Assembly (NCBI GenBank): GCA_019637355.1
Contig: JAHBVT010000001.1
Coordinates: 2,139,192-2,203,191, forward strand
Direction: 5' to 3'
Length of the DNA stretch: 64,000 bases
Source: Gemmatimonadaceae bacterium
GTDB lineage: Bacteria > Gemmatimonadota > Gemmatimonadetes > Gemmatimonadales > Gemmatimonadaceae
Position numbers and translations under genes: made by a program. The notes beneath the pieces are model-generated. The model searched no databases. It was not told where the DNA came from and saw only the letters and a list, made by a program, of their open reading frames with translations. Shown here in pieces: positions 1 through 64,000 of the stretch (within the stretch, counting starts at the first letter, position 1; every line of letters begins with the position of its first letter).

Positions 1-333
1 GAGCAGGAGACCGCGCGCACCGCGGCGATCCAAGCCGGCCTGATGAAGGCCGCCGAGGTGCCGTTGGAGACGGCGCGCTGGTGCGCCGAGGTGGCGGAGT
101 TGGCGGCGATCTGCGCAGTGAAGGGCAACACCAACGCGGCGTCGGATGCGGGCGTCGGTGCGCTGCTCGCTGAAGCTGCGGCGAAGGGCGCGGCCTACAA
201 CGTGCGGATCAACGTGGTGGCGATGCCGGACAAGGCGGCGGGGGCGGCGCTGGCTGAGGAGGCGCAGCGGCTGGTTGCGGCGGCGTCCGATGCCGCCAAG
301 CGCGCGACTTCGGCGGTCGAGGCGCAGCTCTAG
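1..333 (+). CDS. Cyclodeaminase/cyclohydrolase family protein, 3' part
   Basis: The frame is open from the window edge to a TAG stop, so only the C-terminal ~110 residues are seen. Alanine-rich helices with the run CAVKGNTNAASDAGVGA, followed by YNVRINV, match the C-terminal half of formimino-/methenyl-tetrahydrofolate cyclodeaminases (FTCD_C family). These convert formimino- or methenyl-THF intermediates in one-carbon metabolism in the cytoplasm. The N-terminal half and any fused domain lie outside the window, so cyclodeaminase and cyclohydrolase cannot be separated. It converges on map, and the two stop codons share the palindrome CTAG. Confidence 0.75.
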   Translation, partial: EQETARTAAIQAGLMKAAEVPLETARWCAEVAELAAICAVKGNTNAASDAGVGALLAEAAAKGAAYNVRINVVAMPDKAAGAALAEEAQRLVAAASDAAKRATSAVEAQL

Positions 334-1082
334 AGCGTCGTCAGCACCCGCGGCCCTTCGGCCGTGATCGCCACCGTATGCTCGAAGTGCGCGCTCAGCG
401 ACCCGTCCAGCGTCACGATCGTCCACTTGTCGCTCAGCGTCTTGGTCGCCGGCCCGCCCGCGTTCACCATCGGCTCGATCGCCAACGTCATCCCCGTCTG
501 GAGCCGCGGGCCACGCTTGGGCTTGCCGTAGTTGGGCACCTGCGGCTCCTCGTGCATCGACGCGCCGACGCCGTGGCCCACGAGGTCCTTCACCACGCTG
601 AAGCCGGCCTTCTCCACCACCGCCGAACAGGCAGCGCCGAGGTCGCCGATGTGGTTGCCGAGCGTGCAGGCGTTGATGGCCGCGTAGAGCGACTGCTCGG
701 TGACGTCCATCAGGCGCCGCGCTGCGGGGCTGATCTCGCCCACGGCGTAGGTCCAGGCGCTATCGGTGTGGAAGCCGCCGTAGTAGACGCCGATGTCCAC
801 CGTGATGAGGTCGCCGGCCTTGAGGATCCGCTTGGCGCTGGGGATCCCGTGCACGATCTCCTCGTTCAGCGAGATGCAGGCGGAGCCGGGGAAGCCGTAC
901 AGGCCCTTGAACGACGGCGTGGCGCCGGCGTGGGAGCGGATGAAGGTCTCCACCATCCGGTCGACCTCCAGCGTGGAGATCCCGGGCTGCAGCGCCGGCT
1001 TGATGTGCTGGTGCGTGGCGGCGAGGATGCGGCCGCTGGCCGCCATCGTCTCGAGCTCGCGGGGGCTCTTGAGCTGGATCAC
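330..1082 (-). CDS. map: Type I methionine aminopeptidase
   Basis: A 250-residue cytoplasmic metalloprotease that removes the initiator methionine from nascent proteins. The five dinuclear-metal ligands of the family are visible: D96, D107 (in HTDSAW), H170 (in GHGVG), E203 (in AIEP) and E234 (in HFEHT). There is no N-terminal zinc-finger extension, so it is a short type I form. It starts with GTG, 16 bases after adk, and is the last gene of the secY-adk-map end of the ribosomal cluster. The alpha-operon genes that often follow map are absent. Its TAG stop shares the CTAG tetramer with the converging cyclodeaminase gene. Confidence 0.95.
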   Translation of the reverse strand: MIQLKSPRELETMAASGRILAATHQHIKPALQPGISTLEVDRMVETFIRSHAGATPSFKGLYGFPGSACISLNEEIVHGIPSAKRILKAGDLITVDIGVYYGGFHTDSAWTYAVGEISPAARRLMDVTEQSLYAAINACTLGNHIGDLGAACSAVVEKAGFSVVKDLVGHGVGASMHEEPQVPNYGKPKRGPRLQTGMTLAIEPMVNAGGPATKTLSDKWTIVTLDGSLSAHFEHTVAITAEGPRVLTTL

Positions 1083-1098
1083 GGGCGTCCCGGGCCGC

Positions 1099-1737
1099 TC
1101 AGCGGCCGACCGCCCTCAGCGCGCGCGCGAAGACGTCGTCGAACGACCCGACGGCATCGATATGCTGCACGTTGGCGCCCTCGCCCACATACCAGTCGAG
1201 CACGGGCTTGGTCTGCGCGTGGTAGACCTTGAGCCGGTTGCGGATGGCCTCGGGCTCGTCGTCCTTGCGGCGCACCAGGGTGCCGCCGCAGCCGTCCGGG
1301 CAGGGCGCCCCCGGCTGCTGGCCGGTGAACGGCTTCTGGTTCTTGTCGCAGGTGGTACGGCCGGAGAGGCGCTGCACCAGCAGTTCGTCGTCGATCTGGA
1401 AGTCGAGCACGACGTCCACGCCCGTGCCGATCTCGGCGGTCATCCGCTTGAGGCCCTCGGCCTGCGGCACGGTGCGGACCACGCCATCGAGGATGGCACC
1501 CTTGGCGTAGGTCGGCGACAGCAGTGCTTCCTTGATGATGCCGAGGATGACGGCGTCGGGCACGAGGTCGCCGCGGTCCATATAGGCCTTGGCCTCGAGG
1601 CCCAGCGGCGTCCCGTCCTTCACTGCGGCCCGGAGCACGTCGCCGGTGGCCAGCTTGGAAACGCCAAGGGAAGCGGCAATGCGCTCCCCTTGTGTGCCCT
1701 TGCCAGCGCCCGGCGGACCGAGCAGGACGACGATCAC
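1099..1737 (-). CDS. adk: Adenylate kinase
   Basis: A 212-residue cytoplasmic enzyme catalysing ATP + AMP = 2 ADP. The P-loop GPPGAGKGTQ lies at residues 7-16, followed by the AMP-binding region around LATGDVLR and VLDGVVRT. The LID segment between GRTTCDKN and GGTLVRR holds three cysteines (TTC, APC, DGC) rather than the regular four-Cys zinc site or a Cys-free lid, so zinc binding is uncertain. It starts at GTG one base past the secY stop, consistent with cotranscription in the usual secY-adk-map order. Confidence 0.95.
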   Translation of the reverse strand: MIVVLLGPPGAGKGTQGERIAASLGVSKLATGDVLRAAVKDGTPLGLEAKAYMDRGDLVPDAVILGIIKEALLSPTYAKGAILDGVVRTVPQAEGLKRMTAEIGTGVDVVLDFQIDDELLVQRLSGRTTCDKNQKPFTGQQPGAPCPDGCGGTLVRRKDDEPEAIRNRLKVYHAQTKPVLDWYVGEGANVQHIDAVGSFDDVFARALRAVGR

Positions 1738-1738
1738 C

Positions 1739-3070
1739 TCAGAAGCCCTGCTGGACGTTGCGTCCGCGGAAGCGGACCTTGCCGCCCTTCTTCATAAAGC
1801 CGTCGTACTTGCGCAGCAGCAGGTGCTGCTGCATCTGGGCCATCGTGTCCAGCGCCACGCCGACCACGATCAGCAGCGAGGTGCCGCCGAACTGGAAGGG
1901 GACGGAGAACAGGTCGGCCAGGAAGATCGGCATCAGGGCGATCGTCGTCAGGAACGCGGCACCCGGCAGGGTGATGCGCGTGACCACGTGGTCGATATGC
2001 TCTGCCGTCTTCGCGCCCGGCTTGATGCCCGGGATGAAGCCGCCCTGCTTCTTCAGGTTCTCCGCCAGCTCCACCGGATTGAAGATGATGCTGGTGTAGA
2101 AGTACGTGAAGAACATGATGAGCGTCGCGGACAGGGCGAAGTACACCCAGGTCCCCGGCGCGAAGTACTCGGAGAACTGTGCGAGGCGCGGGTTGCCCGA
2201 GAACTGCGCGATCGACGCCGGCACCACGATGATGCTCTGGGCGAAGATGATCGGCATCACGCCGGCGGTGTTGATGCGCAGCGGGATGAAGTTCTTGGCC
2301 GCCTCGCGCTGACGGCCGCGGGCCATCGTGCGCTGCGGGATCTGGATGGCGATCTTGCGCGCCGCCATCGTCATCGCCACCACGCCCGCCACGACCAGCA
2401 GCATCACCACGGTCATCGCGATGAGCGCCAGCGGCGAAATCGCCCCCGTGCTCACGAAGCCGACGGTCTGCCAGATGCTCGGGATGAAGCGCTCGACGAT
2501 CGAGAAGAAGATCAGCAGCGAAGCGCCGTTGCCGAGGCCGCGCTCCGTGATCTGCTCGCCCAGCCACATCACGAACAGTGCGCCCGTGGTGAGGAAGAGC
2601 ACCATCTGGAAGGTGAAGCCCGGGCCCGGGTTGAGCACCGCGCCCTGCACGCCGCTGGTGAACAGCGCGTAGCCGTAGCCCTGCACCGCGGCGAGGAAGA
2701 CGGTCCCGTAGCGCGTGTACTGCGTGATGCGCTTCCGGCCCTCTTCGTCCTTGTTCATCTTGTCGAGCGTCGGCACCACCGCGGCCGCGATCTGCATAAA
2801 GATCGAGGCCGAGATGTACGGCATAATGCCGAGCGCGAAGATCGTGGAGCGCGAGAGGTTGCCGCCCACGAACAGGTCGTACAGCCCGAGCAGCCCGCCG
2901 CCCTGGCTCGCGAAGAAGTCCAGCATCGCCGTCACGTCCACGCCCGGGGCGGTGACGTGCGAGCCTACCCGGTAGATCACCAGGCAGAGGAACGTGAACG
3001 TGATCTTCTGCCAGAGCTCCGGCGTGCGGTAGATGTTCCCCACCGCCGCCATCGGGTTCGCCTGGGCCAT
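1739..3070 (-). CDS. secY: Protein translocase subunit SecY
   Basis: A 443-residue inner-membrane protein forming the SecYEG channel for protein export and membrane insertion. The ten hydrophobic segments expected of SecY can be followed from PELWQKITFTFL to the C-terminal KYDGFMKKGGKVRFRGRN. Family motifs include GIMPYISASI in the TM2 region and NTAGVMPIIFA near TM7. The length is normal. The ATG follows rplO by one base, as in the standard spc operon, so expression is tied to ribosomal protein synthesis. Confidence 0.97.
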   Translation of the reverse strand: MAQANPMAAVGNIYRTPELWQKITFTFLCLVIYRVGSHVTAPGVDVTAMLDFFASQGGGLLGLYDLFVGGNLSRSTIFALGIMPYISASIFMQIAAAVVPTLDKMNKDEEGRKRITQYTRYGTVFLAAVQGYGYALFTSGVQGAVLNPGPGFTFQMVLFLTTGALFVMWLGEQITERGLGNGASLLIFFSIVERFIPSIWQTVGFVSTGAISPLALIAMTVVMLLVVAGVVAMTMAARKIAIQIPQRTMARGRQREAAKNFIPLRINTAGVMPIIFAQSIIVVPASIAQFSGNPRLAQFSEYFAPGTWVYFALSATLIMFFTYFYTSIIFNPVELAENLKKQGGFIPGIKPGAKTAEHIDHVVTRITLPGAAFLTTIALMPIFLADLFSVPFQFGGTSLLIVVGVALDTMAQMQQHLLLRKYDGFMKKGGKVRFRGRNVQQGF

Positions 3071-3071
3071 C

Positions 3072-3533
3072 TTACGCCTCGACCGCGCCGCCGGCGGCGA
3101 CGATCTTGGCCTTGGCGGAGGCGCTGACCTTCAGCCCCTTCACCGTGTAGGCCTTCGTCACGTCGCCGTTGGCGAGCAGCTTGGCCGGACCCTTCGACGC
3201 CTTGGCCAAGCCAGCGGCCACCAGCGTCTCCATCGTCACCTCCGTCCCCTCGACGAGGGCGAGGTCGGCCAGGCCGATCACCTGCGCCTCTTCACGGAAC
3301 GGATTGGTGAACCCACGCTTCGGCACACGACGCGTGAGCGGCATCTGGCCGCCCTCGAAGTGCGGCTTGTTGCCGCCCGGGCCGTGATGGCCGGCGCGCG
3401 CCTTGATGCCCTTGTGGCCCTTGCCCGACGTCTTGCCCGTGCCGGAGCCCGGGCCGCGCCCGAGGCGCTTGCGGTTCCGGTGCGAGCCCGGCGTCCGCGC
3501 CAAGGTGCCCAGGGTGATCTTCTCGTCGCTCAT
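3072..3533 (-). CDS. rplO: 50S ribosomal protein L15
   Basis: A 153-residue late-assembly component of the large subunit. The basic glycine-rich N-terminus ([21 protein letters not shown]) and the motif [17 protein letters not shown] are diagnostic of L15. The C-terminal L18e-like part ends in [15 protein letters not shown]. The length is normal. It lies between rpmD and secY with 1-3 base gaps, within the spc-type operon. Confidence 0.97.
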
Positions 3534-3536
3534 CGC

Positions 3537-3788
3537 TTACTCCTTCACCGGCGTCACTTCAACCAAGTGACGCACGCGCTTGATCATTCCGCGCAGCGCC
3601 GGCGAGTCCTGGTGGACCACCGACGACTGATGGTGCCGGAGGCCGAGTGCCTCCAGCGTCGCGTTCATAACCTTGTTATGGCCGATGCCGGACCGCACCT
3701 GCGTGATGCGGACCTTCCCCTCGGTGAGGGTGTTCGGCTCCGTGTGCTTCGGCCCGCGGGTGCGGTGCCAAACGAACGTGCGTGGCAT
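3537..3788 (-). CDS. rpmD: 50S ribosomal protein L30
   Basis: The L30 fold is seen from KVRITQVRSGIGHNKV to RGMIKRVRHLVEV, about 58 residues. The reading frame adds a 24-residue N-terminal segment (MPRTFVWHRTRGPKHTEPNT...) not usual for bacterial L30. The ATG directly abuts the rpsE TAA, so the longer start is favoured by spacing. An internal start would leave a gap with no evident ribosome-binding site. It is a large-subunit protein in the spc-type operon, between rpsE and rplO. Confidence 0.9.
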   Translation of the reverse strand: MPRTFVWHRTRGPKHTEPNTLTEGKVRITQVRSGIGHNKVMNATLEALGLRHHQSSVVHQDSPALRGMIKRVRHLVEVTPVKE

Positions 3789-4505
3789 TTACACGGCCTC
3801 CTTGGACTTCGCCCGCGACTTGTACGGCAGCGAGGAGACCTCGACGCCGCGCTCGCGCGCGATCTGCTCCACCGTCGTCAGGGCCTGCAGGCCATCCAAC
3901 GCGGCGAGCACCATATTGTGCGGGTTCGTGGACCCCAGCGACTTCGTGAGGATGTCGTGGATGCCCACGCACTCCATAATCGCGCGCACCGCGCCACCGG
4001 CAATCACGCCGGCGCCGGGAGCGGCGGGCTTCATCAGGACCTTGCCGGCGCCGTGCTTGCCGACGATCTCGTGCGGGATGGTCGCACCCGTCATCGGGAT
4101 GGCCACCATCGACTTGCGCGCACCCTCGACGGCCTTGCGGACCGCCTCGGACACCTCGTTCGCCTTGCCGGTCGCGATGCCCACCTTCCCCTGCCCGTCG
4201 CCGACGGCGACCAGCGCGTTGAAGCTGAAGCGGCGGCCGCCCTTGACGACCTTCGCGACGCGGTTGATGGCGATCACGTTCTCCAGCAGGTCGCTGCCTT
4301 CGCGCTCCTGCTGCGGGGCGCCGCCACGGCCACCGTCACGGCCGCCGCGACCATCGCGTCCGCCGCCCGGGCCACCACGGCCACCACCCGGCCCACCACG
4401 ACCGCCGCCCGGGCCACCGCGCCCGCGCCCGCTGCCCGGACCGCCACGGCCACGGCCACCCTGGCCGCCCGCGCCACCACCGAAAGCACCACTCGTCTCA
4501 GCCAT
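3789..4505 (-). CDS. rpsE: 30S ribosomal protein S5 with Gly/Arg-rich N-terminal extension
   Basis: A 238-residue small-subunit protein acting in decoding fidelity and mRNA unwinding at the entry site. The standard S5 core starts near residue 74 ([19 protein letters not shown]) and includes [12 protein letters not shown] and [16 protein letters not shown]. Ahead of it lie about 65 residues of RGG/GGR repeats, such as [11 protein letters not shown], which most S5 proteins lack; normal length is about 165-175. The extension is encoded in frame with an ATG adjacent to the rplR stop. RGG tracts elsewhere bind RNA, so extra rRNA contact is plausible but inferred. Confidence 0.96.
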
Positions 4506-4862
4506 TTAGAACTCCAACCCGCCTTCGCGGGCTCCGTCGGCCACCGCCTTCACGCGGCCGTGATACTGGTATCCACCACGATCGAACACGACCTTCGTGA
4601 TGCCGGCCGCCTTCGCCTTTTCGGCGACGCGCTTGCCGACTTCGACCGACTTCGCCGTCTTCTTCCCCTCGAGACCGCTGTCCGTCACGGTCAGCAGGGT
4701 GTGCTGCTTCACGTCGTCCACCAGCTGGGCGGTCATATGCTTCAGCGAACGGAAGACCACGAGACGCGGCCGCTCGGCCGTCCCCGCCACCTTCGCTCGC
4801 ACGCGGATATGACGGCGGGCACGCAATCCGGCCCGCGTCTTCGGTACACGCTTTCCAGGCAT
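4506..4862 (-). CDS. rplR: 50S ribosomal protein L18
   Basis: A 118-residue large-subunit protein that binds 5S rRNA. It begins with a basic N-terminus ([18 protein letters not shown]), followed by [20 protein letters not shown] and the C-terminal [27 protein letters not shown], all typical of L18. The length is normal. Its ATG overlaps the rplF TAA by one base (TAATG) and its stop abuts rpsE, consistent with coupled translation in the spc-type operon. Confidence 0.97.
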
Positions 4863-5401
4863 TACTTACCTCCCGCCTTACCGGCCTTGCGCCGGATGAC
4901 TTCGCCCTGGTACTTGATGCCCTTGCCCTTGTAGGGCTCGGGGGGCCGGAGACCGCGGATTTCCGCCGCCACCTGGCCGACCACTTCCTTGTCCGCGCCC
5001 TCGATCACGACCTGCGTGGGCTGCGGGGCCGAGAGCTTGATGCCCGCCGGCGCCTTGTACTGGATCTGGTGCGAGTAGCCCAGCGCCAGCTGCAGCCCGA
5101 AGGGCTTCGGCTCGGCCTTGAAGCCCACGCCCGTGATCTCCAGCTGCTTCTGGAAGCCCTTCGAGACGCCCTCGACCATATTGGCGATGAGCGTGCGCGA
5201 GAGCCCGTGCAGCGCCTTGTGCTGCGGCTCGTCCGAGGGGCGCGCCACCGTGATGGTGCTGCCCTCGTGCGAGATCTTCATCTCCGCGGGAATCGTGCGC
5301 TTGAGCTCCCCCTTGGGGCCCTTCGCCGACACCACGTTGCCTTCCACCTTCACCGTCACGCCCGCAGGCACGGTGATCGGAAGCTTGCCGATACGCGACA
5401 T
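4862..5401 (-). CDS. rplF: 50S ribosomal protein L6
   Basis: A 179-residue large-subunit protein near the sarcin-ricin loop. It opens with [15 protein letters not shown] and has the two repeated alpha/beta domains of L6. The second domain ends in the diagnostic [16 protein letters not shown] followed by [12 protein letters not shown]. The length is normal. It sits 14 bases after rpsH and overlaps rplR by one base. Confidence 0.97.
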
Positions 5402-5415
5402 ATGCGTGGCCTCCC

Positions 5416-5814
5416 TTACCAGACCAGGGCCAGCAACTCGCCGCCGGTGCGCTGCTGGCGCGCCTCGCGGTCCGTCATCAGGCCCTTGGAGGTGGACAGG
5501 ATGGCGACGCCGAGGCCGTTGCGCACGCGCGGAATCTCCGCGGCGCCGACGTACTGGCGAAGGCCCGGCGACGACACGCGGCGCAGCTCACGGATGACCG
5601 GCGTGTTGCCGGCATACTTGAGCGCCACGCGGAGGACCTTCTTGCCCTCCGGCGTCTCGAGCGTCTTGTAATCGGTGATGAAGTTGCTCTCCTTGAGCAG
5701 GCGAGCGATCTCCACCTTCATCTTGGACGCCGGGATGTCCACGCGGCGATGCTTCGACCCGACAGCATTGCGGATCCGCGTGAGCATATCGGCGATGGGA
5801 TCAGTCATGCTCAT
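5416..5814 (-). CDS. rpsH: 30S ribosomal protein S8
   Basis: A 132-residue primary binder of 16S rRNA helix 21 and, in many bacteria, the translational repressor of the spc operon. It begins MSMTDPIADMLTRIRNA, contains RVSSPGLRQYVGAAEIPRV, and ends in the conserved GGELLALVW. A second in-frame ATG lies two codons downstream; the longer start fits the common S8 N-terminus. Unlike its tightly packed neighbours it is separated from rpsN by about 180 bases holding a large hairpin. Confidence 0.97.
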   Translation of the reverse strand: MSMTDPIADMLTRIRNAVGSKHRRVDIPASKMKVEIARLLKESNFITDYKTLETPEGKKVLRVALKYAGNTPVIRELRRVSSPGLRQYVGAAEIPRVRNGLGVAILSTSKGLMTDREARQQRTGGELLALVW

Positions 5815-5992
5815 ACTGTGTACCTAAGCTCCTCTGGTTTCCGGACCGGCCGGACCTGTAGGATGAGAGAATGCGGTTCCGGCGCAGAGTGCGGTCCGGC
5901 CTACATTCGGTGTGTGCTACTTGGACGGATGACGGAGGACGGATGCTTGGGGCTCTTGCTCGTTGCATCCGTCATCCGTCATCCGTCCAGCC
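5815..5992. other. Non-coding gap inside the spc-type operon
   Basis: This 178-base stretch interrupts an otherwise gapless operon between rpsN and rpsH. No credible gene is seen. The half next to rpsN is occupied by a long near-perfect hairpin of GACGGAT-type units. The half next to rpsH carries GC-rich partial inverted repeats around GGACCGGCCGGACC and TCCGGCCTACA. Confidence 0.7.
5923..5988. repeat. Heptamer-built hairpin between rpsN and rpsH
   Basis: A 24-base arm at 5923-5946 pairs with 5965-5988 with one mismatch and an 18-base loop. The arms consist of repeated GACGGAT/GACGGAG units. There is no U-run on either side, so it is not a classical terminator. Related units occur beside fusA, rpsG and the DinB gene. 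It may be a mobile palindromic (REP-like) element or an mRNA processing or stability signal; that is inference. Confidence 0.6.
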
Positions 5993-6298
5993 CTACCAGG
6001 AAGCCTTCCGGACGCCCGGAATCAGCCCCTGCAGCGCCATCTCCCGGAACGCCATACGGCTCAACCCGAACGCGCGCAGGTTGCCGCGGCTGCGGCCGGT
6101 CATCTGGCAGCGGTTGCGGACGCGGACCTTGGCGCCATTGCGCGGCAGCTTCTGCAGCGCCACCTGGGCGGCCCGCTTCTCCTCGTCGGTGGCCTTCGTG
6201 GACTTCACGATGGCGCCGAGCGCGGCGCGCTTCGGGGCCTGCTTGGCCGCCATCTGCTTGCGGCGCTCGTTCTTGTTGACAGTGCTCTTCTTGGCCAT
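5993..6298 (-). CDS. rpsN: 30S ribosomal protein S14 (zinc-free type)
   Basis: A 101-residue small-subunit protein of the 3' head domain. It opens [17 protein letters not shown] and ends [20 protein letters not shown] then [17 protein letters not shown]. Only one cysteine is present, and the CxxC pairs of the short zinc form are missing, so this is the longer zinc-independent type. It lies 8 bases after rplE; downstream an unusual 178-base gap precedes rpsH. Confidence 0.97.
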
Positions 6299-6306
6299 TG
6301 GTTTCC

Positions 6307-6978
6307 TCAGCCCTGGACGACGATGGGCTTGTCATCGCCGCGGAACGGCATCCCGAGCTCGCGCAGCAGCGCGAACGCGAGGTCGTCGCGGTTCGTGGTC
6401 GTCACGAACGTGATGTCCATTCCGTGAATCTGCTCGACGAGATCGTAGTTGATCTCGGGGAAGATCATCTGTTCCTTGATGCCGAGGCTGTAGTTGCCGC
6501 GGCCGTCGAAGGAACGCGTGGAGAGGCCGCGGAAGTCACGGATGCGCGGGATGGCCGTCGACACGAAGCGGTCGAGGAACTCCCACATCCGCGCGCCGCG
6601 CAGCGTCACCGACACGCCGATCTCCTGGCCTTCGCGCTGGCCGAAGTTCGCGATGCTCTTCTTGGCCTTGGTGCGCAGCGGCTTCTGCCCGGTGATCACC
6701 GCCATCTCGTCCACGATGGCGTCGAGGACCTTGGGCTGCTTGATCGCCTCGCCCATCCCGACGTTCAGCGTGATCTTCTGGAGGTTCGGCACCTGGTGCG
6801 GGTTCTTCAGGCCGAACTGCGCCATCAGCTTGGCCCGCACGGTCTTCACGTAGTGGCCGTGCAGGCGCGGCGCCGGCACCGGAAGATCCTTGCCCGCGTG
6901 ATCCTTGGGCAGCATCGACTGGCGCTTCTCGCCGCCCTGGCCGCTCTTCTTCTTGTCCTGCGTCTTGGTCGTTGCCAT
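6307..6978 (-). CDS. rplE: 50S ribosomal protein L5 with N-terminal extension
   Basis: A 223-residue large-subunit protein that binds 5S rRNA in the central protuberance. The L5 core starts near residue 42 ([19 protein letters not shown]) and contains [28 protein letters not shown] and the C-terminal [25 protein letters not shown]. About 40 charged residues precede it ([19 protein letters not shown]...), making it longer than the usual ~180. No better start is visible, because the extension runs back to 14 bases from rplX. Confidence 0.96.
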
Positions 6979-6992
6979 ATGTCAGTCCTCGC

Positions 6993-7391
6993 TCAGCGCG
7001 CGCGCGGGATCGACTGCCCGCTCTTGGCGCTGATGCGCTCCTTCGTACCGTCGGCGTCGATCCGCGCGCGGATGCGCGTGGGCTCCCCCGACTTCGGGTC
7101 CAGCAGCATCACGTTCGACAGCGCCACCGGGGCCGGCATCTCGATGATGCCCGACTGCTCCTCGGCACGCCGCGCGCGGCGATGCTTCTTCACGATATTG
7201 ATGCCCTCGATCGTCACGCGGCCCGTCTTCAGGTGCACGCGGATGACCTTGCCATCCTTGCCCTTGTCGTCGCCACGGAGCACACGCACGGTGTCCCCCT
7301 TGGTGATCTTCGTCTCGACGCGCTCGGCGTTCCGGGCGTGACGGGTGACGTTCTTCTGACCGCGGGTCTTGCGGTGGGTGAGAATACGCAT
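6993..7391 (-). CDS. rplX: 50S ribosomal protein L24, extended
   Basis: A 132-residue assembly-initiator protein of the large subunit. After a basic leader (MRILTHRKTRGQKNVTRHAR) comes the KOW motif region KITKGDTVRVLRGDDKGKDG, then INIVKKHRRARRAEEQSGI and a zinc-free C-terminus with ALSNVMLLDPKSGEPTRI. Bacterial L24 is usually 75-110 residues, so both ends are somewhat long. The ATG directly follows the rplN stop. Confidence 0.95.
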   Translation of the reverse strand: MRILTHRKTRGQKNVTRHARNAERVETKITKGDTVRVLRGDDKGKDGKVIRVHLKTGRVTIEGINIVKKHRRARRAEEQSGIIEMPAPVALSNVMLLDPKSGEPTRIRARIDADGTKERISAKSGQSIPRAR

Positions 7392-7760
7392 TTACAGCAC
7401 CTCAGGGGCCAACGACACGATCTTCATATAGCGCTTCTCGCGCAGCTCGCGGGCCACCGGCCCGAAGATGCGCGTGGCGCGCGGCTCGCCCTTGTCATCG
7501 ATGATGACCACGGCGTTCTCGTCGAACTTGATGTAGCTGCCGTCCTTGCGGCGCACTTCCTTCACCGTGCGCACGACGACGGCCTTGGCCACGTCGGACT
7601 TCTTGACGGTGCCGTTCGGCAGCGCGTCCTTCACCGCCACCACGACCTTGTCGCCAAGGCCGGCGTAGCGCTTGCGCGTGCCGCCGAGGACGCGGATCAC
7701 CAGCGCCTTCTTGGCGCCGGAGTTGTCCGCGACCTTCACGACCGATTCCTGTTGGATCAT
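7392..7760 (-). CDS. rplN: 50S ribosomal protein L14
   Basis: A 122-residue large-subunit protein at the subunit interface. It starts [20 protein letters not shown] and ends [24 protein letters not shown], both diagnostic. The length is exactly typical. It lies 13 bases after rpsQ and abuts rplX in the standard S10/spc order. Confidence 0.98.
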
Positions 7761-7773
7761 TGGTCAGTTCCCC

Positions 7774-8055
7774 TTAGCGTGCGCGGTCGACGATCTCGAG
7801 CAACCGGAACCGCTTGTCCTTGGACAGCGGCCGGGTCTCGACGATGCGGACGGTGTCGCCGACCTTCGCCGAGTTCGCCTCGTCGTGCGCCTTCAGGCGC
7901 TTGGTCTTCGTCACCATCTTCCCGTACACGGGATGCGGCACGCGACGTTCAATCGCGACCACGATGGTCTTGTCCATCTTGTCGCTCACGACGAGGCCCT
8001 GGCGCACCTTGCGGGCGGCGCGGGTCGGCGAGGCGGTCTTCTCGGTATCAGCCAT
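7774..8055 (-). CDS. rpsQ: 30S ribosomal protein S17
   Basis: A 93-residue primary 16S rRNA-binding protein of OB fold. Core motifs are [21 protein letters not shown], shown here in part, and [22 protein letters not shown] short extra N-terminal stretch ([17 protein letters not shown]) precedes the core. It is in the normal position between rpmC and rplN. Confidence 0.97.
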
Positions 8056-8075
8056 CTGTCATATCCCTGCGCGCG

Positions 8076-8282
8076 TTAGCGCGCAGCCTCCGTACGCTCC
8101 GCCTTCTCGCGGAGCACCGTCTGAAGCCGCGCGATGTCGCGGCGAATCGTGCGCAGCCGGAGCGGATTGCTCAGCGGCTCCGTGGCGCCCCGGAAGCGGA
8201 GCCGGAACCGCTCCTCCTCCAGCTCGGCCAGGCGAGCGCGGATCTCGTCCGTGCTCAGCTCCCGGATCTGGTCAGCCTTCAT
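8076..8282 (-). CDS. rpmC: 50S ribosomal protein L29
   Basis: A 68-residue two-helix protein at the polypeptide exit tunnel. It has the pattern [19 protein letters not shown], then [19 protein letters not shown] and the final [15 protein letters not shown]. Its start overlaps the 3' end of rplP by 11 bases, suggesting coupled translation. Confidence 0.97.
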
Positions 8283-8700
8283 TGCCCTGCGCCTCCTCGC
8301 GCGCCACGAACTTCGTCTTCACGCCCAGCTTGGCGGCGGCGAGCCCGAGCGCCTGCTGTGCGATCTCCTTCGTCACGCCTTCGATCTCGAACAGGATGCG
8401 GCCGGGCTTGACCACGGCCACCCACAGTTCCGGCGAGCCCTTGCCCTTGCCCATTCGCGTCTCGGCCGGCTTCTTCGTCACCGGCTTGTCCGGGAAGATC
8501 CGGATCCAGACCTTGCCGCCGCGCTTGATGTGACGCGTCAGCGCCACGCGTGCGGCTTCGATCTGGCGCGCCGTCACCCAGCCCGGCTCCTGCGCCTGGA
8601 GGCCGAAGGTGCCGAACGCGACGGTCGCGCCACGACGGGCGAGACCCGTCGTGCGACCCTTGAACATCTTGCGGAACTTGACCCGCTTCGGTGCTAGCAT
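8272..8700 (-). CDS. rplP: 50S ribosomal protein L16
   Basis: A 142-residue large-subunit protein that contacts A-site tRNA. It opens [19 protein letters not shown] and contains [12 protein letters not shown]-like and [20 protein letters not shown], the hallmark of L16. The length is normal. Its 3' end overlaps rpmC by 11 bases. Confidence 0.98.
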
Positions 8701-8713
8701 CGGTCAGCTCTCC

Positions 8714-9376
8714 TCAGGCGTCCGAGGAGTACGTCGAGTTGCCTCGACGACCCTCGATGACTTCGCCCTTGAAGATCCACACCTTCACACCGATGGTGCC
8801 GAAGGTCGTCTTCGCGGTCGACGTCGCGTAATCGATGTCCGCGCGGAGGGTATGGAGGGGCACCCGCCCCTCGTGGTAGCCCTCGACGCGCGCGATCTCG
8901 GCGCCGCCGAGGCGGCCCGAGCACTTCACCTTGATGCCTTCCGCGCCCATCCGCATCGCGCTCTGCACCGCGCGCTTCATCGCGCGACGGAACGAGATGC
9001 GCTGCGCCAGCTGCGCGGCGATGTTGTCGGCGACGAGCTGCGCCTCGATCTCCGGGCGCTTGATCTCCTCGACGTTCACACCCACTTCCTTGCCGGTCAG
9101 CTGCTGGAGCTCGGTCTTGAGCTCCTCGACGGCCTGGCCCTTCTTGCCGATGACCACGCCCGGACGGCCGGTGTGGATGGTCACCACGGCCTTCCCCGGC
9201 TTGCGCTCGATCGTGATCTGGCTGATGGCCGCGCCGCCAAGGCGCGCCTTCAGGTACTTCCGCAGCAGCGCGTCTTCCTTCAACAGCGCCGGGAAGTCCT
9301 TCTTGGCAAACCACTTCGAGCGATGCGTCGTGCTCACGCCGAGGCGGAAGCCGATCGGATGCGTCTTCTGTCCCAT
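8714..9376 (-). CDS. rpsC: 30S ribosomal protein S3
   Basis: A 220-residue protein with an N-terminal KH domain at the mRNA entry tunnel. I start it at the ATG encoding [13 protein letters not shown], the classic S3 N-terminus. This ATG overlaps the rplV stop by one base (TAATG). The frame stays open further upstream, but that would run into rpl[19 protein letters not shown] is the KH GxxG segment, and the C-terminus carries [13 protein letters not shown]. Confidence 0.97.
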
Positions 9377-9741
9377 TATCGACCTTCCTTCTCGGCCACG
9401 ATGATCTCCACGTGGCTGGTTCGCTTGTGCATCGGCGTCGCCCGGCCCATCGCCGCAGGCGTCCACCGCTTGAGCTTCACACCCTCGTTCACGATCGCGT
9501 GCTTGACGTAGAGCGCGTCCACGTCGAGCGACACGTTCGCGTTGCGCGCCGCCTGCTCCGCGTTCGCGACGGCGCTGTTGAGCACCTTCGAGATCTCGTG
9601 CGAGGCGTGCTTCTTGCTGAACTTCAGCAGGGCCAGCGCGTCGTTCACGCGCAGGCCGCGGATCTGATCAATGACCAGCCGCATCTTGTAGGGCGACTGG
9701 CGCGTCGACCGCTGGATGGCCCGGGCTTCCGTCATGCTCAC
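9376..9741 (-). CDS. rplV: 50S ribosomal protein L22
   Basis: A 121-residue protein lining the nascent-peptide tunnel. It has [21 protein letters not shown] early and [19 protein letters not shown], with the tunnel hairpin [20 protein letters not shown]. Start MSMTEAR overlaps the rpsS stop by four bases. The length is normal. Confidence 0.97.
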
Positions 9742-10055
9742 TTGCCTCCCTTGGCCGGGGCCGCCGCTGCCGGCGCCGCCTTCTTGTCGGTCTTGTTGTT
9801 GCCGGTGTGGCCGCGGAACAGCCGCGTCGGCGCGAACTCGCCGAGCTTGTGGCCCACCATGTTCTCGGTCACGTACACCGGGATGAACTTGTTCCCGTTG
9901 TGCACCGCGATCGTGTGCCCGACGAACTCGGGGATCACCGTGCTCGCGCGCGACCAGGTCTTCACGACCTTCTTCTCGTTCTTCGCGTTCATCGCGACGA
10001 CGCGCTTGAGCAGCGCATCCTGGATGAACGGACCCTTCTTGATTGAGCGTGCCAT
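9738..10055 (-). CDS. rpsS: 30S ribosomal protein S19
   Basis: A 105-residue small-subunit head protein. The core from [15 protein letters not shown] to [16 protein letters not shown] is standard. A short C-terminal Ala/Pro/Lys-rich tail ([15 protein letters not shown]) makes it 10-15 residues longer than usual. It overlaps rplV by four bases and lies 15 bases after rplB. Confidence 0.97.
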
Positions 10056-10070
10056 AGTCTCGTATCCCTG

Positions 10071-10904
10071 TTAGCTCTGGGTGGCCTTGCCGCGCTTCCG
10101 GCCACGGACGATCAGACGCTGCGACGCCTTCTTCTTGTTGCGCGTCTTGACGCCCTCCTTCTTGCCCCAGGGGCTCACCACGTTCCGGCCGCCGCGCGTG
10201 CGGCCACCGTGCGGGTGATCGACCGGGTTCATCACTTCACCGCGGACCTTCGGACGGCGCCCCATCCAGCGGGTCTTGCCGGCCTTGCCCCAGGAAATCA
10301 GCTCGTGCTCCGCGTTGCCCACCTCGCCGATCGTGCCGAGGCAATCCCCGTGCACCATCCGCATCTCGGTGGACGCCATCCGCAGCGTCACGTAGTCGCC
10401 TTCCTTCGCGACCACCTGGAGGCTGGTCCCGGCCGAACGGGCCATCTGGCCGCCCTTGCCCGGCTTGAGCTCCACGTTGTGTACCGCGGTGCCCAGCGGC
10501 ACCTCACGCAGCGGCATCGCGTTGCCCGTGCGCACGTCGGCGCCCTTGCCGCTGACGATCGTATCGCCCACGGCCAGGCCCTTCGGGTGCAGGATGTAGC
10601 GCTTCTCGCCGTCCGCGTACTCGACCAGCGCGATGCGCGCCGAGCGGTTCGGGTCGTACTCGATGTGCTGCACGGTCGCGGTCACGCCGTGCTTGTTGCG
10701 CTTGAAGTCGATGATGCGGTACTTGCGCTTGTGGCCACCGCCCAGGCGCCGCATCGAGATGTGACCGTGGTTGTCGCGGCCACCGCTCTTCTTCAGCGGT
10801 TCGGTGAGCGACTTCTCCGGCGTGCTCCGCGTGATCTCGGCGTTATCCGAGACCGAACGGAAACGCGTCGCGGCGCTCACTGGCTTGAATTGACGAATCC
10901 CCAT
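10071..10904 (-). CDS. rplB: 50S ribosomal protein L2
   Basis: A 277-residue large-subunit protein essential for subunit association and peptidyl transferase centre structure. It begins [15 protein letters not shown], has [19 protein letters not shown], and near the C-terminus [20 protein letters not shown] with the conserved histidine of the active-site region. The length is normal. It follows rplW by 4 bases. Confidence 0.98.
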
Positions 10905-10908
10905 TGGC

Positions 10909-11196
10909 TTAACCCTCGAAGATCTCGATCGCGTCGCCGGCCTTCAGCGTCACGATGGCCTTCTTCCAGCGGGGACGCAGGCCGGCCGACGTGCCGACGC
11001 GCCGCGGCTTCCCGCGCTGCTGCGAGGTCCAGACGCCGGTGACCGTCACACCGAACAGGCGTTCGATCGCCTGCTTGATGGCCGTCTTGTTGGCATCCGG
11101 ATGGACCTCGAACGTGTATTCCCCGCGCTCCTGGTACGCCGCCGAGGACTTCTCGGTGACGAGCGGGCGCACGATGGTGCGATGCAGTGTCGGCAT
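10909..11196 (-). CDS. rplW: 50S ribosomal protein L23
   Basis: A 95-residue protein at the tunnel exit that docks trigger factor and SRP. It contains [21 protein letters not shown], then the motif [20 protein letters not shown] and [14 protein letters not shown]. The length is normal. It sits 3 bases after rplD and 4 bases before rplB. Confidence 0.97.
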
Positions 11197-11199
11197 CGG

Positions 11200-12069
11200 T
11201 TACTTCCCCTTCTTCTTGGGGGCCGCCTTCTTGGCCGCCGCCTTCTTGGCGGCAGGCTTGGCAGCGGCCTTCTTCGCGGGCGCCTTCTTGGCGGCCGCCT
11301 TCGGTGCGGCCTTCTTGGCCGCGGCCTTCTTCTTGGCAGGCGCCTTCGCCTCGGCCTTGGCCGCCTTGGCCTCCGCCTTCGCCGGCGACGCCTTCTTCTT
11401 CGCCACCTTCACCTTCTCCACCGCCTTCTCCGCCACCGGCGCCAGCTCGTGGCCAATCGCGCCTGCCTCGACCAGCACCACATCCGACCAGAGGATGTCG
11501 TAGGTGGAGGCGTCGCTGTACGGCAGCACGACGACGTTGGGGATGTTGCGGCCGGAGAGGTAGACGTTCGGCTTCACGCCGTCGGTCAGGATCAGCGCCT
11601 TCTTGTGCGTGACCTCGAGACGGGCCAGCAGCTGGACCAGCTGCGCCGTCTTCGGGGCCTCGTACGAGAAGCGGTCGATCACCAGCACGCTGTTCTCACG
11701 CGCGCGGGCGTTGAGCGCGGACTTGCGGGCCAGCGCCTTGATCTGGCGCGGGACCTTCTGCTCGTAGCCACGCGGCTGCGGGCCGAAGACGGTACCGCCG
11801 CCGACCCAGTTCGGGGCGCGGGTCGAGCCCTGACGGGCGCGGCCGGTGCCCTTCTGCTTCCACGGCTTCTGGTTGCCGCCGACGACCCAGCGACGGGTCT
11901 TGGTGGCGTGCGTGCCCTGGCGCTGGTTGGCGAGCTGCGCCTTCACCGCCTGGTGCATCACCGGCATATTCACGGTGCCATCAAACGTCGCCTCGGGCAG
12001 GGCCACCGCATCGCGCGGGGTGCCCATCGCCGTGAAGGCCGACGCCGTGTAGTTCGTGGTCTCGGACAT
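11200..12069 (-). CDS. rplD: 50S ribosomal protein L4 with Lys/Ala-rich C-terminal tail
   Basis: A 289-residue large-subunit protein; in enterobacteria it also represses its own operon. The core includes VVGGNQKPWKQKGTGRARQG, GPQPRGYEQKVPRQIKALA and VVLVEAGAIGHELAPVAEKA, ending near residue 222. It is followed by about 65 residues made almost wholly of Lys, Ala and Pro, with AAKK/PAKK repeats. Typical L4 is ~205-210 residues. The tail resembles eukaryotic histone H1 and bacterial H1-like tails and probably binds nucleic acid; that role is inferred. Confidence 0.96.
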   Translation of the reverse strand: MSETTNYTASAFTAMGTPRDAVALPEATFDGTVNMPVMHQAVKAQLANQRQGTHATKTRRWVVGGNQKPWKQKGTGRARQGSTRAPNWVGGGTVFGPQPRGYEQKVPRQIKALARKSALNARARENSVLVIDRFSYEAPKTAQLVQLLARLEVTHKKALILTDGVKPNVYLSGRNIPNVVVLPYSDASTYDILWSDVVLVEAGAIGHELAPVAEKAVEKVKVAKKKASPAKAEAKAAKAEAKAPAKKKAAAKKAAPKAAAKKAPAKKAAAKPAAKKAAAKKAAPKKKGK

Positions 12070-12072
12070 CGG

Positions 12073-12756
12073 TTATCCCTGCTTGCGGACGAGCACGATC
12101 CCGTTGGTCGGGCCGGCCACGCTACCGCGGATGTAGATCAGGTTGCGCTCCGCATCGACCTTCTCGACGCGCAGGTTGATCTGGGTGTGACGCTCGGCGC
12201 CGTAGTGGCCCGGCATCTTCTTGCCCTTGATGACGCGCGACGGGTCGGTGCCCGGTCCGATGGAACCCGGACGGCGATGCTTCGTGTTGCCGTGCGTGTT
12301 CGGACCGCCGCCGAAGCCGTGGCGCTTCACCACGCCCTGGAAGCCCCGCCCCTTCGTGGTCCCGGTCACCTTCACCATCTCACCCGGGGTGAAGATGTCG
12401 ACCTTGATCACGTCGCCGACGTTGTACGTCGGCACCTCGGGGTTCTTCCCGGGCGCATCGTCGAGCCGGAAGGACCGCAGGACGGCCGGCGGCGCCTCGA
12501 GGCCCGCCTTCTTCGCGTGCCCGATCTCCGCCTTGTTCGCGCGACGGCCCTTCGGCGTGCGCTCGCCCTTCTTCGACTCGCGGGCCAGGCGCTGCGCGCC
12601 ATAGCCGAGCTCCACGGACGCGAAGCCCGCCGCCTCCGGCGTGACGACCTTCGTCACCGGATTCGGGGTGGCCTCCACCACCGTGCAGGGGATCTGCTCC
12701 CCCTTTTCGTCGAAGATCTGGGTCATCCCCAGCTTCTTGCCAATGATGCCAATCAT
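12073..12756 (-). CDS. rplC: 50S ribosomal protein L3
   Basis: A 227-residue early-assembly protein near the peptidyl transferase centre. It opens MIGIIGKKLGMTQIFDEKGE and carries KGRGFQGVVKRHGF, then HGNTKHRRPGSIG and MPGHYGAERHTQINLRVEKV. The glutamine-containing QGV segment that PrmB methylates in enterobacteria is conserved. It is separated from rpsJ by a 142-base gap containing a hairpin. Confidence 0.98.
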   Translation of the reverse strand: MIGIIGKKLGMTQIFDEKGEQIPCTVVEATPNPVTKVVTPEAAGFASVELGYGAQRLARESKKGERTPKGRRANKAEIGHAKKAGLEAPPAVLRSFRLDDAPGKNPEVPTYNVGDVIKVDIFTPGEMVKVTGTTKGRGFQGVVKRHGFGGGPNTHGNTKHRRPGSIGPGTDPSRVIKGKKMPGHYGAERHTQINLRVEKVDAERNLIYIRGSVAGPTNGIVLVRKQG

Positions 12757-12827
12757 TACTTGCTCACTCGTTCAGTTAGTCGCGGCGTGGCCGAGCCACT
12801 TGCTTGGTCCACTTATGCCGGAGGACT

Positions 12828-12898
12828 CTGACTTGAGACTTGAGACGGGAGACTTGAGAGCGGCGCTCTCACGTCCCAAGTCTCACGTCTCAAGTCTT
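12828..12898. repeat. Imperfect hairpin of GACTTGA/GAGAC units between rpsJ and rplC
   Basis: Left arm near 12828-12860 (units GACTTGAGAC) pairs imperfectly with 12864-12898 (units GTCTCAAGTC), leaving a short loop around GCGC. It fills most of the 142-base gap between two normally adjacent ribosomal genes. The unit sequence differs from the GACGGAT elements nearby, but the architecture (a palindrome made of repeated 7-8-mers) is the same. No U-run follows it in the direction of transcription. Confidence 0.55.
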
Positions 12899-13207
12899 CT
12901 ACTCAACCTTGATCTCGACATCAACGCCGGCGGGAAGGTCGAGTTTCGTCAACGCGTCCACCGTCACTGCCTTCGAATCCAGGATGTCGATTACCCGCTT
13001 GTGCGTCTTCAGCTCGAACTGCTCCCGCGACTTCTTGTCGACGTGCGGCGAACGGAGGACCGTCCAGCGCTGCGTCTTCGTGGGGAGCGGGATCGGGCCG
13101 GAGACCTGGGCCCCCGTCTTCTCCGCGGTCCGCACGATGTCCGCCGAGGCCTGGTCGATCACGGCGTGATCGAATGCCTTGAGTCGGATGCGAATACGTC
13201 CAGCCAT
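12899..13207 (-). CDS. rpsJ: 30S ribosomal protein S10
   Basis: A 102-residue small-subunit head protein, also the NusE antitermination factor. I start at the ATG encoding [18 protein letters not shown], matching the family N-terminus. GGAG lies about 8 bases upstream on the coding strand. The frame extends 15 codons further upstream but through a hairpin. The motif [21 protein letters not shown] is diagnostic. Confidence 0.97.
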
Positions 13208-13219
13208 TGATTCTCCACT

Positions 13220-13258
13220 GGGTCCGTGGGGGGCGGCGTCTACCGCCCCCACGGTCCC
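13220..13258. promoter_or_regulatory. Strong GC hairpin between tuf and rpsJ
   Basis: GGGTCCGTGGGGG pairs with CCCCCACGGTCCC around a short loop (13220-13258). On the coding strand it starts 8 bases after the tuf stop and ends about a dozen bases before the rpsJ ATG. No U-run follows, so full termination is unlikely. It could act in attenuation, RNA processing or autoregulation of the S10 operon; the sequence alone cannot decide. Confidence 0.5.
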
Positions 13259-13266
13259 GATTGTTG

Positions 13267-14469
<1,203 letters not shown>

Positions 14470-14551
14470 TGTTGCGTCCTGAAGTGGTGGTAGTGAGTTA
14501 CAACGAATGCGAGTGCGATGCCTTTCCGTCTTCCATCTTCCGTCTTGCTAC

Positions 14552-16669
<2,118 letters not shown>

Positions 16670-17243
16670 CGAATCAGTAAGGCTTAGAGATGACGTATGG
16701 GGAACAAAAACGCGGCTGGACCAGGCGTTCCCCCCTGTGAAGCATCCGGGGAACCGGTATCCATCCGCACTCGCCGGGTACAGTCGCCACTCGAGCGCGA
16801 CTGGGGACCCACGGCGCACCAGGGGCAAACAGCGACTATCCCCTGACGTTGAATTGTCCTGCGTGCTTCTCGGGAATCGCGGCGCCGCGAGCGAACTCGT
16901 GGCGGGATCGATCGGGCTGTCCACTCCCCCCGCGCGTCACTCCTGCCGACGTTGGCGGGCCCATAGGTCCGGAACGCAGTGCTCCGGGGTGTTCAGTGGT
17001 GCCGAACACCGACTACGACGCGACGCACACGAGGTGCGAATCGCCGTAGCCCGAGAAAAGTATCCCGTTCCGACGCGAAGTCAAGCCGAGACAAGCACTT
17101 GCGGTGCTGAGGTGGTCGCCCCGTGTACCGGCCAAGACACCGCACGATCGGGCGGCGCTAGCCGCAGTATCTCCGTCCCGATGCGCGATGACGGCTAAGT
17201 TATTGCCACACAATGCTTTATCGTCTAGTTCGTCGCCGCTCGA
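16670..17243. other. Long fusA leader / divergent intergenic region
   Basis: About 570 bases without a convincing gene, between the fusA start (minus) and the promoter region of the DinB-like gene (plus). The strand leading to fusA has a -35/-10-like pair at 17057-17084, implying a leader of about 380 bases. Short open frames here lack recognisable sequence or ribosome-binding sites. Confidence 0.6.
17057..17084 (-). promoter_or_regulatory. Candidate sigma-70 promoter for fusA-tuf-S10
   Basis: On the minus strand TTGACT (17084-17079) is followed after 16 bases by TACTTT (17062-17057). It points at fusA, 388 bases downstream. This would explain how fusA is expressed although rpsG ends in its own terminator. 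Only motif match and position support it. Confidence 0.4.
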
Positions 17244-17272
17244 TTGTCCCTACTGCGCGCACTCCTTATCGT
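17244..17272 (+). promoter_or_regulatory. Candidate promoter for the DinB-like gene
   Basis: TTGTCC and TATCGT are separated by 17 bases, about 50 bases ahead of the chosen ATG at 17324. The match is moderate (four of six in each box). Confidence 0.3.
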
Positions 17273-17323
17273 TTCGCCAGATTCTCAGCACCGCACTTCT
17301 CTCCCATTCCGCCGGAGCGTTCA

Positions 17324-17890
17324 ATGCAACCGCCCGCACTCGCCAGATTCGGCAGCCTCGCCGCGGCCCTCACGATGCTCGTGGTGGCGTCCCCGTCGGT
17401 CGGCGCCCAGCAGGGCTTTATGGCCGTGATGCACCGCAACATCACGGACGTTGAGCGGAAGGTCGTGGCGCTCGCCAACGCGATTCCCGAATCCGCCTAC
17501 GCCTGGCGGCCCGCCGAGGGCGTGCGCTCGATCGGCGAGGTGCTGCAGCACATCGCCGCCGACAACTACATCCTGCCTGTGTATATGGGAACGCCGGCGC
17601 CGGCGGCCACCGGCATCACCGCCGATTACGGTACCGCCGTCGCATACGAGACACGTCGCGGGCTGACGAAGGCGCAGATTGTCGCCGACCTCGAGGCGTC
17701 GTTCGCGCACCTGCACCGCGCGATCAACACCAACACCGACGCCAACATCACGCAGAACATCGGCTGGTTCGGCAACCAAGCATCGCGCCTGCAGGCGATG
17801 ACGGGGACGGTGGGACACCTGCACGAACACTTGGGCCAGCTGATCGCGTATGCGCGGTCGAATGGCGTGAAGCCGCCGTGGAGTAACTGA
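17324..17890 (+). CDS. Secreted DinB-family protein
   Basis: 188 residues from the ATG preceded by GGAG. The N-terminus is a clear signal peptide (SLAAALTMLVVASPSVGA, cleavage near VGAQ), followed by a DinB-like four-helix bundle. The sequence RPAEGVRSIGEVLQHIAADN carries the metal-site histidine of the family, and TGTVGHLHEHLGQLIAYAR has the histidine pair near the C-terminus. DinB-fold enzymes are mostly metal-dependent thiol transferases or of unknown function. Export to the periplasm is unusual for the classic members but common for DinB homologues of this size. It sits alone, divergent from fusA, inside the broken str operon. Confidence 0.8.
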   Translation: MQPPALARFGSLAAALTMLVVASPSVGAQQGFMAVMHRNITDVERKVVALANAIPESAYAWRPAEGVRSIGEVLQHIAADNYILPVYMGTPAPAATGITADYGTAVAYETRRGLTKAQIVADLEASFAHLHRAINTNTDANITQNIGWFGNQASRLQAMTGTVGHLHEHLGQLIAYARSNGVKPPWSN

Positions 17891-17902
17891 GTTCCAGATG
17901 GT

Positions 17903-17989
17903 GGACGGATGACGGAGGACGGATGCAAACAGAGGCGGGGCGGACCGTGGTATCGGTCCGCCCCGCTTCCGTCATCCGTCTTCCGTCGC
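17903..17989. repeat. Nested palindrome downstream of DinB gene and rpsG remnant
   Basis: Outer arms of GACGGAT/GACGGAG units (17904-17925) pair imperfectly with CTTCCGTCATCCGTCTTCC (about 17966-17987). Inside is a perfect 13-base hairpin, GCGGGGCGGACCG at 17935-17947 with its complement at 17954-17966 and a 6-base loop. The inner hairpin is a copy of the terminator after intact rpsG. It could terminate transcription from both sides. Confidence 0.65.
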
Positions 17990-18093
17990 ATTACCGGCGA
18001 CAATGCGCGAACGCCTTGTTCGCTTCCGCCATCCGGTGCGTGGCTTCCTTCTTCTTGACGGCGTTGCCTTCGCCCTTCGCGGCGGCGAGCACC
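17935..18093. repeat. Direct repeat copy A: rpsG 3' end plus terminator hairpin
   Basis: This block repeats 20626-20788 in the same orientation. Alignment by eye gives about eight differences over the 102-base coding part, roughly 92% identity, with the hairpin almost unchanged. Copy B is joined to intact rpsG; copy A is joined to the stop codon region of the regulatory-domain gene. The two copies bracket a 2.5-kb three-gene cassette. Confidence 0.85.
17992..18093 (-). pseudogene. rpsG: Remnant of ribosomal protein S7 gene (3' end only)
   Basis: Read on the minus strand this encodes [17 protein letters not shown] then [14 protein letters not shown] and a TAA stop, the last ~34 residues of S7. 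The intact gene has the same segment ending AHYRW, so the remnant has Y-to-C and W-to-R changes at the terminus. It has no start codon or upstream S7 sequence: homology stops about 3 bases before the TAG of the upstream gene. It is not expected to be functional. Confidence 0.88.
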
Positions 18094-18095
18094 GG

Positions 18096-19475
18096 CTAGC
18101 GTGTCCAGATAACCAGAGATCCACAGCCGTCGAAATCATTGAAGCGTGGCGGCGCGAACGACGCAGCATAGATCTCGATGCGCTTCGCACGCTCTAGCAG
18201 CCTCAGCAGTTCTTGTCGCTCGGTTGCGTCAATCATCTGGCCCAAGTCCGCACCATCCTCGAAGACTCGGGGGTCGCAGATGCCCATAGAACCCCGAATC
18301 TTGACCGCAGTACCGGACGCAACCACGAGGGGCACCAAGCTACCAAGGGCCTGCGGCGTGACCCGCGGAAGACGCCGCAGCATCGAATCCGTGACGAATC
18401 GACCCATTCCCGTCTTCCTCCGTTCCTCGAACTCTTCCTGCCACCGAGTCAGCGGCCGCTCCACGATTCGGATGGTGTCGAGCGCCGTGACCGGCTCAAG
18501 CGGGATCTCCCACGTCTCCTCCTCGAGTTTGTCTGGGATAGCGACGCGGAACGGCTGGTAGCCGAGCGCGCGGACCTCCACGTCAGCGGAGGCAGATGGG
18601 GCGACAATCAGGAATCGGCCCAATGAGTCGGTGAGGGCGCTCGCGATGCCACCCAGCGAAACTTCCGCTGCCTCTAGGGCGACGGAGGTGCGGGCGTTCA
18701 CGACTCGGCCGGCGACCTCACGCCGCTCCGTCGGCGCAGCCGCGACCAGCCGAATCCAGTTCGCTCCGGCTCCAATCGTGACCCTCCGTTCGCCAACCTC
18801 GGCATCAGGTCCTAACGCCACCACTCCGACATACTCGCCGACGGGAACGCCGCAGAGCGCAAAGAATCCATTCGCGTTCGACGTGTCCGCAGTCGCAAGC
18901 ACGGTTCGTGCCAGAACCGCGCGATCCAGCCGCAACTCCTGCCAAGTCGCCGTCACCTCAAGCCCAGGGCTCGGTGCACCGATACGATTCCGAATGAGCC
19001 CCATCAGCACGCTACGCTCGTCGCTGTCAGCGCTGCGGCCGCAGTGCTGGACGTGCAGGGCAGCGAGTGTCGGCGTGGAGAGGGTAACGGGCGTGCCGTC
19101 CCAACTGGACGGAACTTCACGTACGAGCGCCTCAAGGCCCAGCGTATCGAGCCCTGCGTACCAGGCCGTCAGGACGAACCCGCCTGAGGTCCGAGGTCTC
19201 GATCCGAGATCAAACCTCCCGTCGGCGTCCGTGACGACGATTCGCGCCTCACCGCGAATCATCACCTGCGCTCCAACGACGGGCCGTGGCTCCAGCGTGG
19301 AGTCTATGACAAAGCCCGTAACGTTGTGCTGCGCCTGCGCCGCCGGCACGAGCGCCACAAGAGGAAGGCAGAGTAGGCTGAGCCAAACTCCGCCGCGCCA
19401 GTGAGGCGGCCGCCCCTGAGCGGACCGACCGAGCCACCAGCTAGCGGTCGAAAATGGAGCGGAGCCGGTCCTCAT
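18096..19475 (-). CDS. Secreted carboxypeptidase-regulatory-like / plug-domain protein
   Basis: 459 residues from the ATG at 19475 (MRTGSAPF). A signal peptide is visible at about 29-48 (LSLLCLPLVALVPAAQA). Two or three CarboxypepD_reg-like beta-sandwich units follow: around 52-120 (VTGFVIDSTLEPRPVVGAQV) and around 255-335 (VAGRVVNARTSVALEAAEV). The C-terminal ~100 residues look like a TonB-receptor plug, with MLRRLPRVTPQALGSLV, then IRGSMGICDPRVFEDG and a final CGSLVIWTR. No beta barrel follows, so it is not itself a receptor. It overlaps the thiol-oxidoreductase gene by 35 bases, so it is third in the cassette operon. The stop lies next to the rpsG remnant. Confidence 0.75.
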   Translation of the reverse strand: MRTGSAPFSTASWWLGRSAQGRPPHWRGGVWLSLLCLPLVALVPAAQAQHNVTGFVIDSTLEPRPVVGAQVMIRGEARIVVTDADGRFDLGSRPRTSGGFVLTAWYAGLDTLGLEALVREVPSSWDGTPVTLSTPTLAALHVQHCGRSADSDERSVLMGLIRNRIGAPSPGLEVTATWQELRLDRAVLARTVLATADTSNANGFFALCGVPVGEYVGVVALGPDAEVGERRVTIGAGANWIRLVAAAPTERREVAGRVVNARTSVALEAAEVSLGGIASALTDSLGRFLIVAPSASADVEVRALGYQPFRVAIPDKLEEETWEIPLEPVTALDTIRIVERPLTRWQEEFEERRKTGMGRFVTDSMLRRLPRVTPQALGSLVPLVVASGTAVKIRGSMGICDPRVFEDGADLGQMIDATERQELLRLLERAKRIEIYAASFAPPRFNDFDGCGSLVIWTR

Positions 19476-20097
19476 CAGGCGGCAAGGCAAGCAGCTTTCC
19501 ATCCAAGAATACCGATGGCGTGCCAAGTACCGACACCTCCTGTGCGATGCGCTTGCTTTGCCAAATCCGCTCGAAGTGGCCGGAATCGGAGCGAGCAAGG
19601 CACTCCAGTGGGCCACTTGCGTTCGAAACCTGCGCACGACGCAGCAGCTCGCCGGGTGAAAACACTTGCAAGGAATCTTGAACGGCGAACAAGACATCCG
19701 CCAGTCTCAATGCGACCGATTCGGAGCGCACTGCACACTCGAACAACTTCGCAGCGGGAAGTGCTGCCGCGTGATAGTCGAGTGGCAAGTGTGCGTATCG
19801 CACGTCAGTCGCACTAAGTCGGTCGCCGAAGACGTGTACGAGTCGCGCGTGAAAGGTCTTGCACGCGGGACACTGGAAGTCAGTGAGAACGACCAGCGTT
19901 GGTCCGGTGGTCACCGGACCCAGAGGAGTACTCGATCGGAGCAACCCGTCCCATTCGGCACGAGAAATTTGGCGATCGCGTGGCGCGGGACCGCCTGGGC
20001 CGGACCGTGAGAAGAACTCCCTTCTGACGGTCGCCGCGGCGACTGCGAGCGCCGCGGCGACCATGAGATAGGTCAGAATTCGTTCGAGTCTCGTCAC
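19441..20097 (-). CDS. Membrane-anchored DsbA/thioredoxin-like thiol oxidoreductase
   Basis: 218 residues starting at GTG 20097, which overlaps the stop of the upstream peptide gene as GTGA. This start is preferred over longer in-frame options because it puts the single membrane anchor (ILTYLMVAAALAVAAATV) at the N-terminus. The catalytic motif CPAC is at residues 76-79 in VVLTDFQCPACKTFH. The cis-proline loop is GTPSVFLDG with P194. The arrangement is that of DsbA-like periplasmic oxidoreductases with a helical insert. The neighbour is a cysteine-rich secreted peptide, so a role in forming its disulfides is likely but inferred. Confidence 0.82.
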   Translation of the reverse strand: MTRLERILTYLMVAAALAVAAATVRREFFSRSGPGGPAPRDRQISRAEWDGLLRSSTPLGPVTTGPTLVVLTDFQCPACKTFHARLVHVFGDRLSATDVRYAHLPLDYHAAALPAAKLFECAVRSESVALRLADVLFAVQDSLQVFSPGELLRRAQVSNASGPLECLARSDSGHFERIWQSKRIAQEVSVLGTPSVFLDGKLLALPPDEDRLRSIFDR

Positions 20098-20366
20098 ACT
20101 TCGGGCGGGTAGCAGACAAGCATTGGTCCACCCTGACCACTGGGGTCGCCCATGCAGAACGGGCTCCAAGTGCAGTAAGGATTGACGCTGCCGCCACACA
20201 CCCCCGAGCAGGAATTTTCGGCGGCTGCTCCGACAGGGCATCCCAAGTCGTACTGGCAGGAGCCACACCCGGGATTCCCCAATCCCGCCGCACTTGCCTC
20301 GCCACCGGTGAAACTCAGCGCTGCCATTGCAAGCACGAGAGCAGAAAGAAGACGGACTGTTCGCAT
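20094..20366 (-). CDS. Small secreted eight-cysteine peptide
   Basis: 90 residues. A signal peptide (LLSALVLAMAALSF...EASA, cleavage near residue 26) precedes a ~64-residue mature part rich in Gly, Pro and Cys. The cysteines are at 34, 37, 43, 53, 57, 65, 71 and 85; the even number fits four disulfides. I do not recognise the family. It could be a structural or signalling peptide, a bacteriocin-like product, or a metal-binding protein. Its stop overlaps the start of the DsbA-like gene, so the two are probably translationally coupled. Upstream, an 11-G tract occupies the place of the ribosome-binding site. Confidence 0.7.
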   Translation of the reverse strand: MRTVRLLSALVLAMAALSFTGGEASAAGLGNPGCGSCQYDLGCPVGAAAENSCSGVCGGSVNPYCTWSPFCMGDPSGQGGPMLVCYPPEV

Positions 20367-20367
20367 A

Positions 20368-20378
20368 CCCCCCCCCCC
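20368..20378 (-). promoter_or_regulatory. G11 homopolymer directly upstream of the peptide start
   Basis: On the coding strand eleven G residues lie one base before the ATG at 20366 and are preceded by TAATTA, a possible -10 box. The tract takes the place of a Shine-Dalgarno sequence or of the transcription start. Homopolymers of this length are prone to slippage, so expression may vary between cells. This is inferred from sequence only. Confidence 0.5.
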
Positions 20379-20620
20379 TAATTAGAAGTTACACGAGAAG
20401 GTGAGGTTCTGCGCCAACTCTGTCAAGCGTTTCTCGAGTGGTGTGCGGTGGTCGACCCAGCACAATGACCTAGGTCGATCTTCGATTCTCGCGCACCAGC
20501 ATCGCGAACTGGCTTCGCGACCAGAGGCCGAGACACTTCCGGGAAATCAGAACCTTCCCCTCCAACGTGTTGCGTTGAACACCACGACTCAGACTCGACG
20601 AGCGTACCCCAGCTAACCGA
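20379..20620. other. Gene-free stretch between the cassette and the rpsG terminator
   Basis: About 240 bases, visibly less GC-rich than the ribosomal genes around it. No supported gene is present. A minus-strand frame across it lacks recognisable sequence and runs through the terminator. It contains the upstream region of the peptide gene, including TTGACA at 20421-20426 without a well-placed -10 partner. Confidence 0.5.
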
Positions 20621-20657
20621 GAAAAGCGGGGCGGACCGTAGTATCGGCCCGCCCCGC
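20621..20657 (-). terminator. Rho-independent terminator of rpsL-rpsG
   Basis: In the minus-strand transcript a 13-bp GC stem (arms 20645-20657 and 20626-20638, with one G-U pair, loop of 6) is followed by UUUUC (20625-20621). It starts 30 bases after the rpsG stop. Transcription of rpsL-rpsG should therefore stop before the cassette. Confidence 0.75.
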
Positions 20658-20788
20658 CTAGCTTCCGTCATCCGTCTTCCGTCGACTTACCAGCGATAGT
20701 GCGCGAACGCCTTGTTCGCTTCCGCCATCCGGTGCGTGTCTTCCTTCTTCTTGATGGCGTTGCCCTCGCCCTTCGCGGCAGCGAGGAC
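20626..20788. repeat. Direct repeat copy B: intact rpsG 3' end plus terminator
   Basis: Partner of the repeat at 17935-18093. It comprises the terminator hairpin, a spacer of CTTCCGTC-type units and the last ~34 codons of rpsG. The outer left arm present beside copy A is missing here, which marks the junction of the cassette near 20620. Confidence 0.85.
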
Positions 20789-21157
20789 CTCGGCGGCCAG
20801 CTTCTCGGCCATCGACTTCTCGTTGCGCTCGCGCGAGTAGAGGATCAACCAGCGCATCGCCAGCGCGGTGCGGCGGTCCGGGCGGACCTCGACGGGCACC
20901 TGGTAGGTGGCACCGCCGACGCGGCGGGACTTCACCTCGACGACCGGCTTGAGGTTGGTCAGCGCCTGCTTGAAGACCTGCACGCCCGGCTGCTGCGCCT
21001 TGGCCTCGACGACGTCCATCGCGCCGTAGAAGATGCGCTCGGCGGTGGACTTCTTGCCCTGGTACATCAGGACGTTGATGAACTTGCTGACAGTCTGGCT
21101 GTCGTAGCGCGCATCCGGGAGGATGCTGCGCTTCACGGCACTCTTGCGGCGGCTCAT
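20687..21157 (-). CDS. rpsG: 30S ribosomal protein S7
   Basis: A 156-residue primary 16S rRNA-binding protein of the small-subunit head. It opens [20 protein letters not shown], has [20 protein letters not shown] and [20 protein letters not shown], and ends in [12 protein letters not shown]. The length is normal. The ATG abuts the rpsL TAA. A diverged copy of its 3' end lies 2.7 kb downstream, beyond a three-gene cassette. In most bacteria fusA follows directly; here it does not. Confidence 0.98.
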
Positions 21158-21556
21158 TTACTTCTTCCCTCCAGCCGGGGCTCCAGCCTTCGGCTTCTTG
21201 GTCCCGTACTTGGAGCGGCTCTTGTTGCGCCCGTTGACGCCGGAGGCGTCGAGCTTGCCGCGCACGATGTGGTAGCGCACGCCCGGCAGGTCCTTTACAC
21301 GGCCACCGCGGATGAGCACGATCGAGTGCTCCTGCAGGTTGTGGCCCTCGCCGGGGATGTAGGCGGTGACTTCGAAGCCGTTGACGAGACGCACGCGCGC
21401 GACCTTACGCAGCGCGGAGTTCGGCTTCTTGGGGGTGGTGGTGTACACGCGCGTGCACACGCCACGCTTGAACGGATTCTCCTTCAGAGCCGGCGCCTTA
21501 TCCTTCTTGACGACTGCCTTGCGGCTCTGCCGGACGAGTTGGTTGATCGTCGGCAT
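21158..21556 (-). CDS. rpsL: 30S ribosomal protein S12
   Basis: A 132-residue decoding-centre protein. It begins [18 protein letters not shown] and includes [20 protein letters not shown]. The lysine of TPKKPNS is intact, the wild-type state for streptomycin sensitivity, and the second resistance hotspot [13 protein letters not shown] is also normal. A short Lys/Ala/Gly tail is present. It is the first gene of its transcript; rpoBC is not adjacent, and a lipoprotein gene is divergent. Confidence 0.98.
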
Positions 21557-21627
21557 CGTACCCTTGGTGTTCGGACTTCTGTAACTACGTGGATCGCCCG
21601 GTCGGGCGGCACGGAACAGAGCCTTGG

Positions 21628-21656
21628 AAGCTAGCCGGACCAGCGCCGATGGTCAA
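21628..21656 (-). promoter_or_regulatory. Promoter of rpsL-rpsG
   Basis: On the minus strand TTGACC (21656-21651) and TAGCTT (21633-21628) are separated by exactly 17 bases, pointing at rpsL with a leader of about 65 bases. The -10 form TAGCTT recurs ahead of mqnB, and TAGATT occurs ahead of the MHS transporter gene. Confidence 0.6.
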
Positions 21657-21690
21657 CCGGGCGAACCTGCGGCCGATGGGGGCGTATCAT

Positions 21691-22431
21691 ATGGAACATA
21701 TGCCCGCCACCCCGAGGGTCCTCATCGCGTCCGCCGCCGTGGCGCTCGCCGTCACCGCCTGCGCCGACGAGGTCGCGGGCCCGAGGTTGGTGGAACTGGT
21801 GGCCAACCAGTCGGTGACGGTCTCGGGGCGCACGGGCTCCGAGCGGCTGTTCCGGCTCGAGGTCCCGGAGGGCGCTGGAACGCTGCGCGTGCGCCTCACC
21901 GAAGGCGCGGGCGACCCAGACCTGATTATGCGCTATGGCGCGCGGCCGGAGCCCGGGCTGGTGACCTGCCTGTCGGAATCGGACGGCCCCGAAGAGGAGT
22001 GCCTGATCGACGCCCCCACGGCGGGCAACTGGTACATCCTCGTCTATGGGTACACCGCGTATGACGACGTCCGGCTCATCCCGCAGATCCTTGCGCAGAC
22101 GGGGGCCACCCCCGTCACCAGCGGCGTGCCGGTCAGCGGCCTCAGCGGCGGCCAGGGCGACTTCCGGATGTTCAGCATCGACGTGCCGCCGGGCGTGCAA
22201 AACCTGACCGTCACGCTCGACGCCGTCGGTGACGCCGATCTGTATGTGCGCCGTTCCACCTTTCCGCTGCTCAACCAGTATGACTGCGCGTCGTTCACCG
22301 TCGGCGGCGACGAGCTCTGCAGCATCGCCGCCCCGCAGGCCGGCACCTGGTACCTGCGCATCGAGGGCTTCGAGCCATACTCCGGCGCCACGCTCACGGC
22401 CACGCTGACGATGCCGGATCCCGAGCCGTAG
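21691..22431 (+). CDS. Lipoprotein with two pre-peptidase C-terminal (PPC) domains
   Basis: 246 residues from ATG 21691; a second ATG three codons on is possible. A signal sequence ends in LAVTAC, a lipobox. Two homologous beta-sandwich units follow. The first runs from VTVSGRTGSERLFRLEVPEG to GNWYILVYGYTAYDDV, the second from VSGLSGGQGDFRMFSIDVPPG to GTWYLRIEGFEPYSGATL. Each has the DPDLI/DADLYVR motif of PPC domains. Such domains usually sit on secreted proteases; here they stand alone. Envelope location is predicted; the function is unknown. It is divergent from rpsL. Confidence 0.8.
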   Translation: MEHMPATPRVLIASAAVALAVTACADEVAGPRLVELVANQSVTVSGRTGSERLFRLEVPEGAGTLRVRLTEGAGDPDLIMRYGARPEPGLVTCLSESDGPEEECLIDAPTAGNWYILVYGYTAYDDVRLIPQILAQTGATPVTSGVPVSGLSGGQGDFRMFSIDVPPGVQNLTVTLDAVGDADLYVRRSTFPLLNQYDCASFTVGGDELCSIAAPQAGTWYLRIEGFEPYSGATLTATLTMPDPEP

Positions 22432-22467
22432 TCATTCGTGCCGGGGGCGTGCATTGTTCACCGGATA

Positions 22468-25125
22468 ATGCGCCCCCCGATTCTCGCGACCGCCCTCGCC
22501 CTGGCCCTTGTGGCCGCGCCCCTCGCCGCCCAGCAACCCGTGGCAGGCGACACCCTGCCCCGCCCGACGCTCCAGATCCTCCCGATCACGGAGGAGATCG
22601 TCATCGACGGGCGGTTGGACGAGGCGGCCTGGGCGCGCGCGCAGCCCGCCACCGACTGGGTGCAGTCGCAGCCGCGCACGGGTGCCCCGGCGAGCCAACG
22701 CGCCGAGGCGCGCGTGCTGCTCGACGGCAGCAACGTGTACGTCGGCTTCCGCCTCTACGACACGGCACCGGACAGCATCGGCCTGCAGCTCGCGCGTCGC
22801 GACGTGGGCGACACGTTTACAGACTGGGTCTACGTAGGCTTCGACAGCTACGGCGACCGCCGCACGGCCTTCGTGTTCGCCATCAGCCCGCGCGGCGTGC
22901 AGCGCGACGGGTACGTTTTCAATGACAACAACTACGACGAGCAGTGGGATGCGGTCTGGCAGTCCGCCGCCCGCGTTGACTCACTGGGCTGGACAGCGGA
23001 GATGCGGATCCCCCTGTCGCAGCTCCGCTACGCGGTCGGCGATTCGAGCCGCACCTGGGGCATCAACTTCCTGCGTGAAATCGCGCGCAATGGCGAGAGC
23101 TCGTACTGGAGCCCCCGCCCTCCGACCTATCCGGGCGACGTCTCGCGCTTCGGCACGCTGACGGGGCTGGGCGCACTGGGCCGTAGCCTGCCAGTGGAGG
23201 CGATTCCCTACGCGCGCAGTCAACTCAACACGTTGCCGCCGGACCCGGGGAACCCCTTCCACGCCGACGCCCGCGGAGAGGTGGCAGTGGGACTCGACGT
23301 GCGCGCGCGACTACCGAAGTCGCTGTCGATGACGGCGACGGTGAACCCGGACTTCGGGCAAGTCGAAGCCGACCCGGCGGTCGTCAACCTCTCGGCGTTC
23401 GAGGTGTTCTTCCCCGAGCGGCGCCCGTTCTTCCTCGAGAATTTCGACACCTTCCGCTTCGGTGGCACGACGACCTTCAACGACAACGACGCGCCCAGCT
23501 TCTTCTACACGCGGCGCGTCGGTCGCGCCCCGCGCGGCCGCATCGACGCCCCGTTCACCGAGATCCCGAACCAAACCCCCATCCTCGGCGCCGTGAAGCT
23601 CAGCGGCACCACGCCCGGCGGCTGGGCGATCGGCTCGCTGCACGCGACGACGGGACACGAGGTCGGGCGCGGTAGCGACGGCGTTGGGCCGTCGACGGAG
23701 GGCGTCGTGGAGCCACTCACGAACTCGCACGTCACGCGCGTGCGGCGCCTGATGCGCGGGGGCTTCTCGTCAGTGGGTGCGTTCGGGTCCTGGGTGGAAC
23801 GCGCGCAGGGGGACTCGGCGCTGATGGCGTTGATGCCGCGGCGCGCCGTCGTGAGCGGCGTGGACTTCGAGCACGCCTTCGGCGAACGCGCCTACACCGT
23901 GAGCGGTGTCGCGTCGCAGAGCCACGTGACGGGCACGGCGGAGGCCATCGCGATGCTGCAGCGCGCCAACTATCGCTCCTTCCAGCGGCCCGACGCCGAC
24001 CATCTCACCTACGACGACAGTCGCACGGCACTGCGCGGCGGCTACTACGCGCTCTCGGCGGCCAAGACTTCCGGTCGCCTCACGGCCTCCGTGACCGCCG
24101 AACAGCTCGATGCCGGCTTCGAGACCAACGACCTCGGGTTCCAGACGCGCTCCGACCTGCGGTCGGTGAGCACGGGCACGTTCTTCCGGCAGCCGGAGCG
24201 TACACGGCGGTTGCAGTCGTGGAGCACGGGTGTCTTCTCGACCTTCTCGTGGACCGGCGGCGGCGACAACATCGAGCGACGGCTCGCGTCCTTTAGCGAA
24301 GTGCAGTTCCACAACTTCTGGACCGTCGGCATCGAGGGCAACGTGGAAGCCGGCCAGTACAACGAGCGGCTGCTGCGCGGCGGACCCATCGCCGAGCGTC
24401 CGCTCTCGTCGCGCGGCGAGCTCTTCGCCCGCAGCGACCGGCGGCGGCCGCTCATCATCGGCGCCGGTGTCGGGGTGGCGGTGGACCGCGCCGGTCGGCG
24501 CAGCCGTGGCGTCGGCGTGGAGTTCGACTGGCGCCCGCAGCCGGCGCTTCGCCTGCGGGTGGAGCCAGAGTTCTCGTTCAACCAGATTGTGGACCAGTAC
24601 GTCACCGTGCGCACGGACGCGCTGGCAACCGACACCTACGGCAGTCGCTACGTGTTCGCCGACGTGCGCCAGCGCGAGGCGCGGCTCAACACGCGGCTCG
24701 ACTGGACCTTCTCGCCGTACGTGTCGCTGCAGCTGTTCCTGCAGCCCTTCGCCTCGGCGGGGCGCTTCGAACGCTACAAGGAGTTCCTCGAACCTCGGCG
24801 CTTCCGCTTCGCGGTGTATGGCGCCGACCAAGGCACGGTGACGCGCGACGGCAGTACGGTGACGGTCGACCCAGACGGAGCAGGCCCGGCACCGTCGTTC
24901 AGCTTCGCCGAGCGGGACTACACGGCGCGCGAGTTGCGCGGCAACGCGGTGCTGCGCTGGGAGCTCAGGCCGGGCTCGACGGTGTTCTTCGTGTGGCAGC
25001 AGACGCGCGATGCCTTCATCGCCGGCGACGCGGATCTGAACGCGGCGGGCCAGCTGGGCAGCCTGCTGAGTGAACCCTCGCGGAACGTGTTCCTGGTGAA
25101 GCTCGCGTGGTGGCTCGGGCGCTAG
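22468..25125 (+). CDS. DUF5916 protein with CBM9-like N-terminal domain
   Basis: 885 residues. A signal peptide (ILATALALALVAAPLAA) is followed by a carbohydrate-binding family 9-like domain at about 35-230 (EIVIDGRLDEAAWARA, WTAEMRIPLSQLRY). The DUF5916 region has NPDFGQVEADPAVVNLSAFE and FFPERRPFFLENFDTF. The C-terminal 600 residues have alternating patterns and end in VFLVKLAWWLGR, compatible with an outer-membrane beta barrel. The family is widespread in Bacteroidota and Gemmatimonadota and has no established biochemical role. No operon partner. Confidence 0.85.
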   Translation: MRPPILATALALALVAAPLAAQQPVAGDTLPRPTLQILPITEEIVIDGRLDEAAWARAQPATDWVQSQPRTGAPASQRAEARVLLDGSNVYVGFRLYDTAPDSIGLQLARRDVGDTFTDWVYVGFDSYGDRRTAFVFAISPRGVQRDGYVFNDNNYDEQWDAVWQSAARVDSLGWTAEMRIPLSQLRYAVGDSSRTWGINFLREIARNGESSYWSPRPPTYPGDVSRFGTLTGLGALGRSLPVEAIPYARSQLNTLPPDPGNPFHADARGEVAVGLDVRARLPKSLSMTATVNPDFGQVEADPAVVNLSAFEVFFPERRPFFLENFDTFRFGGTTTFNDNDAPSFFYTRRVGRAPRGRIDAPFTEIPNQTPILGAVKLSGTTPGGWAIGSLHATTGHEVGRGSDGVGPSTEGVVEPLTNSHVTRVRRLMRGGFSSVGAFGSWVERAQGDSALMALMPRRAVVSGVDFEHAFGERAYTVSGVASQSHVTGTAEAIAMLQRANYRSFQRPDADHLTYDDSRTALRGGYYALSAAKTSGRLTASVTAEQLDAGFETNDLGFQTRSDLRSVSTGTFFRQPERTRRLQSWSTGVFSTFSWTGGGDNIERRLASFSEVQFHNFWTVGIEGNVEAGQYNERLLRGGPIAERPLSSRGELFARSDRRRPLIIGAGVGVAVDRAGRRSRGVGVEFDWRPQPALRLRVEPEFSFNQIVDQYVTVRTDALATDTYGSRYVFADVRQREARLNTRLDWTFSPYVSLQLFLQPFASAGRFERYKEFLEPRRFRFAVYGADQGTVTRDGSTVTVDPDGAGPAPSFSFAERDYTARELRGNAVLRWELRPGSTVFFVWQQTRDAFIAGDADLNAAGQLGSLLSEPSRNVFLVKLAWWLGR

Positions 25126-25129
25126 GCGC

Positions 25130-26584
25130 CTAGGTGCCGATAAAGGTGTCCACCGGCAGCGCGTTCTGGCCGCGCACGCGCTGCTCGTACGCACCGCAGA
25201 CCTGCGCGACACCGTTGGCGTAATACGAGATCAGTTCACGCCCACGTGGCAGAATGACATAGCTGTCGCCCTGCTTGAGCAAGACGCGGCGCATCTTGAG
25301 CATCCGATAGGCGCGTTCGAACGACTCGGCGCCCTCGCGCTGCGGTTCCACGAGCTCGGCCCCCGCGGCGACCAGCACGTCGCGCAACTCCTCGATGCGC
25401 GCCAAGAGGGCCGCCTCGGGGACGATCTCCGCGTCGAAGGTCTGGAGCGCGGCGCAGACCAGCGGCACGGCCGTCACCGGCATGATGGCGCCGATGCGCT
25501 GCATCATCTCGTCGCAGAACGACTGCACGGCGGCGAGGCGTTCGGGACGCTCGCGCTCGAACAGCGGAGCTCCCTCGTCGGCGAGACGCGCGAGCCAGGG
25601 CGCCAGCGGCACCGGCTCGCCGATGACGACGGCGGCGCGGCCGTAGCGCTTCCAGCGCCCGGTGCCCATCCGGCCAAAGCTGCACACGGCGAAGTTGACC
25701 ACCTCGCGGAACTGCGCGAGCCGCGAGGGCGCGGGCACGCCCTCGTTGGTGCGGAGTTCGCGCAGCAGCGAGCGATCCTCCAGCACGCGATCGTAGTTGA
25801 GGCCCACCGGCACCACGTAGAGGCGCTCGGCGAAACCCGGCTCACGCGCCGTGCCGATGAGATAGTCGAGCATCCCGATCTTGGCCGGCCGCAGGCGACC
25901 GTCGCGCGAGAGGCCGCCCTCGGGAAACAGGCCCTGTGTAACGCCGTTGCGCGTGATGAGCTGCACGTAGCGCTCGAGCACCGTGTGATACAGCGGCTCG
26001 CGGTAGCGACGACGGATGAAGTACGAGCCGAAGCTCTTGAACAGATACTCGAGCGGAAACACGCGGGCCCACTCGCCCACGGCGTAGGAGATTGCGACCT
26101 GCCCAGCCAACGCGTACGAGGCCAGCACATAGTCCGCGTTGGAGCGGTGGTTGAGCAGGTAGATGACGATGCTCTCGCGCGGGAGTCGCTCGAAGACTTC
26201 AGGGTTACGGATTTTGACCGTCGTCTTGAAGAACAGGCCCAGCGCGGCCTTGGCGATGCCGTAGCCGAACTGGTAGTACATAAAGAGGTTGAAGGCCGGG
26301 ACGATCTCGTCGAGATAGCGCTCGACCTTGCGCCACACCTCGGCGCGCGGACGTCCGTGCTCCTCGGCGTGGGCCGCCACCGCCTGCGCGATGTGCTCGT
26401 CGGCGAGCAGCGCCTGCACGATGTAGCGCTTGCCGGTGAGCTTGAAGCGGTCGACGCGGGCGCGGAAGCGCAGCAGCGCGCGGCGCGCGGCCTTCGCGGT
26501 CCAGCGGCGCCACATTGCGGTGGCAAGCGCCGCCAGCAGGGCGAGGGCACTGACCCAGAGCAATGCCCGCGCCGAGGTGCTCAC
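25130..26584 (-). CDS. plsB: PlsB-like glycerol-3-phosphate acyltransferase family protein
   Basis: 484 residues from the GTG at 26584, whose GTGA overlap with the upstream stop fixes the start. An N-terminal membrane segment ([17 protein letters not shown]) is followed by a helical domain, then the acyltransferase domain. The HX4D motif is H146-D151 in LLNHRSNADYV, and FPEGG lies at 220-224. The length is close to short bacterial or DHAPAT-type homologues and much shorter than E. coli PlsB (~807). It probably performs an acyl transfer in phospholipid synthesis at the inner membrane; exact acceptor uncertain. It is last in an operon with a TPR-like protein and an FKBP. Confidence 0.8.
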   Translation of the reverse strand: MSTSARALLWVSALALLAALATAMWRRWTAKAARRALLRFRARVDRFKLTGKRYIVQALLADEHIAQAVAAHAEEHGRPRAEVWRKVERYLDEIVPAFNLFMYYQFGYGIAKAALGLFFKTTVKIRNPEVFERLPRESIVIYLLNHRSNADYVLASYALAGQVAISYAVGEWARVFPLEYLFKSFGSYFIRRRYREPLYHTVLERYVQLITRNGVTQGLFPEGGLSRDGRLRPAKIGMLDYLIGTAREPGFAERLYVVPVGLNYDRVLEDRSLLRELRTNEGVPAPSRLAQFREVVNFAVCSFGRMGTGRWKRYGRAAVVIGEPVPLAPWLARLADEGAPLFERERPERLAAVQSFCDEMMQRIGAIMPVTAVPLVCAALQTFDAEIVPEAALLARIEELRDVLVAAGAELVEPQREGAESFERAYRMLKMRRVLLKQGDSYVILPRGRELISYYANGVAQVCGAYEQRVRGQNALPVDTFIGT

Positions 26585-27231
26585 GCCTCGCTGCGCCTCG
26601 CCTTCAGTGCAGCCAGTGCCTCGCGCGCGCCTTCGGCCTCGCGCGTTCCCGGGAAGCCGTCGATCAATCGTCGGAGCTCGACCATCGCACGCCCCTCGTC
26701 GCGCAGCTGGCCGAGGTAGAGGTCGACGATCTTTTGCTGCACGTAGCGCCGCAGGTCGGGCGTGCCGGAGCCGAGTGCGCGGGCGCGGAGATAGTGCTGC
26801 ATCGCAGCCTCGGCGTCCTTGCGCGCGCGCAGGTGGAAGTCGGCCGCGCGCACGATGGTCATCGCGTGCTCGGGTGCCTCGGCCACGGCATCTGTCCACG
26901 CGAGGGCGGCTCCGTCGAGTTCGCCGCGAATTTCGAGCGCCTCGATATGCGAGAACGTCGGCGTGTACGCGGTGCTGTCGCCGGAGGGGCTGTACACGGA
27001 GTTGGCAAAGGCAGTGCCACTCTTGTGCAGCATCCGCATAATGCCGTACCCGGTGCCGAAACCGAGCACCCCACCGAGAAGCGTCACCAGTGGGTGATTG
27101 GGCACGTGCCCCTTGGCTTGCAGCAGGACTGTGAAGAACAGCCCGAGCACGCCGGTGATCATCCCGTGCATCCCGCCGCCGGAGACGAAGCGCTCCGCGT
27201 TGCTCTGCCCGCTGTGCTCGTGGGTGCGCAT
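26581..27231 (-). CDS. Membrane protein with TPR-like repeats
   Basis: 216 residues. The ATG at 27231 follows AAGGAG at good spacing; more upstream in-frame ATGs would overlap the FKBP gene. Two hydrophobic segments near the N-terminus (GMITGVLGLFFTVLLQA and LVTLLGGVLGFGTGYGIM) are followed by a helical repeat region with AAMQHYLRARALG and GRAMVELRRLIDGFPG, typical of TPR units. No enzymatic motif is seen. It may be a scaffold for its operon partners; inferred. Confidence 0.65.
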   Translation of the reverse strand: MRTHEHSGQSNAERFVSGGGMHGMITGVLGLFFTVLLQAKGHVPNHPLVTLLGGVLGFGTGYGIMRMLHKSGTAFANSVYSPSGDSTAYTPTFSHIEALEIRGELDGAALAWTDAVAEAPEHAMTIVRAADFHLRARKDAEAAMQHYLRARALGSGTPDLRRYVQQKIVDLYLGQLRDEGRAMVELRRLIDGFPGTREAEGAREALAALKARRSEA

Positions 27232-27241
27232 CGGGTGCTCC

Positions 27242-27805
27242 TTATCGCGCGACAAAGCCTGCGACGTCGCTCCACGGCGCACAGCCGGGAGCGGGCGCGC
27301 CAGGCACACGTGGCAGCGTATCGCGCACGGCGAGGAGCTCGACGTCGAAGATCAGTGTCGCGGCGGGTGGGATGACCGGCGGCCGTCCGAGCGGACCGTA
27401 GGCAAGCTGCTGCGGAATGATGAGTCGGCGCTGGCCGCCTTCGCGCATCCCGTCGAAGCCGACGTCCCAGCCGAGGATGACGCGGCGGAACCCCAGTGGC
27501 ACCGCGATCGGCTCGCGCGGCGTTCCGCGCGGCGTGGTGTCGCGCGAGGAGTCGAACTTGGTGCCGTCAGTGAGCCAACCGGTGTAATGCGCGTAGACGC
27601 AGCGCTGGAAGGCGGCCTCCTCGCCCGTGCCGACGACGAGCTCGATGGCCTCGAGCGCCACCAGCGCACGCGATGGGAGGTCGGTGGGCGGGATGGGCTC
27701 GGCGAACCGTGGCGCGGGCGGCGGGGCCGGCACGGTCGCAGCGCGCGGGATGCAGGCGGTGGCGAGAACGAGCAGTAACAGCACGACGGCGCGGGATGAC
27801 GCCAC
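27242..27805 (-). CDS. FKBP-type peptidyl-prolyl isomerase lipoprotein
   Basis: 187 residues. A signal sequence ends in VLATAC, a lipobox. An FKBP domain follows, with VYAHYTGWLTDGTKFDSS, the segment VILGWDVGFDGMREGGQRRL, and IIPQQLAYGPLG then IPPAATLIFDVELLAV. All main FKBP signatures are present, so it should be an active proline isomerase assisting folding in the periplasm, tethered to a membrane. It is the first gene of the FKBP-TPR-PlsB set. Confidence 0.92.
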   Translation of the reverse strand: MASSRAVVLLLLVLATACIPRAATVPAPPPAPRFAEPIPPTDLPSRALVALEAIELVVGTGEEAAFQRCVYAHYTGWLTDGTKFDSSRDTTPRGTPREPIAVPLGFRRVILGWDVGFDGMREGGQRRLIIPQQLAYGPLGRPPVIPPAATLIFDVELLAVRDTLPRVPGAPAPGCAPWSDVAGFVAR

Positions 27806-27941
27806 GCGGGGGCTCCGGAAGGGGAAAGACTTCAGCGCTGAAGCTATGGCTCAGGGGGGACGCCGGAAAGCCAGCCTGCGGCGGACATCCGAAGGTCAGC
27901 CCGAGGGGCCGAACCCGATGGCAGGGCGGACCCGGCCGACG

Positions 27942-27947
27942 TAGGTT
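27942..27947 (+). promoter_or_regulatory. Candidate -10 box just upstream of a GTG start
   Basis: TAGGTT ends 7 bases before the GTG at 27955, so transcription would start at or next to the start codon (leaderless). It fits the TAGNTT pattern seen at three other genes here. No -35 box is evident. Confidence 0.3.
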
Positions 27948-27954
27948 GGGAGCC

Positions 27955-28536
27955 GTGCAGACCCCTCCATCGCTCTCCCGCCTGCTGCTCGTGCAGGGCC
28001 TCGGACTGCTGCGCTGGTCGCAGACCGTCCCGATGCTCGTCGCCTGGGCGGCCGTCTGGACGATTCTCGCGGCGTTCGCCTTCGTGAATTTCCAGGAAGA
28101 AGGCGTGACGTTGGTGAGCGGGTTCACGAGTTTCCTCGAGCGCGTCCCGGGCGTGCCGGATCCCAGTTCGATCGGACACACGGATGCGTCCGGCGCATTT
28201 GTCGTGGATGACGCGGCGTTCAGACGCGTGGCGCTGTCGTATTGGACGACACTCTCGCTGTTGCTGTATCTGCTCGGCTTCGCGCTCCGCACCGTGCGCG
28301 GCGAGCGGCCGCCGATCCGGCTGCGCAGCAAGCTGATGGCCGTCGCCGTCGTCGCGGTGTTGACGCTGCTGGCCTTCGTGGAGGTGTTCCGCAACAGCAC
28401 CGTGCCGATCCACGGCAGCACCTCGAGCTGGCTGATGATGTTCGGCGGCTTGGTGGCGCTCGCCGTGGGTGCGAGCGCCTACTCGTTGACGGTCGGCCAC
28501 CTGCTGGACCGGCTCTGCTACAGGCTTAGCGCGTGA
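27955..28536 (+). CDS. Predicted membrane protein
   Basis: 193 residues from GTG 27955. About four hydrophobic segments are seen: MLVAWAAVWTILAAFAFV, LSYWTTLSLLLYLLGFAL, MAVAVVAVLTLLAFVEV and WLMMFGGLVALAVGASAY. I do not recognise a family. The frame extends well upstream, but those residues look like antisense to the FKBP region. Its stop overlaps the next gene as GTGA, so it is probably cotranscribed with the thermonuclease-fusion gene and may work with its membrane part. Confidence 0.6.
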   Translation: MQTPPSLSRLLLVQGLGLLRWSQTVPMLVAWAAVWTILAAFAFVNFQEEGVTLVSGFTSFLERVPGVPDPSSIGHTDASGAFVVDDAAFRRVALSYWTTLSLLLYLLGFALRTVRGERPPIRLRSKLMAVAVVAVLTLLAFVEVFRNSTVPIHGSTSSWLMMFGGLVALAVGASAYSLTVGHLLDRLCYRLSA

Positions 28537-29987
28537 GTACGGCACCGAGCCACGGCGAGGGCGCACTCGCGCGCGTACGTTGCCGCGTGTTCGGCGGCTC
28601 GCAGGGGCGTGGCGTATTCACGATGACGATGTGGGGCTTCGGCGCGATGATGGCGGCGCTGGTCGTCGGCGTGCCCGCACCGATTGCGGCAGTGGTCTTC
28701 GTTGGAGTGCTGGCCTGGACGCTGCAGCGGAAGGCCGGCACGGCGACATACACACTCGGACCCTCGACCGTGTCACGCGAGTTCCAGACGTTCAGCGGGC
28801 AGGCAACGAGCGAGACGCGCGCGCTCAGCGACATCGCAGCGTGGAAGCAGGACCGCGAACTGGGTCGCTCGCTGCAACAGTATGAGTACCTTGAGCTGGA
28901 CTTTCGCGATGGAGTGCGCTGGATCGTGACGTCGCGACAGGAGGCGGAGGGTTTCGCGCGGTTTCGCGACGCCTTCGCCGGATTGACATCGGCGGCGGAG
29001 GGCCTGGGCGCGGGAACTCCGGCGCTCGCCGCGGCACGCCGGCGTCCGAGTTTCTATCGCACGTGGTATGGCCGATCGCTGGCCATCGTGTTTATCGCGC
29101 TTGCGGGCGGGCTCGGCGTCGCGGCCGGCGCAGGCTTGATCGCGCTGACGGGTCTGTTCAAGCTGGCGTTCGTGATCGTGCCGGGCGCGGTCTATATGGC
29201 GTGGCGCTCGTTCAGCCGTGGAGCGGCTGCGGTCCTGCTCGTGCTGTCGCTTGGAGGCGTAGCGCCAGAGGCGCAGGCCCAGCGCCCAGCGCCCTCGGCG
29301 GAGGTCGCCGTTCCCGCGGGAATGGAGTATGTCGCGTCGAGCCGTGGGCAGGTGTACTACTGGGTCGGCTGCAATGCCTGGCGCCGGCTCGCGCGTGCGA
29401 ACCTGCGATTCTACGCGACGCGGGAGGCTGCGGAAGCGGCGGGGTACCGCGTGTCGGGAACGGCTGGATGCGCCGGGCCCAGCGCGGGCAGCGGGGCGCC
29501 CCGAGAGACTGCGCCGCGTGCGACACCTGCGCCGATCGAACGCAGTCCGTCAGGCGGGCGCGAGCTGCCCTGCGTGCTCGAACGCGTGGTTGATGGCGAT
29601 ACGATCGTCTGCCGAGGTGGGCGGAGCGTGCGGCTGTTGCTCGTGGGTACGCCGGAGCTCAGCCAGCGTCCGTTCGGACCGCAGGCCAAGGCATTCGTGG
29701 AGTCACGAGTGCCACGTGGCACGGCGGTCACGTTGGAGCTCGATGTGCAGGAGCGTGACCCCTACGGGCGCACACTGGCGTACGTGCGGCTCCCGGATGG
29801 GACGACGCTCAACGAGTTGTTGCTGCAGGAAGGCTTCGCTGAGGTGAGCGTGTATCCGCCGAATGTGCGCCACGTGGACGGCTACCGCGCGCTGCTCCGC
29901 GAAGCCAAGGAGGCCAAGCGGGGCCTCTGGGCAACGAGTGCGTTTGAGTGTTCACCCGCAGACCACCGTCGCGGGCGCTGCGAGTAG
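28533..29987 (+). CDS. Membrane protein with C-terminal thermonuclease domain
   Basis: 484 residues. Two membrane segments lie at ~33-63 and about three more at ~182-242. Then comes a short segment with Cys280 and Cys313 (YVASSRGQVYYWVGC) resembling Ada-like or zinc motifs found near nucleases, and a staphylococcal-nuclease domain at ~345-468. Nuclease residues D354, R367, E375 and R413 match the catalytic and calcium positions (VVDGDT, VRLLL, TPE, YGRTLAYV). The aspartate before TPE, a calcium ligand in the staphylococcal enzyme, is glycine (G372). It is probably a surface or periplasmic nuclease tethered to the inner membrane; activity uncertain. Confidence 0.82.
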   Translation: MSTAPSHGEGALARVRCRVFGGSQGRGVFTMTMWGFGAMMAALVVGVPAPIAAVVFVGVLAWTLQRKAGTATYTLGPSTVSREFQTFSGQATSETRALSDIAAWKQDRELGRSLQQYEYLELDFRDGVRWIVTSRQEAEGFARFRDAFAGLTSAAEGLGAGTPALAAARRRPSFYRTWYGRSLAIVFIALAGGLGVAAGAGLIALTGLFKLAFVIVPGAVYMAWRSFSRGAAAVLLVLSLGGVAPEAQAQRPAPSAEVAVPAGMEYVASSRGQVYYWVGCNAWRRLARANLRFYATREAAEAAGYRVSGTAGCAGPSAGSGAPRETAPRATPAPIERSPSGGRELPCVLERVVDGDTIVCRGGRSVRLLLVGTPELSQRPFGPQAKAFVESRVPRGTAVTLELDVQERDPYGRTLAYVRLPDGTTLNELLLQEGFAEVSVYPPNVRHVDGYRALLREAKEAKRGLWATSAFECSPADHRRGRCE

Positions 29988-30010
29988 CGCGACCGTCGCC
30001 GCGGCGAACT

Positions 30011-31600
30011 CTAAGGCCGACACACTCGCGGCGGCCCCAGCGCCGCCTCGCGCGGCATCGCAGCGACGCTCAGGTGCTGCACCTGCGCCGGTTCGGTCGG
30101 TGCGAGCGTGATGCGCACCCGAAGATCGCCGCTCGCGCAACGGAGGCGCCACTCGCCGCGCAGCGCATTCTCGGCCACCATCGCGCCTTCCGGACGGCAG
30201 CTCCCGCCGGCGGCATCGCGGAGCGCCGCGATCTGTGCCGCACGGCGCGGCGCCGGTTCGTCGCGGAACAGGTTCATCGCCGCGAGCGAATCGGCGAGTG
30301 GCTGTGACCAGACGTTGACGAGCCGCGTGACCTGCGACTGCCGCGTCAGCAGCACCGGCGCCGGCTGCGGACTCCGCGGCTCGAGGCCGCCGCTGCGCAG
30401 CAGCAGCTCGAAGGCTTGGTCCACGATCGGCGTCCAGCCAGTGTAGGTCAGGCTGCCCAGCGCGATGATGCCGACGCCGTGCTCGGGAAGCCACTTCATT
30501 ATAGAGCCATAGCCGGGCAAGCCGCCGGTGTGCGAGACGGCGATGCGGAAGTCGCAGTTCTGCGCCACGCGCAGCCCGTAGCCGTAACCGCCGGCGTTCA
30601 GCACGGGCGACGCGCCACGCGCGTCCACCGATGCCCCTGCGTAGCGATGGATCTGCTGCATCTCGCGCACGGACGCGCGACGCACCGGCCCCTGCTCAGC
30701 CCCGTCACGCGCCGGCCAAGCATCGAGCATATAGGCGACCCATCTCGCGAGGTCGGCCGGTGTCGTGAGCATCCCGCCCATCACGCCGAAGGCGCCGTCG
30801 GGCAGCGGGAGCTCGAGCAACCACTCGCCGTCCTGCAGGCGATAGCCGAGCGCGAGCCGCGCCGGATCCACATCGGTCGACTGCAGCGTCGTGGACGTCA
30901 TCCCCAGCGGCAGCAGAATGCGCTCGCGCAGGTATGTGGCGTACGGGCGGCCAGAGACATTGCTGACGATGCGGCCGAGGATGGCGAAGCCGTAGTTGGA
31001 ATACTCGTACGCGGTGCCGGGCGCGTTCGAGAAGGGGATCCCACCGCGCATCATCGCACTGAAGGCGTCCTCGGTGGCATCAAGTTGCTGGTCGCCCCAG
31101 GGGTTGTCCTCAGGGAAGCCGGCCGAGTGCGTGAGGAGATGGCGCACGGTGATGCGCGGTGCGTCACTGGTTGCGTAGCGGAGGCCTGAGAGCTCCGGCA
31201 CGTAGCGTTCGGCGGGCGCGTCGAGGTCCAGCTTCCCCTCGTCGCGCAGCTGCAGAATGGCGAGCGCGGCGAAGCTCTTGCTCATCGACGCGATGCGAAA
31301 GACGCTGGCGGTGTCGACGCGCGTGCCCCGCTCCAGGTTGCTGCGGCCGCCGGCAACGACGTGGATGAGCTGGCCGTCGACGACGATACCGTAGGCGTAG
31401 CCCGGGACTCGGCGCTGCGTGACGAAGACCTGCATCAGGGAATCGATGGCGGGCAAGGCCGATCGCAGCTTCGCGAGGCGCGCGGGATCGCTGAAGCGCG
31501 CCGGTGGGGCGATGGAGCTGAGGGCGGGCTGCTGTGCGGCGGCCGGCTCTGCGAGGGCGGCGACGATGGCCGCGGCGAGTGCGAGCGAACGGATGGTCAT
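30011..31600 (-). CDS. Serine hydrolase, class C beta-lactamase-like
   Basis: 529 residues with a signal peptide (ALAAAIVAALAEPAAA). The catalytic SxxK is S105-M-S-K108, the YxN equivalent is Y200-S-N202, and the third box is H357-T-G-G360. This matches the beta-lactamase/D-aminopeptidase/esterase superfamily (Pfam Beta-lactamase). A ~130-residue C-terminal extension follows. The substrate cannot be told from sequence; DD-peptidase, esterase or lactamase are possible. It is divergent from the alpha/beta hydrolase, with 52 bases between starts. Confidence 0.85.
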   Translation of the reverse strand: MTIRSLALAAAIVAALAEPAAAQQPALSSIAPPARFSDPARLAKLRSALPAIDSLMQVFVTQRRVPGYAYGIVVDGQLIHVVAGGRSNLERGTRVDTASVFRIASMSKSFAALAILQLRDEGKLDLDAPAERYVPELSGLRYATSDAPRITVRHLLTHSAGFPEDNPWGDQQLDATEDAFSAMMRGGIPFSNAPGTAYEYSNYGFAILGRIVSNVSGRPYATYLRERILLPLGMTSTTLQSTDVDPARLALGYRLQDGEWLLELPLPDGAFGVMGGMLTTPADLARWVAYMLDAWPARDGAEQGPVRRASVREMQQIHRYAGASVDARGASPVLNAGGYGYGLRVAQNCDFRIAVSHTGGLPGYGSIMKWLPEHGVGIIALGSLTYTGWTPIVDQAFELLLRSGGLEPRSPQPAPVLLTRQSQVTRLVNVWSQPLADSLAAMNLFRDEPAPRRAAQIAALRDAAGGSCRPEGAMVAENALRGEWRLRCASGDLRVRITLAPTEPAQVQHLSVAAMPREAALGPPRVCRP

Positions 31601-31652
31601 CCGGATATTCTCGCACGTGGACGCCCGCTCGGACAGACGTGATATTCTAGCG

Positions 31653-32546
31653 ATGCTCTACCCCACCCTGCCCCGGCGCGCTGTGCGGCTCGCACTCGCC
31701 TCGGCGCTCGTGCTGGCCGCCTGCCAGGCGCGGTCCGCACCGCCGGTGGTGCCAGACGCGACGAATCGCGCCGCCTACGCCGTGGTCGGCGGCGACACGC
31801 TGCACCTGGTCCGCTTCGCGCCCGCCCGCGACTCGGTGGGCGCAACTGTCCCCGCCGTGCTGCTGTTGCACGGGGGCGGATGGACGGACGGCGATCCCAG
31901 CTGGGTGTACCCCGCCGCCGCGGCGTTCGCCGAGGGCGGCTTCGAGGCCTTCGCCGTGCAGTACCGGCTGAGCGACAGCACGCGCACGCCGATCGAGGCG
32001 CTCGCGGACGTGTGCGCGGCCCTACGGTGGACTCGACTGAGTGCCGACTCGCTAGGCGTGGACTCGTCGCGCGTGGCGCTCTACGGCGTGTCGGCCGGCG
32101 GGCACCTCGCGGCGAGCACCGCCACCGTAGGCTGCCCGGACGCGCTGCCGGATCGCGGCGGCGATGCGCTGTTGCTGCTCTCCCCGGCGGTAGACGTCGA
32201 GGCCGATGCACACTTCGAGCGGCTGCTGCGCGGTCGTGCTACGCCGCGGGATCTCTCACCCGTTGCGAACATCCGCGAGACGATGCCACCCACGGTGCTC
32301 GTCGCTGGCGACGAGGATACGGTCACGCCGCTCACCAGCGCGCAGCGGTTCTGCCTCGGCGTCGTGCGGCGCCGGCAGACCTGTGACCTGCGCATCTACG
32401 TGGGACTCGGGCACCTGCTGTCGAGCGACCTCCGCGACCAGGAGGCGAACCCGAAGCCGGATCCTGAGTCGCGCGCCAACGCCTTGCAGTACCAAGTGCG
32501 CTTCCTGCAGCGGCTGTGGCTCACGCCCGCGGCGCCGGCGCCATAG
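31653..32546 (+). CDS. Alpha/beta hydrolase lipoprotein
   Basis: 297 residues. The lipobox is LAAC with the lipid-modified Cys at 24. An alpha/beta-hydrolase fold follows, with the oxyanion motif HGGG (73-76), nucleophile S147 in GVSAGGH, acid D222 in AGDEDTVTP and H254 in GLGHLL. This is the pattern of the hormone-sensitive-lipase/BD-FAE esterase group. Likely a periplasmic esterase or carboxylesterase, membrane tethered. The chosen ATG is preceded by GATATT at 31641, a weak -10. Confidence 0.85.
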   Translation: MLYPTLPRRAVRLALASALVLAACQARSAPPVVPDATNRAAYAVVGGDTLHLVRFAPARDSVGATVPAVLLLHGGGWTDGDPSWVYPAAAAFAEGGFEAFAVQYRLSDSTRTPIEALADVCAALRWTRLSADSLGVDSSRVALYGVSAGGHLAASTATVGCPDALPDRGGDALLLLSPAVDVEADAHFERLLRGRATPRDLSPVANIRETMPPTVLVAGDEDTVTPLTSAQRFCLGVVRRRQTCDLRIYVGLGHLLSSDLRDQEANPKPDPESRANALQYQVRFLQRLWLTPAAPAP

Positions 32547-32560
32547 CCACCGCCGCGGAT

Positions 32561-32566
32561 TAGCTT
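32561..32566 (+). promoter_or_regulatory. Candidate leaderless promoter box of mqnB
   Basis: TAGCTT ends 6 bases before the mqnB ATG, and no Shine-Dalgarno sequence is present. The same hexamer is the -10 of the rpsL promoter, supporting the idea of transcription starting at the ATG. Confidence 0.35.
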
Positions 32567-32572
32567 CCAGCA

Positions 32573-33145
32573 ATGGCCTCCGCCGTCGATGTGCTGGTCG
32601 TTGCCGCTACCGCGGATGAACTCGCGGACGGACTCCCCTGCCCGACGTTGCTCTGTGGCGTCGGGCCGGTGGATGCGGCGGTGCGCGTGGCCGCCGCGCT
32701 GGCCGACCTTCGCCCGGCAGCGATCCTGCACGTCGGCATTGCCGGCGCGCGACGCGCCAGCGGCATCGGGCCGGCACAGCTCGTCATCGGTGAAGTGGCG
32801 CGCTACACAGACCTGCGCGTGCCAGCCCAGTTCGCACCACACGAACTTGTGCCCGACGCGCGATTGCTCGGCGCGGCCAGACGCACGCTCCCCGATGCCT
32901 TGACCCGTCCGATTGCGACGGTGGCGCGCGTCGGCGCCAGCGTGGGTACGGATGTCGAGGCGATGGAAGGTTTCGCCGTGCTGCGCGCCGCGCAGCTCGC
33001 CGGCGTGCCGGCCATCGAGGTGCGCGCCATCTCGAATGAGATCGAAGAGACCGACCGCAGCCGCTGGCACTTCGATCACGCCTTCGCGGCGATCACCGCG
33101 GCCACGCCGCGCCTGGTGGAGGCGATCGCCGCGTGCGTACGCTGA
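32573..33145 (+). CDS. mqnB: Futalosine hydrolase
   Basis: 190 residues of the nucleoside phosphorylase superfamily. It cleaves (aminodeoxy)futalosine or futalosine to release the dehypoxanthine product in the alternative menaquinone pathway. Motifs seen are ILHVGIAGARR, GTDVEAMEGFAVLRAA with the ribose-binding glutamates, and EVRAISNEIEETDRSRW. The assignment rests on these and on mqnD following with a 13-base overlap. It is slightly shorter than many homologues. Confidence 0.88.
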   Translation: MASAVDVLVVAATADELADGLPCPTLLCGVGPVDAAVRVAAALADLRPAAILHVGIAGARRASGIGPAQLVIGEVARYTDLRVPAQFAPHELVPDARLLGAARRTLPDALTRPIATVARVGASVGTDVEAMEGFAVLRAAQLAGVPAIEVRAISNEIEETDRSRWHFDHAFAAITAATPRLVEAIAACVR

Positions 33146-33918
33146 GCTTCGGCTACTCTCCCTGCCCGAACGACACCTTCGCCTTCCACGCGCTGGCGCA
33201 CGGGCTCGTGGATGCGCCGTTTCGCATCGAGCCGGTACTGCTCGACATCGAGGAACTGAACCGCCGCGCGCACGAGGGGGAGTTCGACCTCACCAAGCTC
33301 AGCGTCGGTGCCTTCGCCGCCGTGGGCGAGCGCTACACGATGCTGCGCAGCGGCGCCGCGCTGGGCCACGGCGTGGGCCCGCTGGTGGTGACGCGCGGGC
33401 CGATGCCGCTGACCGAGGCCGTGCGCGGCCGCGTGGCGATACCCGGACGCGAGACGACGGCGTTCCGTTTGCTGCGGCTCGCGGCACCGGAGTTGCACGA
33501 CACGGTGGAGATGCGCTACGACAAGATCCTCCGCGCCGTCGCCGGCGGCGAGGTGGATGCGGGCCTCATCATCCACGAGAGCCGCTTCACCTACCAGGAA
33601 CACGGGCTGCACAGGGCGCAGGACCTCGGCGAGTGGTGGGAACGTGAGACCTCGCTGCCCGTGCCGCTGGCCGGCATCTGCGCGCGAGCGGACCTCGACG
33701 CCGAGACGCGTGCGGCGGCTGAGCGAGCGATTCGTGCAAGCGTACAGCACGCCTTCGACCATCCGCAGGCCAGCGCCGAGTATGTGCGCGCGCACGCGCA
33801 GGAGATGAGCGACGAGGTCTGTGCACAGCACATCGCGCTGTACGTGAATGAATGGTCGTTGGACGTGGGCGATGAAGGGATGCGCGCCATCGAGCGGCTT
33901 GTGGCGGCGGGGCGCTGA
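33133..33918 (+). CDS. mqnD: 1,4-dihydroxy-6-naphthoate synthase
   Basis: 261 residues, GTG start overlapping mqnB by 13 bases. Periplasmic-binding-protein fold with the family motif YSPCPNDTFAFHAL at the N-terminus, LTKLSVGAF, and GLIIHESRFTYQEHGL with the catalytic histidine region. It converts cyclic dehypoxanthinylfutalosine into dihydroxynaphthoate in menaquinone synthesis. mqnA, mqnC and mqnE are not nearby. Confidence 0.93.
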   Translation: MRTLSFGYSPCPNDTFAFHALAHGLVDAPFRIEPVLLDIEELNRRAHEGEFDLTKLSVGAFAAVGERYTMLRSGAALGHGVGPLVVTRGPMPLTEAVRGRVAIPGRETTAFRLLRLAAPELHDTVEMRYDKILRAVAGGEVDAGLIIHESRFTYQEHGLHRAQDLGEWWERETSLPVPLAGICARADLDAETRAAAERAIRASVQHAFDHPQASAEYVRAHAQEMSDEVCAQHIALYVNEWSLDVGDEGMRAIERLVAAGR

Positions 33919-34370
33919 TGGCCAGCGGGCGCCTCGAGGCGATCTGGCAGAAGCGCGCGCATCGCGGCCCGATGGACGCGATTGACGTGGGTGAACTCAT
34001 TGCCGGTGAAGGACTGCTCGGCAGCGTGGGACGGAGCCGACGCCGCCAGGTGACCATCATCGAGCGCGAGGTGTGGGACCGCGTGCAGGAGGAGTTGCAA
34101 GCGGCGATTCCCTACGCCGCGCGACGCGCCAACCTGATGATCAGCGGGGTTCGGCTGGAAGAGACACGCGACCGCGTGCTTCGGATCGGCGTCGCGCGGG
34201 TGCGCATCGGTGGCCACACCACGCCCTGCGAGCGAATGGACGAGGCGCAGGATGGCCTGCGGGACAGGCTCGCGCCACATTGGGGAGGCGGGGCCTTCGC
34301 GCAGGTGATCGCGGGGGGAACCATTCGGGTAGGAGATGTTGTCGAATGGGAGTCCACACTGGAGGAATGA
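33918..34370 (+). CDS. MOSC domain protein
   Basis: 150 residues, ATG overlapping the mqnD stop by one base. It has the MOSC pattern: AIDVGELIAGEGLLGSV, QVTIIEREVWD, and the conserved cysteine in HTTPCERMDEA, followed by GGAFAQVIAGGTIRVGD. MOSC domains carry sulfur or bind the molybdenum cofactor. Single-domain members have poorly defined roles. Its position in the menaquinone gene run suggests cotranscription, not necessarily a shared pathway. Confidence 0.85.
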   Translation: MASGRLEAIWQKRAHRGPMDAIDVGELIAGEGLLGSVGRSRRRQVTIIEREVWDRVQEELQAAIPYAARRANLMISGVRLEETRDRVLRIGVARVRIGGHTTPCERMDEAQDGLRDRLAPHWGGGAFAQVIAGGTIRVGDVVEWESTLEE

Positions 34371-35548
34371 TGCACCGTCTCGCGCTCGTTGCCGCGACAC
34401 CGCTTGCCGCCGCGCTGCTCACGACCCCGTTGGCCGCGCAACGCGCCGATACCGTCAAGCTCGCGTTGCTATGGTCCGTGACCGAAGGTGAGCACGAGAC
34501 CGCTGACTCGCTGGGCCAACTCTCCGGCATCGCGATGGACGCGAACGGCATCGTGTACGTCTCCGACCGCACGGAGAACAAGCTCTGGGTGTTCGACTCG
34601 CGCGGGCGTTCGATGCCAGGCATCGGCCGACGCGGTCAGGGACCGGGGGAGTACCAGGCCCCGACGGGCATCGCGATCGGACCGGACGGCAAGCTGTATG
34701 TGCGCGACCAGGGGAACGTGACGCGGCTGGGGGCGGACCCGACGACGCGGCGACTCAGCCGCTACGAAACGCGCTACTTCGGCGGCGCGATGAACGACTG
34801 GATGTCCACGCTGGCGTCGCGATTCGATGCCCAAGGACGGCTGCACTACCCGAGCTTCAACTCCGGCGACCGCTCGCAGCGGATGGGGCAGTGGTGGATC
34901 TTTAGCGTCGCGGGCGAACGCGTGGACTCCATCGCGGTGCCGGTGGTGGAGGGCGCGGCGCCGGGTTGGGCGTCCGTCCGACTCTCGGCGAGCGGTGGAC
35001 GCATCTTGCCTGGACTGAACCACGTGCCGTTCCACGGGCTCCCGCGCTGGGACGTCACCCCGCGAGGCACGGTGCTCTACACCAGCGGTCAGGAGTACCT
35101 GATCCGCGAAGTGGACCGCAGCGGCCGAGTGCTGCGCGAGTTTCGGCGCACGGAGGCACCCATCAGGATCCCAGCGAGCGAACGTCGCGACTCACTCGCG
35201 GCCCTGCGCCAACGCCTCGACTCCATCTCGACCATCCCTCGCGCACAGATCTCCGGTGTTCCGGACGAAGTCTGGGCGCTGCGCCTGCCGGAGACGTATC
35301 CGCCGATCATTGACGTCTTCGCCGCGCCGGACGGATTCGTGTGGGTGCGGCGGTGGGTGCCGAACGGCCACCGCCGCACGGTGTTCGATGTGTTTGAGGC
35401 CGACGGGCGGTTCAAGACTGTCGTCGAGTTGCCCGCGTACGTGCTGCCCGGCATCACGCCGGCGCTCACGTTGGACGCGGTCGCGGCGATCGGCAGCGAT
35501 GCGGAGACCGAGGCGATGACCGTCCTGCGCTTCGGGCGGGCGCGCTAG
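34370..35548 (+). CDS. Secreted 6-bladed beta-propeller (NHL-like) protein
   Basis: 392 residues. A GGAGG lies 4 bases before ATG 34370; the ATG at 34367 overlapping the MOSC stop is the alternative. A signal peptide (LALVAATPLAAALLTTPLAA) is followed by propeller repeats such as GQLSGIAMDANGIVYVSDR, LWVFDSRGRSMPGIGRRG and GQGPGEYQAPTGIAIGPDG. No catalytic residues are recognisable. It faces another propeller gene tail to tail, sharing the stop tetramer CTAG. Confidence 0.75.
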   Translation: MHRLALVAATPLAAALLTTPLAAQRADTVKLALLWSVTEGEHETADSLGQLSGIAMDANGIVYVSDRTENKLWVFDSRGRSMPGIGRRGQGPGEYQAPTGIAIGPDGKLYVRDQGNVTRLGADPTTRRLSRYETRYFGGAMNDWMSTLASRFDAQGRLHYPSFNSGDRSQRMGQWWIFSVAGERVDSIAVPVVEGAAPGWASVRLSASGGRILPGLNHVPFHGLPRWDVTPRGTVLYTSGQEYLIREVDRSGRVLREFRRTEAPIRIPASERRDSLAALRQRLDSISTIPRAQISGVPDEVWALRLPETYPPIIDVFAAPDGFVWVRRWVPNGHRRTVFDVFEADGRFKTVVELPAYVLPGITPALTLDAVAAIGSDAETEAMTVLRFGRAR

Positions 35549-36693
35549 CGCGTGCGCGTCAGCCGCAGCAGGACGATCTCATCCTCGCCGTCGGCGTTCT
35601 CCCGCTTGCCCAGCAGGTAGTCCGCGCCGACCTCGAAGGGCACGAAGCCTCCCTCGACGCGCAGCTCCCCGACGAGCGCGCCGCTGGCAGCGTACACCCG
35701 GAACTGCGTCTCCGCCGCGCCATCCGGCGACACGACGAACCAGAGCAGTCCTGACGGATCCGCGAGCACGCGCCAGAAGTGCGGCATTTGCTCCGGAAGC
35801 GGAATGCCGCGGAGGAAGTCGCTCGCGGCTTCGCGAATCTGCGACGGCGCGATGGCGACAGCGGAGCCGACGGCCCGAGCATAGTCGGCCGCCGTCGGGC
35901 GGCGCGGCGCCGAGGCAGCGGAGAACGACAGGGCCGTGCTGCCGCCCGGCGCGTATCCCGTCACCTCGCCCGAGGCGCCGTCAGCGACAATCAGCGTCGC
36001 CCCCGCATACGTGAATACCATCGTTGGCGCCAGCGGACGCGGCACGCCACCCATTCCCCCCTGCGGCGAGAGCCGGCCGAGCACCCACTGTCCCTGCGAG
36101 ATGGACTCGCGCACGCGGCGCACCGGTCCCTGGCCATCCACCGCGACGAGCGCGGCGCTCATCTGCACCACGTTGTACTGCCCGCCGTTTCGCGATTCTC
36201 CGCTGAGTACGGGCGGAAGGTCGCGACGCGGCTGCATTCCGCTGACCAGTGCGACGCTCCCCGCGGGTGAGCACGCCGCCACCAGCGAGTTCGCACCCTC
36301 AGTGACCGTGCGCGTAGCCGACGATTCGGCAGCGGTCGCAGCCGCCGAGTAGGCGGTGAGGCGCGCCGACGCGTCCCAGACGTACAGCGAATCGGCGTTG
36401 CAGCGGCCGACCCACACCGGCAGGCGATACTCACCGGGGCCAGCTCCGCTTCTGCCAAGGGTACGCTTGAGCGCGCCGTCGCTTCCGAGGATGCGCACGC
36501 TTGAGCCGGCAAAGTCGGCGACGGCGATCTCGCCGGAGGAGAGTCGCGTGGCCCAAGCGGCGGTGGCGAAGCGGAGGTCGCCGGCGTCGGTGGTGGCGGG
36601 AACGGTGAGGAGCGGCGCTGGGTCCACGCGGAACTGCGCGGAGAGGGCTGCGGGGAGTGCGATTAACGCCAGTGCCGTCGCGGGTCGGTGCAT
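35545..36693 (-). CDS. Secreted beta-propeller protein
   Basis: 382 residues with a signal peptide (ALALIALPAALSAQ). Blades include SGEIAVADFAGSSVRILGSD and LGRSGAGPGEYRLPVWVGR, the GxGPGEY motif shared with the converging neighbour and with the protein at 50203. The rest is divergent. Function unknown; extracytoplasmic location predicted. It ends in a CTAG shared with the opposite gene, leaving no room for a separate terminator. Confidence 0.72.
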   Translation of the reverse strand: MHRPATALALIALPAALSAQFRVDPAPLLTVPATTDAGDLRFATAAWATRLSSGEIAVADFAGSSVRILGSDGALKRTLGRSGAGPGEYRLPVWVGRCNADSLYVWDASARLTAYSAAATAAESSATRTVTEGANSLVAACSPAGSVALVSGMQPRRDLPPVLSGESRNGGQYNVVQMSAALVAVDGQGPVRRVRESISQGQWVLGRLSPQGGMGGVPRPLAPTMVFTYAGATLIVADGASGEVTGYAPGGSTALSFSAASAPRRPTAADYARAVGSAVAIAPSQIREAASDFLRGIPLPEQMPHFWRVLADPSGLLWFVVSPDGAAETQFRVYAASGALVGELRVEGGFVPFEVGADYLLGKRENADGEDEIVLLRLTRTR

Positions 36694-36766
36694 TGTGGAT
36701 CCGAGTGGAGGTCCCTAATGAGAGTCAGGGGCGCGCGGACGAGCCACAAAGTATCCTTCAGTTCCA

Positions 36767-38344
<1,578 letters not shown>

Positions 38345-38369
38345 GGCGGCGGACCGCCCGCCCGACGCG

Positions 38370-38987
38370 CTAGAAGCTGCCGAAGCGCAGGAGCAGGGTG
38401 GCGCTCGGACCGTGCAGCTGCCCGTTGGCCAGCTTCGGCACGTCGGCGCCGAACGCAATGCGATAGCCGACCGTGGTCCCGATGCGCATCCAGCGCGTCA
38501 CGTTGAGCTGCACGCCGACCTGCGGCTCGGTCAGCCCAAAGACCGTGGTGGAATCCTTCGTATTGCGCGGGCGCGAGTCATCCGGCCAGACCGAGATGCC
38601 GCCGCCGCCGAGCAGGAGGCCGTAGGTCGCGTGGACGAGCTTGGACGGCCGGGTGATGTACTCGATGGTGAATCCGCCATACGCGAAATCCATCTCGCCG
38701 CGCTGGGGGACGCCTTCGAGGATTGCGTCCACGTTGGCCGTTCCCTTGATTCCCATCCCGCCGAAGGCCAGCCGGCGGTTGAACACCGCGGCGCCGCCGC
38801 CGCCATTGAGCACCATCGTCTCGCCGGCAATCTGGGTGACCCGGAAGATCGGGCCGCCGAAGCCTCCGACGGAGGCGGGGGAATCACCGAGGAGCGTCTC
38901 GTCCTGAGCCTGCGCGGGAACGGCAGGGACGAGCAGGATGGCAGCGAACAGCGCCGCAAGACCGGCGCGCGAGGACGTGCGATGCAT
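38370..38987 (-). CDS. Predicted outer-membrane beta-barrel protein
   Basis: 205 residues. A signal peptide (LAALFAAILLVPAVPAQA) is followed by a glycine- and aromatic-rich region with alternating residues. It ends in GPSATLLLRFGSF, where a terminal phenylalanine is the usual barrel-insertion signal. No family recognised. It lies 81 bases downstream of the giant repeat-protein gene on the same strand and could be cotranscribed with it. Confidence 0.6.
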   Translation of the reverse strand: MHRTSSRAGLAALFAAILLVPAVPAQAQDETLLGDSPASVGGFGGPIFRVTQIAGETMVLNGGGGAAVFNRRLAFGGMGIKGTANVDAILEGVPQRGEMDFAYGGFTIEYITRPSKLVHATYGLLLGGGGISVWPDDSRPRNTKDSTTVFGLTEPQVGVQLNVTRWMRIGTTVGYRIAFGADVPKLANGQLHGPSATLLLRFGSF

Positions 38988-39068
38988 TGAATACTCCGAA
39001 ACAGGTGCGAGTGAGCGTTCTCTTGCTCGTCCTACGCAGCCGCGCCGGAGAGGTTTCCGCGTTCCGCC

Positions 39069-42000
39069 CTATGGATTGCACGCGGCCGGCCAGACTCCCT
39101 CGCCCGTGATGGGATTACCCGCGTTGCTACACGCCGTGGGCACGCTCAGCGTTCCGTTGACGGTCGTCGTGTGCCCCGCGAACAGGTTGAGCGTGGGAAT
39201 CGTCGTCGTACCCGAGAGAATGCTCATCGTGCCGTGCTGGTTGACGATGCCGTTATTGTTGAAGCCAGAGGCCACGGTCATCGTGCCTTCGTTCTCGATC
39301 GTCCCGGCGTTGATGTACCGGGTGACATTGAAGCCGGTAGGCATATCGACCAGTCCGGTCGAGGCGTTGGTCAGCGTCTGTCCCGTCATCGTCAAGGTCG
39401 GATTCGCCGCACCCGATATCGACGACAGCCGCAACGTGCCGTTATTCGTCCACGACTGCGGCGTGGTCAGCGTCGTGGTGCGGATGTCGATGAGCGCCGA
39501 CGGGCCGGTGGTGAGCGGTGCCGCGACGGTGGAGACGCCGTTGACGACCAGCGTTCCGTTCACCGCCAGGCCAGGGCCCGCGAGAGTGCCGGCCACGAGC
39601 GTCAGCGTATCGCCGAGCGGGATGGTCAGGGCGTTGGCCAACGTGGTGCCAGCACCGAGGTTGAGCGGCACCTTCACCGCCGGGACCGCGAGATCGGCAC
39701 TGACGGTGCCGGCGAAGGCCAGCGTGCCGCTGCCCGTGATCGAGCCGGTCGTGGCGGAGAATGCACCGTTGCTCGCCGTGAGCTGCGTCCCCGTACCGCC
39801 AAGCGTGATGTTGCCCGTGTTCGTGAAGCTGGGCGTCGTACCCGACTGCGAGACGATGAGCGTCGCCCCGCTGGCCACGGCGACGGTGCCCGAGCTCTGG
39901 TGGACGGAACTCGCGCGATTGATGGTCAAGGGGTGCACGACGTCGAGCAGGCCCTGGTTGTCCAGTTGCGCCTGCAGGGTCCGGCCGCCTCCGCCACCGA
40001 CGAGCGTGCGAATCGTGGCGTCCGGCTGGTTGCTGAGCGTGCCGCTGGTCACCGCAACCGCGCTGGTCCACCCTGAGGACTCCGCGTTCAATGCCAGCAA
40101 CCCGCGGTTGGTGAAGCCGCTCGGGAGGGTCAACGTGACGGAGCCCCAGACCGAGTTCGCGTTGACCAACACTTCGCCACCGGTGTTATCGACCGGTGCC
40201 GCCAGCGTGATGCTGCCGACGACGGCGAGGCGCCCCTCGACGAACAACGTGCCTGGACCATTCAGCGTGCCGCCGCTGATGCGCAGTGAGTCACCGGCGG
40301 GAATCGTGAGGTCCTCGGCCAACGCCGACGCCGTGCTGGAGAACAGCAGGCGCGTGCGCGCCGCCGCTGGGGATCCGATGGTGAGCGCCGCGCCCGTCAG
40401 TTGCAGCGTCCCGCCGAAGCCATTCACCTGGCCCCCACTGAGATCGACCGCACCGCCGCTGACGGCCAAGGTGCGCCCGGCGTCGAGCGAGATTACGCCG
40501 AGATTCTGGAAGCTCGGCGCCGCCCCGCTCTGCGTGATGGTCAGGTTGTGTGTCGTCAGGGCAATGGCGGAGCGATTGATGTGCTGCGACGCCGCGCGGT
40601 CGAGCGTCAGAGCCTGCTGGATGTCGAGCGTCCCGCTGTTGTCCAACTCAGCCCTGAGGACGCGGCTTCCGCCGGAGCCCGTCGCGGCGCGAATGGTGCC
40701 CCCACTGGCGTTGACCAGCGTGCCGTTCGTGACGGCAAGCGTCGGCGTATAGCCGAGGTTCTGCGCATCCAGGAGGATGAGGCCTTCGTTCGTGAAGCCG
40801 TTGGCGATCGTGAAGGTGAATCCGCCCGCAAAGCTGCTCGCGCGGACGTCCAGCACGCCGGTCGAGGGCAAGGTGACGGGCAGGTTGAGCGTGGCCGTCG
40901 CCATCGCGACGAGGCGTCCTTCGATGCTGAGCCCCGGCCCATTCAGCGTGCCGCCGACGATACGCAGCGAGTCACCGACCGGGATCGTATGCGCCGCGCT
41001 GAGTGTCGTGCCTGCGCCGAAGTTGAACCGCGTGCGCGCTGACGCCGGCGTGACGGTCAGCGTGACGTTGGATGTCGACAGCGTCCCTGACTCGCCGTCG
41101 AGGGTACCGTTGGCGAGGTCGAGCGCACCTGCCGTGACACTCATCGTGCGGCCCGAGCCAAGCGTGATGGCGCCGAGGTTCGTGAAGCTCTGTCCCGCGC
41201 CGGCGACGGTGAGGTCGGCGGCAGTGGCGTCGATGAGGCCAGTGGCCGCGTTGAGGTGGACGCCGCTGGCCCGGGTGATGGTGAGCGGCTGCTCCACGAG
41301 CAGCGTGCCGGAGTTCTCGAGCTGCGCGTTGAGCGCGCGCGTGCCGCCCGACCCCGCCAGCGAGCGAATGGTCGCGCCGAGGGCGTTCACCAGCGTACCC
41401 GTGTTCACGGTCAGTGCCGTCGCGTATCCGAGGTTGGCCGACACGAGGGTGATGAGCCCCTCATTCGTGAACCCGTTCCCCACCGTGACGGTGACGGAGC
41501 CGAACGCGTTGGTGGACCGCGCCTCCAGATGCCCGGTGCTCCCGACCGCGAACGGGGCGCTGATGGTGATCGGCGCGAGCGCGACGAGGTGGCCGTCCAC
41601 GCTCAGGCCCGGACCGCCGATGGTGCCGCCCGTGACGACCAGCGAGTCCCCCGCCGGCACGGTGTGGGCCGAGGCGAACGACGTCCCAGAGTTGAAGCGA
41701 AGGCGCGTGCGCACCGTCGCCGGCGTCATCGCGAGCGAGACGTTGGTCATATTCAGCGTCGCCGTGTCGCCGACCAGCGTGCCCTCGTCGAGGTCCAGCG
41801 CGATGCCAGTGGCGTTGAGTGCCCGCCCGGTCGCCATCGTGATGTCGCCGAGGTTCTGGAAACTGCCCCCAGTCTGCGAGATAGAGAGGTCGGCCGGGCC
41901 CAGCGCGAACGTCGAGCGATGCACGTGCGCCGCGCCGTTCTTCTGGATGAGCAGCGGGTGCTGGAGATCCAAGGCACCATCGTTGTCGAGCGCGGCGGCC

Positions 42001-45000
42001 AGCGTGCGCGTGCCGCCGCCTGTGCCGGGCAACGTGCGAATAGTCCCGGATGCCGCGTTCACCAACGTCCCGTTCGTGACTGCGAAGGTGGTCGAGTAGC
42101 CGAGATTGTTGGCGATCAGCTCGATCGTGCCTTCGTTGGTGAAGCCGTCCGCCACCGTCAGCGACGCGGCGCCGAAAGTGTTCTGTGACCGCACCTCGAT
42201 GGTGCCGCTACTCGGGACGGTGAGCGGCGTGGAGAGCCCCGCGTTCGACAGCGCCACGAGACGGCCCGCCACGGTCAGCGAGGGCCCGCCGAGCGTCCCG
42301 GAGATGAGGCGCAGCGAGTCACCCACCGGGACGGTGTAGGGCGCGTCGAATGCCGTGCCACCGAGCAGCACCAGTCGCGTGCGCATCCCGTCCGGCGACG
42401 CGACCAGCGTCACGCCGTTGAGGGAGAGAGTCGCGTCGTCGCCATCCAGGGTGCCGTTGGCGAGGTCGAGCATACCGCCGGTGAACGCCAAGCTGCGGCC
42501 GGCCTGGACTTCGATATGGCCGAGGTTCGTGAAGCTCGGCGTCGTGCCGGTCTGCGACACGGTGACGTTGGCCGCGTCCACGACCAACGTCGAGCGGTTC
42601 ACGTGCGCCGCCGACGCTTTGTTGATCGTGAGCGGCTGCAGCAGCTCGATCGTGCCGGAGTTGTCGAGTTGCGCAGTGAGGCTGCGGGTTCCGCCGGAGC
42701 CCACGAGACTGCGGATGCGGCCACCGTCGGCGTTCACCAACGTGCCATTCGTGACCGCGAACGTCGTGCCATAACCGAGATTGGCCGAGATGAGCTCGAT
42801 CGTGCCTTCGTTGGTGAAGCCGTCGACGACGGTCAGCGTGACGCCGCCGAAGAGGTTGGATGACCTGGCTTCGAGCGTACCGGCGGGATCCATCGTGACG
42901 GGCGCGGCGATGTTGCTGCTGCCCGCCGACACGTAGCGGCCCACCACCGTGAGGCCCGGACCGCCAAGCGTGCCACCCACGACGATCAACGAATCGCCGG
43001 CCGGAATGGTGTACGGCGTCGTATAGCTGGTCCCGGTGTTGTAGTGGAACCGCGTACGGGCGCTGGCAGGTGTCGCGGTCAGCGCCACGTTCCCCAGCGA
43101 CAGCGTCGCACTGTCGCCCACCAGCGTGCCGTCCGAGAGATTGACCGCGCCGCCGGTGATGCTCAACGTGCGTCCAGTGGCCAGGTGGATGCTCCCGAGG
43201 TTCGTGAAGCTCGGCGAGGTGCCGGTCTGCGTGACGGTCAGGTTGGCGGCATCCAAGGTGAACGAGCCGCGGTTCACGTGCGCCGCAGAGGCTCGACTCA
43301 ATGTCGTCGTCGTCTGGAAGTCCAGCGTGCCGTCATTGTCCAGCTCAGCGGCGATCGTACGCAACCCGCCACTCCCGGCGAAGGTGCGAACGGTACCGCT
43401 GGGCGCATTGACGAGGGTCCCGCTCGACACCGTGAAGGTGCTAGAGTACCCTGCGTCCGCCGCGCGGAGTTCGATGGTTCCCGTGTTCGTGAATCCGCTG
43501 GACACGCTGAGATTGACGCTCCCGCCGATGTTGCTCGACCGCGCTTCAAGGACGCCCGATTCCTCGGTGGTCACCGGCGCCGTGATGGTCGCGCTCCCGA
43601 GCGCGACGAGGCGGCCCGCGACGATGAGGTCTGGGGCGTGCAAGGTTCCGCCGACCACGCGCAGGGAATCATCGGACGGGATGGTGAAGGGCGACGCGAA
43701 CGAGGTGCCCGCGTTGAAATGCACCCGCGCACGCAGCGCCTCAGGCGTCGTGACGAGCGACAGCGAGCTGATCGAAAGCGTCGCATCGTGCCCCGTGAGC
43801 ACACCACCCTCAAGATCCAGCGTGCCGCCCGTCACGCTCATCTGCCGGTCGGGCGCCATCGTGATGCTGCCGAGGTTCGTGAAGCTCGGGCCGGCACCGC
43901 TCTGTACGACGGAGAGATTGGCGGCGGTCAGCTCGATCGCGCTGCGGTTGACGTGTGCCGACGCCGAGCGGTTAATTGCCAGCGCCTGCTGAATATCGAG
44001 GGTCCCGCTGTTGTCGAGTTCCGCGCCGAGCGTGCGCGCACCGCCGGCCCCCACGAGCGACCGGATGGTCCCGGTTGCCGCATTGACGAGCGTGCCGTTA
44101 GTCACGCGGAACTCGTTCGAATACCCCGCGTTGGCGCTGACGAGTTCGATGGTCCCGTGATTGGTGAACCCGTCGGTGACCGTGAAGATCGTGGTGCCCG
44201 CTACGCTCGACGAACGCGACTCCAGCGTGCCGGTGGTCTCCGTCACGAGCGGGGCCGCAAGCGTGAACGACCCCAAGGCGACCACGCGCCCGGCCACGAC
44301 GACCGCCGGTGCGTTGAGCGTGCCGCTGAGGACGCGCAGGGAGTCGCCGACCGGCACCAACAGCGTGTCGACGAAGCTCGTCCCCGTGCCGAGGGCCAAG
44401 CGCGCCCGCAACGAGCCGACGTCGGCGTCGATGGCGGTCCCCGAGAAGCTCACCGTGCCCGAGTCGCTGACAAGACTACCGTCGCGCAGGTGCACCGTGC
44501 CGGTGGTGAAGGCGAGCTGCCGGCCCGTGAGCACCTCGATTGCGCCGAGGTTGGTGAAGCTGCCGCTGGGTCCGAGGTTGAACGTGAGCGTGCCGGCCCC
44601 GATGGTCAGCGAATCCCGGTGCACGTGTGCCACATTGATGCGGCTGACGGTCAGGTTGGCCAGCACCTCGAGCGTACCCGAGTTGTCGAGCTGTGCGTCG
44701 AGCGTACGGATGCCGCCGGCGCCCACTGCGCTCCGGATGATGCCTCCGACGGCGTTGACCAGCGGCCCATTCTGCACGCGCAGGCCCGCCGAGTAGCCCA
44801 AGTTCATCGAACTGAGTTCGATGGTCCCGGTGTTCGTAAAGCTCTCATCGATGGTTGCCTCGACGCTGCCGATCGTGCCGTTGCCACGTACCTCGATGGT
44901 GCCGCCCGGCGCGGTCACCACCGGACCGAAGAGCACCGCGTTGCCGAGCAAGATGTGCCGCCCCTCAGGCCGCCACTCCGGTGCGGTGAAGTTCCCGCCG

Positions 45001-48000
45001 AAGAACCGCAACGAGTCGCCCGCCGCGATCGTCACCGGGTGCGTGAAGGTCACGCCAGCCGAATTGGATTCCCAGCGGCTGCGCGACGTCGTGAAGTCCA
45101 CGCTCGCCGCGCCGACGTTCCACAGGGTCACGACTCCCGAGTCGCCCACGATCTCGCCGGGCGCGAAGTCTACGCTGCCGCCGGTGATGCGGAGCTGCCG
45201 ACTGGCGCGGATAATGATCAGCCCTTCGTTCGTGAAGGACGGGGAGGCACCGCTCTGCGTGACCAGCAGGGTCTGCGTGGCCACGTCGATCGTGCCGCGG
45301 TTGCGATGCGTCGTTCCCGCCCGGTCGATCTGCAGCGACTGCTGCACCTCGATGCTCCCCTCGTTGTCGAGCGCGGCGTCGATGATCCGCGAGCCGGACG
45401 CCCCGATGTCGGACAGCAGCGTGCCCGTCGGACCGAGATGCAGTTGGCCCGCAGTCACGCGGATCGTGCTCGTCCATCCGCCGTTCGCCGACGACATCAC
45501 GGCCGCGCCGTCGATCGTCATCGTCGAGGATGTCGTGAGTCGCGCGCTCACGCTGCCCGCGCCGCCACCGATGACCTCGAGCGTACCGACCGTATCGACG
45601 TACAGCGGCGCATTGTGGACGACATCCCCGACCACGCGGTAGAGGCCGCGGACGCGGTGGCTGCCGCTGCCGCCCACGGCGCTCGCGTTTCGCGACTGCA
45701 GCACCCCGTTCGGCGCGATGTCCACGCCGAGCCCGGTGGAGAGCGTGCCTGCGGTGACGTCGAGCGTCTGCGTGCCGCTCGCGCCGCCGACCTGCACCAA
45801 GGCACCGGCGTAGGACGCGCTGAGCGTCACGGTGTATGTGCCAGCCAAGTCGATGGCGACGGTATCCGTGGCCACCGGCACGCGGCCCTGGCTCCAGTTC
45901 GTCGGCTCGGACCAGAGGCCGCCGGCCGGATTGGTCCACGAGTTCGTCACGCCCGCGAGCACGATGTCGAACTCCGACGTCGTGGACGGCAGCAAGCCGG
46001 ACGACGTGGCGGACAGCGTGTAGCCGTTCGCGGCGACGTTGATCGACAGGTCTGGGAAGGTCGCGACGCCATTGACCGCCGTGACGGTCAGCGTGCCGCC
46101 GAGCGTCGCGCCGCCGGGATTCGCTCCGAGCGCGAGGGTCACCGGTCCGTCAAACCCGCCGGCGAGGGCGTCGTCGTCAGTCAACGCGTGCACGATCACC
46201 GGTGGCGCCAGCGCCGCATTGACGGTGCCGCCGATGGGCTCTTGCGCAAAGACCAGCTTGGTGGCCGCGGCAGCGGCGAGCGTAATCGTCCCGGTCGTGT
46301 CGCTCGTGAGCCCCTCGGCGCCGACTTCAAGCGTGTACGCGCCCGGTAGGTCAAGGAGGAGATTGCTGAAGCTCGCGACACCGGCCACGGCAGCGACGTC
46401 GGTCGTGCCGCTGAGCTCGGCGCCGGCCGGCGAGGTCGCGATGGCGACGCTCAGCACGCCGGTGAACGTGTTCGCGAAGTTGCCGTACGCGTCGAAGGCG
46501 CTCGCCAGGATCGCGGGCGTCAGCGCCACACCGGTTGTCCCGGTCGTCGGCGCCTGCGTGATCGCGACGCGAGAGACGTCCCCGGCCGTGACGGTGAACG
46601 CATTGGTGGACCCGTTCGCGGCGCCGGACGTCGTCGCGTCCAGCACGTAGCCGGCCCCGGCGACGGTGAGCTTCAGGTCATCGAAGACGGCGATGCCGTT
46701 CTCCGCCACCACGGTCGTGGTGCCGCTGAGGACGGCCCCGCCGGGTCCGCTTGCGACGACCATCGTCACCGGCCCGTCGAAGTCGGTCGCCACGGCGCCG
46801 CCGGCGGTGCGCGCCTCGACGACGATCTGCGGCGTGAGCGTCACACCGGCGACCTGTGCACCCACCGAGGTCGTGACGACGAGCGCGGCCAGACCTTGAT
46901 CGACCACGTCAAAGGGCGCGCTCACGGTTCCGACGGCGTTGGCGGCGCTCGGCACGAGCGTGTAGCCCGTCCCCGCCTCGCTGACGGTCAGGTTGTTGAA
47001 GCAGGCCGCGCCGCCCGAGGCGGCCACGATGGTCGTGCCGCCGAGCGTAGCAGCACCGGGATTGTTGCCCAGCGCCATCGTGATGTTGCCGCTGAACGAT
47101 GGCATCGGGCGGCCGAGGACGTCCTCGACGGCCACGCACACGGCTGGGACAATCGGCACACCGACAGCGACGTGCGCCGGCTGCGACGTGAAGACGATGC
47201 GCGCCGGCGCGCTCGCGCCCGCCGTGTAGAGCGCGGTGATCGCGGAAGGGTCCAGCGCGCCGGAATAGATCCGCAGTTCGTCGATGTCGCCAGCGAAGAA
47301 CGCATCGGTCCCATCCACGCCGCGCCCGAGCCGCGTGAACGTCCCGCCGGAGGGGATGGACACGTATGGGTTGCCGGTGATCCACGGCGTCCCGTTGCGA
47401 TACACCGTGACGGAGTTGCTGAACGAGTCGGCGACCACCACGAGATGGTGGAAGAGTCCGTCGATCGTCGGCGCGAGCGCGCCGCCGCCTTGGGTATCGA
47501 GATACGTGAACCCGCCGTCGCTGCCGTGGCCGAGCGTCAACGCGGGCGCCAGCCCAGTCCCCTGCGACAGATACGCCACCTGCGTGCTCAGCGAGGTCCG
47601 GTTGCGTACGAACAGCGAGATGGTCCACGACCCGGACGGCACCAGCGCCGAGGTGAACTGCGCGTGCGCGCCCTCGCCGTCGAGGGTCAACACGCCGTCA
47701 GCGACCGTGGCAGCGCCGAGCAGGCTTCCACTGGCACTTCCCGCCACGTCCGTGAGTCCCGACGTGAAGGGGAAGTGGTGCAGGAGCTGCACCGTCGGCG
47801 TGGAGGCCGCGAAGACGGCTGGTTGGCCCGTGTTGCCGGTGAAGTTGGCGGTCAGCGCCTGCGCACCCGTCGTGGTGGCGAGCGTCCACGTGGTGCTCGC
47901 GAGGCCGTTGGCATCGGTGACGACCGGCGAGGTGCCGACCCCGCCGTCGCCGCCCGCGACGAAGTTCACGCTCACGCCGGCCATCGGCAGGTTGTCGCTG

Positions 48001-48818
48001 GCACGCACGCGCACCACCACCGGCGCCGACAGGGTCTGGCCGGGCAAACCAACCTGGTTGTTCCCAGACACGACCTCGATGGTCGCCGCCCGCGGGAGGA
48101 CGACCACGCTCACCGTGTCCGTCTGCCCCGAGAGCAAGAACGCCTCGATGCGCGCCTCGCCACGGCCGGCCAGCGTCGTGCCGCTGCCCGCGGTGGCGGC
48201 GGAGATGGTCGCCAGCGACGGGCTCAGTGATCGCCAGCCGATCGGCGTGTTGGCGATCGGCAGCGAGTCGGCACCGAGCGCCTGCCCCGTGAAGGCGAAG
48301 GCGTTCCCAGACAGCACCGTATCCGCACGTGGCGTGATCTGTACGCTGACCGCGTCGGCGCCCACGCCCACATAGTCCACGTCGATGGTCGGCGCGGGCG
48401 GGGGCGGCGCGCCAGCCCGCGTCGGGACGACGGTGACCGACACCGGCCCGCCGCGGAAGACGGTGTCGCCGCTGGCGTTGATGTAGGCGAGTGACAGCGC
48501 CATCACCTCGCCGGAAGCCGAGCCCAGCGGCACGGTGAGGCTCAGCGGCACCGAGTCGGCCCCGCTGGGGAAGTCCACCACCCGGTCCACAACGACATCG
48601 CCGGCAGCATTGTGCAGGAGCACGCGCACGCGATCGAAGGGCACGAGTTCGCTCAGGACGGAACTGGCGATGTCACCGGCCCGGAACTGCGGAGCAAACG
48701 AGAAGCCGCGGGCCACCCAGCGCCCTTCGGGCGCCGTGACCTCGCGGCCGCAGCTCAACGCAGAAATGACCCCCAGCGCCGCGATGGCGATGGGACGGCG
48801 GAAGGGGCGGAATGGCAC
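39069..48818 (-). CDS. Giant tandem-repeat surface lipoprotein (3249 aa)
   Basis: GTG start; MPFRPFRRP leads to a signal sequence ending GVISALSC, a plausible lipobox. In order: an Ig-like region (~190-335, with a Big_1-type unit ending in LTANFTGNTGQP), a LamG/concanavalin-like domain (~345-530, HFPFTSGLTDVAG and DELRIYSGAL), four ~100-residue Ig-like repeats (~541-950), then a G/T/S-rich solenoid. The solenoid opens with SWTNPAGGLWSEPTNWSQG and has about nine copies of a ~225-residue repeat. Each repeat contains FTNxGxI, GDSLRxxGGTL, GTLVNAxxGxIR and LDNSGTL. It ends without a barrel or sorting signal. Probably an adhesin or matrix protein; inferred. Confidence 0.82.
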   Translation of the reverse strand: MPFRPFRRPIAIAALGVISALSCGREVTAPEGRWVARGFSFAPQFRAGDIASSVLSELVPFDRVRVLLHNAAGDVVVDRVVDFPSGADSVPLSLTVPLGSASGEVMALSLAYINASGDTVFRGGPVSVTVVPTRAGAPPPPAPTIDVDYVGVGADAVSVQITPRADTVLSGNAFAFTGQALGADSLPIANTPIGWRSLSPSLATISAATAGSGTTLAGRGEARIEAFLLSGQTDTVSVVVLPRAATIEVVSGNNQVGLPGQTLSAPVVVRVRASDNLPMAGVSVNFVAGGDGGVGTSPVVTDANGLASTTWTLATTTGAQALTANFTGNTGQPAVFAASTPTVQLLHHFPFTSGLTDVAGSASGSLLGAATVADGVLTLDGEGAHAQFTSALVPSGSWTISLFVRNRTSLSTQVAYLSQGTGLAPALTLGHGSDGGFTYLDTQGGGALAPTIDGLFHHLVVVADSFSNSVTVYRNGTPWITGNPYVSIPSGGTFTRLGRGVDGTDAFFAGDIDELRIYSGALDPSAITALYTAGASAPARIVFTSQPAHVAVGVPIVPAVCVAVEDVLGRPMPSFSGNITMALGNNPGAATLGGTTIVAASGGAACFNNLTVSEAGTGYTLVPSAANAVGTVSAPFDVVDQGLAALVVTTSVGAQVAGVTLTPQIVVEARTAGGAVATDFDGPVTMVVASGPGGAVLSGTTTVVAENGIAVFDDLKLTVAGAGYVLDATTSGAANGSTNAFTVTAGDVSRVAITQAPTTGTTGVALTPAILASAFDAYGNFANTFTGVLSVAIATSPAGAELSGTTDVAAVAGVASFSNLLLDLPGAYTLEVGAEGLTSDTTGTITLAAAAATKLVFAQEPIGGTVNAALAPPVIVHALTDDDALAGGFDGPVTLALGANPGGATLGGTLTVTAVNGVATFPDLSINVAANGYTLSATSSGLLPSTTSEFDIVLAGVTNSWTNPAGGLWSEPTNWSQGRVPVATDTVAIDLAGTYTVTLSASYAGALVQVGGASGTQTLDVTAGTLSTGLGVDIAPNGVLQSRNASAVGGSGSHRVRGLYRVVGDVVHNAPLYVDTVGTLEVIGGGAGSVSARLTTSSTMTIDGAAVMSSANGGWTSTIRVTAGQLHLGPTGTLLSDIGASGSRIIDAALDNEGSIEVQQSLQIDRAGTTHRNRGTIDVATQTLLVTQSGASPSFTNEGLIIIRASRQLRITGGSVDFAPGEIVGDSGVVTLWNVGAASVDFTTSRSRWESNSAGVTFTHPVTIAAGDSLRFFGGNFTAPEWRPEGRHILLGNAVLFGPVVTAPGGTIEVRGNGTIGSVEATIDESFTNTGTIELSSMNLGYSAGLRVQNGPLVNAVGGIIRSAVGAGGIRTLDAQLDNSGTLEVLANLTVSRINVAHVHRDSLTIGAGTLTFNLGPSGSFTNLGAIEVLTGRQLAFTTGTVHLRDGSLVSDSGTVSFSGTAIDADVGSLRARLALGTGTSFVDTLLVPVGDSLRVLSGTLNAPAVVVAGRVVALGSFTLAAPLVTETTGTLESRSSSVAGTTIFTVTDGFTNHGTIELVSANAGYSNEFRVTNGTLVNAATGTIRSLVGAGGARTLGAELDNSGTLDIQQALAINRSASAHVNRSAIELTAANLSVVQSGAGPSFTNLGSITMAPDRQMSVTGGTLDLEGGVLTGHDATLSISSLSLVTTPEALRARVHFNAGTSFASPFTIPSDDSLRVVGGTLHAPDLIVAGRLVALGSATITAPVTTEESGVLEARSSNIGGSVNLSVSSGFTNTGTIELRAADAGYSSTFTVSSGTLVNAPSGTVRTFAGSGGLRTIAAELDNDGTLDFQTTTTLSRASAAHVNRGSFTLDAANLTVTQTGTSPSFTNLGSIHLATGRTLSITGGAVNLSDGTLVGDSATLSLGNVALTATPASARTRFHYNTGTSYTTPYTIPAGDSLIVVGGTLGGPGLTVVGRYVSAGSSNIAAPVTMDPAGTLEARSSNLFGGVTLTVVDGFTNEGTIELISANLGYGTTFAVTNGTLVNADGGRIRSLVGSGGTRSLTAQLDNSGTIELLQPLTINKASAAHVNRSTLVVDAANVTVSQTGTTPSFTNLGHIEVQAGRSLAFTGGMLDLANGTLDGDDATLSLNGVTLVASPDGMRTRLVLLGGTAFDAPYTVPVGDSLRLISGTLGGPSLTVAGRLVALSNAGLSTPLTVPSSGTIEVRSQNTFGAASLTVADGFTNEGTIELIANNLGYSTTFAVTNGTLVNAASGTIRTLPGTGGGTRTLAAALDNDGALDLQHPLLIQKNGAAHVHRSTFALGPADLSISQTGGSFQNLGDITMATGRALNATGIALDLDEGTLVGDTATLNMTNVSLAMTPATVRTRLRFNSGTSFASAHTVPAGDSLVVTGGTIGGPGLSVDGHLVALAPITISAPFAVGSTGHLEARSTNAFGSVTVTVGNGFTNEGLITLVSANLGYATALTVNTGTLVNALGATIRSLAGSGGTRALNAQLENSGTLLVEQPLTITRASGVHLNAATGLIDATAADLTVAGAGQSFTNLGAITLGSGRTMSVTAGALDLANGTLDGESGTLSTSNVTLTVTPASARTRFNFGAGTTLSAAHTIPVGDSLRIVGGTLNGPGLSIEGRLVAMATATLNLPVTLPSTGVLDVRASSFAGGFTFTIANGFTNEGLILLDAQNLGYTPTLAVTNGTLVNASGGTIRAATGSGGSRVLRAELDNSGTLDIQQALTLDRAASQHINRSAIALTTHNLTITQSGAAPSFQNLGVISLDAGRTLAVSGGAVDLSGGQVNGFGGTLQLTGAALTIGSPAAARTRLLFSSTASALAEDLTIPAGDSLRISGGTLNGPGTLFVEGRLAVVGSITLAAPVDNTGGEVLVNANSVWGSVTLTLPSGFTNRGLLALNAESSGWTSAVAVTSGTLSNQPDATIRTLVGGGGGRTLQAQLDNQGLLDVVHPLTINRASSVHQSSGTVAVASGATLIVSQSGTTPSFTNTGNITLGGTGTQLTASNGAFSATTGSITGSGTLAFAGTVSADLAVPAVKVPLNLGAGTTLANALTIPLGDTLTLVAGTLAGPGLAVNGTLVVNGVSTVAAPLTTGPSALIDIRTTTLTTPQSWTNNGTLRLSSISGAANPTLTMTGQTLTNASTGLVDMPTGFNVTRYINAGTIENEGTMTVASGFNNNGIVNQHGTMSILSGTTTIPTLNLFAGHTTTVNGTLSVPTACSNAGNPITGEGVWPAACNP
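39300..45100 (-). repeat. About nine tandem ~675-bp coding repeats
   Basis: The GDSLR-type motif recurs at roughly 45010, 44340, 43660, 42990, 42310, 41640, 40970, 40290 and 39610, an average spacing of about 675 bases. Repeats are diverged at DNA level but keep the same order of beta-strand motifs. The first and last copies are the most degenerate. Confidence 0.85.
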
Positions 48819-48889
48819 GCACAGAACGTGCGCCCCAAACCGCCCCTTCGCAAGAAACCTAGGTCACAATTTCGACCCGGCTGGCGCCC

Positions 48890-49354
48890 CTAGAATCGCA
48901 AGCCGACGCCGAGCGTGACCCAGCTGCCCGCCCCGCTCTTGAAGGGCTTGTTGTACGAGGCCGTGGCCTCGAACATCAGCAGGCCCACCGAGATGTTCGG
49001 GGTGAACGCCCATTCCTGGGCGTCGGTGAGGTAGCCGAACTCGGCACCGAGGTCGAGCAGCGGGATGGGCGAGAAGTGCGGCCCGACCTGCAGCGTGATC
49101 TCCGACACGTCTTCGATGAGCGGATTAGCTGCCTTGAACTGCGTGTAGGTCACGCTGCCCATCATCTTCACGACCAGCAGCGGCACCCCGGCGCGGAAGT
49201 AGGCGCCGATGCCGGCGTCGTGGGAATCTGCGAAGTCACCCTGCGGCAGCGCGCCGTGCGCACCTACGCGGATGTCGAGCAACGGGATCTGGGCCTGCGC
49301 CGGCGCGGCGGCCAGCGCGAGGAAGGCGGAGACGGCGAGAATGCGACGGAGCAT
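48890..49354 (-). CDS. Small outer-membrane-like protein
   Basis: 154 residues from the ATG giving MLRRILAVSAFLALAAAPAQA, a signal peptide. The rest alternates polar and hydrophobic residues (GIGAYFRAGVPLLVVKMMG, GAEFGYLTDAQEWAF) and ends GSWVTLGVGLRF with terminal Phe. It resembles an eight-stranded OmpA/OmpX-like barrel. It lies 71 bases upstream of the giant lipoprotein gene in the same direction, so the two may be cotranscribed and functionally linked. Confidence 0.62.
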   Translation of the reverse strand: MLRRILAVSAFLALAAAPAQAQIPLLDIRVGAHGALPQGDFADSHDAGIGAYFRAGVPLLVVKMMGSVTYTQFKAANPLIEDVSEITLQVGPHFSPIPLLDLGAEFGYLTDAQEWAFTPNISVGLLMFEATASYNKPFKSGAGSWVTLGVGLRF

Positions 49355-49421
49355 CGGGGACCTCAGGGCTAAGAGAGAATCAGGAACCTGCCCCAGAAGG
49401 ACGATGCGGCCTTGACGAAGG

Positions 49422-50195
49422 TCAATCTGCGGCGTCCTTCTGGACCGCGAAATACCAGTTCTGCGCGAGCGCGGGCAGTAGGGTGCCCAGCGCGTCGTCC
49501 AGCACATTGAGTACCCCGCAGATGGCGCGGTTGTCCCCAAGCCACGCCGGCAGCCGGAGCCAGGAGTTGCGTGGGAACAGGTTATAGCGACCCATCGCGA
49601 GCGCCCGCGCGCCGCGTCCGCGCAGGTAGCCGTGGATGTCGGCTGCCGAAAAGAGCCGTGTGTGTTCGTGCCGGACCGCGCCACGGCGATTGCGCCAGCG
49701 CACGGCAGCCTCGATCCAACTGCCCGCGTTCGGAAAGTGGAAGACGAACATCCGCCCTCCGGGCCGCAGCACGCGGAGCAGTTCGTCGAAGGACCCCTGC
49801 TGGTCCCCGCTGAGCTCGTGCACGTGCTCGAGCACCCCGACGCTGAAGACAGCGTCGAAGCTCGCGTCCGCGAAGGGCAACGTCACCGGCGCGTCTGGCG
49901 TCCCGGCCACGAAGCGGAACTGCGGATGCGCCAGCACGAACTCGGGCGGCGGCTCGTACGAGTAGCCGGTGACATCACAACCCGACTCAAGCAAGAAGCG
50001 CGAGAAGTGTCCGTTGCCGCAGCCCCAGTCCAGCACGGCCTGCGCCTCGCCGAGGAACCGGCGCGTCAGCGCATAGGCGTGACGGTACTGCCCGATCGTC
50101 GCCAGCCGCTGCAGGTGCAACGGACGCTCCGCGTGCGGCAGCGCCGCGACGGCCGCGTGGAACTCCCGCAACGTCGGCACGCGGCCAGTGGGCAC
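49422..50195 (-). CDS. Class I SAM-dependent methyltransferase
   Basis: 257 residues, GTG start. Rossmann motif I is VLDWGCGNGHFSRFLL. Later motifs are FADASFDAVFSVGVLEHVHE and ELLRVLRPGGRMFVFHFP, typical of Methyltransf_11/UbiE-like enzymes. The C-terminal part (YLRGRGARALAMGRYNLFPR) is unassigned. The acceptor is unknown. It begins 7 bases after a beta-propeller lipoprotein gene. Confidence 0.88.
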   Translation of the reverse strand: MPTGRVPTLREFHAAVAALPHAERPLHLQRLATIGQYRHAYALTRRFLGEAQAVLDWGCGNGHFSRFLLESGCDVTGYSYEPPPEFVLAHPQFRFVAGTPDAPVTLPFADASFDAVFSVGVLEHVHELSGDQQGSFDELLRVLRPGGRMFVFHFPNAGSWIEAAVRWRNRRGAVRHEHTRLFSAADIHGYLRGRGARALAMGRYNLFPRNSWLRLPAWLGDNRAICGVLNVLDDALGTLLPALAQNWYFAVQKDAAD

Positions 50196-50202
50196 GCGCG
50201 AG

Positions 50203-51333
50203 CTACTCGACGCGGAAGATCTGCACGCGCTCGACGCCGAGCGAGTCGCGGGCGCGGCCGACGAGGTGATCGCGGCCGATGCGCAGCACGGTCACGCCCT
50301 CGGGTGTCGCAACCTCGCCCAACAGTTTGCCCTCGGGGCTGAGCACGTCCCAGCGCTGCTGCGTCACACCCGGCATCCGGAATCGCTCAAGCCAGATGCG
50401 CCGCGCGCCATCGAGCTTGATGCCCTGATAGAGCGGTGCGTACTCAGGCATCGGGAGCGCCTTCGCGTAGAGCGCGGCGTAGCGTGCGCTGTCGGCGCCG
50501 CGCATCTGGGCCAACGCGCGGCGCTGGTACTCCTCCCAGACATCGGCCGTGCGCACGCGCGCGCGCATCCACGCTTCCTCGCCGGTCACCTGCCCGTCGA
50601 AGCCGCGGAACTCGAGCACCGGGGCTACCGGACTCACGAGCACCAGGCGGTCGCCATCCACCGCCCAGAGCGTCTCCGATGACAGGGGCAAATACGGAAA
50701 GTGAACCGAGCCCGCGTGCTCGTTCACGAAGCGCGGGCGGCTGGGCAGTTGCAGCACGGTGTCGCGGAGCGTGCCCAGCGAATCGTAGCGCAGGATGTGG
50801 TACGAGGACGGCAGTACCTGCCCGGGCTGGCCGGTGAGGCGGCCACCGTCCGCGAAGGCCGTCGCGATGAGGTCACCATTGGCGGCCACAGCGCGCAGGA
50901 ACGGGCGCGGCGTCTCGGTCGAGAGGCTGAAGGCGCGCGTCGTGCGGTAGCGCAGGTCGGCGCCGATGTGATGCACGCGGAAGACGCCGTCATCCGCCGC
51001 GACGATGCCGTCGCCGAGCGGGTGGAGCAGCATCGACGACATCTCGCTGAACTCCATTGGCCCGCCGCCGCGGCGGCCCAGCGCGCCGGTGTAGCGGCCG
51101 GCCGCATCGAAGATCCGGAGCTCCTGCGAGCCTGTGTTCGCCACGACCACGCGGCCGTCGGCGAGACGGATTGCATCGCGGACGAGGTGTAGCTGGTACG
51201 GCTCGTCGCCCTCCTCGACGCCGATAGACAGCACCGGCGTGGGATCGATGCGAATGTCCGCCGTCTTCACGCCGCCGCCCTCGCCGCCGCAGGCGGCGGC
51301 GAAGACGGTCAGCGCAACCGCTGCGCGGCGCAT
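50203..51333 (-). CDS. Beta-propeller lipoprotein
   Basis: 376 residues. The ATG at 51333 overlaps the peptidase stop by one base (TGATG); a TTG codon just upstream is less likely. The lipobox is VFAAAC (TVFAAACGGEG). Propeller repeats include RLADGRVVVANTGSQELRIF and ALGRRGGGPMEFSEMS. It is related in architecture to the two propeller proteins at 34-37 kb. It is translationally coupled to the S9 peptidase, suggesting a shared envelope role; the function is unknown. Confidence 0.75.
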   Translation of the reverse strand: MRRAAVALTVFAAACGGEGGGVKTADIRIDPTPVLSIGVEEGDEPYQLHLVRDAIRLADGRVVVANTGSQELRIFDAAGRYTGALGRRGGGPMEFSEMSSMLLHPLGDGIVAADDGVFRVHHIGADLRYRTTRAFSLSTETPRPFLRAVAANGDLIATAFADGGRLTGQPGQVLPSSYHILRYDSLGTLRDTVLQLPSRPRFVNEHAGSVHFPYLPLSSETLWAVDGDRLVLVSPVAPVLEFRGFDGQVTGEEAWMRARVRTADVWEEYQRRALAQMRGADSARYAALYAKALPMPEYAPLYQGIKLDGARRIWLERFRMPGVTQQRWDVLSPEGKLLGEVATPEGVTVLRIGRDHLVGRARDSLGVERVQIFRVE

Positions 51334-53525
51334 CAACGCCGCTGCCCCATCCGGTACTCCTTCGGCGGCACGTTGCCCTGCAGGTGCTGCACGAAGTAGT
51401 CCCAGCGACGGCGCATAATGTACGCCCCATCCTGCCCGAAGCCGTGGCGCGCGTGCGGCAGCATAATGAGGTCGAAGTCCTTGTTGGCCTTCATCAGGGC
51501 GTCGACGACGAGCAGCGTGTTATACGGCGGCACGTTGTCGTCCATCATCCCGTGGATGAGCATCAGCTTGCCCTTGAGGTTGGCGGCGTGCGTCTGGTTG
51601 GCCTCGGCGGCGTAGTTATCCGAGTTGCCGTTGCGCACCAGCAAGCCTTGATAGCGCTCGCCCCAGTCGTCTTCATAGTTGCGGTTGTCGTGATTGCCCG
51701 ACTCGGCGATGCCGACCTTGAAGAAGTCCGGTGCGCGGAACATCGCGGCTGCCGTAGCGAAGCCGCCGCCCGAGTGCCCCCACATCCCGGCACGGTCGAT
51801 GTCGATGAAAGGATAGCGGCGCGCCAGCTCCTGCATCCCGGCCACTTGGTCCGGGATCGTGTTGTCGCCCATCCGGCCGTAATAGAAGTCGTGGAAGGCC
51901 TTGGAGCGCTGCGGTGAGCTCCCCATCCCGTCGATCGCCACCACGATGAAGCCCAGCTCGGCCAGCGCCTGATGGTCGGAGCGGGACGGCGAGAACGCGC
52001 GGCTGCCCACCGAGCCGCCCTGCGGACCCGGATAGATGTAGTTGATGATCGGGTACTTGCGCGTGCTGTCGAGCTCGGTCGGCGTGAACATCAGGCCGTA
52101 GAGGTCCGTCTGGCCGTCGCGCGCCTTCACCGTGAACGGCGTGGGCGGACGCCAGCCGGTGGCCGTCAGGCGGGAGATGTCCGTGCGCCCGAGCTCGCGC
52201 ACGATGCGGCCCGTGTTCGCGTCACGCAGCACGACCACCTGCGGCACGTTCGGCTGCGAGTAGGTATCGACGAACCAGCGGCCGTCCGGCGAGAGGTTCA
52301 CCTGATGGTGCCCGACTTCGGGCGTGAGGTGCACCAACTGGCGCCCGTCGAAGTTCACGCGGTACAGCGACTGGAAGTACGGGTCGCGCCCGGCCTCACG
52401 CCCCTGCGCGGTAAAGTAGATGCGCCGTGCACGCGCATCGATGCGCAGGATGCCCGTCACGTTGCCGTCGCCGGTGGTGATGCGGTTCTTGAGGCGGCCG
52501 GTGCTGAGCTCGTACAGGTAGAGATGCACCCAGCCGTCGCGCGTGGACCACCAGATGAGCTCGTTGGAGGCCGGCAGTGCGCGCCAGAGGCCCGACGCCA
52601 GCGACGCGTCGCCGATGTGCGTCTCGGCGCGCTCCTCGAACAGGGTGCGCACCGCGCCCGTGCGGGCATCGGCCACGCGCACCCAGGCCTGCTTGTGATC
52701 GCGCGAGGACGACACGAACGCCAGCTGCGAGCCGTCCGGGAACCACTCGAGGTCGCAGACCTCGAGGCCGCAGGCGATGTGGTCGCTGACCGTGGACCGG
52801 TGCTGGTCCGGCGGCATCTGGAGGCGCGTGACCTTGGGCTTGCCGTCGCCGCCATCGAGCGCGACGACCACGCGCTGGACGCGGAAGATCACCGAGTCAC
52901 CCGGCAGCGGGTAGCGCCAAGCGTCGAGCCGCGGCGCGCCGACGTTGGTCGAGACGAGGTACATCATCGAGACGCCGCGGCCGTCGTGCTGAAAGGTCGC
53001 GATCTGCCGCGAATCCGGGCTCCAGTTGAGCACCGGATTGTTGTTGTGCACCCAGCCGGCGTTGTTGGTGGCGTAGCCGAAATCCTCGACGCCATCCGTG
53101 GTCAGCGCCGTCTCGACGCCGGTCACGAGGTCCTTCACCCACAGGTTGTGGTTGCGGATGAACGCGGCCTTGCCGCGGTCCGGGCTCAGGCTCGAGTTCG
53201 GCGGAATCGACTGCGCCGGCCGCGCCGGGGCTGGCGGGGTGCAGGCGTCCTGCTCGGTGCACACGCGGCTCGTGTTGCGTGCCGGATCCACGATGCGCTG
53301 CTCGGCGCCCGCCGCCAGGTTCACGCGGTAGGAGAGGCGGCCATCGGCGAGCCAGGTGGGCTGCGTGACCTGACCGCTGACCAGCGGCATCACGGCCGGC
53401 GCGAGGCGGCGCTCGGCGCGGGCGTAGTCTTGGTCAGTGAGCTGGCGGCCCTGGGCGGCGACCAGCGTGGGCAGGGTCAGGGCGGCGAGGGCGAGTGAGC
53501 GGAGCAGGCGCATAGGTCTCTTCAT
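51333..53525 (-). CDS. Secreted S9 (DPP-IV/prolyl oligopeptidase type) peptidase
   Basis: 730 residues with a signal peptide (LLRSLALAALTLPTLVAA). An N-terminal eight-bladed propeller (DPP4_N) precedes the alpha/beta-hydrolase domain. The catalytic triad is S585 in GHSGGG, D662 in HGMMDDNVPP and H694 in HARHGFG, numbering from ATG 53525. Starting at the ATG four codons on is equally plausible. Cysteines in TSRVCTEQDACTPP may form a disulfide. It likely removes dipeptides from extracellular peptides for nutrition. Confidence 0.92.
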   Translation of the reverse strand: MKRPMRLLRSLALAALTLPTLVAAQGRQLTDQDYARAERRLAPAVMPLVSGQVTQPTWLADGRLSYRVNLAAGAEQRIVDPARNTSRVCTEQDACTPPAPARPAQSIPPNSSLSPDRGKAAFIRNHNLWVKDLVTGVETALTTDGVEDFGYATNNAGWVHNNNPVLNWSPDSRQIATFQHDGRGVSMMYLVSTNVGAPRLDAWRYPLPGDSVIFRVQRVVVALDGGDGKPKVTRLQMPPDQHRSTVSDHIACGLEVCDLEWFPDGSQLAFVSSSRDHKQAWVRVADARTGAVRTLFEERAETHIGDASLASGLWRALPASNELIWWSTRDGWVHLYLYELSTGRLKNRITTGDGNVTGILRIDARARRIYFTAQGREAGRDPYFQSLYRVNFDGRQLVHLTPEVGHHQVNLSPDGRWFVDTYSQPNVPQVVVLRDANTGRIVRELGRTDISRLTATGWRPPTPFTVKARDGQTDLYGLMFTPTELDSTRKYPIINYIYPGPQGGSVGSRAFSPSRSDHQALAELGFIVVAIDGMGSSPQRSKAFHDFYYGRMGDNTIPDQVAGMQELARRYPFIDIDRAGMWGHSGGGFATAAAMFRAPDFFKVGIAESGNHDNRNYEDDWGERYQGLLVRNGNSDNYAAEANQTHAANLKGKLMLIHGMMDDNVPPYNTLLVVDALMKANKDFDLIMLPHARHGFGQDGAYIMRRRWDYFVQHLQGNVPPKEYRMGQRR

Positions 53526-53631
53526 ATAGAGGGGGAACAGGCCAGGCTACGGCCGAAACTTACCGGCTGAGGCCGTCCCGCGAAGCCTTCCTGGCGCGAT
53601 TCACGAGGCAGGGGGCTTGCGCGTCTGTCGT

Positions 53632-53649
53632 TTTAACTAGATAGTTAAA
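53632..53649. promoter_or_regulatory. TetR-type operator palindrome
   Basis: TTTAACTA-GA-TAGTTAAA is a perfect 18-base inverted repeat, strikingly AT-rich in this GC-rich region. It ends 4 bases before the ATG of the tetR-like gene and overlaps the best -10 candidate (TAGTTA, 6 bases before ATG). Binding here would repress the whole efflux operon. Confidence 0.75.
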
Positions 53650-53653
53650 CTCG

Positions 53654-54325
53654 ATGACCAAAGCCCGGAAACTCCCATCCGCCAAGCCGTCGGCCCCCGA
53701 CGCGAGCCAGGACACCGAAGCGCGCATACTCGCCGCCGCCCGCGTGGTCTTCACTCGCGCCGGGACGGCCGGGGCGCGGATGCAGGACATCGCCCGCGAG
53801 GCCGGCGTCAACCAGGCGCTGCTCCACTACTACTTCCGCACGAAGCAGGCGCTCGCCGACCGCGTGCTGCGCGAAGCGGCGGGCAAGATCCTGGCGGCGC
53901 TGCCGCAGACGCTGCGTGCGGATGCGTCGCTCGAGGACGCGCTGAGCGGATTCGTCCGCAGCTACATCACCACGATGCGCCAGACGCCGTTCTTGCCGCC
54001 GTACCTCGCCGCCGAGGCCCATCACAACCCGGCGCGCGTCCTCGCGATCTTCGCCGCCGTCACCGGGCGGAGCCCGGAACAAGGTCCGCCGCCCGTGCTC
54101 GCCGTCGCGCAGCAGATGATCGACGCCCGCGTCGCCGCCGGTGAGATGCGTCCAATCCGCGCCGAGCAACTGGTCATCAACGTGATGGCGCTGCTCGCCT
54201 TCCCGTTCGTCGCGCGCAGCATCCTCGGCGGCGTACTCGCGATGGACCAGGCTGCCTTCGACCGCTTCCTCGACGAGCGCTGTGACGATCTCCCGCGCTT
54301 CATCCTCAACGCCGTCCGCCAATGA
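53654..54325 (+). CDS. TetR-family regulator of efflux operon
   Basis: 223 residues. The N-terminal HTH is TEARILAAARVVFTRAGTAG, then MQDIAREAGVNQALLHYYFR and TKQALADRVL, a textbook TetR_N domain. The ligand-binding half is divergent. It heads an operon of export genes with 4-base overlaps, as CecR does for YbhGFSR in enterobacteria (which it resembles in context). Autoregulation through the palindrome over its start is likely. The inducer is unknown. Confidence 0.9.
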   Translation: MTKARKLPSAKPSAPDASQDTEARILAAARVVFTRAGTAGARMQDIAREAGVNQALLHYYFRTKQALADRVLREAAGKILAALPQTLRADASLEDALSGFVRSYITTMRQTPFLPPYLAAEAHHNPARVLAIFAAVTGRSPEQGPPPVLAVAQQMIDARVAAGEMRPIRAEQLVINVMALLAFPFVARSILGGVLAMDQAAFDRFLDERCDDLPRFILNAVRQ

Positions 54326-55611
54326 CACCCTTTGCCCGCCTTGGTCTCGCCGCGGTGATGCTCGCGTCGGCCCTGCCGATGACGGCGCTCGTGGCGCAGG
54401 ACGATTCGCTTCGGCTCCCTGCCCTGCTCGCCGCGATGCAGCGCCAGGACCGGCGCGCCGCACAGTTGCCGCTGCTGGATGCGCAGTCGGCGCTGCGCAC
54501 GCGCAACCTCTCTCGCGAGCAGCTCCCCGGCGTCTCCGCGCTCGCCAGCGGCCAGTACGTCTCCGACGTGCCGGCCATCGGCGGCGTGCCGATGGTGCCC
54601 TATCAGCAGTACGACGCCTACGTGACGGTCCGCCAACGGCTCTTCGACCCGTCGCGCCGCCCGCGCGCGGAGCTCGAGCGCGCGCAGTTCGACGAAGCCG
54701 AGGCGCAGGTTCGCGGTCGCCTGTGGCAACAGCGGGCGCAGGTGAACGATGCGTTCTTCACGCTGCTCGCGCTCGACGCCGAACGGCGCACCCTCGAGGC
54801 GACCATCGCCGATCTCGAGACGCACCGCCGGCTCGCCGCCACGCGACTGGCGGCCGGCGCCGCGCTCGCCGGCGACGTTGCGCTGCTGGACGCGGAGCTG
54901 CTGCGACGGCGGCAGACCCTTGACGACATTGACGCCACGCGCGAGGCCACGCGCGCCGTCCTCGCCTCGTTGACCGGCGTTGGCATCGCGGAACCGGCTC
55001 GGCTCGCATTGCCAGACCTCGAGGCACCAGCCGCCGAGGCGCGCCGCGCACTCGACACGCTGCGCGCGCGTCCCGAGTACGACGCGTTCACGGGCAGCCG
55101 CGAGGCGTTGGCCGCGCGCGCCAGCCAGGCGCGGCGCAGCGACCTGCCGCGCGTCTCCGCCTTCGCGCGTAGCGGCTACGGCCGGCCGGGCATCAATCCG
55201 CTGGCACGGGACTTTCAGTCGTACTGGATCGCCGGCGTGCAGTTGGAATGGTCGCCGACGCTCTGGGGCGCCTCGGCGCGCGACGCCGAGGTCCAGCGCC
55301 TGCAGCAGGAGATCGTCGCCAGCGAAGAAGCGCAGTTCTCGGAACAGCTCCGCCGTGCCGTGCAACGCGATCTCGCGGCGATGGACCGGTTGCAGCGCAG
55401 TCTCGCCAGCGATGACGCCATCATCGCCCTGCACGAACGCGTCACGCTCGAGGCGCGCCGCCGCTTTGCCGAAGGCGGCGTCACCGCCGCCGAGCTCGTG
55501 GACCGCGAGACGGCCCTGATGGGCGCCCGCAGCGCCCGCGACCTGCACCGCGTGCAGCTCGCCGAGGCTCAGGCTCGCTTTCTCACCACTGTTGGACAGG
55601 AGATCAAGTGA
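54322..55611 (+). CDS. TolC-family outer membrane efflux channel
   Basis: 429 residues, ATGA overlap with the regulator. A signal peptide (LGLAAVMLASALPMTALVA) is followed by two long alpha-helical coiled regions rich in Ala, Arg and Glu (VNDAFFTLLALDAERRTLEA) around YDAYVTVRQRLFDPSRR, the OEP pattern. It ends AEAQARFLTTVGQEIK. It would form the outer channel for the ABC pump encoded downstream. Confidence 0.88.
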   Translation: MTPFARLGLAAVMLASALPMTALVAQDDSLRLPALLAAMQRQDRRAAQLPLLDAQSALRTRNLSREQLPGVSALASGQYVSDVPAIGGVPMVPYQQYDAYVTVRQRLFDPSRRPRAELERAQFDEAEAQVRGRLWQQRAQVNDAFFTLLALDAERRTLEATIADLETHRRLAATRLAAGAALAGDVALLDAELLRRRQTLDDIDATREATRAVLASLTGVGIAEPARLALPDLEAPAAEARRALDTLRARPEYDAFTGSREALAARASQARRSDLPRVSAFARSGYGRPGINPLARDFQSYWIAGVQLEWSPTLWGASARDAEVQRLQQEIVASEEAQFSEQLRRAVQRDLAAMDRLQRSLASDDAIIALHERVTLEARRRFAEGGVTAAELVDRETALMGARSARDLHRVQLAEAQARFLTTVGQEIK

Positions 55612-56501
55612 TGCCTCGCCATTCCTTCCTCGCGTTGGCCGGCGCCCTCGCGCTTGCGGCCTGCACCGGCGACGGCAGGCCCGACGCCTACGGCAACTTC
55701 GAGGCCGATGACGTCGTCATCGCGGCGCAGACCGCAGGGCCGATCCTGCGATTCGACGCGCTTGAAGGCCAGCCGGTGGCGGCGGGCGAGTTGCTCGCCC
55801 TCATCGACACGCAGCCGCTGTCCATCGAGCGCCGGCAACTGCAGGCGCAGCGCGGCGTCGTGCTGGCGCGGCGACAGGAACTCGGCGCGCAGCTGACGTC
55901 CACCGAGGCGCAGCACGAGATCGCCGAGCGCGCGATGCAGCGGGTGCAGCGCCTGCGCGATGGCGACGCAGCGACGGCGCAGCAGCACGATGCCGCCGAA
56001 CGCGACCTGCGCGTGCTCGCCTCGCAGCGCGAGGCGCTCCAGGCGGGGCAGGCGTCGCTGACGGCGGAACTCGCATCGCTCGATGCCCGCATCGCCGCCG
56101 TCGACGACCGTTTGGCGCGCGCACAGGTACGTGCGCCGTTGGCCGGAACGGTCCTCACGACCTTCGCCCGCATCGGGGAGAGCGTGCAGCCGGGCCAGGC
56201 GCTGGTGAGCCTTGCCGACCTCTCCACCCTCACCCTGCGCGCCTACCTCACGGGCGACCAGCTCGGCCACGTGCGTCTCGGCCAATCCGTGACCGTGCAC
56301 GCGACCATCGGCGACTCGCTCGTCGCGTTCCCAGGCACCATCGCGTGGATCTCGGCGCGCGCGGAGTTCACGCCGACGCCGATCCAGACGCGCAACGAGC
56401 GGGCCGACCTCGTCTACGCGATGAAGGTGCGCGTGGCCGACCCGCAGGGCCGTCTCAAGATCGGGATGCCCGGCGACGTCAACTGGACAGCCGCTCCGTG
56501 A
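55611..56501 (+). CDS. HlyD-type membrane fusion lipoprotein
   Basis: 297 residues from ATG 55611, 9 bases after AGGAG; a GTG one codon earlier is possible. The lipobox is LALAAC. The biotinyl-lipoyl-like segment YGNFEADDVVIAAQTAGPI, an alpha hairpin, and VRAPLAGTVLTTFARIGESV then LADLSTLTLRAYLTGDQLG identify the HlyD/YbhG family. It bridges the ABC-2 permeases and the TolC-type channel. Confidence 0.9.
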   Translation: MPRHSFLALAGALALAACTGDGRPDAYGNFEADDVVIAAQTAGPILRFDALEGQPVAAGELLALIDTQPLSIERRQLQAQRGVVLARRQELGAQLTSTEAQHEIAERAMQRVQRLRDGDAATAQQHDAAERDLRVLASQREALQAGQASLTAELASLDARIAAVDDRLARAQVRAPLAGTVLTTFARIGESVQPGQALVSLADLSTLTLRAYLTGDQLGHVRLGQSVTVHATIGDSLVAFPGTIAWISARAEFTPTPIQTRNERADLVYAMKVRVADPQGRLKIGMPGDVNWTAAP

Positions 56502-57442
56502 GTGAATCACCGGTCGTGGTGGAGGGGCTGTCGAAGCGCTTCGGCGCGACGCAGGCGCTCGACCAGGTGTCGTTTACGGTGCAGCCCGCCGAGATCTTTG
56601 GCCTCGTCGGCCCGGACGGTGGCGGCAAGACGACATTGATGCGCATCCTCACCACGCTGATGCGTCCGGACACCGGCCGCGCCAGCGTGCTCGGCCGTGA
56701 TGTCGTGCGCGACCTCTGGGCCATCCGCGCGCGGGTCGGCTATATGCCGGGACGGTTCTCGTTGTACGGAGATCTCTCGGTGGAGGAGAACCTGCGCTTC
56801 TTCGCGTCAGTGTTCGGGACCCGCCTCGAGGACGGCTACGACGTGATCGCGCCGATCTACCGGCAGATCGAAGCCTTCAAGGACCGGCGTGCGGCCGCGC
56901 TCTCCGGCGGGATGAAGCAGAAGCTCGCGCTCAGCTGCGCGTTGGTGCATCGGCCCCAGCTGCTCTTCCTCGACGAGCCCACCACCGGCGTGGACGCCGT
57001 CTCGCGCCGCGAGTTCTGGGACCTGCTGGCCGGGCTGCAGGCCGGCGGGCTGAGCATCGTCGTCTCGACGCCGTATATGGACGAGGCGGCGCGTTGTGAC
57101 CGCGTGGCGCTCGTGCAGCAGGGCCGAGTGCTCGCGATCGACCAACCCGGTCGGATCGGCGCGCGCTTCCCGCGCCCGCTCTTCGCGGTGCGTGCACGGC
57201 AGCGCGCACAGCTGCTTGCGGCACTGCGGGCCTTTCCCACGGTTGCCTCGGCGTACCCCTTCGGCGTGGTCGTCCACTTCAGCGACCGCCGCAGCGATAT
57301 CGCGCCGGCGGCGCTGGTCGCGGAACTCGAAGCGTTCCTCAAGGCGCAGGGCCTGACAGACGCCCGCGTCACGCCAACGCGGCCGGGCATCGAGGACGCG
57401 TTCATCGAACTAATGGGCGCCACGCCCGGAGCGGCCGCGTGA
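56498..57442 (+). CDS. ABC transporter ATP-binding protein 1
   Basis: 314 residues, GTG start in a GTGA overlap. Walker A GPDGGGKT (38-45), signature LSGGM (135-139), Walker B LLFLDE (155-160) and PTTGVDAVSRREFWD. A ~90-residue C-terminal extension follows. In E. coli YbhF two such ATPases are fused; here they are separate genes overlapping by 4 bases. It powers the ABC-2 exporter at the inner membrane. Confidence 0.93.
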   Translation: MSESPVVVEGLSKRFGATQALDQVSFTVQPAEIFGLVGPDGGGKTTLMRILTTLMRPDTGRASVLGRDVVRDLWAIRARVGYMPGRFSLYGDLSVEENLRFFASVFGTRLEDGYDVIAPIYRQIEAFKDRRAAALSGGMKQKLALSCALVHRPQLLFLDEPTTGVDAVSRREFWDLLAGLQAGGLSIVVSTPYMDEAARCDRVALVQQGRVLAIDQPGRIGARFPRPLFAVRARQRAQLLAALRAFPTVASAYPFGVVVHFSDRRSDIAPAALVAELEAFLKAQGLTDARVTPTRPGIEDAFIELMGATPGAAA

Positions 57443-58176
57443 GCGTCGCCATCCACGTGGCCGGACTGACGCGCCGCTTCGGCGATTTCACCGCCGTGAA
57501 CCGCATCAGCTTCGACGTCGCGCAGGGCGAAGTCTTCGGCTTCCTGGGCGCCAACGGCGCCGGCAAGACGACCGCCATCCGAATGCTCATCGGACTCCTG
57601 GCACCCACTGAGGGCGTGGCGAAGGTCGCGGGCTTCGATGTCGCCACGGACGCCGAGCAGGTGCGCCGACGCATCGGCTATATGAGCCAGCGCTTCTCGC
57701 TTTACGACGACCTCACGGTCCGTGAGAACATCGCGCTGTACGGCGGCATCTACGGCTTGAGCGACGCGGAGGTCGCGGCCCGCGGCGGGCAGTTGATCGC
57801 CACGCTAGACCTCGACGCGCACGCCGACCTGCTCGTGCGCACGCTGCCGCTCGGCTGGAAGCAGAAGCTGGCGTTTTCGGTCGCCCTGCTCCACGAGCCG
57901 CGTGTGGTGTTCCTGGATGAGCCCACCGGCGGCGTGGACCCGGTGACGCGCCGCCAGTTCTGGGAGCTCATCTACGCCGCTGCGGCGCGCGGCACGACGG
58001 TGTTCGTGACGACGCACTACTTGGATGAAGCCGAGTACTGCGACCGCGTCGCGATTATGACTGACGGCAAGCTGGCGGCGCTGGGGACGCCGGAGGAGCT
58101 GAAAGCCGAGTTCGCCTGTGACAGCCTCGACGAAGTCTTCGTGCGCCTGGCCCGCGGCCAGGGGGTGGCCGCGTGA
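57439..58176 (+). CDS. ABC transporter ATP-binding protein 2
   Basis: 245 residues, GTG start overlapping ATPase 1. Walker A GANGAGKT (37-44) and Walker B VVFLDE (156-161) are intact. The signature reads LPLGW (136-140) instead of LSGGQ, as recalled for the second half of YbhF-type proteins. Likely the heterodimer partner of ATPase 1, with asymmetric nucleotide sites. Confidence 0.92.
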   Translation: MSVAIHVAGLTRRFGDFTAVNRISFDVAQGEVFGFLGANGAGKTTAIRMLIGLLAPTEGVAKVAGFDVATDAEQVRRRIGYMSQRFSLYDDLTVRENIALYGGIYGLSDAEVAARGGQLIATLDLDAHADLLVRTLPLGWKQKLAFSVALLHEPRVVFLDEPTGGVDPVTRRQFWELIYAAAARGTTVFVTTHYLDEAEYCDRVAIMTDGKLAALGTPEELKAEFACDSLDEVFVRLARGQGVAA

Positions 58177-59288
58177 GGCGCGCACTCGAGGCGCTGGGCG
58201 CCTTCGTCGTGAAGGAGTTCCGTCACATCCTCCGCGACCGGCAGACGCTGATCATCCTCCTCGGCCTGCCGGTGGCGCAGTTGATCCTGTTCGGCTTCGC
58301 GCTGCGCACGGATGTGCGCGACATCCGGCTCGCCTTCGTGGCGCAGGCACCCGACTACGAGACGGCAGCCCTGCGGACCCGCTTCGAGCGGAACGGACGC
58401 TTTACGCTCGTGGACCTGACGCCCGCACCAGGCGCATTGGACGCGGCCTTCCGCAGCGGGCGGGCGGACGTCGCCCTGGTGATCGCGCCCGGCCTGGCGG
58501 CCGGCCTTCGCGGCGGTGAGCCCGTCGAACTGCAGGTGATCGCCGATGCCTCAGACCCGAACACCGGCTCGACGATGCAGACGCACGTGCTCGCCGTGCT
58601 CCGTGCCTGGGAGCAGGAAGTGACGCCGCGGGCGGCGGGCGTGACCATCGAGCCGCGCATTCGGATGCTGTTCAATCCCACGCTCGAGAGCGTGAACCTC
58701 TTCGTGCCGGGCCTGATCGCGCCCATCCTCACCATCGTCACGGCGCTGATGACGGCCATCTCCCTCTCGCGCGAACGGGAGCGCGGGACGATGGAGGTCC
58801 TGCTCGTCTCACCGCTGCACCCGTGGCAGGTGATCGTCGGCAAGGTCGCACCGTATCTGCTGCTGGCCTTCGTGAACGTGGTCTCGGTGCTGGTGGCCGC
58901 GTGGCTGGTGTTCGGCGTGCCATTCCGCGGCGCGCTCGTGACCCTGATGGCCGGCAGCACGCTCTACGCGATGGTCGGCCTCGCGCTCGGCGTGCTCATC
59001 GCCGCCGTCACCAGCTCGCAGCTCTCGGCGATGCTCGCTGCCCTGATGGGCACGATGATGCCGAGCACGCTGCTGAGCGGGATGATCTTCCCAATCCCGT
59101 CGATGCCCACCGCGCTGCAGTTGCTCTCGCACCTGGTGCCGGCGCGCTGGTTCATCGAGATCTCCCGCGGCGTGATGCTCAAGGGCGCCGGCTGGACGGA
59201 ACTCTGGCCCCAGTTCGTCATCCTCGCACTGATGTTCACGGCCCTCGTGTCGCTGGCCATCCGCAAGTTCTCAGTGAGGCTCGACTGA
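58173..59288 (+). CDS. ABC-2 type permease 1
   Basis: 371 residues, GTG start overlapping the ATPase gene. The first membrane segment (LIILLGLPVAQLILFGFAL) is followed by a ~150-residue extracytoplasmic domain, then five more segments from LIAPILTIVTALMTAISLS to FVILALMFTALVSLAIRKF. The motif SRERERGTMEVLLVSPLHPW is the ABC-2/YbhS signature. Confidence 0.92.
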   Translation: MRRALEALGAFVVKEFRHILRDRQTLIILLGLPVAQLILFGFALRTDVRDIRLAFVAQAPDYETAALRTRFERNGRFTLVDLTPAPGALDAAFRSGRADVALVIAPGLAAGLRGGEPVELQVIADASDPNTGSTMQTHVLAVLRAWEQEVTPRAAGVTIEPRIRMLFNPTLESVNLFVPGLIAPILTIVTALMTAISLSRERERGTMEVLLVSPLHPWQVIVGKVAPYLLLAFVNVVSVLVAAWLVFGVPFRGALVTLMAGSTLYAMVGLALGVLIAAVTSSQLSAMLAALMGTMMPSTLLSGMIFPIPSMPTALQLLSHLVPARWFIEISRGVMLKGAGWTELWPQFVILALMFTALVSLAIRKFSVRLD

Positions 59289-60388
59289 TGCGCGCCCTCC
59301 GCGTCCTGCTCCGCAAGGAGTTCCTGCAGATCCGTCGCGACCCGACGATCCTGCGGCTGCTCTTCCTCGCGCCGATCATCCAGCTCGTCATCCTCGCCAA
59401 CGCCGCGAGCTTCGAGGTGAAGCACAGCCGGCTCTGGGTCGTGGACCAGGACCGCAGCGAGCGTTCGACCGCCCTCGTCGAACGCCTGCAGGGCACTGGA
59501 CGCTTCACCGTGGTCGGGCGCTCCTCGCGGGCGGCAGACGGCACCGAGGCGCTGCTGGCGCGCGATGCCGACGCCATCCTGTCCATCCCGGGCGGCTTCG
59601 CGCGCGACCTCGCGCGCACGAGGCACGGTATGGTGCAACTGGCCTTCAACGCGGAAGACGGCGCCCAAGCGGGCGTGGCGAGTTCGTACGCCGCGGAGGT
59701 GCTCTCGCGCTTCGGCGCGGAACTCGCCACGGACCACCGCCCGCCGCGCCTCGACCTGCACCGTCGCTTCTGGTTCAACCCAGCGCTCGACTACCGCTGG
59801 TATATGGTGCCCGGCATCCTCGTGCAACTCATCACGATCGCCGGCACGTTTATGGCCGCCCTCAACATCGTGCGGGAGAAGGAGGCCGGCACGCTGGACC
59901 AGCTGAACGTCACGCCGATCGGACGCACGACCTTCGTCGCCGCCAAGCTCATTCCGTTCTGGATCATCGGCCTCGTCCAGCTCAGCGTCGGCCTGCTCGT
60001 CGCGCGACTCATCTTCCAGGTTCCGATCGAGGGGTCGCTGGTGCTGCTGTACGCCGGTGCCGCGCTCTACCTGGTCGCGGCGCTCGGGATCGGCCTCTGG
60101 GTGTCCAGCGTGGCCGAGACCCAGCAGCAGGCGGTGTTCGTCGCCTTCTCGCTGATGATGGTCTACATCCTGATGAGCGGGCTGTTCACACCCGTGCGCT
60201 CGATGCCGGAGTGGGCGCAGGGCATCGCGGCACTGAACCCGCTGATGCACTTCATCGCGATGATGCGGGGCGTGATGCTGAAGGGGGCGGGGCTGTTGGA
60301 GGTACTCCCGCGCCTCGGGGCGCTCGCGCTGGCCGGTGCCGTGCTGATGACGCTGGCCGTCCGACAGTACCGCAAAGGCGGAGCGTAG
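59288..60388 (+). CDS. ABC-2 type permease 2
   Basis: 366 residues, ATG overlapping the previous stop by one base. Same layout as permease 1: one N-terminal segment (LLFLAPIIQLVILANAA), an external domain, then segments beginning LVQLITIAGTFMAALNIV. KEAGTLDQLNVTPIGR is the ABC-2/YbhR signature. With permease 1 it would form the heterodimeric channel. It is the last gene of the operon. Confidence 0.92.
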   Translation: MRALRVLLRKEFLQIRRDPTILRLLFLAPIIQLVILANAASFEVKHSRLWVVDQDRSERSTALVERLQGTGRFTVVGRSSRAADGTEALLARDADAILSIPGGFARDLARTRHGMVQLAFNAEDGAQAGVASSYAAEVLSRFGAELATDHRPPRLDLHRRFWFNPALDYRWYMVPGILVQLITIAGTFMAALNIVREKEAGTLDQLNVTPIGRTTFVAAKLIPFWIIGLVQLSVGLLVARLIFQVPIEGSLVLLYAGAALYLVAALGIGLWVSSVAETQQQAVFVAFSLMMVYILMSGLFTPVRSMPEWAQGIAALNPLMHFIAMMRGVMLKGAGLLEVLPRLGALALAGAVLMTLAVRQYRKGGA

Positions 60389-60398
60389 CGGCGCGCGG

Positions 60399-60404
60399 TA
60401 GATT
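60399..60404 (+). promoter_or_regulatory. Candidate leaderless promoter box of the MHS transporter
   Basis: TAGATT ends 6 bases before the ATG at 60411 and no Shine-Dalgarno sequence is visible. It has the same spacing as the boxes ahead of mqnB and tetR. Confidence 0.35.
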
Positions 60405-60410
60405 CCCGCG

Positions 60411-62042
60411 ATGCTCGAACCTCTCGCCCCCACCAAGGACGTCCGCCGCGTCATCCTCGCCTCGTCCCTCGGCACGGTCTTCGAGTGGTACGACTTCTAT
60501 CTCTACGGCTCGCTCGCGGCCATCATCTCGCGCCAGTTCTTCTCCGGCGTCAATGAGACCGCCGGGTTCATCTTCGCCCTGATGGCCTTCGCCGCGGGGT
60601 TCGCCGTACGGCCCTTCGGCGCCGTGTTCTTCGGCCGTATCGGTGACCTGGTCGGCCGAAAGTACACCTTCCTCATCACTATCGTGCTGATGGGGGCGTC
60701 CACGTTCCTGGTGGGCATCCTGCCGACCTACGCTCAGATTGGCATCTTCGCGCCCGTGATTCTGATCCTGTTGCGACTCGCGCAGGGTCTCGCGCTCGGC
60801 GGCGAGTACGGCGGTGCGGCAACGTACGTGGCCGAGCACGCGCCGGCGGGCAAGCGCGGGCTGTACACCAGCTGGATCCAGACCACGGCGACGCTGGGAT
60901 TGTTCCTCTCCTTGCTCGTGATCCTCGGTTGCCGCGTGTTGCTCGGCGCCGAGGCCTTCGAGGCCTGGGGCTGGCGCATTCCCTTCCTCTTCTCGATCGT
61001 GCTGCTGGGCATCTCCACGTGGATTCGCCTCTCGCTCGACGAGTCCCCGGTGTTCAAGAAGATGAAAGCCGAGGGGACGCAGTCGAAGGCACCGCTGCGC
61101 GAATCCTTTGCGCGCTGGGGCAATCTGCGCATCGTGCTCATCGCGCTGTTCGGGTTGGTCGCCGGTCAGGCCGTCATCTGGTACACGGGACAGTTCTACG
61201 CGCTGTTCTTCCTCACGCAGACGCTGAAGGTCGAGGCGCAGGCCGCCAACATCCTGGTCGCCACGGCGCTGCTGCTGGGCACGCCGTTCTTCATCGTGTT
61301 CGGTTGGCTTTCGGACAAGGTGGGACGCAAGCGCGTCATCCTAACCGGCTGCCTCCTCGCGGCGGTCGGCACCTTCCCGTTGTTCCGCGCACTCACCGCG
61401 GCGGCGAATCCGGCATTGGCGCGCGCGCAGGCCACCTCGCCAGTGCAGGTCCTCGCTGACCCACGCGAGTGCTCGGTGCAGTTCAATCCGGTTGGCACCG
61501 CTCAGTTCACCACCTCCTGCGACGTGGCGAAGGCAGCGCTCGTGCGCCGCGGCATCCCGTACGAGAACCAGCGGACCGAAGCCAGCGCCGTCGTGAAGGT
61601 CGGTGCCGCGCAGGTGAGGTCGTTCGACGCGAGACAAGACAGCGACGGCAGCGCGCGAGCGCGCTTCGAGTCGGAGATCACCGCCGCCCTGACCGCCGCC
61701 GGCTATCCTGAGCGCGCCGATATGGACGCGCTCGACCGCCCGCGCGTGGTGCTCATCCTGTTCGCGCTGATGTTGCTCGTCACGATGACCTACGGCCCCG
61801 TGGCGGCGATGCTCGTCGAGCTTTTCCCCACGCGCATCCGCTACACCTCGATGTCCCTGCCCTACCATATCGGCAACGGCTGGTTCGGCGGCTTCCTGCC
61901 CACCACCGCCTTCGCCATCGTCGCGGCGACGGGCGACTTCTATGCCGGACTGCGCTACCCGGTGGCGATCGCCGTGATGACGCTGGTCATCGGGATGCTG
62001 CTCTTGCCGGAAACCAAGGACGTCGACCTCGAGGACGCCTGA
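60411..62042 (+). CDS. MFS transporter, metabolite:H+ symporter (MHS) family
   Basis: 543 residues with about 12 membrane segments. MHS hallmarks are GTVFEWYDFYLYG in TM1, RPFGAVFFGRIGDLVGRK, and RLAQGLALGGEYGGAATYV. A ~115-residue soluble insert (about 328-443, with ADPRECSVQFNPVGTAQF) lies between TM8 and TM9. I recall similar inserts in some long MHS homologues. Substrates in the family are carboxylates, betaines or proline; not assignable here. Confidence 0.88.
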   Translation: MLEPLAPTKDVRRVILASSLGTVFEWYDFYLYGSLAAIISRQFFSGVNETAGFIFALMAFAAGFAVRPFGAVFFGRIGDLVGRKYTFLITIVLMGASTFLVGILPTYAQIGIFAPVILILLRLAQGLALGGEYGGAATYVAEHAPAGKRGLYTSWIQTTATLGLFLSLLVILGCRVLLGAEAFEAWGWRIPFLFSIVLLGISTWIRLSLDESPVFKKMKAEGTQSKAPLRESFARWGNLRIVLIALFGLVAGQAVIWYTGQFYALFFLTQTLKVEAQAANILVATALLLGTPFFIVFGWLSDKVGRKRVILTGCLLAAVGTFPLFRALTAAANPALARAQATSPVQVLADPRECSVQFNPVGTAQFTTSCDVAKAALVRRGIPYENQRTEASAVVKVGAAQVRSFDARQDSDGSARARFESEITAALTAAGYPERADMDALDRPRVVLILFALMLLVTMTYGPVAAMLVELFPTRIRYTSMSLPYHIGNGWFGGFLPTTAFAIVAATGDFYAGLRYPVAIAVMTLVIGMLLLPETKDVDLEDA

Positions 62043-62055
62043 GCCGGCGACTGCG

Positions 62056-63843
62056 CTAGAACCACTCCGTGCGCATCTCGAATGCCGCCGGGTCGTTCCG
62101 GAGCAGCAAGGCGGCGTCGGCCTCGTGCTTCGGCAGTTCGAAGCCGAAGTAGAACTTGGCCGCCTGCAGCTTGCCCTCGTAGAACGCGACGTCCGATAGT
62201 CCGGCGCCGGACGCCAGCGCCCGCTCGGCGACCGTCGCCTGCTCCAGCCACAGCCCAGCGTACACCACCCGCGACACCAGTTCGAGATACGCGGTGGCGT
62301 TGGCAAGGCCGCGCGCAGGCTCCGACTGTATTGCGCGTACGAGGCTCTGCGTGACTGACGTCATCCGCTTTGCCGCCTCCTGCAGCTGTGCCGCCAGCGG
62401 CGCGAGCGCAGCTGACGTCGCACCAGAGGCCATCCGCTGCAGGTCCTCAAGCAGCGCGTGGAAGCACGCGCCCTGATCCTGCGTCACCTTCCGCCCGAGC
62501 AGGTCCAGCGCCTGGATGCCGTTGGTGCCCTCGTGGATCTGGTTCAGGCGGTTGTCGCGGTACAGCTGCTCCACGTCGTACTCGCGCGCATAGCCGTAGC
62601 CGCCCATCACCTGCACCGCCGCGCTGATGCCCTCCTGGCAATAGACGCTGGGCCAGGTCTTGGCGATCGGGGTGAGCGCTTCGAGCAGGCGCGTGGCGCG
62701 CGTACGCGCCGCGTCATCGGCGACCGTCTGCTGCTCGTCCACCAGTCGCGCGCAATACAGCACGAGGTGCAGCGAGCCCTCGGCGGCCGTCTTGGCGACC
62801 AGCAACATTCGCCGCACGTCCGCGTGCTCGATGATCGCCACCGGCGGCTTCGACGGGTCCTTCTCGCCGGGCACGCGGCCCTGGCGCCGCTGCTGTGCGT
62901 AGTCAAGCGCCGAGCGGAAGGCGGCATAGCCCATCGCCGTCGCGGCGCGCCCGACGCCGATGCGCGCCTCGTTCATCATATGGAACATATAGGCGAGGCC
63001 GTGGTGCGGCTTCCCGAGTAGTTCGCCGACGCAGGCACCGCGCTCACCGAAGTTCAGCAGCGTGGACGTCGTGCCGCGCCAGCCCATCTTGTGGATGAGC
63101 CCGCCGAGCGTGACGTGGTTGTCCGCGCCGGCGCTCCCGTCAGGGCCCACGAGCTTTCGCGGCACGATGAATAGGGAGATGCCCTTCGTGCCCGCCGGCG
63201 CGCCTTCGATCCGCGCCAGCACGAGGTGCACGATGTTCTCGGTGAGCTCGTGCTCGCCGCCGGAAATCCAGATCTTCGTGCCCTCGATGCGATAGCTGCC
63301 ATCAGGCTGCGGGATGGCCTTCGTTCGCAGGTCCGCCAGCGACGAGCCGGCATCGGGCTCGGTCAGCGCCATCGTGCCGGAGAACCGACCCGTGAGCAAC
63401 GGTGGCAACCAGCGGGCCAATTGCTCCTCGCTCACGAACGCCGCCAAGAGGTTCGAGGCGCCGGCCGTGAGCATCGGGTAGCTGGCCGTTCCGATATTTG
63501 CGGCCTCGAGATGCGCGATGGCCGCCGAAGCGATGACGTGCGGGAGCTGCAGCCCGCCGCGCGACTCGTCGTGTGTGGCGGCGATGATCCCCGCGTCCGC
63601 CGTGGCGTTCCAGGCGGGCTTCACCCCGGGTTGCAGCACGACCTTGCCGTCGCGGATCTCCGGCTCCTGCTGGTCGTTGGCCTTGCGGTTGGGCGCGTAG
63701 TACTCGCGCGCGACGCCCTCGGCGGTATCGAGCACCGCATCGTATATCTCGCGCCCCTGCCCCTCGTGCCTCGGCCGCGTGGCCAGTGCATCGGCGCCGA
63801 GAAGTTCGTAGAGCAGGAAGTCGAGGTCGCGGCGCGGCAGCAT
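62056..63843 (-). CDS. Acyl-CoA dehydrogenase, long form with C-terminal extension
   Basis: 595 residues from ATG 63843. FAD-dependent alpha/beta-dehydrogenation of acyl-CoA. Motifs are FSGTMALTEPDAGSSLADLR, KIWISGGEHELTENIVHLVL and MGWRGTTSTLLNFGE. GYGYAREYDVEQLYRDNRLN is followed by IHEGTNGIQALDLLGRK with the catalytic glutamate region. The ~130-residue C-terminal helical extension is typical of the ~600-residue group. No other beta-oxidation gene is adjacent. Confidence 0.93.
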   Translation of the reverse strand: MLPRRDLDFLLYELLGADALATRPRHEGQGREIYDAVLDTAEGVAREYYAPNRKANDQQEPEIRDGKVVLQPGVKPAWNATADAGIIAATHDESRGGLQLPHVIASAAIAHLEAANIGTASYPMLTAGASNLLAAFVSEEQLARWLPPLLTGRFSGTMALTEPDAGSSLADLRTKAIPQPDGSYRIEGTKIWISGGEHELTENIVHLVLARIEGAPAGTKGISLFIVPRKLVGPDGSAGADNHVTLGGLIHKMGWRGTTSTLLNFGERGACVGELLGKPHHGLAYMFHMMNEARIGVGRAATAMGYAAFRSALDYAQQRRQGRVPGEKDPSKPPVAIIEHADVRRMLLVAKTAAEGSLHLVLYCARLVDEQQTVADDAARTRATRLLEALTPIAKTWPSVYCQEGISAAVQVMGGYGYAREYDVEQLYRDNRLNQIHEGTNGIQALDLLGRKVTQDQGACFHALLEDLQRMASGATSAALAPLAAQLQEAAKRMTSVTQSLVRAIQSEPARGLANATAYLELVSRVVYAGLWLEQATVAERALASGAGLSDVAFYEGKLQAAKFYFGFELPKHEADAALLLRNDPAAFEMRTEWF

Positions 63844-63936
63844 CGGAGAGCCCAAGCGAAGGTGATTGTTGAAGCTACCGAGGGCGCATTCGGCGGTCCA
63901 CGTGCGCCCCGCGGCCTGCCGACACACATTTCTCCG

Positions 63937-64000
63937 ATGCGCCGACGCCTTCAGATCGCTGCCGCCGTCTTTGGCGTGCTGGCTGTGCTCCATATGTTCT
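63937..64000 (+). CDS. Possible start of an exported or membrane protein (partial)
   Basis: An ATG divergent from the acyl-CoA dehydrogenase opens a frame reading MRRRLQIAAAVFGVLAVLHMF up to the window edge. Positively charged residues followed by a hydrophobic run look like a signal peptide or first membrane segment. Nothing more can be said. Confidence 0.35.
   Translation, partial: MRRRLQIAAAVFGVLAVLHMF

Follow-up and report, generated by a model that had tools for sequence, protein, structure and literature searches.

A three-gene cassette encoding a Cys-rich secreted peptide, a DsbA-like oxidoreductase and a plug-like partner protein was identified in the window, the whole 64-kb stretch of DNA that was analysed. 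The pairing of such peptides with DsbA-like genes recurs across the Gemmatimonadota, where these small, highly variable, Cys-rich secreted peptides constitute a widespread and apparently undescribed class. The unit is likely to be an oxidative-folding cassette, in which a Sec-exported four-disulfide peptide would be supplied with its own DsbA and with a partner acting outside the cell.

Gene content and insertion of the cassette

The peptide precursor of 90 amino acids is encoded by an ORF at 20094..20366 (minus strand) and consists of a Sec-type signal and a mature part of about 60 residues. In the ORF translation all eight Cys residues lie within the mature part with the spacing C-x2-C-x5-C-x9-C-x3-C-x7-C-x5-C-x13-C. 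The exported eight-Cys precursor described in the first-pass annotation is borne out by this ORF and its signal. No family was found for the peptide in profile searches of Pfam or NCBIfam, and no significant Pfam match was obtained for the peptide and 10 of its relatives. In related peptides the synonymous differences exceed the nonsynonymous differences in every pair tested (pS of 0.86 versus pN of 0.33, for example). The peptide frame is therefore conserved and under purifying selection. An 11-G homopolymer at 20368..20378 (minus strand) ends 2 nt ahead of the ATG of the peptide gene, in the place of a ribosome-binding site, and is the sole homopolymer of eight or more nucleotides in the 64-kb window. 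Phase variation and an assembly quirk are both possible explanations for this tract.

The membrane-anchored DsbA-like oxidoreductase is encoded at 19441..20097 (minus strand) and starts with a GTG at 20097. The junction between the stop codon of the peptide gene and this GTG reads GAAGTGTGACG, a 4-nt GTGA overlap. The enzyme has a single N-terminal hydrophobic helix, a CPAC motif and a GTP cis-Pro loop of the Thr-cis-Pro type, and the CPAC and GTP motifs are conserved in the alignment. Pfam matches were obtained to Thioredoxin_4 (PF13462, E = 2e-10) and DSBA (PF01323, E = 4e-6), both above the cut-off. The CPxC active site, the cis-Pro loop and the profile match place the enzyme in the DsbA/Thioredoxin_4 group. 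The four-base overlap and the Pfam matches confirm the initial description of a membrane-anchored CPAC oxidoreductase whose GTG lies over the peptide stop. A VKOR homologue is present in the genome, and a membrane-anchored CPxC protein accompanied by VKOR is expected to oxidise exported thiols.

The third gene (18096..19475, minus strand) encodes a secreted protein with a signal peptide, CarboxypepD_reg repeats (Pfam, E = 3e-19) and a plug-like domain. When its profile was compared with those of the PDB, it matched outer-membrane receptors of solved structure over their N-terminal extension and plug (residues 19-211), with E values of 2e-9 for 9gbc and 4e-5 for SusC. The Plug score of its relatives is below the Pfam cut-off. 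The protein terminates in C-G-x4-I/V-W-T directly after the plug-like region and contains no beta-barrel. The 35-nt overlap with the enzyme gene that had been proposed holds if the ATG at 19475 is the true start, but a clear Shine-Dalgarno sequence is absent there. The AlphaFold2 predictions were too poor to use, with mean pLDDT values of 46 for the third protein and 44 for the mature peptide.

The cassette is horizontally inserted between rpsG and fusA and has duplicated the 3' end of rpsG. It is located between rpsG and the DinB-family gene that precedes fusA, with rpsG/rpsL on one flank and DinB/fusA on the other. A direct repeat of 167 nt, not mentioned in the first-pass annotation, surrounds the insert. 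Copy 1, on the DinB side (17927..18093, minus strand), contains an rpsG remnant, about 105 coding nt from the 3' end of the gene, and a terminator-like hairpin. Copy 2 (20623..20789, minus strand) is 84% identical and contains the 3' end of the intact rpsG gene (20687..21157, minus strand), again with a terminator-like hairpin. The GC3 values of the cassette genes are 0.62-0.72 versus 0.87-0.96 for the flanking genes. No integrase gene was found in the insert. In the complete genome of a member of the same genus (G149) the order is rpsG, DinB and fusA, and the cassette is absent. A second member of the genus (G135) has different cargo after rpsG, and an rpsG remnant adjoins DinB on another contig. 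Because the site is empty in one genome, holds the cassette in the window and other cargo in G135, and is marked by remnants, the rpsG 3' end looks like a reused insertion site and in this genus behaves as an attachment site would. The loci that bear on the rpsG insertion are the repeat copies of the window and L195, L193 and L208.

Peptide and DsbA gene pairs across the phylum

Relatives of the DsbA-like profile are present in 379 of 395 Gemmatimonadota genomes at E ≤ 1e-12. The strongest loci, comprising 71 distinct DsbA-subfamily genes with enough flanking DNA, were scored for an upstream peptide, defined as a same-strand ORF of 135 or fewer amino acids within 800 nt whose N-terminus resembles a signal and whose remainder contains six or more Cys residues. 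Such a peptide was found at 35 of the 71 genes, and this recurrent pairing agrees with the suggestion, made from the window, that a secreted peptide has its own enzyme for disulfide formation. The value of 49% is a lower bound, since some of the negative loci hold Cys-rich ORFs that are missed by the strict filter; roughly one quarter to one third of the DsbA-subfamily loci lack a clear peptide. With the same criteria, matches were obtained at 2/71 loci in the antisense direction and at 8/71 downstream. The eight downstream peptides are probably real because all of them carry six or eight Cys residues. The background, determined with non-Gemmatimonadota loci, is 3 matches in 1.03 Mb of strand, or 0.26% per 890-nt stretch, and the remaining 61 kb of the window gave no match on either strand. 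Outside the phylum, none of some 50 DsbA-like loci had an upstream peptide; these control loci came from a DsbA profile search that returned mostly other phyla. MAG contigs labelled Polyangia and Myxococcota (L118 and L125) carry DsbA-subfamily genes that score as high as those of the Gemmatimonadota and have no upstream peptide. Transfer and mis-binning are alternative explanations for these contigs.

A Shine-Dalgarno sequence precedes 34 of 42 predicted peptide starts versus a background of 19%. At one locus (L136) a single DsbA gene is accompanied by a tandem array of three 6-Cys peptides with about 50% identity and a dN/dS of about 0.5-0.6, and one enzyme may serve several peptides there. 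A model of the peptide was also used to search the 395 genomes. The search returned 20 matches, none of them more than about 3 kb from a DsbA-subfamily gene, and at this sensitivity no peptide was detected apart from an oxidoreductase. The matches include three genomes (G223, G075 and G257) that had contributed no row to the model. The independent weight rests on eight of the matches because the other 12 had been selected as rows of the model for their position next to a DsbA gene. Every confident match lay near a DsbA gene, and the case named as contrary in the first-pass annotation, a homologous peptide without the oxidoreductase, was not encountered at this sensitivity. The plasmids searched for the peptide gave no match.

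Of 42 peptides, 41 have an even number of Cys residues (p about 1e-11). A common framework, C-x2-4-C-x3-8-C-x4-12-C-x2-5-C-x3-8-C-x4-8-C-x2-13-C, was found in 20 of the 8-Cys peptides, which come from many genera. Only 14 of 20,000 random placements of the Cys residues were as close to the median of the other peptides as the spacing of the window peptide, and each of four trio peptides tested was nearer to the median of the others than all but 9 to 17 of 20,000 placements. All eight Cys columns were aligned by MAFFT across 12 peptides; an alignment with three peptides misplaced the Cys residues, and the 12 rows were used instead. The reading of the peptide as a spurious Cys-rich ORF next to an ordinary DsbA gene would fit its lack of a database family. 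That reading was rejected, its probability being negligible, on the basis of the recurrence, the Cys parity, the framework, the Shine-Dalgarno signal and the excess of pS over pN.

An even number of Cys residues could also reflect metal binding. The peptide would then be an exported metallothionein-like metal binder, and the DsbA-like enzyme a reductase or isomerase that maintains the thiol state. Eight Cys residues, even counts and a CxxC start are compatible with such a protein, and Thr-cis-Pro loops occur in isomerase-type Dsb proteins too. This assignment is nevertheless improbable: the peptide is exported into an oxidising compartment, VKOR in the genome is an oxidising partner, and across the class the frameworks have variable spacing and tolerate 6-10 Cys residues.

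The three overlapping exported genes reported for the window are a real set that recurs. This genome contains two complete trios, the one in the window and a second at L017 3314-5248, between xerC and hslV. Three trios are located on one contig of G129, a member of the same family and another genus (L021 once and L040 twice), and two of these three look damaged. The peptide copy at L040 14835-15133 has an in-frame TAG in the signal region, and the DsbA copy at L021 4281-4904 has lost its C-terminus through a frame change; these are signs of gene decay or of sequencing error. Beyond its trios, the genome of the window has two more loci (L018 and L020) at which a secreted Cys-rich peptide is encoded next to a DsbA-like gene. 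IS110-like and IS30-like transposase genes or remnants adjoin these pairs (L018 2138-3457 and L020 4030-5079).

The peptide subtype of the trio was confidently identified in 2 of the 395 sampled Gemmatimonadota genomes. A single-sequence search with the peptide reached only G129 at E < 1e-4, and weaker matches (L005-L009 and L002) were discarded as not being Cys-framework peptides. The DsbA tree is star-like; partner types do not cluster, and the genes of one genome are scattered on long branches. The DsbA proteins of the five trios do not fall within one clade, so the trio does not look like a unit that is strictly inherited together. The tree describes a modular, fast-diverging system.

Partner proteins and proposed function

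The third gene is exchangeable between two mutually exclusive partner types, plug-like and beta-propeller. Within three genes of DsbA, a CarboxypepD_reg-type neighbour is encoded at 26 of 67 loci and a beta-propeller neighbour at 23, and the two occur together at none (p about 4e-7). One member of the propeller cluster weakly reaches DUF5128, "6-bladed beta-propeller". A partner was not significantly more frequent at DsbA loci with a detected peptide than at those lacking one (Fisher p = 0.26). The Gemmatimonadota have an expanded plug-like family, and relatives of the plug-like protein of the window also stand alone in the same genome. The core unit is the peptide and DsbA pair, and the plug-like gene is one alternative partner. 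The plug-like product proposed at first as an outer-membrane or surface partner is thus a putative partner and only one of the two alternative types.

In the proposed mechanism, the precursor would be exported by Sec and the signal removed. The translationally coupled enzyme, anchored in the inner membrane, would oxidise the eight Cys residues to four disulfides in the periplasm and would yield a compact, stable peptide of about 6 kDa. We infer the disulfides and the redox direction from the genes, and the adjacent enzyme is probably what forms these bonds. The enzyme would be reoxidised, probably by the VKOR homologue of the genome. The third product, a receptor-like N-terminal extension and plug without a barrel, may bind, retain or present the peptide or protect the producer from it. 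Elsewhere a beta-propeller would take its place.

The most likely role, tentatively assigned and still short of probable, is that of a released or surface-held antagonistic (bacteriocin-like) peptide. Two considerations favour antagonism: the peptides are hypervariable and multi-copy, with a patchy distribution and horizontal insertion, and bacteriocins are the closest functional analogues that have dedicated oxidoreductases (PMC4919988, PMC8620827, PMC13252029). Signalling or self-recognition comes next and is rather unlikely. Here the folded, secreted peptide would kill nothing, and the producing cell or its sisters would sense it through their plug-like or propeller partner. In favour of this role, the exported partner can have either of two binding-type folds, and the cassette lacks killing machinery and an obvious immunity gene. 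However, a linked kinase, sigma factor or regulator is not consistently seen, and the cassettes diverge far more than would suit a conserved signal.

It is doubtful that the peptide is a structural or adhesive part of the envelope, hardened by disulfides and anchored at the surface via the plug-like protein. Both products are exported and CarboxypepD_reg-like domains are common in surface proteins, but the patchy subtype (2 of 395 genomes), the low GC3 and the empty site in the sister species suit an accessory function better. For the antagonistic role, the slot of an immunity gene has one candidate, the plug-like protein, which alone is linked to the peptide and enzyme of the window.

Comparison with known systems

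A matching three-gene set was not found in open-access literature searches, which are weak evidence of novelty. The initial statement that no described system has this set is in line with these searches and with the lack of a match in Pfam and NCBIfam. The peptides resemble NVEALA (PF14055, Bacteroidota) as short secreted peptides of unknown function, and NVEALA peptides are associated with 6-bladed beta-propellers. Membership in NVEALA was rejected, with PF14055 matches in 0 of 61 genomes of the phylum, this genome included. The third protein resembles TonB-dependent receptors and SusC in its CarboxypepD_reg domain and plug-like region. A full TonB-dependent receptor was rejected, the protein being barrel-less and ending at the conserved CG..IWT. 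Ranthipeptides and other RiPPs have been reported in the Gemmatimonadota (PMC11651109). These are likewise Cys-rich ribosomal peptides, and the modification proposed for the window peptide is disulfide formation. Assignment as a ranthipeptide was rejected, as no radical SAM enzyme is encoded in the cassette or its immediate flanks.

Dedicated oxidoreductases have been described for pediocin PA-1 (PedC, PMC4919988), sublancin (BdbA/BdbB, PMC8620827) and TMcin (TmcD, PMC13252029). As in these systems, a small exported Cys peptide is encoded beside a gene for a thioredoxin-fold CxxC protein, which in the bacteriocin systems forms the disulfides of the peptide (PMC4919988, PMC8620827, PMC13252029). 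The three bacteriocins come from descriptions of Gram-positive bacteria, in which they are accompanied by ABC transporters or leader proteases and by immunity genes. The window cassette contains neither a dedicated ABC transporter nor a double-glycine leader, and no transporter or recognisable immunity gene of the kind found in classical bacteriocins. Unlike those bacteriocins, the Gemmatimonadota cassettes combine a Sec signal, 6-10 Cys residues and a plug-like or propeller partner.

The results point to an unannotated class of secreted, probably disulfide-rich peptides in an abundant, little-cultured phylum of soil and water. Gene callers and family libraries miss them because of their length and divergence, and a position upstream of this DsbA subfamily provides a simple search rule. 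The exclusive partners make the purpose of barrel-less plugs and secreted beta-propellers directly testable. If antimicrobial, the peptides would be a new natural-product source in which the folding enzyme is supplied with the gene. The Gemmatimonadota may, as a conjecture we hold with a little less than even confidence, possess disulfide-rich peptides in great number, diversifying quickly and used as an arsenal or as a repertoire of signals. Each would be folded by its own DsbA and paired with one of two interchangeable exported receptor-like proteins, a barrel-less plug or a beta-propeller, and the cassettes would move between genomes via insertion sites at gene ends. Such a repertoire would be a bacterial parallel to the defensin or conotoxin families.
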